A stretch of DNA of 64,000 nucleotides, taken from NCBI RefSeq assembly GCF_000001735.4, contig NC_003070.9:24413971-24477970 (forward strand). Direction: 5' to 3'. The position numbers were made by a program, and so were the translations under genes. How positions within the stretch are numbered: position 1 is the stretch's first letter; each line of letters begins with the position of its first letter. Origin of the DNA: Arabidopsis thaliana (Eukaryota; Streptophyta; Magnoliopsida; Brassicales; Brassicaceae). This document shows positions 1 to 64,000 of this stretch, piece by piece. The notes beneath the pieces were generated by a model, which worked only from the letters and a program-made list of their open reading frames with translations, did no database searches and was not told where the DNA came from.

Positions 1-210
1 AATAAGAATATATAAATATATAATGTGTTATAATAATTTGATCATTGCATACACATACTATTAATAGACAAGGAAGAAATAGACACGTGGATTTCACTAA
101 ACCATATTGTATCTTAGAGTGTTTCAATCTCAAACAATGGATATGTGGTGCCACAATCTGCTTTAGTCCCGGATTATCTATATCAAATCTCTTTAACCGT
201 AGCGATAGGG

Positions 211-697
211 TCAGATCAATAGACTTAAGTTTATGACAGTGTGCAATGTCAAGCTCTCGAGCAGTGGAGAACAAGAAAGAATCTGAGCAAATGATTTATC
301 AGTGAGTTTGCAAGAACTCAAGGACAAGTTTCTTAAGGAGGAAATCGACCATGAGTTCCCTGATGTGCAAGTAATAAAAAAAATCATAATCAAGAAACTC
401 AAGAGATAGCTTCTCCATGTTGCGAGACCTGGCGAAATCGATCAAGATATCAATCTTGTGTTCCCTGGTGCGGATACAGAGATGGAAACTCATGATTTTG
501 GGAGCTGAGTATCTAGCTAGGGTTTTGTTTATCGAGTTAGTGTCTGCACTACGGCAATCAATGTAGAGAGAAGGTGTTTCGGACCATACATGCCTCCATC
601 GCTTGGACAAGACAGAGGTTCTGATTGCGAACTTAGTCGGAATAAAGGAGGAGATTAGTTGGAGAATCTCGTCGGGTAAAGAGCTGATAATGTCCAC
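211..697 (-). pseudogene. F-box/LRR (FBD-type) gene fragment, frameshifted
   Basis: Reading leftward from an ATG at 697, the first ~45 residues are a classical plant F-box (SLPDEILQLISSFIPTK, then SVLSKRWRHVW), followed by the start of a leucine-rich region (ARYSAPKIMSFHLCI, MEKLSLEFL). Around 340-400 the frame is lost. The next LRR segment (LRNLSLSSCKLTDKSFAQIL) continues in a neighbouring frame and stops at 211. F-box/LRR/FBD proteins are normally ~400-450 aa, and the rest of the LRR array and the FBD domain are missing. A possible TATA box lies at 771-779 in the right orientation. The family's proteins are SCF ubiquitin-ligase adaptors that bind SKP1/ASK through the F-box. The frameshift and truncation make a working product unlikely, although a short F-box-only peptide could still be made. 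Confidence 0.75.
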
Positions 698-1201
698 ACC
701 GTCGATTTCATCTCGGTCATTCTGTTTTGGTGGTGATCGCCACCGGATCTTTAATAAATGGTTATTTTATATATTTATAGTGGACTATGCCTAGGCCCGT
801 CCCAAGAACTATGCATCTAGTTCTTCATTTCTGAATATGGTGAAAACAGCCGATTATGCACCCAACGATAGCCTGCGGTTTCAGTCCAGATATGTACTAT
901 ATAGAGCAGGCAAAATTAGGTAGACGTACGATACCCCAGACAAAAACCGCAATCACAAAGCAGAGCGGACTAAATGGGATGGGTTAGGGATAGTCCGCAT
1001 TGACACCCTTAAAAACCAACCTTCAGCTAGAGAAATTTGGATGTAAAACCAGACAGTAATCGAATCATTGGTACTTAAACTAGAGAATCTATTAGTCGTG
1101 TAACAAAAATTAGAATACAAGACTTAAAGGAAGAGAGAGTGTATTGATTTGGTGAGAGAAGACAAAACAAGTTCCTGAAACATAGAGAAGTGTCTACATT
1201 C
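698..1201. other. intergenic, 3' flank of UCH2
   Basis: No coding region recognised. It holds the presumed promoter of the broken F-box gene on the left and the 3' UTR/terminator side of UCH2 on the right. Confidence 0.5.
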
Positions 1202-3496
<2,295 letters not shown>

Positions 3497-4324
3497 GACG
3501 AAACTACCTGAAAATCACGAAGGGATCACGTTATAAGCACCGCAACAATACACCAAAAGAGTAGAAGCCTGACGGAAATTGTGGAGGCGAAAGATGAAAA
3601 CGATGAATTACTAGTTAGCTAAAGCAAAGGAATCGCCTTTGAAGCTTCTTCGAACCGAATGAGATAGATTTGGAGATTGCTTTCGTGACTCCAATTTGGG
3701 AATTAGGGTTTAACTTTGCCAGAGCTCGATTATATTTTTATTTTTGTTTTAAATAGTCGCTTTGTCGTGTTGCTTTTCCTGGTTTAGTCTCTGGTTCGTG
3801 GGTTCGTTCGTAATCTTATCGTTGGACCCTTAATTCATATATGTGAAAAAAAACATACGATAACAAAACTGAATCCAAATTCATATTCGTAAGTTGGTTA
3901 ATTGGCTAATTTGCAAAATAATCACTACGTTGATCCATAGTTTAGTTTTGATTGAGTGGTTCTTAATTTCATATGCACTAGTAAATTTTTTGGTTTGGCT
4001 AATATACTCGACCCTATACGCCACAGGCGGGCAAGCCAGTGTACTCAGCGATGGAACATCTTACTTGAGTGCAGTACCTACATATGTGATTAAACTGTCG
4101 TATAGAGTAACGAATGAAGAAGCGAATCAGATAAAGTTCAGTCAAGAAGAGACGATGTTGGACATTATGCCTTCTTTAAGACAGTAACAAAAAGCTTTTA
4201 GTACCAGTAGTAGCAAAACTTCCACAAAGCTTTAATGTCAACATACTAACACTACTACTACAAGTAACATTATAAGCTTGTTTCTTCAGGTTACATGGTA
4301 AAAGGGAATGAAAGCCAACTTCTT
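3497..4324. other. UCH2 promoter/5' leader and SMP1 3' flank
   Basis: About 830 bp between two minus-strand genes. The right part lies just beyond the SMP1 stop; the left part should hold the UCH2 5' UTR and promoter. A 97-codon plus-strand frame (3894-4187) has no recognisable family and is not called. Confidence 0.5.
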
Positions 4325-7261
4325 TCAGAGGAAATCTTTCATTGGATCCTCATGGTGAACTCTCTTCATTCTGTAAGCTTCCATCTCTTCCGGAGTCACC
4401 TGCGATGAAATGAGAGATTTTGATTAATCAACACTAAATCAAGAATATGATACAAAATGTTATTAGAGTGTTAAGATTGGTTTAGATGATCATTACATCG
4501 TTGTTGTATTTGACATTGTATTTGCGTTTCCTCTCATCTTTCTCTTCCCTCCTACTGAGATCCTCCTGTGCAAAACAAAAAAACACAAGTGCTTAAGATA
4601 AAACTGCAGGACAAAGAAACGTCTGTGCAAGAGAATGAATGAGACTCTTTACCTTTTTAAGAGCATTAGCAAGTGCCTCCTCGTTCAACTCCAAATCTTC
4701 AGGAATATCAGTTCCCCATGACGCCATTCTCTTCTCTTCAACCTTCTTTGGGCTCTCTGATCACCAAAATACAAAACCAATGTTACATGGTGTAAAACAA
4801 CATTACATATGCAGAAATACGTTTCTTTAGACATTCCTCAGGAGCATTTTTTCCATTAAATGCAACCAAAAATACATAAGGAATAGAGCTTACACAGACC
4901 TTCAGTTGCTTCTTTGCGAGCAATATTAGCCTTCATCAGATCAAGGGCAGCCTCTGCAGCTTCAATTCCAGCAGAACCTGTGCAGTAACTATTGCGAATG
5001 ATCTGCTGGCAACATTTATATCCCCATTGATGATCTTTCCAATATGATCCCCACACACTAGTGTGATTGTTAGCATGAACATCTTCTTCATATTTACTCT
5101 TTGGCAATATCACCTCCTGTACACAACAAACACGTTAAGAATGAAACAGATCCACACAAAATAAACGTATCATAGCTGTTCATATCACAATAAGAATGCT
5201 ACAGGCAACTGACTCAAGAAGGAAACCATCAGAAACCATACCTGTCCTTTTATAATCCTCCCTGCTCGGTCATACTCAACTTGCCTTTCGCTTTGCCCAA
5301 GTAAAAGCTCCATTGGAATTTCATCTTCTGTAGCTGCATTCCCGTACTTGTCCATGATTGTGTCCTTTGTCTGAGATTTCAGTTTCTCCTTTGCAACCTG
5401 AAAGCTCTTATAGAGCAATTCAGCTTGGGAAGGAGCCGCTTGCATATGCATGTCCTGTCCCTTGTCAAATGCTTCCCATGAATGGATGTTTAGCTGTTTG
5501 AACTCCAAAGCTTGGCCACTATTTCTATATTGATTATCTCCCTGCATACATGATACAAGTAAAACAGATGGTTGGTATTTTATACCATCAAAAGATATGA
5601 TACAACCACATGATCCATGATGATCATCAACTGACCAGATAAAACTTGTCATTTGGATCTGCATCTGGAAGTGGGTCTTCACGCATAGAACGAGTTTTAG
5701 GGTCATAATGAGCTGAGTTGACATCGAGGTTCAACAGGTATTTTGCAGTGTCTTCTCTGATACGCAGATTCCTGAATTAAGAGAGGATGACACCATTAGT
5801 GCATCAAGTTAAAGCAAACAGCCAATATGTGAAAAGAGATAAGATATCTTGTAGATGAAGAATGATGAGTAGTCCATACCTAACCGTTCCTGTGCTACCA
5901 CCACCAGTTGTTCTAACACGCTTTTCAACCTTTGCAAAATCCATCTGCCTGCTCTCATCAACCTTGGCTTCATCAACCCTTAAGTCATCTTCGTCTTCTT
6001 CCCCATCACTATTTGCATCATCACCTTTTTCATTATTGTTTTTCTCCTCAAGTTTCTTAAGTTGCTGCTCCTTCAAGTACTTCTTTCGTGCATCCTCTTT
6101 TGCTTCATAAAGATCTATCACACGATGGTAGGTCGAAGGATCATAACCATTCCATCTGTCCCTCTTGCCATCGTAGTCAAGTTCAAAACTTTCAATTTTC
6201 TCATCAGGTGCAATGTTCATGTTTGTGTACTTCGCCCCAATCTTACGAGGCCTATCCATACAAGCTTTAGCAGTATGCGTCATTGCACCACAGCTTCAAA
6301 AAGAAGATCGCCCAAGTTAGATAATGGAACTAACGAAAATCGTTTTTCCACTTTCAATATAGCCAAGGTTTCTCCAAAATATACAAACATTCAAGGGAAT
6401 GGATAGTAAAACAAAAAACTGAAGGTAAAGCATCCAGCCAAGGACATACTTTTGACACGCTCCCTTGCGGTATTTTTCAGCTTGAAAGATCTTTGCACCT
6501 CTATCATACCACGACTTAGTGTAATTGGGATCACTCTTCCATTTCCTTTGATGCTTCAAACTCTGTTAAAACCAACCAATAAAAAGAGTATTCAGTGTGC
6601 ATGTAAACATGGCAGTTCAGAGAAGCAGGTGAACCAAAGAAGGATTTTAGCTTACCGGTTTTTCAGAATTAAGATACCATGGAGCAGATGACATATACTG
6701 CGGAATATGAGGATTAATTTCCTTTCCATCCTCATCAACCTCAGCTGGAGCAAGCCCGGCTTTACGAGCTTCCTCTAATTCAATTTGCTTCCTATGGTCT
6801 TCCCTAGACTTAAAAGCAACTGCAAAAAAGTCCAAAAACATATGTCAGAAAGATAAAAGGATAGAACTTTAAGAAAATTGATTGCTAACAAAGAACCAAA
6901 TCAATAAGAATAGTGAACTTTGAATCAGACTCTTAAGAATCACAATTTGAATCTAACCAAAACCATAACAGAGAGAGAACCACCAATCACAGAAAGTCTC
7001 AAATCAATAAGAATAGCAAAAATTTGAATCAGACTCGTAAGTAAAACAAAATGGATGTAAAACCAAAATAGAGAAAATCAATGATAATACAACTTCCAAA
7101 ACAGTAAGAACCTTAAAATTAATGATACAAAATTACGAGAGTATGATTCGAAATCGAGATTTTTTTACCACCAAAAGGGAAATTTAAAGCTAAATTGAAA
7201 ACCAGTTTCAAATGAATTAGAAGAAATGTTGAAGGAAATGGGTACCTGAAGCCGTCGCCAT
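4325..7261 (-). CDS. SMP1: pre-mRNA splicing factor SLU7 homologue (SWELLMAP 1)
   Basis: SLU7-class second-step splicing factor, nuclear, involved in 3' splice-site selection. Arabidopsis SMP1/SMP2 are needed for cell cycle re-entry in leaf and meristem cells. Ten coding exons: 7246-7261, 6656-6819, 6450-6562, 5880-6293, 5636-5771, 5242-5541, 4900-5116, 4653-4756, 4497-4565 and 4325-4399, summing to 535 aa plus stop, as known for At1g65660. The CCHC zinc knuckle (C96-x2-C99-x4-H104-x4-C109, [14 protein letters not shown]) is split by intron 3 and followed by basic KIGAKYTN. A Glu/Asp-rich and Lys-rich region (exon 4) and the SLU7 core with WGSYW and WGYKCC motifs follow. The first exon codes for only MATAS, so the start depends on the small 16-nt exon; the downstream frame is open from exon 2. 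Confidence 0.95.
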
Positions 7262-8022
7262 TATTATACGATCGTGAAGCTTCGACTTCTCTCTCTGTTG
7301 CGAAAAATCTGAAGGAACGAAGAAGAAGAAATGGCTACGGCTTTATTATGGTTAAAATCATGTGATAGATTGAAATGTGATCAAATATGGGCTGTTAAAA
7401 GGCGTAGAGGCCCATTCATTAGCAAACACCACTCATTTAACCCAAAACCAAAGCAAAAGCGACGCCGTTTTCGCCACTAATTATTATCCCCAAGACCAAA
7501 CAAGGACCAGATTTAAAACCGGATATAGTATAGTAGAATCAATTTTCTAAGTAAGAGATTTCAGTTTACTTTTCTTTTTTTTGATTGGGTTGAAAAATGT
7601 CCATAGAAAGAGAAAACCATGGTATAAAGTTCTCCAATTAATTGAATATAATGTAAATGGGCATATATGAACCAACCTAAGCTTGCAAGCTTAAAAATGT
7701 AAACAGGTCTAAAACTAAACAGGCCTAAACGGCTACTTGTTAAATTGCCAGAGCCTAAAGAGGTCAAGAAAGCATGTTTTAGGTGAGGATTTGTTTGCTT
7801 TTAATCTCCATTTTTATAGGTAACAATGTATTTTCAATTTGTTCAACATAGGAAAAATATGCATGTTATCCTTCATTATTACAAGCATAATTCTTATAAG
7901 TCCAGTAAATTTTTCATAAAACTTAAATCCTCATATGACTCGTTTGATAAATCATCTTTACCAACTAGTCTTTTAAGTATTTAACATTTGCAATAATCGT
8001 TCAAGAACAAGATCGATGGTTT
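7262..8022. other. SMP1 promoter and CYP702A1 3' flank
   Basis: The SMP1 5' leader and promoter occupy roughly 7262-7560 on the minus strand; the rest is AT-rich DNA downstream of CYP702A1. No gene or repeat recognised. Confidence 0.5.
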
Positions 8023-9983
<1,961 letters not shown>

Positions 9984-11672
9984 ATCAACTTATTTCTTTC
10001 TTCAATTTCAACTATTTCGAAGATGTAAGTGGTTTATGGTTTAGGGGTGCATGATTAGAGGGAGTAGTACTCTCCTTATACTTGTGATCTCTCGTCGATT
10101 GGTAAAGTATGTTTATTTCAGATGGTAAATTGTTTATATAAGAAAAAACATTGTTGCCTTGTGTTTAATTAAAAGAGGTAATACGTAAAACTGCAAGATA
10201 GCTTGTAATTTGATTTTGTCAACTCACACACGATGTTTTAAATTTAATTAAAACTGGATTGTGACAAAATAGCAGCTTTAGTACACGCAAGTAGATAAAA
10301 TAAAAAATAAAACAACCCATGAAGACAAGTATTGCCCAGATTTCCAAAAGAGAACAAAATCATCCATGCAAAGCTAAGTTCAATTTTTTTTAATGAATTG
10401 ATGCTCATCTCTAGATTATATATTCGCTACAGCTTCTCTCTAGATTAATCCGTCAATATCATCACCATCAGCAATTTCATCGTTTGCCCGCATACTGTTT
10501 GGTATTTTTGAAAGTAAAAAGTAAACTTGGTCTTAGATTAATTTTTAACTAAAGTTTTAAACAAGTGAAATGAATTTAAGTAGGACAAAGCAAACCAAAT
10601 TAAGTATCGCTCTAATTAGGTGCCAATTTCACTAAGTAACTTTTTTAATTTAAATTTGTTAACAATGATTTTTAACTGAAGTATGATACAAACCAAAATT
10701 CAAATTGTACACTCTATCCACACCGATAGCGTTCAAGAAACATATGTATCGATTACCTTCTAATCCAAATATCTGAAAAAGATAAGTAGTCTAGATAGTC
10801 ATTTATGATTCTTTCAACATTAGTTATTGAAAATGTAATTCGAAATACGACAATAAGAATGTGCCAAAAAAAGAAAGATGAGACTGGTGTTTTCCATAAA
10901 GATGTAGTTATCGAAATTTGTTGTACTTATAGTTTTAACTATATGTCGACTTTGAAAAAACGGAGTCTGATTTCAACTTAGCAATGATTTTTTAACAAAA
11001 AAAAAAAAAAAAACTTGCTTCACTCGATGTGTATATAAATTCCATCAGTTTTCGGATGATAAAAACTCTAAGACTGTTTCCATAGGCTTCTAGATCCATA
11101 GACAGTATCCCAAAAGCTTTGTTTTGCTAAGAGAACAAAAAGTTTAATGCAAACTTTATCTTGTGTAAATGGACGTTACGAATGTATCAAATACATATCT
11201 TTCAAGGTATGATATTTATTTATTTTTTGGTCAGAAAGGTATTGTATGATATTAAACACAGGATTTTGAACTGAAATACACAATACTTATCAATATATAT
11301 ACTTATCAAGTTAGTCTTTTTTACTCCCAATTTGAAAAACACGAAAGAGTAATTGAGACCTATATATGTCTTAATGAAGCCAACTTGCCCAAATTTATTT
11401 CACTATAAATTTGAATTATGCTATATATCCAATGATTACAAAGTTTGCTGTTGGTATATCCTACTCCTTGAAAACATACTTTGAAATAAGCATTATAAAT
11501 TATAACCAAGCCTATTTCAGTTCCAGTTGGTATCTTAACGAAACTGGATTGTTAAAGTTGAAACATGTCAAAACCAAAGAGTGGTTTCAGCATTTGATCT
11601 TAAGCTAGAAGAGATCAGAAAGATGAGATTGCCTCCAACGATGCTGAGGGATCCATATGTTCTTGGCTATTA

Positions 11673-11850
11673 TTGGGTCTATTTGGGCTTTTGTATATAT
11701 CGACAGAGTCGTTTATTGTATTAGGTTAACACAATACTCTTGTCTAAAAAGGATTTTGCCGTCACATAAAATAAAAAAGTAAAATACTTTTTCAATAAAC
11801 CGACTCATATATGTCGATACAAACAAAGACCCAATATGTTAAGAACAAAC
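11673..11850. repeat. imperfect inverted repeat (hairpin, arms ~50 bp)
   Basis: The left arm (about 11673-11725: TTATTGGGTCT ... TATCGACA ... GTCGTTTATT) reappears reverse-complemented at about 11795-11845 (AATAAACCGAC ... TGTCGATA ... AGACCCAATA), with a loop of ~70 bp rich in A. The match continues outward with a shared TGTTCTT block. It could be a degraded foldback/MITE or a chance remnant of an inverted duplication; no target duplication was found. Confidence 0.5.
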
Positions 11851-13185
11851 ACTTAAGTAGTTGTAAAAGGTTTTCATAAAAGTGGTCTCGACAATCGTTG
11901 AGATTCATTCCTTTAACGAAAATGGTTGAATTGGTTCCAAGAAGCTTCTCATTGGACTGTATGAGAAACCCCACTGAGACAACTAAGATTGGTATTCCTC
12001 ATACATCCATATCCTAACTATCCTTCTGATTCCAATTGTGCAAATCCCTTGGCTTGAAGCATTTGATGCAATTGCACATTGGCAAGGTTAGTTGATCACA
12101 ATTTCTACTAGCTACTATATAATACTCAACGTTGTCGCATCAACGATATTTTGGTCCTCATACTCGACCTTGTTGCATTAACGCTTGATAGAATTTCAAT
12201 AGAATAGTTTCTAATTCCAAAAACTATATATAAGTTATTACTTAAGTCAAATCTAAAAATTAGATTTTTAGCGCATTTCATAATAGAGTATTTCTTCTAG
12301 TTGGTAATTAATAATCATTTGAAATCTCGAGTTTAACCTACAACTTTTTGTCAATTGTTTTACTAATTTGCATATATTTTGCTTGAATTTTGCTTATGTT
12401 TGTTAAAAAAAGTCTTTTATTTTAGTTTTTTATATGATGATAATTTTGTTTTGATAGAGTTATGAACTTGTAGTAAACAAAATCATCATTAAATGCACGA
12501 AAAATTAAGTATCATGTATAACCAAAAACCAAGAGTCAAACGGATGATGATTTGAGAAGTTTTAAAGAATTCAAACGGTTGTTTGTGCTCTATTATGCTT
12601 TGATTTGCAACTCTTCTTCAATGGGCTTATGGGCACAGAGCAGATATATATCATTGATATATTACTATACATATACAGTATCGTGTGGGCCGGATGTGCA
12701 TCATCATGAATCTAATAAAAATTAAGTTTATAGTATAACCTTTTTCTAAATGATATTTGAACTCTTCAACTCATATACAAAATTAATTAATTCATGGGAC
12801 CTTCCTTCACGTTTTAAGTTTGTTATAAAATAAGTAAAATTGATTCAGTAAATCGTCATGACAAACCTGATTTACGCCAAGTTTTACGTTCATGCGATTA
12901 TTTTCAGAACTTTATGCATGTTTTCAACCGTGCGATTAAATTTCAACGACCAAGTAATCCACCATTAACGGTTACATTAGCGTACAAATTTCGCCATCAA
13001 TCTAATTCCAAATTACCTTGATTTAGGGAAAAATAAGAATTAATATGCTATACGACACCGTATGATGCAACCAGATATAAACTATGGCTCTAACGGTTAA
13101 CCGTAATTAGGATTCACTTCGAAATAAAACTAAACAAAAAACGAAAGACTTCAAGTGTCTTATAGTATTTTTTTAGACAAAGTAA

Positions 13186-13250
13186 CACGTGGATTAATAC
13201 AGTTGGGCGTATTAGAGTCTTTCACGGGATTTGATCAATCTATAAACTAC
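13186..13250 (+). promoter_or_regulatory. EXPB2 core promoter: G-box and TATA box
   Basis: A perfect G-box CACGTG at 13186-13191 and a TATA-like TATAAACTA at 13241-13249 precede the EXPB2 ATG (13296) by ~105 and ~50 bp. Spacing fits a TATA promoter with a short leader. The G-box would bind bZIP or bHLH factors; that is inferred from the motif alone. Confidence 0.5.
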
Positions 13251-13295
13251 TATAAGTAGCCCATCTTACCTTACTTAATATTATCATTTATCACA

Positions 13296-14429
13296 ATGAC
13301 AATTCTTGTCGTAGATCGATACTACATGCTCATGAACTTACTCTTTGCTCTAACTTGTCTCCTCTTGAACTTAACTCATTGCTTTAGCCCCAAGAAATTC
13401 AACATTTCAGCCGCCACGACCAGCGATTCTGATTGGTCTATCGCCGGATCTACGTGGTATGGTAACCCCACCGGATACGGAAGCGACGGTATATATATAT
13501 TCGTGTTATGTCAATTACAGCTCTAGATAAACAAGCAAGAAACTAACTATATATTTAAATTAATTACTAACCACAATATATTGATTAATTATAATGAAGG
13601 TGGAGCTTGTGGTTATGGAAATGCTGTTGCACAACCTCCGTTTTCGAAAATGGTATCAGCCGGAGGTCCGTCGTTGTTCAAGTCAGGAAAAGGATGTGGT
13701 GCATGTTACCAGGTTACTAATATAATTACAATATTAAGCGGAAGAGATTAAGAATAAATGAAAGATTAGCTTATATACTGATTTATTTACGTTCAGGTAA
13801 AATGCACTTCGAAATCGGCATGTTCGAAAAATCCTGTTACGGTGGTCATTACAGATGAATGTCCTGGATGCGTTAAGGAGTCGGTCCATTTCGATTTGAG
13901 TGGTACAGCGTTTGGTGCCATGGCAATTTCTGGTCAAGATAGTCAGCTTCGCAATGTCGGAGAATTGCAGATTCTTTATAAAAAGTATGTATCTAAGGAT
14001 TTGGCATTAGTATATTACTACAAAGTTATTCTATACTAATTTAGTAAGGTTATATTTACTTGTTATGTAATTGTGTTTCATTGGTATGTGTGTGTGTTTA
14101 GGGTTGAGTGCAACTATATAGGCAAAACGGTGACATTTCAAGTGGATAAAGGTTCAAACGCTAACTCCTTCGCGGTTTTGGTTGCGTATGTAAACGGAGA
14201 CGGCGAAATTGGCCGAATTGAACTCAAACAAGCTCTAGATTCTGACAAGTGGTTGTCTATGAGCCAATCATGGGGCGCCGTGTGGAAGCTCGACGTGTCG
14301 TCACCTTTGCGTGCCCCGCTCTCTCTCCGAGTGACTTCGTTGGAATCCGGCAAGACTGTTGTGGCTTCCAATGTCATTCCCGCAAACTGGCAACCCGGTG
14401 CGATATACAAATCCAACGTCAACTTTTAA
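13296..14429 (+). CDS. EXPB2: beta-expansin
   Basis: Secreted wall-loosening protein acting non-enzymatically on matrix polysaccharides. Four exons: 13296-13488, 13600-13712, 13797-13984 and 14102-14429, 822 nt or 273 aa. An N-terminal hydrophobic signal ([16 protein letters not shown]) is followed by the double-psi beta-barrel domain with [19 protein letters not shown], the paired cysteines of [17 protein letters not shown] and the diagnostic HFD motif ([10 protein letters not shown]). The C-terminal carbohydrate-binding domain runs from about residue 175 ([17 protein letters not shown]) to [14 protein letters not shown]. An in-frame Met ten residues after the first could be the true start just before the signal. 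The downstream neighbour is a partial paralogue. By locus order and length I take this as EXPB2 (At1g65680) and the next as EXPB6; the names could be swapped. Confidence 0.9.
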
Positions 14430-15490
14430 GACTAGCTAGAACTAAACTAATCATAAAGTATAAATAATATCTCTTACTTAAATGTTCAATCCCGTGTGGT
14501 GGCAATAATATAAATTAGGTCTAGTGTGCTCAAATGTTTGTTCATTTGAGTTGTGGTTTATACATATGTCATATATATGTGGTAAGTTTACGCCTTTACA
14601 CAGAAAACTTGTATCCAGGGTGATATACTTTATAAAAGGAAAGGATTTTTAAGCTAAAAAAAAGAAAAGCTAATGTATTTGTCCATATAGGCAAGTATAC
14701 ATTAATGAATATGGTATCAAATATTTTGACTTACATAAATGAAATGATGTTATTTATTTACAATTTTTTTTTATAGCAAGTTAATACATGATTTTGAAAT
14801 CAATTACCAAAATTTATTTAACATAAATCACATTTTGTTTTCCTTTCTTGAATGCATTTATCGTTTAGACTTAAGTTTTACCTTAAATTTACCTTTCGTA
14901 CGTGATGATTGGAGAGCTTGATTTTCCATTTGTAAGAAGTGACTCAGATTTTAGTTTTCGGGTCTAAGTGTGGGAGAAACTCGGTGAAAGAGAGGGTTCG
15001 AAGTCTGTTGTGACTAAAGTCATAACACGTGAGGCGAGCTGACTAAAGTCATAACACGTGAGGCGAGCTGACTAAGGTCATAACAAGCTTGAGGGCGTTT
15101 TGGTCTTTTCGCATGAGCTCTGTAACTATATCTTCTTCTTCTTCTCTGTAATTCTGTTAGATCGGAGATAGAGAAAGAGAGAGAATTGTAATCAAGTTCT
15201 AGAGAGAACTAGAGAGAGAAAACTTGTAAAGATACATTGTAAAGAAAGGTTCTAGTGGATTTCCGGAGAGATTCTCCGGCGAGACGTAGCGATTCCGGTT
15301 GAGGAACGTGAACTCGTTAAATCGTGTGTGTCTTTGTTTCTTTAAGTTAGGCGCCGGTAGCACCGGTACTAACAAAATTACATATTTGTAACAATATATA
15401 TATATATACACACATACATTTTAGAATAGTAAATTCTTTATATGAATATATATGATGCTTAAATGTGTATATATATATGGTTATATATAG
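14430..15490. other. expansin intergenic region with solo LTR
   Basis: About 1 kb between the two expansin genes. The left half is AT-rich 3' flank of EXPB2; the right half is occupied by an LTR (15006-15374). I searched this interval for an EXPB6 first exon (signal peptide plus a TWYG-type motif) and saw none. Confidence 0.55.
15006..15374. mobile_element. solo LTR, Copia-like (fossil)
   Basis: A 369-bp segment beginning TGTTG and ending TAACA, as Copia LTRs do, with the composition typical of Arabidopsis Copia LTRs: a CT/AG-rich centre, then a GC-richer 3' part containing CTCCGGCGAGACGTAGCG and CACCGGTAC. No internal polyprotein, primer-binding site or second LTR is present, so it is a solo LTR or fragment. 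Near the 5' end a 29-bp unit starting GACTAAAGTCATAACACGTG is repeated in tandem (15012-15040, 15041-15069, then a partial third). No convincing target duplication is visible (AAGTC against AAATT), which suggests some age. It sits where the first exon and promoter of EXPB6 should be. Confidence 0.65.
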
Positions 15491-16700
15491 GAGGAGCTTG
15501 TGGTTTCGCAGTGGCTAATCCACCATTATACGGGATGGTTTCAGCTGGAGGTCCTTCAGTGTTCAACAATGGAATAGGATGTGGAACATGTTTTCAGGTT
15601 TGTATGAATGTATATAGGGCAAGACTCAAGAGCATAGTGTTACGTATGTAACACAGAATTTATGCCCTTTTGGTCAGCTTTGTTAATGCTTTTTAGGTAA
15701 TATATTAGTTAGAATAGTATTTTCAGAAAAGATGATACAATTTTATATATATGTAGCTAAGATTGTTCATAAAACGTAAAAAAAAATTGTGTAATTATAT
15801 TCAATAAAATGACCAGTTCATATGTCTTTTTTAATTAATCAGAATGAACATTAAAAATTTGGGTTGGAAAAAAAATTGACATAGCATGCAAGATCTGAAT
15901 GTATGTTATATGGTTACAACAAGATTTTACTTTCATCAACTATATAGTATATGTTAACATTTTTATTTATCAGATTCTATGCAATGGGCATCCAGCATGC
16001 TCGAGGAGACCAATAACGGTGACGATAACCGACGAATGCCCTGGTGGTCCTTGTGCCTCTGAACCAGCCCACTTTGATCTTAGCGGCAAAGCCATGGGTG
16101 CCTTAGCCAGACCTGGCCAAGGCGATCGACTTCGATCGGCTGGTGTTCTACGTGTTTACTACAGACGGTACTTATATACTTACATAATTTTTGTTTTAAA
16201 ATTTTTCCTTTTAGTATGTATATCTAGGTTTTGAGTTGAATTTTTTTTTTTTGATAAATCAAAGAAATCAATGTTTTCATTTTTGTTATTATCTTTACAG
16301 AAATATTATTTAATTAAAATTCAACTATTTTCTATGATATACGAATCAAAATATTGACTATTGTTTTTTGATCAGCGTGGAATGTTTATATCGAAGAACT
16401 AACATAGCTTTCCGTATGGACCCTGGAGCAAATCCGTACTACATTTCATTTGTTGTCGAGTATGAAAACGGTGATGGAGATTTGGCCTATATAGAAATTC
16501 AACCAGCCGACGGAGAATTCATCCCCATGCAAGAAATGAGGTCTGCTGTATGGAAGATCAGCTCTGGCAGTCCTCTAACAGGACCATTCAACATCAGACT
16601 TACTTCTGCTGAATCTCATAAAGTAGTCCTAGCTTATAATGTTATTCCGGCGAATTGGAAACCTAATGAAACTTACCGTTCAGTTGTGAACTTTAAGTAG
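15491..16700 (+). CDS. EXPB6: beta-expansin lacking its first exon
   Basis: Three exons align with exons 2-4 of the upstream gene: 15491-15597 ([15 protein letters not shown] ... GCGTCFQ), 15974-16167 ([31 protein letters not shown]) and 16376-16700 ([12 protein letters not shown] to [15 protein letters not shown]). Phases and splice sites are intact and no internal stop is seen. The codon phase at 15491 demands an upstream exon, yet no exon for a signal peptide and the TWYG segment is present in the ~1 kb to EXPB2; a solo LTR lies 117 bp upstream instead. Without a signal peptide the product could not be secreted normally. Introns have grown relative to the paralogue (376 and 208 bp). The name follows At1g65681; an ATG within exon 2, or a fused transcript from elsewhere, might be used by annotation pipelines. 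Confidence 0.75.
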
Positions 16701-17671
16701 AGTTTTCTTTGTCAAATTTGAAATCCGACACATTTCATTGTTTTTCTCTAGTCAAACTACAATATACAAATCTTTTTTTTTTTGGCCAAATAATATACAA
16801 AGCTTATGATATAGTAACGAATAATAGAAAGATATATGACTTACCACCAATATGAGCGCATATATTATATTTTTTGCCATTCTCTAAATCTTTTTTCATC
16901 AAAAGAAAAATTATCGACATTATGCTCATTCTCTAGCCAGTGTTACAATACCTTTCAAAGGTAGCCTTCCTCCTGAAACTGGTTGTACAACTACAAAGAC
17001 TTCGGTTTGGTATATAACTTGAACTAGGAATTTGTTTCTTTGTACTTTTGATTCAGGACCTTACTTCATGAGGATAGTTCTCAAATTGTTACAGAGGACT
17101 GTCACAAGTTAAGTACATGAATCTTCTTTGTGTAAGTTCTTTTAGCGTTTCTTTTCTACATGTCTCTCTCTTCTCGCAAAAATTCAGTTTGTTCTATATA
17201 TCTATGTCTCTTTATTATCTCTTTCATGTTGCTTGGAATGTCTTACCATAAGGTTTATTTATTGAGTTTGGTCTTTGCTTTAGAATACCAGAAGTAATTG
17301 TTGGAACAAGTAAATCTAATGCAAATTTGAATTCATAACTAAGATCTTGGAGTTACCTCCAATTTAAGTTGTAAGTAGTTAAAACTGAATTTTGGAGTCT
17401 ACCTTCAACCAATTGTTTGCTTAAAAGAAGGTAAGGTGGAGTGGTGGACATGCTCTGGTTTTAAAAACTTACAACTACTATACTTTGAATTCCACCTATG
17501 TACATAGTATTGTATACTTTAATATATTAATTTAAACCAACAGTTTATTATACAACAAAGGTCTGAGACACAATAATGTACTTTAGAGGAGAACTATATA
17601 TGAGTATGTGACTATATCTGACAAAATTCCCTCTGTATATCTCGATATTAATTATATAAAAAAAAACGGAT
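16701..17671. other. intergenic between convergent EXPB6 and NHL6
   Basis: 3' flanks of both genes. AT-rich; no gene, RNA gene or clear repeat recognised. Confidence 0.5.
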
Positions 17672-18928
17672 CTATAACCTAAGACGAAATTTGCAACTAC
17701 TACTTTGAATCTTAATAACATTATTGGTAGCCAAGCTATCAACAAATACACCACATCTGACCAAGAATCTTACTTCGAAGAGCTTCAACTTCCCAAATTT
17801 GACCCGAACCGGTTGGTTTACTCTAATTCTCAATGGTATATTCCCGGTTCTTTGTTGTTGCTCTTCTAATGTCGTCCTTAAACCCGATGCATTTTGTGTT
17901 TGACCAGTCATTTCTACGTATATCACTGTCGTATTTTCATGTCCTTGGTAAAATTTTGGCAACGACCCTATTCAAAAAAATCACAAAAGTTCAATGAAGT
18001 TAAATCTATAAGAAGACCCGGTTTGAAATGGTGTAAACGAATTATAATCAAACAAGAAAACCAAACAACATAAATAAATATGTTTAGTTTTGGGGTTTTC
18101 AGTCCGGATAAACCGGTATGATCCAACTCTACCAAAAACGATTGATTTGAATGAATTAACTCTATTATATCCGAACTATTGAATATGAACCGAACAAAAA
18201 CTATCTAAACCAAATTTTGTTTGAAACTAAAGATATACAGTATTTGACAATCCTAATCCAAAATGAAAGTAAACCCAAAGCCAACCAAAAAAATTTAGAC
18301 ATCCCTAATTTGAAAAGAGTTTTAAAGTCTTCCTTGTGTACGAACCAAACCAAAGGAAAAGAACAGAAATCAACCAAATAAACCGGTTTTGTAGTGAGAT
18401 TTTGAAGCCTTCCTACGTTAAAAAACCAAAAGAAAGCAAACCGGAGTAAACCAAAAGTGACGTACCATTGCTTAGTTGATGTTCCATGTACCACACGGTA
18501 ATCTTGCTCCCATCTTCATAATAAATTCCAATCTTCTCGTTCGGATTCTTAGCGGTTATAGTCACGTTAAAAGCCGTAGTCAAACTCGAGTCTTGGTTCA
18601 GTGCAAACCGGGTGAGCTGTAACCGGTCAATAGAGTAATCCGGTAGCTTCGGTTTAAAGACAAGGTATAGTATACCAATGGATGCGCCTACTGCAACGAC
18701 AAGAAGCAAAAGAAAGCAGAACGTGTAGCAAAAGCATCTGCAACAACAACTTCTTCTCTTCTTTGGAGGAGCCAACGGCACGAACCGTTGTGGCCTTTGG
18801 TTCAAAGGGACTTTGGATGGGTCTCCATGTTCTGATCTAGAGGAACCACGAGGAACCAAAGGAGCTGTTGGACGCGCTGTTGCGGCTTCTGGATCTTGGA
18901 CCGGATAGATTTTTTGGTGTTGAGACAT
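17672..18928 (-). CDS. NHL6: NDR1/HIN1-like (LEA-2 domain) membrane protein
   Basis: Plasma-membrane protein of the NHL family; Arabidopsis NHL6 is reported in abiotic-stress/ABA responses. Two exons: 18466-18928 and 17672-17967, 759 nt or 252 aa. The N-terminal ~60 residues are polar and proline-rich (cytosolic) with RPQRFVPLAPPKKRRS, then a Cys-cluster CCCRCFC, which is a likely palmitoylation site, and one membrane span (about 66-91, LLLLVVAVGASIGILYLVF). The remainder is the LEA-2 domain: DYSIDRLQL, TTAFNVTITAKNPNEKIGIYY (NPN motif), and a C-terminal NIPLRIRVNQPVRVKFGKLK. The 498-bp intron (17968-18465) contains CCGAAC-type repetitive DNA. Intact; matches At1g65690. Confidence 0.93.
17990..18450. 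repeat. degenerate 'CCGAAC/AACCGG' repeat DNA in NHL6 intron
   Basis: Most of the NHL6 intron is built of degenerate motifs such as AAACCGG, TATCCGAACTATTGAA and AACCAAACC, with a partly duplicated segment (TCTTCCTTG ... AACCAAACC at ~18328, again CCTTCCTA ... AACCAAAAG at ~18410). Similar GGTTCGGTTT stretches occur at 22360-22920. This type of DNA is common in Arabidopsis transposon debris, but I cannot name a family. Confidence 0.4.
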
Positions 18929-20492
18929 TTTTGGAAAATCTTGATGACACCAAGAAGAAGAAGAAGCTTTGTTTGTAGATCTTATTTAGGGGTTTGGGAA
19001 ATTAATATAAGTAGGGACCTTATGGAGTTTTTAAAGTCAAGAGGGAAGAACTTTTCAATGGAGAGACTTCTCTATATGAACCTATAGATTATGAAAAACA
19101 AGTACATTCGCTTCCATACAACACATCACACGTGTAATGTGAATTTGCGTGTCTGCTTAGGTAGCGGTCTTTTATGGAAATTGAGTTTGATGTGAACCCA
19201 TCAAATAAAAAAAATAAAAATCATTAGTAGGTATCAAATTACTTGCAATATAGATGGAAAAATTAGGATGACTTTTTGGAAAATACATATATTGTAGTCC
19301 TATACATTATCAAACAACTAAAAGTTATATCCACTTAAGATATTTTCCAATTACTATTTGTTTCTTTTTATTTCCTATAATTTTTTCTATTTACTCTTTT
19401 GCTCTTTCATGTTTACTCTTCTTGATTTATTTATATTTCATATATAAATGGTACTTAATCTACAAAATAAAATTTCATATATTTACGCCTCGCATTGTCT
19501 TTGAGAAAATACAAGTTTTTAATATTTAGATCGCATATAGTTTGACTAATAGGTACATTATAAAGTCAAAATACATTTGATGAAGATCTACTTTACTTTT
19601 GTTGACCTAATCCCCTAAGACTTATGCAGCAGTGTTCTCATGCATTTCGTCATGAATTTTTTTTCTTTTACTTTTTTGTTAACATGCTTTATTTTATTAT
19701 TTTTTTTGCAAATAAAATTCCATTCGAAATCCCTAGGCCCCAACGATGTTAATTTATTTGTAGTGTTTCTGTTTAATATTAATCGTTATCAACGAAAAAT
19801 TTTTAGAACGCAATTCTTTTGTTCTTCATATTAATAACCAAAAATCAAAAGCTTCTGATAACACTTACTATGAAAAATTTCAAGAAATAAATCACTTAAT
19901 ATGAAGAATATTACATTGGAATCGTAAAAGAAGACCCAAGACTCCGATGAAATCAGAAGTGTTTGGTTTTGGCGAGTTATTACCAAAACCAACGACTTGT
20001 ATGATGCGACTATGGGAGAATGACATATTAAGTTAATATCTATATTGTTGTCTTATAGAAAATGTATGATGCTTCTAAGTTTTAAATACGGCCATTTGTT
20101 GATGTTGATAGATTTGATGATGTATATAATCCTTCTAGATGAAATTGCAACGACATTATAATTTGTAAGATACCAGAAACTAATTCCTCTTTTTTTTTTC
20201 TTTTGCAATTTGAATATCTATAAAATTTTGGTTAACAATAAAAGTTTTTTTTCTAATCAAAGAATTTGTGGTCTAGTAGCAAACCTAGGTCCGTCCAAAA
20301 GATTGTATGATTTAAGTTTCCGACCAAAACGTTTAAGACATAAAATATCATATAGCTTTTGTCCTTAGGATACACAAATAAGACAACTCCAGACATCAAA
20401 ACAAACTATCCAAATTGTTTACAATCAAATCTTCTCTTTGTTTTTAGGCTTTGAATGAGAGAATTAGATTTTCTCACCATAACTATATTCAA
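18929..20492. other. NHL6 promoter and LSM8 3' flank
   Basis: About 1.56 kb. The NHL6 leader and promoter are at the left end. The remainder is AT-rich with homopolymer T-runs and no recognisable gene. Confidence 0.5.
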
Positions 20493-21900
20493 TCAATGCA
20501 CTACGGGTTTCAACGGATGGGCTCTCAGCTTCGAAAAATCCAGACTAGCATCAAGCTCCTCGTCCAGCTCCCCGATAACACCTCTGATCAAAGATGACAC
20601 CATTTTTTTTATTGAAACAAAAAAACAATTGCAATGTTAGAAAATCACTGATGATGATGGATGATAAGAATTACATGTTGTCCCCTCTGATGATGTACAA
20701 ACCCAACACATGTTGTTGTACTCCTTCCTGCAAAGATGAAGACATAGTAAGAGGTCTCAATCCTAATTCCAATATCCATCATTTTAACAGAACTCTGCCT
20801 TCACACCAAAAATATCCAAGAACATTTGTCTAATGAAGTATCAACATGACCTGACATACTCTTAGTGTAAACAAGAAAACAGACATGAATCAAACCTTTA
20901 ACCCTCTTACGAAAAAAAGGAGGTGATCATGTATAATTAATTACACACTGCCAATATCTACGTATTTGACTTACCTATCACTAGCTAAATCTTTTGACAT
21001 ATGAACTCACAAGATTTTTTCAATCAGTTATAACACTCGAAGAATACTAACACTAAATCTGTTTCGGTGTATCCAACACTATCTGATTTAGATACTTCCA
21101 TTCAGAGGCCAGTTAGTTCATGATTCACTATTCTCTTACCAAACAAAGAACTGTAGGACAAGGCCTATCTTAAATATCTGAGTAAGTTTCCTCAATATTC
21201 TGTTGAAAAGATGACACTACGCAACTAAATCAAGCAATGTACATTATTAGCAAGAACGTAGTACCAATTAAAAGATCAATACCAGACGACGAAAGATGCT
21301 TTGAGTGACAATGAACAAAAGATAAACTAGCATCCTTATAGTACCTCTATTTTTCTAGTTTTATGCGATCACTACAAACAAAATATGGAGACATCGAGAA
21401 CTCTGCTACATCATAGCCACTCATGGATACAAACCAACAAGGTTTTGCAGGTCATACACTGGCCAATTTACTTGCAGAAAAATGTATTTGCACCCATTCA
21501 ATTTAGTAACATCGAAAAGTTCAGATGAAAATACTTTAAAACAGGAATCAGAAGCTAACCTTTGTGGAAAACACACGTTCATGAGATTCATCAAGGATTA
21601 TATTTGTAGCCTGGTCAAAACCTTTAAGAACTCCCTGAAAAAATATAAAAATCGATCTCTTTACTAAGATACTTGCATTGACATAAGGAGTTCTAAACCA
21701 GATATCACACAAGAGAGTATAACATACCACAATGTTGCGTCCGTCATTTGTAATCACCGAAATAATCTCTGCAGCAACCAATCAAAAGATAAGATCTTTA
21801 GACAATTCATGTGACAGAACATCACATATCAATCGAGAATGGCAAAAAAAAAGACTAACTTACGATCGACGAGAGTCTCAAGTCCAGTAGTTGCCGCCAT
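20493..21900 (-). CDS. LSM8: U6 snRNA-associated Sm-like protein LSM8
   Basis: LSM8 defines the nuclear LSM2-8 ring that binds the 3' U-tract of U6 snRNA and stabilises it for splicing. Five exons: 21864-21900, 21728-21768, 21560-21634, 20675-20727 and 20493-20583, 297 nt or 98 aa (At1g65700). The Sm1 motif contains ISVITNDGRNIVGVLKGFDQATNIIL and Sm2 is LGLYIIRGDNIGVIGEL; the tail ends ASLDFSKLRAHPLKPVVH. Intron 3 is long (~830 bp) for so small a gene. A 5' UTR intron is likely: a GT donor near 22202 (AAG/GTTAGAG) and an acceptor TTTCAG near 21927, placing transcription start near 22300. Start codon chosen by N-terminal MAATTGLETLVD. Confidence 0.95.
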
Positions 21901-23086
21901 GTTACAGTTCGGAAATTATTTGAACTGAAAGGTTACTAAAAATTAGACTAGGAATTTCATCGAACACTTGGTGTGCTTACGGATAACAATGAAAAATTAA
22001 TAGATTTCGTATCCATCTCAACGAGAGATTTCACCAAACTTAACATAAATCCAGAATTACGAGAAACAAATGATAATTCCAGTGTAATTTGACCTAAATT
22101 AAAAGAAACCACCGAATAGAAAACGAATGTAAAACAGGTTCTGGTTCACCGGAGGGTTTCAAGGAATTCAGAAGAAGAAACGTATGAGGGAAAAGCTCTA
22201 ACCTTTGCTGCTTCGGAATCTGAAAATCGTTACTTGGCGGAGATTCTGATTGGTAAAGAAACCCTAAAAACCTTTTCGTCACTGTTGTTCTTAGAAAACT
22301 CTCCGGCGTGTGTTTTTGCTTTTGGATGTTGCTTTTAACTACGAAATGTTAAAAGAAATACTCAAACCGAACCGAACATTTTATCCGGTTTAGTTATTTT
22401 ATCCGAAACCGACAATTCTGAAAATTTTCACCTGAACCGAACTGTTTAATCCACCAAGTATGCATGGTTCGGGGTTCAGATCGGATTCAGTTTAGATTTT
22501 TTGGATTCATCCGATACAAAAATTTAGTATATATTTGGGTTCTATGATTATTTGGTTCGGTTTTTGGAAAAAACTACATATTTTTTCAAAATTTTAATAA
22601 AAATTGAATTACAAAAAATATATAATTTTGTCATTTAGTTTAGGTATAATACTAAGAATTTTCGGATATTTTGGATATATATAATATATCTAAGATATTT
22701 TTGGATATTTTTGTTAATTGGTTAAGGTATAATTATAATTTAAAACATCTAATAATTTTGAATATGTAGATATTGTTTCGATTTTTCAGATATACTGTTT
22801 GGTTTTTGTTTCTGTTCGGGTTCAGTTGGGATAATTCGTGTAAAATTATTTAAAAGTCTCTCCGGTTATATGATTATTTGGTTTGGTTTCGGGTCCGATA
22901 CAGGTTTTTTGGGTTTTATGCCAGACTGAAGATAAGAAGAAGATTCATTGAAATTGTCAAATTGACATCTGAATTACAAAATAAACCAAACAAAGGAAAC
23001 AACAATAGACAAACAAAACAACAATTTCTCCATATTAAACCGCAACAACACGAGTTTCTGTTATTGCTAAAAGTGAATCTCCCTAG
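21901..23086. other. LSM8 5' UTR/promoter and repeat-like DNA
   Basis: 21901-22320 holds the LSM8 leader with a probable intron. From ~22340 to 22920 the sequence is rich in GGTTCGGTTT, TCGGATATTTTGGATAT and complements, i.e. degenerate transposon-like repeats as in the NHL6 intron. The rest is 3' flank of the next gene. Confidence 0.45.
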
Positions 23087-24454
23087 TCACGTAACATTGT
23101 TGCTACCAGATGATTCCTCCAACGAACCACCACCTCTCTTCACAGTCACATACTTCTCAAAACTCGGTTCCATAAGATCGGCTTTCTTCACCGTCGATGT
23201 GAATCTAAACCGGCTCGAATCAGACCTCAAACAAGTTCTGTTCGTCATAGAGTTAAGATCAGCCACTGCTTCAACAATTGAACAAGCTTTACTAACACAC
23301 AATGGCAGCGAAATCACGCTATCATCAACACTCTTCCCATGAAAACTCTGAATATCTTTCAACAACAATGCAGTGTAATTGTTATCCTCGTTTGATACCA
23401 AATCGAAATCTCGAGATTTCCTCAACGATCTGCTTCTGCTTAACACAACTTGAGGAGCTTTCGTAAGTTCTACAACAGCAACACGACTCGGGCTTGGACC
23501 TCTACTTGTTCTTGAATTAGGTTTCACAGATTCTATCATCTTCTTAGTGTTTTGATCAATCTCTCCCAATGGATTTCTTCTATAGGGAGATTGTTCCGCC
23601 TTTCTTGAATTACTCCGGCTTAGCGAGGGAACATTATTCCCCGCTCTAGCCGGAGATTTTGACCTCGGAGACGCCGCTATTCTGCAAGCGTCTCCGATGT
23701 TTCTCTTAACCGTAATCCGTTTTACTAACGGCTCTACATTGTTACTCTTATCCGTTGCAGGAATCGTAACAAACTTTCCCGGTCTATTATTACTCGAATT
23801 TACCGAACTGCCACACGAATCAGCGTTACGAATCTCAGAACGTTTCGCCGGAGATCTACTCACTCTCCTACTACCACCGCCGCCACCGCCGACATTTCCT
23901 CTTTCTCTGCTTCCCGATCTTTCTCTTTCTCTACTCGGAGTTCGTCTTCTCCGTTCACGAGGCGAACCATGCACTCTCTCTACTCCACGGTGACGATTTC
24001 GCTGCATTCCGTCTTCCTCCGCCGCATCGCCGCCGCGGATTCTCTCGTTCTGGTCAAAATCAAAGCTTCTTTTAGAACCAGAGTATCTTCTTGTTTTAGC
24101 AGCAGAGTTGCTTCTACTTAGCTTCCCACATTGTATCAATATAGCATCAACTTCTTCTTTAGTACAGCTAGAGATTCTCACAAGCGGTGTAGAATTCGAT
24201 TTCTCAGCCGCCACAGGAGAAGAAACTGGAGAATCTTTATCTGATTCTGTCTTCTTGGATCTCTCTTCATGGCTTCTTGTGTGTTTTATCACCACAACTT
24301 CTTCTTCTTCTTCTTCTTGATTCAGTTTCTCAGATTTGGGTTTTGCTTCTTCCTCCAAAGGCTCAATCACTGGTTCCATGGGTTTGATTGGATCTGAGGG
24401 TTTAACACTAGAGGGAAGAGAAGGGGAAGGTTTCTTGCTGAGACAGCAACCCAT
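23087..24454 (-). CDS. Ser/Arg-rich basic protein with N-myristoylation signal
   Basis: Single exon, 455 aa, corresponding to At1g65710; function unknown. The start is placed at 24454 rather than the longer in-frame ATG at 24553 because it gives MGCCLSKKPSPS, a textbook N-myristoylation plus palmitoylation signal (Gly2, Cys3, Cys4), implying membrane attachment. Then an acidic stretch (EEEEEEVVVIKHT, ~45-60), TKEEVDAILIQCGKLSRSNS (conserved in a plant family of such proteins), an Arg-rich region with repeated SPRERRRRTPSRERERSGS and SRRVSRSPAKR, a Gly run, many SP/RSP sites (potential phosphorylation), and a conserved C-terminal region (SRSRSLRKSRDFDL to the end). Much of it is likely disordered. 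The SR-like composition suggests RNA binding, but the lipid signal argues for a membrane location. Confidence 0.85.
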   Translation of the reverse strand: MGCCLSKKPSPSLPSSVKPSDPIKPMEPVIEPLEEEAKPKSEKLNQEEEEEEVVVIKHTRSHEERSKKTESDKDSPVSSPVAAEKSNSTPLVRISSCTKEEVDAILIQCGKLSRSNSAAKTRRYSGSKRSFDFDQNERIRGGDAAEEDGMQRNRHRGVERVHGSPRERRRRTPSRERERSGSRERGNVGGGGGGSRRVSRSPAKRSEIRNADSCGSSVNSSNNRPGKFVTIPATDKSNNVEPLVKRITVKRNIGDACRIAASPRSKSPARAGNNVPSLSRSNSRKAEQSPYRRNPLGEIDQNTKKMIESVKPNSRTSRGPSPSRVAVVELTKAPQVVLSRSRSLRKSRDFDLVSNEDNNYTALLLKDIQSFHGKSVDDSVISLPLCVSKACSIVEAVADLNSMTNRTCLRSDSSRFRFTSTVKKADLMEPSFEKYVTVKRGGGSLEESSGSNNVT

Positions 24455-26500
24455 TTTGTGACAAAGAATTTTGAAGAACAGAGAGATTTTGAAGTAGAAG
24501 TGAGTCAAGAACAAGAGAGTTTTTAGGGGAATGTCTTTTGTGTAAGAAGACAAAAAGATTCAAAACTTCAAACTTTTTTGTTTGGTAATGCGATTTGTGA
24601 CAGACAAAAGTTCTTTTATTTCAGAAAGTATTCGGATAGGACCCATTACTTTCTAAAATTAAGAAAAGTCGGGTGAAATTGTAAGCTTTGAAGAATAATG
24701 GGGTCAAAGTGGAATTAATTTATTTTATTAAAGATAGTAATTTTGAAATTGGAGCCGTTATACACACTGCAGTCAATGTCGTATTATCTCTGACCCTTTT
24801 TGCCTTTTTCAAAGCAAAATGGTTCTCTTCAAAAATTCTTTTAATAAGTTTTAGAATTCCAACGGTTATTTGCATGTTTGATGGTTTTGTTTGTTTACCA
24901 AAAGAATATGAGGTTACAAATTAGGATATGAAGAAATAAACATCAGTAGTTTCTATTGAAAATAAAATTTCGTTTTATGTATAAATAATTTACTGAGTTT
25001 GATTAATGATATTTGTTGTTAATCGAGTGCTTTCATTAATATTAACTCATGTGACCAAACTGAATGGTGATGTGCAAGTTTCTTCATATGTATAGTGGAG
25101 GACCCAAAAACAATTTTATTTTATTTTATCAGATAACTAAAATACTGAAAAAGAAACGATAAACAATTTCTTTTGAGGTAGTTTTTTTGAATATATATGT
25201 AGTTTTTTAAGAAAAGAGTACCAAGACAATTAGGTTCTTTTGAGGTAGTTTTTTAAGAAAAGAGTATATATGTAGAAAGCAAAATCTTGCACCATTTGTG
25301 TTGACAATCGAAAATCGGACCGATTTTGAGACATCTATAGATTCTATTACCAAGACAATTAGGTACTGGATTTTACATACATAAAACAACCTCAAATCAA
25401 ATAGTAACATAACAAAGGATTGTTACAAGGCAAATAACTACTAGACTAGAGAGAATAAGGCACTTAATTGTTCCTCTGCATCCAAGACATCAACCTTTAA
25501 GCTATATACATACACAACGATGACCATTAGCAATAGAAACTAGAGACTCTCAATGCTTTGAAAGCTATGCAAATCAGAAATTAGTATCAATGAGAATCAT
25601 CCACATATCCTGCGACCTACTTAAAAGGGTCTACCTACTAGGTAGTCAGAAATATAACAAGAAACAGAACAGAAACTAGACACTGCCTAAAGTTCACAAT
25701 GCTTGAAAGCTATTAAACCACAAAATGGGGCAATAAGAACCATATATACAGATGACCATAAGCAATAGAACCTAGACACTCTCAATGCTCTGAAAGCTAT
25801 GCAAAACTCAGATTGGGGTCAACCAGAGTCATCCCCATATCCTGCTACCTACTTAAAAAGTCTAGCTACTAGCTAGTCAGTAAGATTACAAGAAACGGAA
25901 CCGAAACTAGACACTACCTTAAGTATGCAATGCTTGAAAGCTATTAAACAACAAAATGGGGCAATGAGAACCATACACACATATGACCATAAGCAATAGA
26001 AAACTAGACACTCCCAATGCTTGAAGGCTGTTCAAAACACAGATTGGTTAACGAGAATCAGACACATATCCTGCGACCTACTTAGGTTCTAGCTAATCAG
26101 TGCTTGAAAGAATGAAAGCTATTAAACCACAAAATGGGGCTATGAGAACCATACACATATCCTGCGACCAAGTTAGGTTCTAGCAAGTCAGAAAGAAAAC
26201 AAGAAACAGACTTCTCGAGTCACGACCTTGGTTCCTTTGATGATCAATCCATTTAAGTATTAAGCTCCTAAACTAGTCACATTGGTATCAAAGATAATGA
26301 ATAAATCCATAGGTAACATCATAATCACACTTATATATATCTAAGAAACATCAACTACAAATCGTAAAAACACTGATACTTAGAGTATAGTAAGTTTAGA
26401 TAAATCCATAACAGAGACGAATTTACTTGTACGCAACAACATAGATAAGCAACAACGTAAATCATGATAATATGCAGAAACTGAAATTCACAACCTCAAA
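24455..26500. other. intergenic region with tandem repeats
   Basis: The left part is the promoter/leader of the preceding minus-strand gene. Around 25160-25360 short segments are duplicated (ACCAAGACAATTAGGT and TTCTTTTGAGGTAGTTTTTT, each twice). From ~25505 to 26210 lies a 231-bp tandem array (listed separately). The last ~290 bp is 3' flank of the next gene. Confidence 0.5.
25505..26210. repeat. tandem array, ~231-bp degenerate unit
   Basis: The motif TGACCATWAGCAATAGAA occurs at 25521, 25753 and 25984, i.e. spaced 232 and 231 bp. Within each unit follow CTAGACACTCTCAATGCT, TGAAAGCTAT, CATATCCTGC(G/T)ACCTACTTA, a CTAG-rich stretch, GAAACTAGACACT and CTATTAAACCACAAAATGGGG. The third and a fourth copy are shortened by internal deletion. 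Each full unit itself contains two related halves (AATGCTTGAAAGCTAT appears twice per unit). Noncoding on both strands; it lies just beyond the 3' end of the 26501-27043 gene and may be part of its 3' transcript region. Confidence 0.8.
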
Positions 26501-27043
26501 TCAAGCAGCTTCCTTCACAGGAGCAGGAGCTGGAGCTGGAATCTTAACATAACCCAATTTCTTCAAGCTAGCAGCATCAGATTCATCATTCTCATAATCA
26601 TCTTCTTCTTCCTCAAAATCATAGCTTTGACGATTCACAACAAGAGCCCAAACAAGATACATAGTAGCAGCGGTTAAAGCACCACAACCAACACCGAACA
26701 AAAGCGCGACGACGACGCTAAGAATATCTCTGGTTCGATCTCTAAACGAATTGATGTTATCAGAGATCAAAGGGAGGGAACGATCCGATTGGATCTGTGG
26801 CTTCTCGTGACGACGATTGACGAAGAAAGGAACCACGTGGTGAGGATTTAGACGACGGATTGTGAAAACGGTGACGAATCGTGTGGAGGTGAAATCGGAT
26901 TCGAGGTTAGGGTTTTCTGGGGTTATTGAGAGGGAATATGAGGAGATTAGGAAGGTTTTGCAAGGACGTGCGGTGGTGATGGTGGTGATTGAGAGGAAAG
27001 CTACGACGGCGATCGCAAATCGGAGGTACGATGATGACGTCAT
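26501..27043 (-). CDS. small single-pass membrane protein, function unknown
   Basis: Intronless, 180 aa, matching At1g65720. Residues 1-~25 (YLRFAIAVVAFLSITTITTARP) form a signal peptide or anchor. A lumenal/extracellular segment of ~85 residues follows (FTSTRFVTVFTIRRLNPHHV), then a clear membrane span (about 112-136, LSVVVALLFGVGCGALTAATMYLVWALVV), then a short acidic cytosolic tail (FEEEEDDYENDESD) ending in LKKLGYVKIPAPAPAPVKEAA. The tail motif LKKLGYVKIP is conserved in a plant family of unnamed proteins. No catalytic motif seen. The start codon at 27043 gives the best signal peptide. Confidence 0.85.
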   Translation of the reverse strand: MTSSSYLRFAIAVVAFLSITTITTARPCKTFLISSYSLSITPENPNLESDFTSTRFVTVFTIRRLNPHHVVPFFVNRRHEKPQIQSDRSLPLISDNINSFRDRTRDILSVVVALLFGVGCGALTAATMYLVWALVVNRQSYDFEEEEDDYENDESDAASLKKLGYVKIPAPAPAPVKEAA

Positions 27044-28668
27044 TGTTATCGTCTTTGACTTCTTCTTCTTCTTCTGACGATTTTGAAGACAAACCTAACC
27101 CAAGAAGATTCGGTGAACGAAGAAGATTAAAAAGATTTTCTAAGATACGTGTTATTATGAAATAACCCCTCTACTTTTGTATTTGATCATATAGGTCCCT
27201 TTTATCTTCTTTTCTTATAAAAGGTGCCAAAATATTATTTAATTTTGACTTAACTATTTTAAGTCTAAATCTCATTATTTATACTCACATAAGCAAACAA
27301 TAGATTTATTTCTCTATTTATCTAATTTTCAATAGGTTAATTGTTAATTGATATGAATTTTGTCCAAGTTATACAAGTTCTAATACCACAAATAGTTTGT
27401 GTAATATGTGAATAGTCTGAACCCACCTCGCATATAATCAAACTTCTAGTAGTTATAAATTCATAAGATTTTTGTTATTCTAAGCAAGTTAATGATGCAT
27501 TCATGGTCAATATCAAGTTAACCATTTGTTTATTAATATAGTATAGTCAAACTTTCACATTTTATATTTATTAGTCAATATTAATAGCTAAGATTTTTTT
27601 ACCTAATTATTATGGTTAGAGAATCTAAATGAAAATTCTATCTAGTCACTCATAGTCTCGTACCATAGAATAAGAGCACGACACTTTCGAATATTCCAAC
27701 TTTTCTCTTATTTAAAATAATCCTCTCCTTTCTTGTAAACAAAGAGCTAGGTTAGACTTAAATTTAGCAGCGGTCACAGAGCGATAAAGGAAAAAAATGA
27801 CGATCTCAAATGCCACGACATGACATGATAGAATCTTTGAGGCCAGCCATGAGCCCATGAGGATCATCCTTCGTGGCAAAGCCAGCTCACGTTTAGAGTC
27901 TTTAACAATGTAGTGAGAGAACATAAAAATGAAAATGTCAAATCGGTGTAAACGTTTGGACACATAGTTTTTATTTTTTTTGGTCTTTCCACATAAATAA
28001 TTTGGTACTATTGAAAAGCGATAGAAATATTTTTTTTTTGGGAAAATTGTGGTAGAAAAAGTAAAATTCCCTTGTAATCTTTAATTATAAAAAATATTGG
28101 TTAATAGTTAAGTACTCCGAAATTAAAAGTAATTTGAAGAACAACTCACTATATAAACGACTATTGTTCTGAAATCAAATGTTCAAACAATATTTACGTG
28201 TATTTTCATTTTAATATTTTAATTCTTTTCAAAAAAACACATTTGCAACTAAAACTTAATTCTGTTAAGATTAATACAATCTACGACCCGTCATAATTGG
28301 CTCGTTTAACACGTAAACATGTCATAATCTAAATTCCAAAATCCATTTACGTATCAATTTAATTAACTCTAAATCCACACCAAAGAAAAAACTCAGATTT
28401 TACACTGTGTATACACACCACACCATAGTCCACGTGCACGTAGGTTAATTATTTATAAAAAAAACACATTTGACTTATAAATATAGAAATATTAAAACAG
28501 ATTCGCTTCTCTCTCTCACTCACACAATAGAGAGAATCATTCAGTTACAAGAAAATCGTCCTCTTCTCTCGCCGATCTCTTCTCTTCAGATCCTCTCCTC
28601 TATAAAATCTCTCCCTCTCTCGTTCCCCTCCTCAGATCTGACTCAAATCAAATCAAAAACTCTCAGCT
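27044..28668. other. divergent promoter region between At1g65720 and YSL7
   Basis: 1.6 kb between divergent genes. It carries the leader of the left gene, AT-rich DNA, and the YSL7 promoter with a G-box and TATA box (listed separately). The last ~160 bp is a CT-rich 5' UTR. No gene recognised; the 83-codon frame at 27712-27963 has no family features. Confidence 0.55.
28431..28483 (+). promoter_or_regulatory. YSL7 promoter: G-box and TATA box
   Basis: CACGTG at 28431-28436 is followed directly by a second ACGT core (GCACGTAGG). TATAAATA lies at 28476-28483, ~190 bp before the ATG, so transcription should begin near 28510 and yield a CT-rich leader of ~160 nt. CACGTG-type boxes bind bHLH factors including iron-response regulators; the link to metal regulation is inference. 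Confidence 0.5.
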
Positions 28669-31600
28669 ATGGAAGTCGAACGATCGAAGAAAGACGACGA
28701 TCTAAACAATGGATCTAAATCCAACGAAGAAGAAGAAATCTCCGTGGAGAGAATCTTCGAAGAGAGTAACGAAATCCCACCGCCGTGGCAAAAACAGCTC
28801 ACGTTCAGAGCTCTAATCGTGAGTTTCATACTCGCGATTCTCTTTACCTTTGTGGTGATGAAACTGAATCTAACGACTGGGATTATTCCGTCGCTGAATA
28901 TCTCCGCCGGTTTGCTTGGTTTCTTCTTTGTTAAAAGTTGGACTAAGATTCTTAATAAAGCTGGTTTTCTTAAACAACCGTTTACACGGCAAGAGAATAC
29001 TGTGATTCAGACTTGTGTCGTCGCCTCCTCCGGCATCGCCTTTAGCGGTACGTTTTTTTGTTTGTTGATGTGAACGCGTCGATGGAATTTGGTGTCGCCG
29101 TCTTTAATTTTGTTTCTATTTACGGCTAAAACTTTTTTGCTGTTAGGTCTCTATTGAAAATGACAGAGTATATACTTCTTTTTTGTGTTTATCGCTTTCT
29201 AAAAAAAAATATGAAAATTAAATAAACTATATAGTTGTTTAAAAAATATAATATGTGCAATAGTTAAAAAATTAAAACCGATCAAGTTAAAACCTAGACT
29301 AGGAAACTAATATCACACGATCTTTTTTGATAAAAATAAATGTGTATGGGTTTGATACTTCTTTGCAGTATGTCAAAATCAAGTGGATACTTCATACTTT
29401 CTTTAGTATGTCAAAATCAAAGTTGATTAGTGAGTGACGTGAGAGATTCATATCCGAGAGCAATGTGTATGACTTTTTTTTTTGTTATAAAATAAGAACC
29501 ATATCTACACGGCAAGTTGATAGAGAACATGACGCGTGAGATTCGTATTTAGGTCTAAGTCAATGATGTTTTAGCATATGATTAGTTGATTACGGCACTT
29601 AATTAGGAGCTTCAACTTTTTATTTATAGTAGACTAGAATTAGCTGTTATTTTTCTGGATACTTACGTTAGAGATTATATTAACAAAAAAAAAAAAAAAC
29701 TAATCCACTATCGTTTGACTTCTTACTTTGCATGGGATAAGATTGGTAAACTAAAGTGAGAATCACAATTTTTTAGAGGATAATTATGACTTTCATATTT
29801 TTAATTAAATGGTGTTGTCTTGAGAATTTAATATTTGGAACTATTTTCGAGATTTGAAACAGACATCACCACTCATCGTGTACACATACTTAATGCATGG
29901 AGAGATTGAAATTCCAAGGAAACCACTATTTTTGATTCTCACGTGATTCGTTATGACGTCAATTTTATTTTAATAAGAGTTGACTTGCTATGCCCACCAT
30001 GTGTGTCAAATGGGAACCTATTTGGCACATGACCTTTAATTTCATACTATTATATAGGAACTTTAGTTTGTGGTATACGTTATGATTAGATTTTGGCTTG
30101 GTTTTTAATTTAAAGAAATCAATTCACATCTAACATGTTCACAAGATTTAATACCTACCTTAACAATATTTTGTGTTTGCTAACCATAACTAATTTTATA
30201 GTTACATGAATGAAATTTGTTTCCAATATGTTTGGTTCTCTCTTGGTGTATTTACGACCATAGTTTGGCTTAAAGATTGTGTGTTTGTGTTTGAACAGGT
30301 GGGTTTGGTAGTTATCTGTTTGGAATGAGTGATGTTGTTGCTAAACAATCTGCGGAAGCCAATACTCCGTTGAACATAAAGAATCCACATTTGGGTTGGA
30401 TGATAGGATTTCTCTTTGTCGTTAGCTTTCTTGGTCTTTTCTCCGTCGTTCCTCTTCGAAAGATCATGATCGTGGACTTCAAATTGACATATCCTAGTGG
30501 TACTGCCACTGCCCATCTCATTAACAGCTTCCACACACCTCAAGGTGCCAAACTCGCAAAGTAAGAATCTTTCATCATGCCCCCATTACAATCTTTCTTT
30601 TGTCTGTTGAATATTGATCACTTTTTTTTTCTCTATGTATAACACAGGAAGCAAGTCAGAGCATTGGGCAAGTTCTTCTCATTCAGTTTCTTATGGGGTT
30701 TCTTTCAATGGTTCTTTGCTACTGGTGACGGTTGTGGTTTCGCCAACTTCCCTACATTTGGTCTCAAAGCCTATGAAAACAAATTCTACTTTGATTTCTC
30801 TGCTACATATGTTGGTGTTGGAATGATTTGTCCATATCTTATCAATGTGTCTCTTCTCATCGGAGCAATTCTCTCATGGGGTGTTATGTGGCCTCTCATT
30901 GGTGCCCAAAAAGGCAAATGGTATGCTGCTGATCTCTCATCAACCAGTCTCCATGGTCTTCAAGGCTACAGGGTACTGTGTCTCTCACTCTCTTTTCCTT
31001 CATTTCATTCAATAAGAGTTTACAATCTTAAGTTGTGTTTGATGCCCTCAGGTGTTTATAGCCATAGCTATGATCCTCGGTGATGGTCTCTACAACTTCA
31101 TCAAAGTCTTAGGCCGCACTGTCTTCGGTCTATACAAGCAATTCAAGAACAAAGATGTTCTTCCTATCAACGACCATACATCAACAGCCCCTGTAACCAT
31201 TTCCTACGACGACAAAAGAAGAACAGAGCTTTTCCTCAAAGACAGAATCCCATCATGGTTTGCTGTAACCGGTTACGTAGTATTGGCTATAGTCTCAATC
31301 ATCACAGTTCCACATATCTTCCATCAGCTAAAATGGTACCACATTTTGATCATGTACATAATCGCCCCTGTCTTAGCCTTTTGCAACGCCTACGGTTGCG
31401 GACTCACTGACTGGTCCTTAGCTTCCACTTATGGAAAACTCGCCATTTTCACCATCGGAGCCTGGGCTGGTGCATCTAACGGAGGCGTCTTAGCTGGACT
31501 TGCAGCTTGTGGTGTCATGATGAACATTGTCTCAACAGCTTCTGATCTTATGCAAGATTTCAAAACCGGTTACATGACATTAGCCTCACCAAGATCAATG

Positions 31601-32152
31601 TTCTTGAGCCAAGCCATTGGAACCGCCATGGGATGTGTGATCTCTCCTTGCGTCTTCTGGCTATTCTACAAGGCGTTCCCTGACTTTGGCCAACCCGGGA
31701 CCGCCTATCCCGCTCCATACGCCTTAGTCTACAGAAACATGTCTATACTCGGAGTCGAAGGATTCTCTGCTTTGCCCAAACATTGCCTCATGCTCTGCTA
31801 CATATTCTTCGCAGCAGCAGTGATCGTAAACGGTATAAGGGATGCCCTTGGGCCAAAGTGGGCTCGGTTTATCCCGCTCCCAATGGCTATGGCTATACCC
31901 TTCTACCTTGGAGGTTACTTCACAATAGATATGTGTCTGGGAAGTCTCATACTGTTCATCTGGAGGAAGCTGAATAAACCAAAGGCCGATGCGTACTCTT
32001 CTGCTGTTGCTTCTGGTTTGATCTGTGGTGAAGGTATTTGGACGTTACCAAGCTCTATCCTTGCCTTGGCTGGTGTCAAGGCTCCTATTTGCATGAAGTT
32101 CTTGTCCATGGCTTCCAACAACAAGGTTGATGCCTTCTTAAACCCTTCTTAA
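28669..32152 (+). CDS. YSL7: Yellow Stripe-like metal-nicotianamine transporter
   Basis: Oligopeptide-transporter (OPT) superfamily protein moving metal-nicotianamine chelates across membranes; Arabidopsis YSL7 and YSL8 have also been linked to uptake of a Pseudomonas peptide-like virulence compound. Four exons: 28669-29047, 30299-30560, 30648-30972 and 31052-32152, 2067 nt or 688 aa (At1g65730). The N-terminus is acidic and cytosolic ([13 protein letters not shown]), as in YSLs, followed by [17 protein letters not shown] and about 13-14 hydrophobic spans. Conserved family stretches: [62 protein letters not shown] and the C-terminal [18 protein letters not shown]. Intron 1 is ~1.25 kb. The window shows no defect. 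Confidence 0.95.
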
Positions 32153-32640
32153 CATTCTTTTTTTTTTTTTTAGAGTTTGGTTTTTAATTTTCTACGTTTC
32201 TTTGTCTAGTTTTAATTGGCTTTTTAGGTCCTCATGTGTCTGTCTTTAAGTTGGTGGTTTCTTTTCTTTCTACTCAAATATGTAAAAAAAGGGAATGAAT
32301 GAATTATTTGGTTTTCTGGTTTCTCTGTTCTTCTCTTCTTACTCTTAATACTAAGGAGAAACAAACTTGAACTTAATCTGAGACTAATGTAGCTAAGTTA
32401 ACACATTGTAGTTTAATTCAAACTAAATTAACACAATGAGAGTTTGATAGATTGCTCAAATCTACTTGAAAAATCTTAAACATTTGGAAGAAAATTAAGG
32501 TTTTACAAATTTTATACATGTCATAGATTAAGTTTGGAGGCAAGAATACAAAAGTAAATCCTTACCGAAAATGAAGATGAAAATTAAGGTTTATTTATTG
32601 AAGATGACTGGTATTCTTAATAGAAAAAGAAAAGGTAGCT
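32153..32640. other. YSL7 3' flank and start of F-box cluster
   Basis: 3' UTR side of YSL7; from ~32560 the sequence resembles the 3' flank of the F-box genes further right (GATGACTGGTATTCTTAAT against the same motif at 38070 and 46630). Confidence 0.5.
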
Positions 32641-33062
32641 TTGACCTAAACAAGATTCAGAGAAAGCTAGGAACAAACATTTGGAAACAACTCTGCGAAA
32701 GTTCTGACATTATCTCAATACTACCATTACCATTGGTCCATTGTCTAGCTTAAATATATCCTTGTTGTCTGTGAAGTAAATAGAGTTTTGAAGGCATCCG
32801 TAAAACTCATGAGCCAAAACCGAGAAACAAGTATCGGTAGCAATCACAAACGCATTGTCTCCCAATGACTTAACTTCTATCCATTTTGCTAATGTAAAGC
32901 TCTCCACAACATTCCACATAGCTCTTTTCCATAAATATCTATTTGTGATGGTTTCAAGAATAATGGTCCGTACTCAGATGATTTTAAGAGAAGAATTAAT
33001 CAAAAAAAAAAACACCTTTTAAATCCAAGGCGTAAGTTCGACCTTTGTGGATTATGATTAAA
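32641..33062 (-). pseudogene. F-box/DUF295 gene fragment (3' end)
   Basis: On the minus strand 32920 to ~32700 encodes the C-terminal DUF295 signature of the local F-box family ([33 protein letters not shown], then [17 protein letters not shown]). A further piece at ~33015-33062 matches the LDSKG-type segment that lies ~110 codons earlier in intact paralogues, so the middle is deleted. The N-terminal F-box is absent. Coding potential is lost; closest in-window relatives are the genes at 38126-39241 and 46686-47768. Confidence 0.85.
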
Positions 33063-33141
33063 TAAAAATTGCTTAAACCTCTATATTTGTAACTTGTAAG
33101 TACAAACACTATATATGGAGTATCAGTTTTTTTGTAGTTTA

Positions 33142-33507
33142 GGGGGTGATATTCAATCATAGATCTTAGTAGAACTAAAATCTAGCACTAATCTACTGTT
33201 ATTCAGTTAATGATTCTAAATTGGATCTTATATTTGTAAATCATGTTTAATAGATTTTAAAGTTTGGTGTTATTCAACTAAGATTTTAAATTCTTCATAA
33301 AAATTATGTGTTATTCAAAACTTGTAAAAAATCTTTGTATATTAATTCATTTGAAATGAAGTCACTTTGGAGTTTCATGTGTAAATTATTAAAATCAAAA
33401 TCAAAGATATTTTGAAATTCACACAAACAGATTCTTAAATACAATATCAGGAAACAAATCTTGACCTTTAAGAATTAACTTTAACTTCATGATTGGATAA
33501 CACCACC
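33142..33507. mobile_element. 366-bp MITE, PIF/Harbinger-like (TTA target site)
   Basis: The ends are inverted repeats: left GGGGGTGATATTCAATCAT, right (reverse complement) GGTGGTGTTATCCAATCAT, 16 of 19 identical. Flanking TTA trinucleotides at 33139-33141 and 33508-33510 form the duplication typical of PIF/Harbinger elements. The interior is AT-rich, non-coding, with GTTATTCA repeated several times. Paralogous F-box flanks at ~41745-41760 and, reversed, at ~35020-35035 and ~39590-39605 read straight through GTTTAGGGAAGTC with a single TTA, which is the expected empty site. Confidence 0.85.
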
Positions 33508-33814
33508 TTAGGGAAGTCAACCCAAAATCTGTATTTTCCAGAAAAAGAGAATGTAATAATCCTACAAATATGAAGTCCAGCACATTACACGCACTTTATA
33601 CAACAAATGATGAACCATGAAACAATTTATGGTATAGAATCTCATTGAATATGAATGAATATTATTTAGCAATTTAGCACTAATATTTTCCATTTAGATT
33701 CAATGTATTCGTTTTCATTGTTGGGAATGGGTTGATTTTTTATATATATATAGTTTCTTATTTCTCAAAAAGTTACAAACACAACCAAAGTAGCAATACT
33801 GATAAAAGAGAGAA

Positions 33815-33955
33815 ATGGAAGTTTGGTCTAACTTAGTGGGAGAGCTCTTCCACTTGATTGCCATCCGACTGTTTCTCCATCGTCAAACTCAAACGTTTCA
33901 GTAGCGTTTTCACCCTTGGTGCTCCTATGTTTTCGACGTGAACAAACAAATTTTA
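33815..33955 (+). pseudogene. F-box gene 5' fragment (left arm)
   Basis: ATG at 33815 begins MEVWSNLVGELFHLIAIRLF, recognisable against [20 protein letters not shown] of the intact paralogue at 39241. A stop appears about 30 codons in, and similarity is lost after ~140 bp. No DUF295 part follows. Non-functional remnant. Confidence 0.75.
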
Positions 33956-33959
33956 TAAC

Positions 33960-34112
33960 AATTAAGGAAAGGAGTGTTCTTGTTCACAACGGAAACAGAT
34001 GAGCACAAAGATGTGCAGATGCTACTGAAAACGTTTTGACTTTGACGATGGAGAATAGTCTGATAGCGATTAAATGGAGAGGCTCCTCCAGTAACTTAGA
34101 CCAATCTACCAT
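33960..34112 (-). pseudogene. F-box gene 5' fragment (right arm)
   Basis: Reading leftward from an ATG at 34112: MVDWSKLLEEPLHLIAIRLFS, the F-box start of the same family, about 50 codons long with a shifted end. It is the mirror partner of 33815-33955. No downstream domain; non-functional. Confidence 0.75.
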
Positions 34113-34534
34113 TTCTCTATTTATCCGTTTTACTATTTTGGTTGTTTATGATTTATGAGTCACATAATATATGAATCAATTACCGAATCATCACTTTTCC
34201 AGCCAAATTATCAGTTTTAGTACGTTTGTTAATGCTTGTTGTTATCAGTTTTGGCAAACAGAAAGTCGTTTTTACCCTTATCATCAGCTGAAGAAAAAAT
34301 AATAATGTTCTTTTTTTTTTCAGTAGACGACAAGAAATTTAAGCTCTCTTTTACTTAATCTCACATGAAAATCTAAAGAGTGGAACCAAAACCCATATTT
34401 TGATAATCATGTCAATTGGAGCCCTTGGGTTTAGTAGATATCATGCCCTTAGGGTTTAGTTTCTTTTATTCCAAAGAAATTAATTGAATCTATTGAACTC
34501 ATCAAAGATGGTTTGAACTTTTAGTTGAAACGTA

Positions 34535-34697
34535 AAACTCCTTATATATTTTTTTTTGGATAACTGAGGTGATTCTAAAGACTTTCGAGGTCCAAAAATT
34601 AATCTTGGGGTCTAGAGAAACCATGTTAGATGTTGAACCCGATAACCAATGCTGCTCGAAACACTAGACCTAGGCAACTTGGTTAAACTCCTTACAT
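34535..34697 (-). mobile_element. tRNA-derived SINE with target duplication
   Basis: On the minus strand a ~137-bp body (34548-34684) starts near GGTCTAGTGTTTCGAGC (A-box-like, 34654-34670), carries a B-box-like GGGTTCAACATC (34629-34640) and ends in an A-run (T-run on the plus strand, ~34548-34558). It is bracketed by near-perfect 13-bp direct repeats, AAACTCCTTATAT (34535-34547) and AAACTCCTTACAT (34685-34697). Pol III boxes, A-tail and target duplication are the SINE hallmarks. The paralogous flank at ~39312 has the target (AGTCCTAACATTTT) without an insert. Family name not assigned. Confidence 0.75.
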
Positions 34698-36060
34698 TTT
34701 AGGCTACAAATGGTGTGTTTTTAACCTTTGAAGAAATTATAAATATAAAAATAAATTCACACATTTCCCATAAATTAAAATGAATACATTAAAACTAAAT
34801 GCAAAATATTAATGCTAAATTGCTAAAGAATAGTACATTAAAACTAGATGAAAAATATTAGTGCTAAATTGCTACAAAAATATCTATTGAGATTCTATTT
34901 GATTTTATACCATTAATGGTTTTCAAGGTTCATCATTTTTGGAATAAATCCAGTATAATTTGTAGAATTACTAAATACTCTCTCAATCTCTTATAAAAAA
35001 AAAAGTTGTGTTGACTTCCCTAAACTACACCAAAACAGGGACCCCATAGTGGTTGTACTTATAAACGTTTTTGTGGTTTGAATATTTTTGAAGCATTAAT
35101 AAATAATTTATTATCAGAATTGAATCGATTGACATGTTGTGTTGGATTAGGGATTTAAAGATTTTATTTGTTTGATTTAGGTGATATTTATGATATTTCA
35201 AAGATTTATTATTATTATTATTATTTAAATCTCATCAGTTATTTAGTTTAAATAAGAAATTTTGGAGTATTTTGTGCGATATCAGCCTTTTTTTCTCCAT
35301 TCGCCACTACATTTTTTTGAATGCTATTTTAGGTTGTTCAACCATAACATTAATTAAATGGTATGTTCGATTCAATGGTAGCTCATTATTTACGCCACGA
35401 TATATAACGTTGTAGCATTTTATTGATACTATTTTTTTCAAATAAAATTGACACATTTTACATTTTATATTTAATATATTTTTATATAGACTAAATTTGG
35501 TCATAGATATATATTTTAAATATATTTTTTCATAAAAATTACATATAAAGCATAACAAGTCTTACAAAAGAGTAATCCATTTTAGCTTTTTGGTTTGCTA
35601 TTATAGGGCTTAGCATTGTTGAAATGCTATGATATAGTTATCAGATTCAAATCCCAAATACTATCTTTAATAGCAATTATGAAAACCATGCTATCCTAAT
35701 ATGCTATTAATGTTCATATTTTTGTAAAATTCATTAAAGCCATGTGAGTCTAGCAAGATGGGAAATAATATGATCTTTCGACTTAAGGATTTTTTCAATA
35801 ATCTTGATTTGATTCATTAAACACTCTTACTTTTTTTTTGACGGTTAAACATTCTTACTCATAGTGAGAATAACTACATATCCTTGCTTATTCTCACACA
35901 AACATTCTTACTCATAGTGTATATTTCTCTTTGCTTATTCTCACTATATATCCTATACTATAACTTGAAAAGTTCTGGCTTATTGTAATAATGATATTGA
36001 CTAGCATTCGTTGCAACAACTTATTATATAATGTGGAACAACCATTGCCATTGTCAATCA
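34698..36060. other. F-box upstream flank and AT-rich DNA
   Basis: 34698-35045 is the duplicated upstream block of the F-box family (shares TTTTATACCATTAATGG and ACTACACCAAAACAGGGACC with 39460-39620). 35046-36060 is AT-rich with ATT runs at 35205-35225 and no recognised gene. Confidence 0.5.
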
Positions 36061-37950
36061 CAAAATCTAATTTGAGTTGCAGCAGCTACATTCATCTTCC
36101 TCTTCTCCACCTGAACATACTGAAGATAAAGCGAAGCGGAATTAATTCAGATATAAGAATCTAGGGTGTGAGCAATTTGTGCCGGCATAGGAAGTAGCAT
36201 AACTCCATGGAGAAAGGTTTTTCCTTACTGGGAGACATTAGCTTCAGAAACTTGGTAGAAAATTGCTTCATATAGTCACAAAATTTATATAACAAATTTG
36301 CTACGACTAGCTATGAAAAAGATTTTGTTCTACTTTAGAAAGTTTCAAAATGTTTATGACAAAGTATTTAAATTTTTGAAAATACGATTCTTGTTGGCGC
36401 CAATTTGTTAGAAAAAAGCAAGTTCTATAAATCGTGTACCAAATAGTTGATACCAAAATTAATAGATTTTTTCATATTAATATCATACGTTGTGTCAAAC
36501 ATTCAACCCTAAAAATCAAACCCAAAAGCAAATATTCAACAAAGTTTTGAAAGCTTATGAACACATTTACCAGTTTGATTAGCTTTCTTTAAGCTAAATA
36601 AAGTCCGAATTGATAAGAAAGAAAAGAGGTTGTCCATCAGAGAATTTTCATCACGAAATGGCACCAGTATTGTCTTCATTATCATTGTTATCTTGCTGGT
36701 TGTTCTCATTGCAGACTTGGTTCGGTTCGGAATGATGGATGTGACTTCAGCCAATGAAGATCATTAGATCCAACTCTAACTTTTTGGTAGAATTGTCAGC
36801 ATTGTTGTTGAAGCAAGTGGCCAGATATATAAGTTTATGCGCCTTGTGTGGGCTGAGCAGAGCGGAAGTTGGTAGTTGCTACTTCCGGCATATACTGGTT
36901 CATGTACTCGACCAAAGTGGCCAGCTACTGCTGCAAGGTAGAAACTTTTCGTTCTAAGGAAATTTTAAATATTACATCAACATAGTTTTTCTCTTTGCTC
37001 ATACATCGAATGATGTTCTTCAAAACCAAAGATCCTTCATTTTCTTAGCCGATACGTAATGCAAAAAACAGACAATTTACAATACATTTTCATAAACTTT
37101 CATTTAATTACAATATGTATTCATAAACTTAACTAATTGGGATATAAAATAGGAGACAAAGAAAATCAGTATTGAAAACAAATGATTCTCATACTAAGTA
37201 TCTACCCAAGTTCATTCCTTTATAAGTATACCCAAGTTCATTCAAAGAACACAAGAAAACATAACTCTTGACCGTTTATAGAAACCATAGAACATACATT
37301 TCATCCTCATCAAGTTGTGTGACCTATGAGCATTCACTGGTTGTCCCATTAGAAGCTTGTGACCTATCTGCCTTTGAATTTCTACATTAAATATTTGTGC
37401 CCTTCTATCCACATAAATTTCATCACGTCTACGATGAGTCTTTCTCAATACAAGCAACATGGAAGACTCAATTCTTTCTCGTTGTCTCTACAAGTTAAAT
37501 AAAAAACATTTAGTGCTAAAATATATCCTGATTATAAAGTGCACACATATGGTTAGGATTAACTTACTATGAGATCTCTTACTTGCTTGAGAGATCTTGC
37601 TACAAACATTGAAATTTAAATTATTTATTAATGTCTCACTTTGCCACCAAAACACTGTATCAGTAAGTGTTATTGGACATTACAGCAAAATGCAGACTTT
37701 GACCTTTCGCAATGTTTAGAGTCATATAGTTTATGTTGCGACAAATATTTGTAGCCATTTTTTTTGGTTTGTCACAGTTTGTATATTTTGCTACAAATAA
37801 AAATTAGTCACAAAAAGATATTTTTAAGAAAATAAATATAGTTCAGCTACATCCTAATCTGTAAGAAATATTAGCAATCGTTTATTACAAATTTGTTACG
37901 AGATATTTTTGTGAGAAATTTTGATAAAAATATCTTGTTACTGTGCACGT
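36060..37950 (-). mobile_element. probable degraded CACTA (En/Spm-like) transposon
   Basis: Minus-strand fragments resemble plant Ptta/En/Spm transposase C-termini: at 37380-37450 LRKTHRRRDEIYVDRRAQIF, and at 36850-36950 a Gln/Met-rich VSTLQQ.LATLVEYMNQYMP followed by ATTNFRSAQPTQG. At 37700-37930 there are repeated TTGCGACAAATATTTG / GTCACAAAAAGATAT / TTGCTACAAATAAAAAT motifs like the subterminal repeats of such elements. Frames are broken into short pieces and ends were not defined, so this is an old remnant; limits are approximate. Confidence 0.4.
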
Positions 37951-38125
37951 CAATCTTCTGACGCAGTACTAACTAAGGCATATCTATGCTTCATCATGAT
38001 ACCGGAAAATGAAGATATTTTAGTTACGTTGCATTGCTTTGTCTATAAAGATGAAAAGTAATTATTTTATTAGAGATGATTGGTACTCTTAATTATAAAG
38101 AAAGTAGGTTTAACCTACACAAGAT

Positions 38126-39241
38126 TCAAAGAAAGCTAGGAAAAAACATTTCGAAGGAACTCTCGGAAGATTCCGACTTTCTGGTGATACTACTTCCATT
38201 ACCATTGTCTAGCTGGAACACCTTAGGCTCTAAATCCTCAATGAAGTAAATAGAGTTTGGGAGGCATCCGTAATACTCATGAGCCAAAACCGAGAAACAA
38301 GTATCGGTAGCCATCACAAATGCATTGTCTCCCAAGGTCTTAACTTCTACCCATTTGGCTAATTCCTTATCTATCTTGTAAACCTTGAAACCAGCCGTTC
38401 TTGAAAATTGAAATAAGGTCGATTTTCTCTTTCGAGAATTCTCTTTGGGGAGGCGTTTGATAACGTAAAGCTCTCCACAGCAATCCACAAATCTCATGTA
38501 ATATCTCCTACAGCCATTAGTCATGTTTTCATCGAGTGAAGTTTCGTACCTTGACATTTCAAGATCGGAATTAATGCACCAAACGATGCCTTTTGAATCC
38601 AAGACGTAAGTTACTCCTTTGTGAACTATAATGTCGGAGAAGTGATGACCCATTTGTTTGAATCCGTTCAAGACATTTCCATTCCAGTAGTTGATTGTTC
38701 CATCCCTACCGATTCCGAGAATTCCATGATGATGATCATCTCCTTCCTTCACTTTGACAAGAGCACTTCTTTGGTATCCTGGATTCGGTAGTCTTCCCTT
38801 GGCGTCCTTAAGAACCGCATAAGATTCTTGAATCTCGGAGACAGTGAAATCCAAAAGATCAAGGCTCTCGGAAGAAATACGCAATGGAAAACGTGAGAGA
38901 GGGTTGAGGAGATGGAATCTCCCGGAGTTGGTGTCCATGTCGGATTTGATTATCCAGCCCTTACTCGGAGAGGAGGAGAGAGTGACTCGGAAGAAGGCTG
39001 CACGTGAGAGGAACGCGCCGGGGTTGCAGCTGAAGACATGGTCCTCTAGAAGGGTCTCACTTGGGGCGATGGGGTTGAAGTCAATGAGAGGGCGCCTATG
39101 GAAAGGATTCTTCTTCACGCCGGAGACAGAGGAGTGCCATGATACACAGATGCTGCTGAAACGCTTGTATTCAACTAGGGAGAACGATCGGGCGGCGATA
39201 AAATGGAGGAGCTCCTCCGGTAAGGTAGACCAATCTACCAT
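38126..39241 (-). CDS. F-box/DUF295 protein
   Basis: Intronless, 371 aa, corresponding to At1g65740. F-box at residues ~3-45 ([33 protein letters not shown] region) predicted to bind ASK1 in an SCF ubiquitin ligase; the remainder is a DUF295 beta-propeller-like domain with family blocks [54 protein letters not shown] and [21 protein letters not shown]. It ends in FEMFFPSFL, the family's C-terminal motif. The TATA-like CATAATATATATATA lies at ~39276-39290. Closest relatives are in this window (46686-47768, 44621-45745). The substrate is unknown; AMR1-like regulation of ascorbate synthesis is possible only by analogy. Confidence 0.92.
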
Positions 39242-40480
39242 TTTGCTACTTTGATTGTTTGTGATTTGTGAGTCACATAATATATATATACTACGTATAC
39301 TTACCTAAAAGTCCTAACATTTTAGGTTCCAAATGGTTGTGTTTTTAACTTTTAAAGAAACAATAAAATATAAAATCAAAATTCACTCATTCCCATAAAT
39401 AAGAATGAATACATTGAACCTAAATGAAAAATATGAGTTCTAATTTGCTAAAGAATATTAATTCATATTCTATTCGATTTTATACCATTAATGATTTTCA
39501 TGGTTCATCATTTGTTGAATTGAAATTTAATAGCAGTACTTAAAGAGTAAATACTCTCTCCATTTGTAGACAAAAATATTTTGGGTTGACTTCCCTAAAC
39601 TACACCAAAACAGGGACCCCAAATAGTGTTTGTACTTAGGCAAAAAGATTTAATTATGTTTCATAGGTGATTGATTATATATTCTAAATAAACAAAAACA
39701 AAAGCCCAACAAATATATGAGACTAAGACACAACAAATCAAAAATGAATAATAAATGTTACAAATTTTAGGGTTAAAGCCTTTGTAAAAATGACTTTTAG
39801 AATGACAATTTGACCAACTAACAGAAAATTATTGATTAGTGTGGCACCCAAAATTATTACATAAAATGTGGCCTTGGCACAAATCGTGTATTGTTTTTGC
39901 GATAAGAGAACAAATCCATAGCAAACGTTTGTAACGCAGTGAAAGGAAGATTATTAGAGCATCCTTATTGATGGTCTCTTAACACAATTCTTATGTTAAG
40001 AGATATGTCTTATAACTAACAAATGTCTCTTATTGACTTGAAAGTAGCCTGGGTCTAGTGAAGTCAACCAAATAATTTCGATGTCTTTTTCCTTGTTTCT
40101 TAAGAGATTTATTTTTTGCTTTACCATGCCTTTTTTATTAATTAATTATGACGAATCATAAACTTTTAAAAAATATTGATTGTAAATAATTTATTGTATA
40201 AAATTACTATTGGTTTAAAGTAATAAAGAAACAAATTAATACCAAAAATAATATTTATATTTAAATATTAATTAATTTTTTTAATATATGTGAAAACTCA
40301 TAAAATCAATCATTCCAAAACAGAGAGAGTAGTAAACTTTTGCGGACGTGACTTGATTTAATGTTTTCTACACTTCTGTTATGATACCAAAGATGAAGAT
40401 ATTGTAGTTGCTGTGTGTGTCTATACCGAAAATGAAGCTGAAACGTAAGCTTTTTTATTAAAGATGATTGGTACTCACAA
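39242..40480. other. F-box promoter and duplicated upstream block
   Basis: 39242-39620 is the promoter and conserved upstream block shared with the other F-box units. At ~39955-40100 there is a repeat-like segment (GAGCATCCTTATTGATGG, inverted TCTCTTAACA / TGTTAAGAGA), then AT-rich DNA. From ~40365 the 3'-flank motif of the F-box family begins (GATACCAAAGATGAAGATAT). Confidence 0.5.
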
Positions 40481-40785
40481 TTATAAAGAAAGCAGCTTTG
40501 ACCTAAAACAAATTTCAGAGAAATCTAGGATAAAACATTTGGAAAGAACTCTGAGAAAATCCTGACATTGTTGCGATATTACTTCCATGCCATTGTCTAG
40601 CTCGAACACCTTAATCTCTCTCTCGTCATCTGTGAAGTAAATAGAGTTTTACATCATCCATAAAGCCAAAACTGAGAAACAAGTAACAGTAGAATCAAAA
40701 ATGCCTTGTCTCCCAAGGAATTAACCTCTATCGTTTCACCTAATTCCTCTTCGAACTTATAACCTTGAAACCGACTGTTTGGGAA
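40480..40785 (-). pseudogene. F-box/DUF295 3' fragment, cut by a LINE tail
   Basis: The minus strand shows a decayed DUF295 C-terminus: codons for LDNGMEVI, a YFTDDEREI-like stretch and SLGDKAF-type block are visible with several small indels and stops. Similarity to intact paralogues ends abruptly at ~40785, where LINE-derived RNase H sequence starts. Non-functional. Confidence 0.75.
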
Positions 40786-41200
40786 ACCAAGTGAGGGATG
40801 GGTTACAATCAATACCGACGGAGCCTCGCATGGAAACCCGGGGAAGGCAACAGCGGGAGGTGTGATCCGTGATGAGTATGGGACGTGGTTAGGTAGTTTT
40901 GTTTTTAATATTGGTGTTTGCTCAGCCTATTAGCGGAATTGTGGGCTGTGTATTAATGGCTTGTTGTAGCTTGGGAGAAAATATTTAGAAGGGTGGTGTT
41001 GGAGATGGATTCGGCGTTGGTTGTTGGTTTAATATAGTTAGATATTAGGGATATTTTTACGCTAACAACCCTGATACGCTTGTGTCATGACTTTATCTCA
41101 AGAGACTAGATAGTCCAGATTACTCATGTGTATATGAAGGTTGATCGCCAAGTTAGTTTACTATGTGTTTACTCTATTGCTTGGTTTTCAGTTATTTAAT
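40786..41200 (+). mobile_element. LINE 3' fragment (RNase H region), degraded
   Basis: Translating from ~40795 gives GWVTINTDGASHGNPGKATAGGVIRDEYGTWLG, the start of the plant LINE RNase H domain, followed by AELWAV-like and VVLEMDSA-like blocks in drifting frames and several stops. It is related to, but older than, the LINE at 41941-44444 (VNTDGASRGNPGLASAGGVLRD). It abuts a decayed F-box fragment. Confidence 0.8.
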
Positions 41201-41940
41201 GTATGTTTGGAGGAAGTTTATCTGGTTATGATAGAGGATGTTAGTGAGATATCGATCCCACATAATGTTTGAATAAAATTTATATTTCGTTATTAAATAA
41301 AATGTAGGAGAAAAATCTCGTACAATCTACCAAAAATAATGTAACATATACCGATGTGCGTACATAGAAGATATTGCTTTTTACTAATTTCGGCTTTTTG
41401 CCACTGAGTAAATAAAACTTGAAAGTAGTTATTTTAAATAAATTTCTAGTCAAAAGTTATCCCTTCAATCTCAATTGGATATATCTCTCCTTTCTTATAT
41501 TTCCATTTCGGCTTGTATTTCTTAAAATTAAAACTAAAACTGATGAGATTTACTTTTCTTTTCTTTTCTTTTTTGTTTTTAAAAGAATACATAACAACCT
41601 AATAAATCTCTGAAATATCAAATCCCTAATCTAATACAATCTGTAAATCAAGTTAATTCTGATAATAAATTATATATTAATGCTTCAAAGATATCCATAC
41701 CACAAAAAAGTAAGTATAAACAATAAACACTATATTTGGTGTTTAGGGAAGTCAACCCAAAATCTTTCATCTAGAAATGGAGAGAATATTTTGTAATGCT
41801 ACAAATTTTCAAGTCCAGGCCAAAACATGCATCTATCCCACAATGATGAACCATGAAAACCATTTATGGTATAAAATCCAATTGAATTTAAATTATTATT
41901 TTTAAAGCAATTTAGCACTAATATCTTGCATTTAGGTTCA
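41201..41940. other. AT-rich spacer and F-box upstream block
   Basis: 41201-41740 has no recognised feature. 41745-41940 is the conserved upstream block of the F-box family on the plus strand (GGGAAGTCAACCCAAAATCT ... ATGATGAACCATGAAAACC ... GCATTTAGGTTCA), interrupted at 41940 by a LINE. Confidence 0.55.
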
Positions 41941-44444
41941 CTCTATGAGAAGAAAGAAAGGGAGTAAGGGTTGGATGCTTCTAAAGCTGGATTTAGAGAA
42001 GGCCTATGACAGAATAAGGTGGGATTTTTTGTCAGATACGCTTGTCGCAGCAGGGTTTTCTGAGGTCTGGGTGACTTGGATAATGCAGTGTGTTTCAGGC
42101 CCGGATATGAGCTTGCTATGGAATGGTGAGAAGACTACACCTTTCAAGCCATTGCGAGGTCTGAGACAGGGTGATCTTTTGTCCCCGTATTTGTTTGTGC
42201 TGTGCATGGAGAGACTCTGTCATTTAATTGAAAGATCCATCAATGCTAAGCAATGGAAACCGATTAATTTGTCGCGTGGGGGGCCGAAGCTCTCACATAT
42301 TTGCTTTGCAGATGATCTGATTTTATTCGCAGAAGCTTCAGTAGAGCAAGTACAGATCGTAAGGAGAGTGTTGGAAGCGTTCTGTACTGCCTCGGGTCAA
42401 AAAGTTAGCCTTGAGAAGTCCAAAATCTTCTTCTCTAAGAATGTCTCCAGAGAGTTAGGCAAATTGATAAGTGATGAGAGTGGGATACAATCAACCTGTG
42501 ATTGGGGAAGTATCTTGGAATGCCTGTTCTTCAAAAGAGAATTAATAAAGATACCTTTGGGGAGATCTTGGAGAGAGTTTCATCCCGCATGTCTGGTTGG
42601 AGAGAAAAGACGTTGAGCTTTGCGGGCCGGTTAACACTCACGAAAGCAGTCTTATCCTCGATGCCGGTTCACTCTATGAGTACAATTCTGTTGCCGCAAT
42701 CTATTCTGAATCGACTTGACCAACTATCCCGGACCTTCTTATGGGGAAGTACAGCAGAGAAGAAAAAGCAGCACTTGGTAAAGTGGTCAAAAGTGTGTTC
42801 ACCAAAGAAAGAAGGAGGTTTAGGAGTCAGAGCGGCTAAGAGCATGAATAGAGCACTTATCTCTAAAGTGGGTTGGAGGTTGCTCCAAGAGAAGAATAGC
42901 CTCTGGACCTTAGTTTTGCAGAAGAAATACCACGTTGGTGAAATTAGGGATTCACGTTGGTTGATTCCTAAAGGGAGTTGGTCTAGCACTTGGAGAAGTA
43001 TTGCAATTGGTCTAAGAGATGTGGTATCGCATGGAGTTGGTTGGATTCCTGGTGACGGTCAACAAATAAGGTTTTGGACTGATAGGTGGGTGTCGGGTAA
43101 ACCGTTGTTAGAGCTTGACAATGGTGAGAGACCTACAGATTGCGACACAGTGGTAGCCAAAGATCTGTGGATACCTGGTCGGGGTTGGGATTTTGCGAAG
43201 ATTGACCCTTATACTACGAATAACACACGGCTGGAGTTGCGTGCGGTGGTGCTGGATCTAGTTACGGGAGCTAGAGACAGATTGTCTTGGAAGTTTAGCC
43301 AGGATGGACAATTCTCAGTGCGGTCTGCTTATGAGATGTTAACGGTGGATGAGGTTCCAAGACCAAACATGGCAAGCTTCTTTAACTGTTTATGGAAGGT
43401 TAGAGTGCCAGAAAGAGTTAAGACGTTTCTATGGTTAGTGGGTAATCAAGCTGTTATGACAGAAGAGGAACGACATCGGAGACATCTTAGCGCCTCGAAT
43501 GTGTGTCAGGTTTGTAAAGGTGGAGTTGAATCTATGCTCCACGTGCTTAGGGACTGTCCAGCTCAATTGGGGATTTGGGTCAGAGTTGTGCCGCAAAGGA
43601 GGCAGCAGGGTTTCTTTTCGAAATCTCTGTTTGAATGGCTCTATGATAATCTGGGGGATAGGAGTGGCTGTGAGGATATTCCGTGGTCCACCATTTTTGC
43701 GGTGATAATATGGTGGGGGTGGAAGTGGAGATGCGGGAATATTTTTGGGGAGAACACGAAATGCAGGGATCGTGTGAAATTTGTTAAAGAATGGGCTGTG
43801 GAAGTGTATAGAGCTCATTCAGGTAACGTTTTGGTCGGGATTACGCAACCTAGAGTTGAAAGGATGATTGGTTGGGTGTCTCCATGTGTGGGCTGGGTGA
43901 AAGTGAACACAGATGGGGCGTCTCGTGGAAATCCGGGGCTGGCTTCTGCAGGCGGAGTACTACGAGATTGTACAGGAGCTTGGTGTGGTGGCTTCTCTCT
44001 AAATATAGGCCGCTGCTCCGCTCCACAGGCAGAGTTATGGGGAGTGTATTATGGATTGTATTTCGCATGGGAGAAGAAGGTACCTCGAGTGGAGTTGGAG
44101 GTTGATTCAGAGGTGATAGTGGGTTTTCTCAAGACAGGGATTAGTGACTCTCATCCGCTGTCATTCCTGGTGCGGTTGTGCCATGGCTTTCTACAGAAGG
44201 ACTGGTTGGTCCGAATTGTTCACGTGTATAGAGAAGCTAATCGTCTTGCGGACGGATTAGCAAACTATGCATTTTCGTTATCTTTAGGCTTTCACTCTTT
44301 TGATTTGGTTCCCGATGCGATGTCATCTTTGTTGAGGGAGGATACTCTTGGGTCTACCCGACCAAGGCGAGTTCGTTTGTAATTTTCTTTAGTTTCTTAA
44401 TAAATCACGGGAGGCAATTGTCTCCCGGTCACTTACCAAAAAAA
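41941..44444 (+). mobile_element. 5'-truncated LINE (non-LTR retrotransposon)
   Basis: The element starts inside the reverse transcriptase (KLDLEKAYDRIRWDFL), continues through LRGLRQGDLLSPYLFVLCME and the catalytic FADDLILF, then a zinc-ribbon-like region (CQVCKGGVESMLHVLRDCP) and a C-terminal RNase H (VNTDGASRGNPG, AELWGV, REANRLADGLAN), ending at a stop at 44382 and an A-run at 44438-44445. The endonuclease and 5' half are missing, as usual for LINEs. Two overlapping frames (41945-42616, 42502-44382) join near 42505, where a single missing base separates CDWG from GKYLGMPVL. Otherwise long open frames suggest a fairly young copy. It interrupts the upstream block of the F-box gene at 44621. 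Confidence 0.93.
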
Positions 44445-44620
44445 ATGAGTGGATTTTGTTTTTATATTTTCTTATTTCTTTAAAAGTTACAAAAACAACC
44501 CTATGAAATTATTAGGTTTCTTGTGAAGTACACGAAGCGTCGTATAAGTAAATATTAGAGATATTATGTGACTCACAAACAACCAAAGTAACGAACGAAA
44601 CAGATAGAGAGAAGAGAGGA

Positions 44621-45745
44621 ATGGTTGATTGCGATTGGTCTAACTTACCGGAGGAGCTCCTCCACATGATCGTCCTCCTATTATTCTCCGTAGTCGAACT
44701 GAAACGTTTCAGGAGCATTTGCAGATCTTGGCGCTCCTCTACTTCGGGCGTGAACAGGAACAATCCTTTCCCTAGTCGCCCTCGCATCCACTTCGATCCC
44801 ATCGACCCTAGCGAAACCCTATCATCCGATGATTCCTACATTAGCAGACCCGGTGCGTTTCTCTCACGCGCCGCCTTTTTCCGAGTCACTCTCTCCTCCT
44901 CCTCGAGCAAGGGCTGGATGATCAAATCAGACATGGACATCAACTCCGGGAGATTCCGTCTCCTCAACGTTCTCTCACGTTACCCGTTGCGTCTTTATTC
45001 CGAGAGCATCGATCTTTTGGAGTTCACTGTCTCCGAGATTCGAGAAGCCTACACGGTTCTTAACACTGCCAAGAGAAGATCAGCAACTAAAGGATACCAA
45101 AGAAGTGCTCCTGTCAAAGTCAAGGAAGGAGAAGGTCATCGTGATGGAGTTCTCGGAATTGGTCGGGATGGGAATATCAACTACTGGGATGGAAATGTCT
45201 TGTCGGAACTTAAACAAATGGGTGATCATTTCTCCGACATTATAGTTCACAAAGGAGTAACTTATGTCTTGGATTCAAAGGGCAATGTTTAGCTGATAAA
45301 CTCCGATCTTGAGATCTCTAGGTTTGGAACTTCACTCGATGAAAACATCACTGATGGCTGTTGGGGAGACTTGAGATTTGTGGAAGGCTGTGGAGAGCTT
45401 TATATTGTGGAGCGCCTTCCGAAAAATACCCGAAAGAGAAAAGCTGGGGACTTTTTTCACAACTCACGAACGGTTGGTTTCAAGGCTTACAAGATGGATG
45501 AGGAATTAGCAAAATGGATAGAAATTAAGACCTTGGGAGACAATGCGTTTTTGATGGGTACCGATACTTGTTTCTCGGTTTTGGCTCATGAGGTTTACGG
45601 ATGCCTACCAAACTCTATTTACTACACCGAGAATACATGGCCTAAGGTGTGCAAGCTAGAGGATGGTAATGGAAGTAGTATCATCGTAACAATGTCGGAG
45701 TCTTCTAAGAGTTCTTTCGAAATGTTTTATCCTAGCTTTGTCTGA
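44621..45745 (+). pseudogene. F-box/DUF295 gene with one internal stop
   Basis: Collinear with the 371-aa gene at 38126-39241. F-box [32 protein letters not shown], the [20 protein letters not shown] block, then [20 protein letters not shown]. The codon at 45290-45292 is TAG where paralogues have TGG (Trp). The same frame stays open after it through [31 protein letters not shown] and [21 protein letters not shown] to FEMFYPSFV (45745). Without the stop it would encode ~374 aa. As it stands, a 223-aa protein with the F-box but half of DUF295 could be made, or it is a recent pseudogene. Its promoter is also separated from its usual upstream block by a LINE. Corresponds to At1g65760 by position. 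Confidence 0.85.
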
Positions 45746-46685
45746 ATCTTGTTTAGTTCAAAGCTTGTTTATCTATAATTAAGAGTACCAATCATCTCTA
45801 ATAAAAAGCTTATTTTTCATCTTTATAGATTTCAAACTTTTTTTAGATTTCTCTCACAAACACGAATTTTTTTGGTCGAAACAATAAACAAAACAAAACA
45901 CATACTTCCAATTCTGGAGAGATTTTCTCCCTTTCTCGTATATCTCTCTACCCAAATCTCTTATCTACGAAAATCTCTTATCTACTACCGTTAAGAACCC
46001 AAATCTACTAATCGTATATCTCTCTACCCAAATCTACTATCATTATGAAACTGAGGAGACAATCCATCTTATCGACTTCTTTGAGACTTCCCTTTGGATG
46101 TGATGCTTCAGCCCGTATGAAAATCTGTGGTTACTACAGGACATGGCTATTCATATGGATTATGAAGCTGAGGAGACAATTAGAAGAGACACTCAACGTG
46201 TCTCGTTTGACCTCTAATAAGAGACGTGGATGAGTCAAGACTTGTTCAAGAACAACTTGGTGATATATTGTTTGCCAAGCATGGACATGGACGCCCATAA
46301 GTTTGACAGGCTACAAAACCTAGGGATTAATGTCTTTACTCGCAATCTCGATAATGAGATCAGTTGGGATTGGTTCCAAATTTTCTCATATTTTCATTGA
46401 ATTTGGACATCATTGATTTCCTTAGGACATGGTTGGCTTGAGTTGTAAGCAAGCTTGTTCTCATTGACTGATTGCAAGAAAGAAACTCTGAATAAATAAC
46501 ATCTCAATGCTTCATCATGATACCGAAAAGGAAGATATATTTATCAGTTGTATTTTATCATAGATATGTTGCATCTTCTGTATAATTTTTCATACCGAAA
46601 ATGAAGAGAAAGATAAGGTTTTTATTAAAATGATTGGTATCCTTACATTATAATTAAAGAAGGTAGCTTTGACCTAAATAAACAT
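45746..46685. other. intergenic with unclassified repeat-rich locus
   Basis: After the F-box 3' flank, 45930-46060 carries a duplicated CGTATATCTCTCTACCCAAA segment (starting ~45938 and ~46013) and AATCTCTTATCTAC twice. A 62-codon frame (46045-46233) repeats MKLRRQ at its start and at residue 41. A following broken frame reads MDMDAHKFDRLQNLGINVF. It looks like a decayed gene fragment, but I do not recognise the family. Confidence 0.4.
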
Positions 46686-47768
46686 TCAGAGAAAGCTAGG
46701 AACAAACATTTGGAAACAACTCTGAGCATAAGGATATATCGTTGTCTCGATACTACTTCCATTACCATTATCTAGCTTGAACACCTTAATCATGGTATCG
46801 TCGGTGAAGTAAATAGCGTTTTCAAGACATCCGTAAAACTCATGAGCCAAAACCGAGAAACAAGTATCGGTAGCTATCACAAATGCCTTATCTCCCAAGG
46901 ACTTAACCTCCATCATTTTTCCTTGTTCATCATCAAACTTATAAACCTTGAAACCGACCGTTTTCGCATACTCATACCCGGTGTCGTCAGCTTTTCTCTT
47001 CCAAGTACTCTCTCCAACAAGTCTTTCCACAATGTAAAACTCTCCACAACATTCCACAAGTCTCCTATCTCCGGTCCAGTCACCAACTAGAGGTCCAAAC
47101 CTAATGAATTTAAGATCAGAACGAATCCAGTAAACAATGCCAATTGAATCCAAGGCGTATGTTTGCCCTTTGTGAACTATAATGTCAGAGAATTCATAAC
47201 CCTCTTCTTTGGCTTTCCATGTTTTTATGTCCCAGTACATCATCTTCCCGGTACTGCGAATTCCAAGAACCTGATTATCTCCTTCCTTGTCTTTAACAAG
47301 AGCCACTCTTTTGAATATAGGCCTTGTTTCTTTTCTCGTACGCCAGTCATGAACCTGATAAGCTTCTCGAATCTCGGTGATAGTGAACTCTGAAAGATCG
47401 ACACGCTTGCGCGAATGCTCCATCGGAAGGCGAGAGAGCGGGTCGAGGAGATGGAGTTTCCCGGAGCTGACGTCCACGTCGGATTTGATAAGCCAGCCCT
47501 GGCTAGGAGAGGAGGAGAGAGTTACACGGAAGAAGGCAGAGCGTGAGAGAAACTCGCCGCGTCGGCGATGGTCGGTGAGAGGTTTGTTTGGGTTAGGATT
47601 GAGGAGGATTAGAGGACGGGTCCTGAAAGGGTTTTTCTTGCCGGCGCCGGGAACGGAGGAGCGCCATGAACGGCAGATGCTACGGAAACGTTTGAGTTCA
47701 ATGTTAGAGAACAAGCGACCGGCGATCATGTTGAGGAGATCCACTGGTAAGGTAGACCAATCAGCCAT
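46686..47768 (-). CDS. AMR1: F-box/DUF295 protein, ascorbate pathway regulator
   Basis: Intronless, 360 aa, matching AMR1 (At1g65770, ascorbic acid mannose pathway regulator 1), reported as a negative regulator of L-galactose/mannose-pathway genes so that loss raises vitamin C. F-box at residues ~3-45 ([33 protein letters not shown] region) for SCF assembly; DUF295 follows with [71 protein letters not shown] and terminal FQMFVPSFL. A TATA-like CATAATATATAG is at ~47814-47823 in the right orientation, ~50 bp before the ATG. It is the most divergent of the three local full-length copies and has no visible defect. Confidence 0.92.
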   Translation of the reverse strand: MADWSTLPVDLLNMIAGRLFSNIELKRFRSICRSWRSSVPGAGKKNPFRTRPLILLNPNPNKPLTDHRRRGEFLSRSAFFRVTLSSSPSQGWLIKSDVDVSSGKLHLLDPLSRLPMEHSRKRVDLSEFTITEIREAYQVHDWRTRKETRPIFKRVALVKDKEGDNQVLGIRSTGKMMYWDIKTWKAKEEGYEFSDIIVHKGQTYALDSIGIVYWIRSDLKFIRFGPLVGDWTGDRRLVECCGEFYIVERLVGESTWKRKADDTGYEYAKTVGFKVYKFDDEQGKMMEVKSLGDKAFVIATDTCFSVLAHEFYGCLENAIYFTDDTMIKVFKLDNGNGSSIETTIYPYAQSCFQMFVPSFL

Positions 47769-48987
47769 TGCTCTGTCTCACTTTGTTTCGTTACTTTAGT
47801 TGTGTGTGAGCCACATAATATATAGTGAACGTTTGGAATTTGAAAAGAGACGTGAAAGGATTTCGTATCCCAGCAATTAAGGCTCCAAAATCCAAATGGT
47901 TGTGTTTATAGTAAATGTTTTAAAAGAAATAAAATATAATTAAAACTTTGACTTATTTCATCAATAATTACTAAATTTTATTCATACATATCCTATTATA
48001 TCATTAATGGTTTCCATGTTTATTGGTGCTATGAATGCATAATATTTTGTTAGATTCGAAATTGGTAACAATTTAACATGCATGGTATGTGTTTTAACAT
48101 TTTAAAGAAATAAATCTAAAAATTATCCACTCATTGTTGAAAAACATAAGTAATAATTACATTTATTCTTTCATATTCTATTCCATTTTATGTCATTCAT
48201 GTATGTCATGATTTTTAATTGTGATGAAATGACACCTCACTTTTCCATGTTTTAAAAACATGATTTTTTTTTTGTTTACCATTTAGTGTATTCATCAAAT
48301 GTTCAAAATGTTGTTAATAATAAAAGTTTCATGTTTTTACGATTTTGAAAATGTGATTCCCCTATTTCTTACCATAGTGTTATAATTATTAGAATTCATA
48401 AATAAAACGTCATTTATCAACTAAAATCACTTTTCTGCACAAATTTTATCAACTCTACTGTTTTACTACTCCACTATAACATTACAAAAACCATCTCCAA
48501 TGATCACATCTATATTTTTCTCTATTATAGAGGTGACTCTATTTTAGAGACATGGTGCTCAAATGTTCACCTCTAAAATAGAGTTTCCTCAAAAATAGAG
48601 ATGAATAATAGACATCTCTATTTATAGAGATTAAAGTAGATTAAAGCCAACGATTAAAACCCGTTGGCTTGAAATACGGAGCACACTATTCGATAGATAT
48701 TTTTGCAAAATTGACTTGATTTAATGTTTTGTGTTGTGGGAATAACAAAATGTTATGTTTATTGTTTACTATTGTACATATTGAATTATAAGTTTATTGT
48801 AAACGATAGTTGGAGAAGAAACTATTGATTCAAACTTTTCAGAATTTGCTTTCTGAGTACATCTCTGTTGGGAGTTGGGACCTTAAAGCAAGTACATAGT
48901 GGAAACCTAATTTCGAATTTACATCAAAAAGAATTTTCACAAAAACACTAACTAACGTAGATTTGTTCCTAATAGGAGGAAACCATG
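47769..48987. other. AMR1 promoter and helicase 3' flank
   Basis: 47769-48020 is the AMR1 promoter with a weakened version of the family upstream block (ATATCATTAATGGTTTCC). At ~48480-48660 a repeat-like segment has short inverted CTCTATTTTAGAG / CTCTAAAATAGAG motifs (hairpin). The rest is AT-rich; no gene. Confidence 0.5.
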
Positions 48988-51900
48988 TCACAGAGTGAGT
49001 TTATAGGCAAATAGATCCCCTAATCGATCTACTTCAAAATCCTGCTCTTCCTTCTCAACTTCCAGAGGTTCCACAGAGTCACTACACGCCCATTTGTGAT
49101 GTTTGCATACAAAAAGAATCGATGAGAGGTTGATCTTTCTTAATGTACAAGGTTGAGTAATCCAAACAAGTATTAACTTACTTGGATGGTACTGAAGACA
49201 ACATTTCTCCCACAAGGTTGAGTGATCCAAATGTCTTGATAACATCACTTGAACAAACCACCGAGCTCTTTTCAGGTATGCCATTTGTAGACTCAATAGA
49301 CCATCTCATGGGTACAACTATATCCCTGCATCAATGTGAAAAACTTAGACGTACAAATGCTTTAGCTAGTTACAACAAGTTAGGATGTTATGTCAGTGTG
49401 TCACTCACCCTCTGATACATCTGGCTTTGCATTTTTCTATCTCATCTTTTGTATAGTTCGTATGGTTTAAGTCTAGACGTTTTAATGCTTCAGGAGCATC
49501 AGATGATGGTACAACATCCCAAATCTTCAGAACTTGATCATAGTGAAAATCTTCCTTAAGAATGTCTACAGCCCAAATGATCCTAAGAACATCGTCGATC
49601 TTGCTTTGTTTTAACAGCTGAGAGGAAGAAACCAGATTCTCTCTCTCTGTCTCTTCTTCCTTAAGCCAACCCTGTGATAACCTTTCTAAGAAATTCTTTA
49701 TCTTCCTGTAAGTCTCCGGGTTCTTAATTTCTCCCACATATTTCTTGAATTCGTCGCTGAAGCAAAGCTGTTTCACATGCACAAAGCCAAGTCTCAGAGA
49801 AGAAGAATAAACTAAAAGAACACAAAAGACTCATCTTCTCCAGCACTATGGAAACAGCCACGTTTCTGAAGCGAAGCTGTTTCACATGCACAAAGCCAAG
49901 TCTCAAAGCAAAGTCATTACCTTCCATTTTGAGTTATTCAGTGGCCTAAACTCGATATTCGTACTAGCAATAGCCTGAGCTAATGACTCGTCTTCTCCAG
50001 CACTATGGAAACAGCCACGTTCCTTTGCGTCTTGTATCAGATTCCTCCACACAGACTTGCTATTCATCAAAGTTGCCTCATTTCCAAGTATCCATAAGCA
50101 GAACCTATAGAAAACAAAAATAATAAATTGAAAGACACATTCGTTTTCAGTAACCAAAGAAATGAGATATGCCTAACATACCTTGCTCGAGTGAGTAATA
50201 CATTTGTTCTTCGGCGGTTTCCAAGGAATCCAACCCTTCCAACACCGTTGGACCTAACAGTTGAAACTATTATAATATCCTCTTCGCCACCTTGAAACCC
50301 ATCCACAGTCCGAATCCTCAAAGAGAAGAGTCCTCCTGCATCACCTATGCTTGTTTCCTGAATCTTTTCTTGGATTGCAATTACTTGAGCCTTGTAAGGG
50401 GAAATAACACCAACGTTTATACGTGTCTTTGTTTTCTCTGAAACTGCATTTCATAAACAAAAAAGTCTGCTTCAATGAACCAAAACCAAAGAGAGACAAA
50501 CTTTTTCATAGACTTCTTTACCTTGGAGAAGGTTGGCTATTATAGCCGCGACCACAACAACCTCAACGTTGTTTTTCAGACTACGTCCTTCTCCTTCCCC
50601 ATATTCTTCTCGTCCATATGCTATGTTGATGAAAGAGTAGGGTCCATACATTTCTCCAGGAAGATATTGCTTCGTGTAGTTTCTTTGCCTGACCGTTGGA
50701 GCATCTAAAATCTTCTTTCCATATAACTCTTTGTTTGGGAAGCTACTTATCGAACAATGCATCCGGTATTGGATGTTTAGCATGTATTTCTTATGTCCAA
50801 GAAGAGCCAGTCTTTCAAAGAGACTTCTCCCAAATCCTGCCTCTAAAGCAATCTGTATAGTTTTAAACAAAGGTTAATTAAGGAGTGGGCACAGTGAGTA
50901 TGAGTTGTGAGGATACAGAGACGCATACTTGGCTTTCGACCATTGCAGGAAGTTGCCTCTCATCCCCAACCAAAATTAAATGCCGGAGTCCTGGAAGTTG
51001 CATAGGAATGGATGATTCACATTCTTTTAACTGAGCAGCTTCGTCGATCACAAGAAGCTGTATCGGTGTTCCAGTATATAACCTAGCAGAGCATGATGCT
51101 GTAGAGAAAAGCAGGCAAGCATGCCCTAAGCAAAGTTCTTTAATAAGATGCCTATCACTTACAGCTGGAAGTGGGAAAATCTCAGGGATTGATCTTAACA
51201 GCTTTAGATAGTCATCCTCTACTGTCACATGTTGGCTGCTGAATCTGTCACTTCCTTCTCCATTAGGGATAAGGACTGACTTTACTCCTTCACCAGTCAC
51301 ACCATCTAGTATAGCTAAAATTGTAACATCTCTAACAAGGTCAATAGCTTCATACATACGTGTTGCAGCTTGAGATGACAGTAAAGCAGTTGGCAAATGT
51401 GTGCATAAACTTGAGAAATGAAGGTCAAGATCTTTCCTAAGTTCACTGAATTTCTCTGGTAGATAATCCTGAAATGATTGAGGACGTGTATCAGAAACTT
51501 GTTCCACTATGTTTTCATTTTGCTCATTTCCTTTGCGTTTGAAGACTGAACCAGTGTCTTTCCTTTTCACATTGTTAGCCCGTGCCAGATTTTCCAAGTA
51601 TAGATTATACTGTCCTTTCGGGTCCTCAAGTAAACGTATCATGCCATCGATAGTAGCTTTCCACCCGTAAAAAGGCATAAAACATGGGTAAAGCTTATCA
51701 ACACGTTCATCAATGAAGATGTTAACAAGATCTTTCCTATCTTTAATCTTCATCCTCTCATCATTCCCAAACAAAACTACATCTCCAAGACCATAGTTAC
51801 CAATCTTCAATGATCCAGAGACTAGTTTCAAAACTCTCGACGCCACTTCAAGAACAGAAACATTCGTTGGACCACATGTCAAGGTTCTACATTTTGCATT

Positions 51901-52918
51901 CAGTAATGTGAACAACAACACACTTGTTGTCTTTGTCTTCCCTGTCCCTGGTGGTCCCCAAATAAGTCTGACGGTATTCGCGTGGTAGCATCTTCTAACA
52001 TCCAAACAATTCAGTATTGCATCTTCTTGTGAAGGATTCAGCTTGAGAAAACGACGAGGAGCAAGACCATCACTTCCTTCTTGTAAACACTGAATGCAAA
52101 ATCCTTCATCCTACACAAGCAGAAGCCAAAAATGATATGACTACAAACATCGAAAGCTATTACAGAGTTTATCAATATCTTTTACCTCACTGTTTCTTCG
52201 AAGGACTCTTGAGATAAGATTCAAGTTCACACCTTCATCACCAGGATGCAATGCATTCCAGATACGGATATTAGTAGTTAAATTGACGAGATGAATACCG
52301 AAAAGGCGTTCTTTCTTCTCATTCTTCTTCCTCCTTCCATCCTCAACGAAAAGAGGTTTTGAAGCCAAGATAGTTACATCATTAGGCCTATCTGGATCTA
52401 CCTTACACACTAAAGCAACTATATAAGGTTCACTGGAAATATTGAAGCCATCAACATGGTTTGGTCTTTGATCTGTTAGCGAGATAAGATCTCTAGGCAT
52501 CAACTTTGTACTAGCCTCATTACTTATTCCACTCAAACGCACTTTATAGAACAAGTCATTAGGAAGCTTATATTCCGCAGTTTGCATAATGTAGCTTATT
52601 TCAACCACAGGTGCTTGCCACAACTTCCTCATACTCGACAATAAAGCGGCATGTGTTTCTTCGATAAGCGGAGGAATAAAGGTCTTGAAGTAGTCTCCGG
52701 TTGATTCAAACTCCATAGGTATCTTCTCCACCTGTTATAAGCAATCAAACACACAAAATTACTCTCTAGGAAGCTTCTCTTTACTCAAATGGGACAGAGA
52801 ACACAAGAAAGTAAAACAGAACCTGTCCTTTATAAAGATCAACATTGAGAACTTCGTCAAGAGACCATGAGAGCACCAGATCGACTAAATCTCTTCCTTC
52901 AATACGCATTCTCGGCAT
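48988..52918 (-). CDS. Sen1/Upf1-like superfamily 1 helicase
   Basis: P-loop NTPase related to yeast Sen1 (called tRNA-splicing endonuclease positive effector in older annotation), corresponding to At1g65780; RNA/DNA helicase role inferred from motifs. Nine exons: 52823-52918, 52186-52731, 50929-52110, 50522-50852, 50182-50443, 49921-50104, 49409-49767, 49182-49325 and 48988-49081, 3198 nt or 1065 aa. Walker A GPPGTGKT at residues ~266-273; motif II VIDEAAQ, motif [16 protein letters not shown] (motif IV region), motif [22 protein letters not shown] and VI LTRAR. The C-terminal ~250 residues are plant-specific and shared with the gene at 63119-64000. Intron 6 (49768-49920) contains copies of neighbouring exon sequence. 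Start [15 protein letters not shown] chosen by conserved N-terminus. Confidence 0.9.
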
Positions 52919-54961
52919 TTATATTAAAGTTACCAAACTCGATTTCGTACTCTGAAAGATTAACGCAACAAAACCCATTAAACAAGTGAACCCTCAAAGG
53001 TACGAACTTTACACTTTTGGCTATAACAGAGAAGCAAAAGGAACTATTTTTACGAGAACCATTGATCATTGAAAGGTAAAGTAAGGTTTTTTCTTCTTTG
53101 TTCTTTTTGGTAAACAACGTCTTAGGATTTTGAGATTCGCAATGAAAAACCCTAAATTCTAACGTTGGCTTGAACATTAGAGCGTGTGGCAACGAAATTT
53201 GAAGATGATGCAATGAAATTTTAGCCGCTTACTTTGAATTCGAGTTGTTGTTGTCAGAGTTTGATTACTTCGAGACGAAGAAGGGTTTGGTTTTGGGAGA
53301 CAGGAACAGAGGTTTCTTTTAGAAGGACATGGATGAGTAAGGATTTGGAGGGAAAGGAGGAGAAGAAGTAATTAACTAAAATGGTAAAATTTTGGGGCTT
53401 TCTTGAGTTATTTGTTTACTTACGGGTCTACTATGTAAAGTAATTACGTTTCGTATTTAACCGGTTTACACGCTTTCGCAATCTAGCCTATCTACGCCAT
53501 AAGCTAAACATGACTAGATAGTCCTATAAGGCTATGACAATAATGTTAATTTAAAAAAAGAGGATGTGTTCGTGGATGTTTTAGAGAGAAGCTAGAGAAG
53601 AAGAAAGCAATAGAATTTAGTATATTCTAAAATCTATTTCTATTTTTTTTTGCATTTGCATAGTCTTCAACATTAATAATAATTATTTGTATTGACAAAA
53701 TTTTCATAAAATAAAATCTATGTCAAATAATATTATAAAGACAAAATTTTACACAATAATACAAAATTATATATGAATTAGAAAAAAATGTTGAAGGTAA
53801 TATAGCAGTTAACAATTTCTTGATTCATTTAAAGAGAGAGTGCATCAATTAAGAGCAAATGTTATGAGATGGCTCAATTCTATGCAAAAATAAAAAGATA
53901 AAGTTCTAAAAATATAAAGCATGGAAATAAAATATTGATAACTCCTTCAAGTGGTATTGATGAGTTTATACGATCTGAACAAGTAAGAATCATACAAAAC
54001 AAATCAAGAATAACAACAACCTATGATTGCACCTAATATTTATTGACAATATTTTGGTGACTTTAAAGGAATTGTACGTTGTAAAATCGTTTATGTAACA
54101 AGTCTCATTATTTGTAATAAATAATAAATTTTATAACTAAATTTTATAAATAATAAAACAGAAGGGCCCATAAATATTTTGTGTATTGCTTTTGTTTTTA
54201 ATAACTAAATTTTATTAGAACTGTCATACAATTTTTTTTAAATAATGTAAAATCTTTAAAAGAAATTTATAAGGGCAGCCAAAAAACAATTTTGTTCTAG
54301 AACCCATGATAGAATTGAACCGGTCATGATGCGATGGCCAGTACACACAGCACTACGAATACGAAGCTCTGCCAAACAAATGTCATTTTGTAGTCTAAGG
54401 TTAATGATTTACTTGTCTAGCGAATGAAATAGTTGAAGCTTGGTGGTGTAAGTTAATTTCTTTCATGAATTGATATTCGTAGGAAAGGAAAGAAAACCAA
54501 AAAAAAAAGATTATTTATAACGAGAAAAACACAAATTAGTTTTATATCTCTCTGAGACACGCATAGGCCTGGCCACACACACACACAAATAAGGAGTGTT
54601 GACGAGATTTGTTTCTTTTTTGCGTAAACGAAGAAAGGTCAGTTACTAAGAAAATTACAAAAACACTGATAAGTAAATGTCTATCTAACGAGTTATTTTC
54701 TTGTCATTTGCTAGGTCAACTCTATAGTGACAGAGTCTATAGATATTTCAAATGCGAACAAGAAGACCAAGAAAACCAAGAAAACCAAGAAAAGACAGCC
54801 GAAAATGAAATATCATCAACAATGTAATATACAGAGTAATCGTGTAAATAACGGCACACATCAACAATAATATGAATCTCCGAAGATAAAAATTCTCAAA
54901 TTCTCATAAAATTCCCTCAAGAAGAAAGAAAACAGAACACGAGAAACTGTCCTAGAGAGAG
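52919..54961. other. 2-kb divergent intergenic region
   Basis: Left ~450 bp is the helicase 5' UTR/promoter, right ~460 bp the ARK1 promoter, whose upstream sequence is duplicated in front of ARK2. 53560-54290 is AT-rich DNA with no gene. A SINE-like stretch is noted at 54260-54375. Confidence 0.5.
54260..54375 (-). mobile_element. possible tRNA-derived SINE fragment
   Basis: On the minus strand GACCGGTTCAATTCT (about 54311-54326) resembles a Pol III B-box embedded in a tRNA-like context (GGCAGAGCTTCGTATTCG at the 5' side). No intact cloverleaf, A-tail or target duplication was found, so this is tentative; it might instead be a decayed tRNA gene. Confidence 0.3.
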
Positions 54962-57900
54962 ATGAGAAGTGTACCAAACTACCACCATTCTTTCTTCATT
55001 TTCCTCATTTTAATTCTGTTTCTTGCTTTCTCTGTTTCTCCAAACACTCTTTCAGCCACAGAATCTCTCACTATCTCAAGCAACAAAACCATTATATCTC
55101 CTAGTCAAATCTTCGAGCTCGGTTTCTTCAATCCCGCATCAAGTTCGCGTTGGTATCTCGGCATATGGTACAAGATAATCCCTATAAGAACCTACGTATG
55201 GGTTGCAAACAGAGACAATCCTCTCTCTAGCTCCAACGGAACTCTCAAAATATCCGGCAATAACCTCGTCATTTTCGATCAGTCCGATAGGCCTGTTTGG
55301 TCGACGAATATAACCGGAGGAGATGTGAGATCACCAGTGGCTGCAGAGCTTCTTGATAACGGTAATTTCTTGCTCAGAGACTCCAATAACAGACTTCTAT
55401 GGCAGAGTTTCGATTTTCCGACAGATACTTTACTTGCGGAGATGAAATTGGGATGGGATCAGAAAACCGGATTCAACAGGATCTTGAGATCCTGGAAAAC
55501 AACAGATGATCCATCAAGCGGTGAGTTTTCGACAAAACTCGAAACCAGCGAGTTCCCTGAGTTTTACATATGCAGCAAGGAGTCGATACTATACCGCAGC
55601 GGTCCATGGAATGGAATGCGTTTTAGCAGCGTACCAGGGACAATTCAAGTTGATTACATGGTTTACAATTTCACAGCAAGTAAGGAGGAAGTGACTTACT
55701 CATACCGAATCAACAAAACAAACTTATACTCGAGATTATACTTAAACTCTGCGGGTTTATTACAACGATTGACTTGGTTTGAGACAACACAGAGTTGGAA
55801 GCAACTATGGTACTCACCGAAGGACCTATGCGATAACTACAAAGTGTGCGGGAATTTCGGTTATTGCGACTCGAACAGTTTACCAAATTGTTATTGTATC
55901 AAAGGGTTTAAGCCAGTGAATGAGCAAGCGTGGGACTTGAGAGATGGCTCCGCTGGTTGCATGAGGAAGACGAGGCTGAGCTGTGACGGTAGAGATGGTT
56001 TTACCCGGTTGAAGAGGATGAAATTGCCAGATACCACGGCGACAATTGTGGACAGAGAAATTGGGTTGAAAGTATGTAAAGAAAGGTGTCTAGAAGATTG
56101 TAATTGCACTGCGTTCGCTAATGCGGATATTCGCAATGGCGGGTCTGGTTGTGTGATTTGGACCAGAGAGATTTTGGATATGCGAAATTATGCTAAGGGA
56201 GGTCAGGATCTTTACGTTAGACTAGCCGCTGCTGAACTCGGTTAGTTTCTTTCTTATTTGCATTTACTAAAGTGGTTCTTACTTTTTGTTTTGATTAAAA
56301 AGTTATGACCCAAAGTCAATATATCTTCCCAATCTGCGGACCAAGTCATGTAATATTGTCCCTCTCGAAGCAAAGTTCAAACTCCCTAATCTATAGAGGC
56401 TTTGGTCAACAAAGTACATTCTTGATGTTTGGTCAATTTGTTTAGTTTTTTTTTTTTGTCATCTGTTTTTAATTAGAGATCAAAAGATTAATAAGAGTTT
56501 AGCTAGATCCAATACCATTATACCAAAAAGAATTTTTGTTTAAGTTAAATTAATTATTTTGTTTATTTTTCGTATTAATTTTTTTTAATCAAACGTACAA
56601 CAAAGGATATTTTTCGTATAGAAGTAAATATATGCCTCGTTTTTATTGCAGAGGACAAGAGAATCAAAAATGAAAAAATTATAGGTTCGAGTATTGGAGT
56701 GAGCATTTTGCTTCTTTTAAGTTTTGTCATCTTCCATTTTTGGAAAAGGAAGCAGAAGCGATCAATAACAATTCAAACACCTAATGGTAAAATAAATCAT
56801 TAGCTTTCATTTCCTTTATTTTTGTCAATAAATTTTGATAATCAAATGTCTTGATTGTTTTTTTTTTTTTTAACGCCTGAATGAAACAGTTGATCAAGTG
56901 AGAAGCCAAGACTCGCTAATCAACGATGTGGTAGTATCTAGGAGGGGTTACACATCCAAAGAAAAAAAAAGTGAGTACCTAGAGCTTCCATTGTTGGAGT
57001 TGGAAGCTCTTGCCACGGCAACAAACAATTTTTCTAACGACAACAAGCTTGGACAAGGTGGATTCGGAATTGTTTACAAGGTAAAAGTGATTCAAAACAT
57101 ATTGAAAATCTACCACAGCACATGGTTTCATTGTATAATCACATGTGTGGTAATAGGGAAGATTACTTGACGGAAAAGAAATTGCGGTAAAGAGACTATC
57201 GAAAATGTCCTCACAAGGGACCGATGAGTTCATGAACGAGGTTAGATTAATTGCAAAGCTTCAGCACATAAACCTTGTCCGGCTTCTAGGTTGTTGCGTC
57301 GATAAGGGTGAGAAGATGTTGATCTATGAGTACTTGGAGAATTTAAGCCTTGACTCGCATCTCTTTGGTTAGTGACTCAAACAGCTTCTGTTCTAATAAT
57401 TGAACATTTTTGTGAAAACGTTAACTTGTTGTTGGTTGTGTTGGATGTGTAGACCAAACACGAAGCTCTAACTTAAATTGGCAAAAGAGATTTGATATTA
57501 TCAATGGTATTGCTAGAGGACTTCTATATCTTCACCAAGATTCACGGTGTAGGATTATCCATAGAGACTTGAAAGCAAGTAACGTATTGCTTGATAAAAA
57601 TATGACTCCAAAGATCTCGGATTTCGGTATGGCGAGGATCTTTGGACGGGAGGAGACAGAGGCTAATACAAGGAGGGTGGTCGGAACTTAGTAAGCAATC
57701 ATTCTTCAACAAAACAAAAAAAGAGCTTTTATCTCAAGTCCAAATATTTTCTTAAAAACCTCATAACATATGAGTTTATATTTTGTTATGCAGCGGCTAC
57801 ATGTCTCCAGAATATGCAATGGACGGGATATTCTCGATGAAGTCGGATGTTTTCAGCTTTGGGGTCTTGCTTCTAGAGATTATAAGTGGAAAAAGAAACA

Positions 57901-58359
57901 AAGGATTCTACAACTCAAACCGTGATCTTAATCTCCTCGGTTTTGTAAGCTAAAAACCTCTTCAATTCGATATTGTTTTGCATTCATAATCTGATTATAA
58001 CACTAAAGAAATATTACATCCTTTATGCACAGGTGTGGAGGCATTGGAAGGAAGGAAACGAGCTAGAGATTGTAGATCCGATCAACATCGATTCTTTGTC
58101 ATCAAAGTTCCCGACACATGAAATCTTAAGATGTATACAAATTGGTCTCTTGTGTGTTCAAGAACGAGCCGAAGACAGACCAGTGATGTCCTCGGTAATG
58201 GTGATGCTTGGAAGCGAAACTACCGCTATTCCTCAGCCTAAACGTCCTGGATTTTGCATTGGTAGAAGTCCTCTTGAGGCTGATTCTTCTTCAAGTACAC
58301 AGCGCGACGATGAATGTACAGTGAACCAAATCACTCTCTCGGTCATTGACGCTCGGTAA
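54962..58359 (+). CDS. ARK1: S-domain receptor-like kinase
   Basis: Plasma-membrane Ser/Thr kinase of the S-locus family (At1g65790), implicated in defence/ABA responses with PUB-ARM ubiquitin ligases. Seven exons: 54962-56240, 56652-56786, 56890-57080, 57157-57367, 57453-57690, 57794-57944 and 58033-58359, 2532 nt or 843 aa. Signal peptide (~1-30), B-lectin domain ([22 protein letters not shown]), S-locus glycoprotein and EGF-like Cys region, PAN/APPLE domain ([14 protein letters not shown]), all in exon 1. TM span ~436-457 in exon 2. Kinase: GQGGFG 526-531, Lys547 (IAVKRL), HRD Asp644 ([10 protein letters not shown]), DFG Asp662, SPEYAMDG; C-terminal DUF3403 tail to LSVIDAR. Tandem paralogue ARK2 follows 0.8 kb downstream. 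Confidence 0.95.
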
Positions 58360-59195
58360 TTTGTAACTTACGGCCCAATCTGTTTACATGCATATCATTT
58401 TATAGGTAAGTCTAAATAGATTTTATTACTACATATATGATTCGATATCTTGCTCTATCTAATTTAATTTAGACAAAAGATTCACCACATGTTTCACATG
58501 ATTTTGATTTAGAGCGAGAATTATAAAAAAAAAACATTTAGACAAAGACAAAAAAATGCAAGATTTGGAGTTGTCACTCCAAGATTTGAAGTTTGAGACC
58601 GAAACTCAATTAAGTGGGAATTCAGTAATGATTAATATTCACTTTTTGTACATACTACTGATAATAGACCAATACTGGAAGCGAACATAGGACTTTATGG
58701 CTATTACAACAGAGGACTTTATGAAACAAATCGAATATATACCTTAAACTTTTATGAATTCATCGGTGAAGCATTCTCTTGCATATAACATTTAGTATGT
58801 CGCCAGCAACATTGAAATTTTGTCTATTCTCGTACACACACACACAAATGGTTGAGGATATTATTTTTTTGGAGTAAACGAAGAAAAGTCAGTTACTAGG
58901 AAATTACAAAACCATAATTATCAATTTAACGACTTTTAAGGTCATTGACTCAATTCTATAGTGACATAGTCTATAGATATTTCAAAAGCGAACAAGAAGA
59001 CCAAGAAAATGTAGCTGAAAATGAAATATTATCAACAATAGAGAGAAATCGTGTAAATGACGTTCACACATTTCAACACCAAACATGTCGTAATCTCCGA
59101 AGATAAAAATTCTCAATTATATGTACATAAAATTTTCATAAGAAGAAAATAAAACAGAACACAAGAAAGTGTCCTAGCTAGAGAGAGAGAGAGAG
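58360..59195. other. ARK1-ARK2 spacer with duplicated promoter
   Basis: 58830-59195 aligns with 54575-54961 upstream of ARK1 (shared CTATAGTGACA.AGTCTATAGATATTTCAAA, CGAACAAGAAGACCAAGAAAA and CCGAAGATAAAAATTCTCAA). The ARK1 copy has two extra 10-bp units of AACCAAGAAA at 54774-54795. The left half is ARK1 3' flank. Confidence 0.7.
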
Positions 59196-62100
59196 ATGAG
59201 AAATGTACCAAACTATCATCATTCTTACTTCATATTATTCATCATAATTCTGTTTCTTGCTTTCTCTGTTTATGCAAGCAACTTTTCAGCCACAGAATCT
59301 CTCACTATCTCAAGCAACAAAACCATTATATCTCCTAGTCAAATCTTCGAGCTCGGTTTCTTCAATCCCGACTCAAGTTCACGTTGGTATCTCGGCATAT
59401 GGTACAAGATAATCCCTATAAGAACCTACGTATGGGTTGCAAACAGAGACAATCCTCTCTCTAGTTCCAACGGAACTCTCAAAATATCCGACAATAACCT
59501 CGTCATTTTCGATCAGTCCGATAGGCCTGTTTGGTCGACGAATATAACCGGAGGAGATGTGAGATCACCAGTGGCTGCAGAGCTTCTTGATTACGGTAAT
59601 TTTGTTCTTAGAGACTCCAAAAATAATAAACCAAGTGGATTTTTGTGGCAGAGTTTCGATTTCCCGACAGATACTTTACTATCGGATATGAAAATGGGAT
59701 GGGATAACAAAAGCGGAGGATTCAACAGAATCTTGAGATCTTGGAAAACCACAGATGATCCGTCAAGCGGAGATTTCTCGACTAAACTCCGAACCAGCGG
59801 GTTCCCGGAGTTTTACATATACAACAAAGAGTCCATAACGTACAGGAGCGGTCCATGGCTCGGAAATCGGTTTAGCAGCGTACCGGGGATGAAACCAGTT
59901 GATTACATAGACAACAGTTTCACAGAGAATAATCAACAAGTTGTTTACTCATACCGAGTCAACAAAACCAACATTTACTCGATATTAAGCCTAAGCTCCA
60001 CGGGACTATTACAACGATTAACTTGGATGGAGGCAGCACAGAGTTGGAAACAGTTATGGTACTCACCAAAGGACCTATGTGATAACTACAAAGAGTGTGG
60101 GAATTACGGTTATTGCGATGCGAACACTTCACCTATTTGTAATTGTATCAAAGGGTTTGAGCCAATGAATGAGCAAGCGGCTTTGAGAGATGATTCTGTT
60201 GGTTGCGTGAGGAAGACGAAGCTAAGCTGTGACGGTAGAGATGGGTTTGTGCGGTTGAAGAAGATGAGACTGCCAGATACTACAGAGACAAGTGTGGACA
60301 AAGGAATTGGGTTGAAAGAATGTGAAGAGAGGTGCCTAAAGGGTTGTAATTGTACGGCGTTTGCTAATACGGATATTCGTAATGGCGGTTCAGGTTGTGT
60401 GATTTGGTCCGGAGGGCTGTTCGATATCCGAAATTATGCTAAGGGAGGTCAGGATCTTTACGTTAGAGTAGCTGCTGGTGATCTAGGTTAGTTTTTCTTT
60501 GCTCTTTTGGTTTTTATTTTATTGTTTAGTTGACTAATAGGTTCTAAGCCAAGGTCCGTAACATAACGGCTTGATCCACTAGGTCCGACCATATAAAGAG
60601 TATATGGTCCACAAAGTATCTTGTTGATGTTTGGTCAATTTTTTTAGTTTATTACTTGAAGATATACAAAATACTAGAATAACTTATATATCAAAAGATT
60701 AATATGGCTTAAGCTAGTTCCAATACCAAAAAATATATTAATTATTTTGTTTATGTTATTGAATAATATTTTATCAAAAATACGTAAGTACAACAAAGTA
60801 TACTTTGGAGTTATTATTATGATTGAAGAAAATATATGCCTCGTCTTTATTGCAGAGGACAAGAGAATCAAAAGTAAAAAAATCATAGGTTCGAGTATTG
60901 GAGTGAGCATTTTGCTTCTTTTAAGTTTCATCATCTTCCATTTTTGGAAAAGGAAGCAGAAGCGATCAATAACAATTCAAACACCTATTGGTAAATCAAC
61001 AGCTTTCATTTCCTTTATTTTTACTTCAATTTTTGATAATTAAATGTCTTAATTGTTTTTTTCTGTGTGTCTAAATGAAACAGTTGATCTTGTGAGAAGC
61101 CAAGATTCTCTAATGAACGAATTGGTAAAAGCAAGCAGGAGTTACACATCCAAAGAAAACAAAACCGATTATCTAGAGCTCCCATTGATGGAGTGGAAAG
61201 CTTTAGCCATGGCAACAAACAATTTTTCGACGGACAATAAGCTTGGACAAGGTGGTTTTGGTATTGTTTACAAGGTAAACATGACTCATAACTTGTTGAA
61301 AATCTATCACTGGCAATGGTTTCATTGAATAATCAAATGTGTGGTAATAGGGAATGTTACTTGATGGAAAAGAAATCGCGGTAAAGAGACTATCGAAAAT
61401 GTCTTCACAAGGGACCGATGAGTTCATGAACGAGGTTAGATTAATTGCAAAGCTTCAGCACATAAACCTTGTCCGGCTTCTAGGTTGTTGCGTCGATAAG
61501 GGTGAGAAGATGTTGATCTATGAGTACTTGGAGAATCTAAGCCTTGACTCGCATCTCTTTGGTTAGTGACTCAAACAGCTTCTGTTCTAATAATTGAACA
61601 TCTTTGTGAAAACGTTAACTTGTTGTTGGTTGTGTTGGATGTGTAGACCAAACACGAAGCTCTAACTTAAATTGGCAAAAGAGATTTGATATTATCAATG
61701 GTATTGCTAGAGGACTTCTATATCTTCACCAAGATTCACGGTGTAGGATTATCCATAGAGACTTGAAAGCAAGTAACGTATTGCTTGATAAAAATATGAC
61801 TCCAAAGATCTCCGATTTTGGGATGGCGAGGATCTTTGGACGGGAGGAGACAGAGGCTAATACAAGGAGGGTGGTCGGAACTTAGTAAGCAATCATTCTT
61901 CAACAAAACAAAAAAAGAGCTTTTATCTCAAGTCCAAATATTTTCTTAAAAACCTCATAACATATGAGTTTATATTTTGTTATGCAGCGGCTACATGTCT
62001 CCAGAATATGCAATGGACGGGATATTCTCGATGAAGTCGGATGTTTTCAGCTTTGGGGTCTTGCTTCTAGAGATTATAAGTGGAAAAAGAAACAAAGGAT

Positions 62101-62553
62101 TCTACAACTCAAACCGTGATCTTAATCTCCTTGGTTTTGTAAGCTAAATACCTCTTCAATTCGATATTGTTTTGCATTCATAATCTGATTATAACGCTAA
62201 AGAAATATTACATCCTTTATGCACAGGTGTGGAGGCATTGGAAGGAAGGAAAAGAGCTAGAGATTGTAGATCCGATCAACATCGATGCTTTGTCATCAGA
62301 ATTCCCGACACATGAAATCTTAAGATGTATACAAATTGGTCTCTTGTGTGTTCAAGAACGAGCCGAAGACAGACCAGTGATGTCCTCGGTAATGGTGATG
62401 CTTGGAAGCGAAACTACGGCTATTCCTCAGCCTAAACGTCCTGGTTTTTGCGTGGGGAGAAGTTCTCTTGAGGTTGATTCTTCGTCAAGTACACAGCGAG
62501 ACGATGAATGTACAGTGAACCAAGTCACTCTCTCGGTCATTGACGCTCGGTAA
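59196..62553 (+). CDS. ARK2: S-domain receptor-like kinase
   Basis: Tandem paralogue of ARK1 (At1g65800) with the same architecture. Seven exons: 59196-60486, 60856-60990, 61084-61274, 61351-61561, 61647-61884, 61988-62138 and 62227-62553, 2544 nt or 847 aa. Ectodomain in exon 1: signal peptide, B-lectin, S-locus glycoprotein region and PAN domain ([14 protein letters not shown]); four extra residues relative to ARK1 lie in the lectin part (SKNNKPSGF against SNNR). TM in exon 2, kinase in exons 3-7 with Lys551, HRD Asp648 and DFG Asp666. Exons 4-7 and introns 4-6 are nearly identical to ARK1, whereas exon 1, introns 1-3 and the promoter differ clearly. No defect seen. Confidence 0.95.
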
Positions 62554-63118
62554 TATGTAAGATTGTAAGTTATCGACCCACTCTTTTTATATAAAAATAT
62601 AGACACAGGGCAGTAAGGTCTCCACACTAGGGGCTGATACTTTGCATCAGTCAGTGATACCTTGTGTAACAAGTTTCCTTTGCCTCCATGGAACGTATAC
62701 AAAAGTTGTATTCAACTTCGTTGTAAATATAATTAAGATAAAAAGAAAAAACCAAAGAGGGTATAAACCCACAAGGATAGCTACAATTTCCGGAGATCCG
62801 GATGAGGAGGAAGCATGATACCAAGCTTGAGAATCCTTACAAAATCCCACTACTGCGATAGCATTATATTTATAGTGAAGAAAAATTGTGATCTAAGATG
62901 ATACACATGTTCAGTGATCACTGATCAATGACCAATTTAAGTATGTCTGACAAATAGCAAAAGATAATAAGAGAAAAGTCACAAAAGGACGCAAAAGAAG
63001 CAGACACACAATGTTTTAAAAGACCAAAAGGAATACCAAATTGTCTGCTTTTGACAAAGAAACAGTCAAATTTCACTTAGGATCTTTGGGGTTAGATGTT
63101 GAAAGTTGAACCTTTCTT
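62554..63118. other. convergent 3' flanks of ARK2 and the second helicase
   Basis: No gene recognised. It differs completely from the sequence after ARK1, so the ARK duplication ends near the stop codon. Confidence 0.5.
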
Positions 63119-64000
63119 CTAATCTTCCACAGTTTCTTTAGCTTCACTTGTTTCCTGCAAAACAAATAAACAGAGAATATTACTGAAACTGCTTTGAAAT
63201 CTCAAAGACTCATCAAATAAGCCTTACTTGATAGGTTTAGGACTCACAGTTTCCTCTTCCACAACACTGAGCAACGCAAATGATCTCGAAACATCGCTTA
63301 CAATATCTTTCTTTGAACAAGAATTGGAATCAACCGGCCATTGCATTGGTACAACTAAATCACTGCATCATTGTGAAAACATAAAAACATAAATTTCTCA
63401 TGTTTCAGATTAAATTAACACCACAAAAATTTAACTAACTCACCCTTGAGAGCATATGTATCGACACCGACTTATCTTGCCTTTCGTGTATCGCCTGTAA
63501 TGTTTCTCTAGATGTTCTGTAACACGAGAAACATCAGTAGATGGCAAAACCTGCCAGATCTTCAAAACTTGTACATGTTGATTATTATTCTTGAAAATAT
63601 CTATCGCCCAAATAAGACTTAAGCCATCATCAAACTCATGTTGTCTCAACAAATTCTCACTTTCAAACTCAACCTCTTGATGAAGCTCTTTCCCATTAGA
63701 TAACTTCTCCAAAAAGCTCATAACTCTTTTATTAATTTCCGAGTCTACGATCGTTTCCAGAGATTTCAAGAACTCGTAGCTGAGCCAAACCTTCCATATC
63801 GAATTCTCAAAAGAAATAAGCTTCTTGTTTTGAAGCTTATTAAGATCATCAAGTGCTGTTGTTGATCTTTCAATACACTGAGCTAATGATTCATCTTCTT
63901 CTGCATTATGGAAACAGTTTCGTGCTTTCGCATCATCTACCAACTGTCTCCACACTGATCTATTGTTCGTTAAAGTCGCTTCGTTTCCAAGAATCCATAA
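63119..64000 (-). CDS. Sen1/Upf1-like helicase, C-terminal part (runs off window)
   Basis: Three exons visible: 63444-64000 (open at the window edge), 63248-63362 and 63119-63154. The product, continuing from the right, reads [31 protein letters not shown], then CIERSTTALDDLNKLQNKK, a helical region, IWAIDIF, LKIWQVLP, and ends EETETSEAKETVED. This is paralogous to the C-terminal quarter of the helicase at 48988-52918 ([46 protein letters not shown]). Helicase motifs lie outside the window. Unlike the paralogue, no intron interrupts the FENSIWKVWLSYEF position. The donor at 63247 (ACT/GTGAGT) is chosen because unspliced reading would stop a few codons later at VSPKPIK. Position fits At1g65810. 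Confidence 0.88.

What the first reader, a model, noticed from the sequence alone, without database searches (positions are those of the whole stretch)
33139..35045. Large inverted repeat of F-box promoters and 5' ends carrying two datable insertions
Seen directly: two F-box 5' fragments face each other (33815-33955 plus, 33960-34112 minus), and their upstream blocks continue the mirror symmetry out to GGGAAGTCAAC at 33511 and GTTGACTTCCC at ~35020. The left arm ends at a MITE and the right arm contains a SINE. Both are absent from the mirror arm, so they arrived after the inversion. If transcribed, the RNA would fold into a ~190-bp hairpin with F-box coding sequence, a possible source of small RNAs against the intact F-box genes at 38126, 44621 and 46686. 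The small-RNA role is inference.
Basis: partly seen in the sequence, partly recalled or inferred. Interest (0 to 1): 0.7.

Follow-up and report, generated by a model that had tools for sequence, protein, structure and literature searches.

The report
Decayed F-box gene palindrome, Arabidopsis chromosome 1
Two broken front ends of an F-box gene, each with its promoter, face each other as an old, decaying mirror-image repeat next to the imprinted gene UCL1; its RNA would fold into a long hairpin, but there is at most a weak hint that the hairpin is kept for a purpose.

Summary
The inverted repeat is real. In what I take to be Arabidopsis thaliana chromosome 1, two F-box 5' fragments with promoters face inward over about 2 kb. 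Arms are 75-77% identical (K2P 0.28-0.30), slightly more diverged than UCL1 from AT1G65760 (0.24-0.26). RNA of 33770-34160 folds to -181 kcal/mol, z -18.5. Corrections: the MITE (33142-33507) interrupts the left arm, which continues to about 33094; the right arm holds a SINE-like element plus an unidentified insert of about 350 bp; the 'intact' gene at 44621 has an in-frame stop; an AMR1-type F-box 3' half abuts the left arm. A second F-box palindrome lies on chromosome 5. Both are nearly symmetric at the centre, favouring fold-back duplication, but trees are nearly star-like. In-silico fold-backs of other paralogue pairs overlap the native stability; against this, the stem is relatively less diverged than the promoters would predict. 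Small RNAs, transcription and sister species could not be examined. Verdict: decayed relic of the inverted-duplication type that gave MIR163 and MIR846, perhaps a weak siRNA source. Side lead: the published UCL1 imprinting-control interval overlaps the AT1G65760 copy of the same promoter block.

The parts
32563..33058 (-). Decayed F-box 3' half, AMR1 type, abutting the left arm; taken as a separate relic of the same gene array
   Evidence: blastn 32563-32881 to 40424-40732 and 33015-33058 to UCL1/AMR1 coding sequence; tblastn and tree place it with AMR1, support 74, within an AMR1-type clade, support 100
33094..33141 (+). Outer tip of the left arm, beyond the MITE, ending in the TTA target duplication
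   Evidence: 33094-33144 mirrors 35064-35018 at 76% and 33097-33144 matches UCL1 39638-39593 at 81%
33142..33507 (+). MITE of TTA/TAA-TSD type (Tourist/Harbinger-like; class recalled), inserted in the left arm
   Evidence: terminal inverted repeats and TTA duplication; relatives, 10 of 11 examined with TTA or TAA duplications (read by eye); 14% diverged from the consensus of 11 relatives
33508..33814 (+). Left arm: F-box promoter block and leader, TATATATATATAG at 33741-33753
   Evidence: matches 39598-39334, 41743-41946 and chr5 9857448-9857672 at 76-78%
33815..33955 (+). Left arm: F-box 5' coding fragment, about 46 codons, frameshifted
   Evidence: matches UCL1 39243-39111 at 71%; frame break seen in the alignment
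33946..33965 (.). Centre of the palindrome (loop; approximate ends)
   Evidence: BLAST matches of the arms end at UCL1 positions 39111 and 39097-39100, 11-14 bp apart
33960..34112 (-). Right arm: F-box 5' coding fragment
   Evidence: 33963-34172 matches UCL1 39097-39285 at 71%
34113..34172 (-). Right arm: leader and TATA region
   Evidence: alignment to UCL1, AT1G65760 and AMR1
34180..34525 (.). Unidentified insert in the right arm, not seen in the other copies of the block (approximate ends)
   Evidence: gap between matches to 39285 and 39308; only 60-90 bp of it recurs, at four other places
34551..34683 (-). SINE-like element with box-A/box-B-like motifs (motifs recalled), A-tail and repeated AAACTCCTTA flanks
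   Evidence: sequence; two relatives at 74-76% over 105-117 bp
34700..35260 (-). Right arm: F-box promoter block, with a 49-bp tandem duplication at 34785-34879 and a perfect CArG box at 34910
33764..34159 (.). RNA hairpin potential, either strand
   Evidence: -184.4 kcal/mol for 33760-34171; -181 and -172 for the two strands of 33770-34160, z -18.5 and -16.3
41620..41946 (+). Paralogous promoter block of AT1G65760 (weaker similarity continues to 41517), split from its gene by the LINE; overlaps the published UCL1 imprinting-control interval (about 41241-41941)
   Evidence: perfect CArG at 41860

Best explanation
An old inverted duplication of the promoter and first about 46 codons of a UCL1-type F-box gene, made by a fold-back (template-switch) type event inside a tandem F-box array, and since decayed by point mutation, small deletions and three insertions. 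Because both promoters point inward, leftover transcription from either side would make a hairpin RNA that Dicer-like enzymes could cut. The locus is built like a proto-MIRNA, but it most likely drifts, with perhaps some exchange between its arms, and at most yields a low level of small RNAs. Shown: the anatomy, the divergence and the predicted fold. Inferred: the fold-back origin, transcription and Dicer processing.
For: Arms and fold. BLAST matches of the two arms end 11-14 bp apart on the parent gene, which independent breakpoints in genes of about 1.1 kb would rarely give; for the chr5 palindrome they end 4 bp apart on UCL1. The best trees pair the two arms, though with support of only 50 and 45. 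Stability of the native fold is within the range of 28 in-silico fold-backs from other paralogue pairs (6 of 28 at least as stable). The left arm keeps a TATA-like stretch before its ATG.
Against: Sister relation of the arms is not significant: of 15 five-taxon topologies 10 are not rejected, 7 of which separate the arms, and in the promoter part left-right is among the most diverged pairs (0.282; closest of seven pairs in 2 of 2000 bootstraps). Pure drift of the stem is in doubt: stem/promoter divergence of left-right is 1.07 against 1.14-1.79 for six cross pairs, below their mean in 1944 of 2000 bootstraps and below all six in 1041. The left arm folds better with the right arm than with any of four other partners, in both orders. 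Some 21-mers match UCL1-family mRNAs better than unrelated DNA does. One genome only.
Confidence: 0.5

Rival explanations
1. Two different convergent F-box paralogues lost their facing 3' halves in one deletion, leaving a tail-to-tail hairpin (as recalled for rice LGC1, and like the juxtaposition of related sequences proposed for MIR846); later exchange between arms may have made the stem more alike.
For: Genes of the array lie in both orientations; AT1G65760 and AMR1 are convergent today. In the promoter part the right arm is closest to UCL1 (0.193) and the left arm to chr5 and AT1G65760 (0.230, 0.257), not to each other (0.282). Topologies separating the arms are not rejected.
Against: The arms stop 11-14 bp apart on the parent gene. 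In the coding test the tree in which both palindromes are joins of different paralogues is rejected (p-AU 0.030); the chr1-only version is not rejected but weak (p-AU 0.077).
Confidence: 0.28
2. A working small-RNA locus that represses UCL1-family F-box genes in trans.
For: Strong hairpin; inward promoters; 22, 23 and 11 of 742 21-mers with target score <=4, against none in five control segments; relatively low stem divergence. Young F-box-targeting Arabidopsis miRNAs are known (miR774, miR859; passages of PMC1790633). Rfam's long-hairpin models hit both palindromes with small E-values: MIR7533 1e-8 and 4e-8, MIR5380 2e-7.
Against: No unusual stability; longest unbroken run of pairs 13; right-arm promoter separated from its TATA region by about 510 bp. 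The Rfam hits are far below the gathering scores (53.3 and 51 of 230; 47.6 of 150; MIR3932 27.9 of 150), so they show hairpin shape rather than family membership. The best-paired bin of the stem is not a clear peak (15-19 of 20 in the inner bins).
Confidence: 0.12
3. One interrupted gene: the relic 32563-33058 is the 3' half of the right-arm gene, and the left arm is an inverted insert inside it.
For: The relic lies on the same strand in collinear order with UCL1.
Against: The relic groups with AMR1 (support 74, within an AMR1-type clade at 100), whereas the right arm is 71-80% like UCL1 and 59-65% like AMR1.
Confidence: 0.05

Closest known systems
MIR163 (Arabidopsis)
   Same: Inverted duplication of gene-family sequence that also took along the promoter of the gene of origin, so the fold-back starts life with a promoter (statement seen in PMC1790633, section 8 part 1).
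   Different: MIR163 makes a defined miRNA; here no small RNA is known to me and both arms carry a promoter.
MIR846 (Arabidopsis)
   Same: [quoted passage not shown] the same question arises here.
   Different: Jacalin-domain family; makes a miRNA.
Endogenous inverted repeats such as IR71 (name recalled; only in the listing) and proto-MIRNAs found by DCL1 RIP-seq
   Same: Intergenic fold-back transcripts bound by DCL1, most regions giving mainly 24-nt RNAs (section 31 and passages of PMC12825306).
   Different: Those have RNA evidence. Whether this locus is in that paper's supplementary tables was not seen.
PAI1-PAI4 inverted repeat and rice LGC1 (both recalled, no call)
   Same: Gene inverted repeats that silence homologous copies through dsRNA.
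   Different: Those arms are nearly identical (recalled); here the arms are about 25% diverged.

Membership tests
Inverted gene duplication (fold-back) of MIR163/MIR846 origin type | Two arms in opposite orientation, both similar to members of one gene family | tested here: met
   both arms match UCL1, AT1G65760 and AMR1
Inverted gene duplication (fold-back) of MIR163/MIR846 origin type | Transcript folds into a stem-loop better than shuffled sequence | tested here: met
   z -18.5 and -16.3; 0 of 100 shuffles fold as well on each strand
MIRNA gene | Discrete 20-22-nt miRNA/miRNA* pair seen in small-RNA libraries | not testable with these tools
   No small-RNA reads available
MIRNA gene | miRNA region more conserved than the flanking arm sequence (test used in PMC1790633) | tested here: inconclusive
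   Left-right K2P 0.303 in leader plus coding part, 0.282 upstream, but the ratio is low beside six cross pairs in 1944 of 2000 bootstraps. In 20-nt bins over 33780-33939 pairing is 15-19 of 20, and 13 of 20 in the two end bins. One genome only
MIRNA gene | Match to a known precursor family | tested here: not met
   5 hits at E<=1, all under the gathering score (best MIR7533 53.3 of 230, E 1e-8; MIR5380 47.6 of 150)
Hairpin-siRNA locus with trans targets | Complementarity to target mRNAs within plant scoring limits | tested here: inconclusive
   22, 23 and 11 of 742 21-mers pass score 4; no expression data

The most novel reading that the evidence does not exclude
The UCL1-type promoter block is a duplicated regulatory unit of imprinting. 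One copy (41620-41946) makes up about half of the mapped UCL1 imprinting-control interval and holds a perfect CArG box at 41860. The copies in this palindrome (one with a perfect CArG box at 34910) are recruited the same way, so the palindrome is transcribed in endosperm into a hairpin that tunes UCL1-family dosage.
Probability: 0.05. Interest if true: 0.75.

Novelty: new member of a known kind. Interest (0 to 1): 0.3.

Why it matters
As a decayed palindrome it is ordinary for plant gene arrays. Two points have some value. The UCL1 F-box subfamily may have made such palindromes more than once (chr1 and chr5), which fits the birth-and-death model of young microRNA genes. And the published UCL1 imprinting-control interval overlaps the promoter of the neighbouring gene, a diverged inverted copy of UCL1's own promoter, which gives a concrete element to test for Polycomb or MADS-box recruitment.

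Tried and rejected
Tried: a single interrupted gene for relic plus right arm (disfavoured by the AMR1-type tree). A common origin of the chr1 and chr5 palindromes (borderline, p-AU 0.050, not formally rejected). A known Rfam precursor family (5 hits, all under the gathering score though three with E below 1e-6). A named annotation at the chr5 place: I recalled the tag AT5G27807 and searched it; passages in two papers name it MIR164C, and I did not pursue its position. Paper searches on F-box fold-backs, inverted repeats and proto-miRNAs (listings of 25 of 4,210, 15 of 74, 12 of 28 and 10 of 34 papers, titles and starts of abstracts only): I saw none that names this palindrome, which does not show that none exists. 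In one search (3 papers with at least two of five gene names) only PMC4331533 held At1g65740 and At1g65760; its main text has no 'siRNA', 'small RNA' or 'inverted'. In PMC6914339 the words UCL1, AT1G65740 and F-box do not occur in the main text. PMC2808329 (passages) gave no link to this array. (bacterial promoter scan) was of no use. The tree command failed and was rerun.

Rows left out: AMR1 was left out of the five-sequence topology test and (K2P part), because its promoter hardly aligns; the chr5 right arm was left out of the promoter alignment because no promoter match was found beside it. In some searches MITE relatives were used, those with locus ids, of the 33 matches (window copy included). 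The folding controls differ in base composition and most of the best ones (5 of the 6 at or below -0.471) pair UCL1, AT1G65760 or AMR1 with each other.

Full report
What was checked. The window is C1:24413971-24477970 of a 119.7-Mb genome of seven contigs. From size, contig lengths and published gene order I take it to be Arabidopsis thaliana Col-0 chromosome 1 (inference; YSL7 and AMR1 are names recalled, UCL1, At1g65750 and At1g65760 are also in PMC4331533). The inverted repeat is there. blastn finds 33781-34145 complementary to itself at 74.7% (E 7e-55). The promoter parts 33595-33707/34834-34948 and 33660-33759/34731-34832 match at 82-83%, and a far tip 33094-33144/35018-35064 at 76%. A joint alignment gives 76.5% over 306 upstream columns and 75.3% over 170 leader and coding columns.

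Anatomy. Left to right: an AMR1-type F-box 3' half on the minus strand (32563-33058); the left arm tip; a MITE at 33142-33507 with TTA on both sides, of a family in which 10 of 11 relatives examined have TTA or TAA on both sides (read by eye); the left promoter block with TATATATATATAG at 33741-33753; an F-box 5' end from ATG 33815 to about 33955; a centre of roughly 15-20 bp; an F-box 5' end on the minus strand from ATG 34112; its leader to 34172; an unidentified insert (about 34180-34525); a SINE-like element (about 34551-34683) with A-tail and repeated AAACTCCTTA flanks; and the right promoter block with a 49-bp tandem duplication. The right arm shares about 200 bp more with the AT1G65760 promoter, to about 35260, whereas detectable similarity of the left arm and of UCL1 stops near the same earlier point. 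So the left arm does not end at the MITE, and I count three insertions rather than two.

The array. UCL1 (38126-39241, minus) and AMR1 (46686-47768, minus) are open reading frames of 371 and 360 aa; AT1G65760 (44621-45745, plus) is stopped in frame at codon 224. Another AMR1-type 3' half lies at 40381-40780. A LINE at about 41947-44442 splits the AT1G65760 promoter; PMC4331533 describes it in Col-0 and En-2 and its absence in Ler, RLD and C24 (section 6).

A second palindrome. A genome search with 33500-34120 brought up a chr5 place that holds the same promoter block and an F-box 5' end that turns back on itself: 9857882-9858173, 74% self-complementary; the stretch L004:1841-2260 folds to -175 kcal/mol, z -12.5. 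BLAST matches of its arms end at UCL1 positions 39033 and 39037, 4 bp apart, and at the same AT1G65760 position 44821. It lies between two stretches that look like Helitron 3' ends (CTAG|T; pattern recalled); 34 of the 46 matches fall in the right one, while of the left one only the last 20 bases were in that query. In the chr1 palindrome the arms end 11-14 bp apart on UCL1. Such symmetry is natural for a fold-back copy and unlikely for two independent deletion ends in genes of about 1.1 kb (my rough estimate is a few per cent for chr1; not simulated).

Origin and age. Trees are almost star-like. In the promoter-plus-5'-end alignment the two chr1 arms group at support 50; in the coding alignment at 45, with the two chr5 arms at 67. 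Of the 15 five-taxon topologies, 5 are rejected by the AU test and 10 are not; 7 of these 10 separate the arms. In the coding test of seven trees the best tree pairs both sets of arms (p-AU 0.92), three other two-event trees have 0.19-0.32, a shared origin of both palindromes 0.050, a paralogue join on chr1 only 0.077, and joins in both 0.030. But the promoter part alone speaks otherwise: right arm to UCL1 0.193, left arm to chr5 0.230, left to right 0.282. So two separate fold-back events fit best overall, without certainty; exchange between arms of a joined pair could give the same picture. Arm divergence of 0.28-0.30 equals about 20 million years at a recalled rate of 7e-9 per site per year, older than the recalled split from A. 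lyrata. The window MITE is 14% from the consensus of 11 relatives that are themselves 1-4% from it, so it too is old, and its arrival cannot be told apart from the time the arms separated.

Function. Both strands of 33770-34160 fold far better than shuffles. In-silico fold-backs from other paralogue ends reach the native stability: native -0.471 and -0.449 kcal/mol per nt; 6 of 28 controls at or below -0.471 and 8 of 28 at or below -0.449, range -0.321 to -0.525. Five of those 6 pair UCL1, AT1G65760 or AMR1 with each other; all 8 controls that use the left arm are weaker than both native orders. The longest unbroken run of pairs is 13, and pairing is even along the stem. Target scoring passes 22, 23 and 11 of 742 21-mers for UCL1, AT1G65760 and AMR1, and for the chr5 hairpin 14, 33 and 0 of 800; five control segments gave none. 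A result against plain drift: stem-to-promoter divergence of left-right is 1.07, lower than 1.14-1.79 in six pairs of an arm with another copy, below their mean in 1944 of 2000 column bootstraps and below all six in 1041. This is a weak sign, found after looking, and fits arm-to-arm conversion or mixed ancestry as well as selection. No small-RNA, RNA-seq or methylation data and no other plant genome could be searched.

Comparison. PMC1790633 (passages and section 8 part 1) describes 16 young Arabidopsis MIRNA loci with evidence of birth by inverted duplication from coding genes, MIR163 with its gene-of-origin promoter, and MIR846 as possible juxtaposition of related copies; it calls decay perhaps the most common fate. 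The present locus fits that fate best. PMC12825306 (passages and section 31) reports intergenic proto-MIRNAs from regions giving mostly 24-nt RNAs; its supplementary tables were not seen, so I cannot say whether this locus is among them.

Side lead. PMC4331533 (abstract, section 6 and section 9 part 1 read, passages by word) maps the UCL1 imprinting control region to 2.0-2.7 kb upstream of the ATG, which is window 41241-41941 if counted from 39241. About half of that interval is the AT1G65760 promoter block 41620-41946, of which 41735-41946 is a 75% inverted copy of UCL1's own promoter. Of four perfect CC(A/T)6GG boxes in the window (4.4 on average in 20 shuffles), one lies there (41860) and one in the right arm of the palindrome (34910); the chr5 copy is perfect too, and the homologous sites in UCL1 and the left arm have one mismatch. 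PHE1, a regulator of paternally expressed genes, binds CArG-like motifs (passages of PMC6914339). Since the number of boxes is at chance level and the 1.0-kb fragment with UCL1's own block gave bi-allelic expression in that paper, this is a lead only.

Noticed in passing
C5:9857448-9858175 (L004 1501-2228): Second F-box fold-back with promoter block, arms ending 4 bp apart on UCL1, next to Helitron-like ends; best target scores to AT1G65760 and UCL1 (1.0) are better than those of the window hairpin.
   Followed up: partly
41241-41946: About half of the published UCL1 imprinting-control interval is the AT1G65760 promoter block, an inverted paralogue of UCL1's own promoter, with a perfect CArG box at 41860.
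   Followed up: partly
40381-40780 and 32563-33058: Two AMR1-type F-box 3' halves on the minus strand, each with a plus-strand UCL1-type promoter to its right (a LINE fragment lies between in the first case); may reflect a duplicated module.
   Followed up: partly
45290-45292: In-frame stop in AT1G65760 (codon 224), frame continues to 45745.
   Followed up: yes
34180-34525: Unidentified insert in the right arm; only 60-90 bp (about 34414-34503) recurs, at four other places in the genome.
   Followed up: no
33781-34145 against 33508-35061: Left-right divergence of the stem is low beside that of the promoter parts when compared with other pairs of copies; conversion between arms, mixed ancestry or selection could explain it.
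   Followed up: partly
L004 1440-1500 and 2540-2700: Helitron-like 3' ends on both sides of the chr5 F-box fragment (pattern recalled), compatible with capture by read-through of a Helitron end.
   Followed up: no
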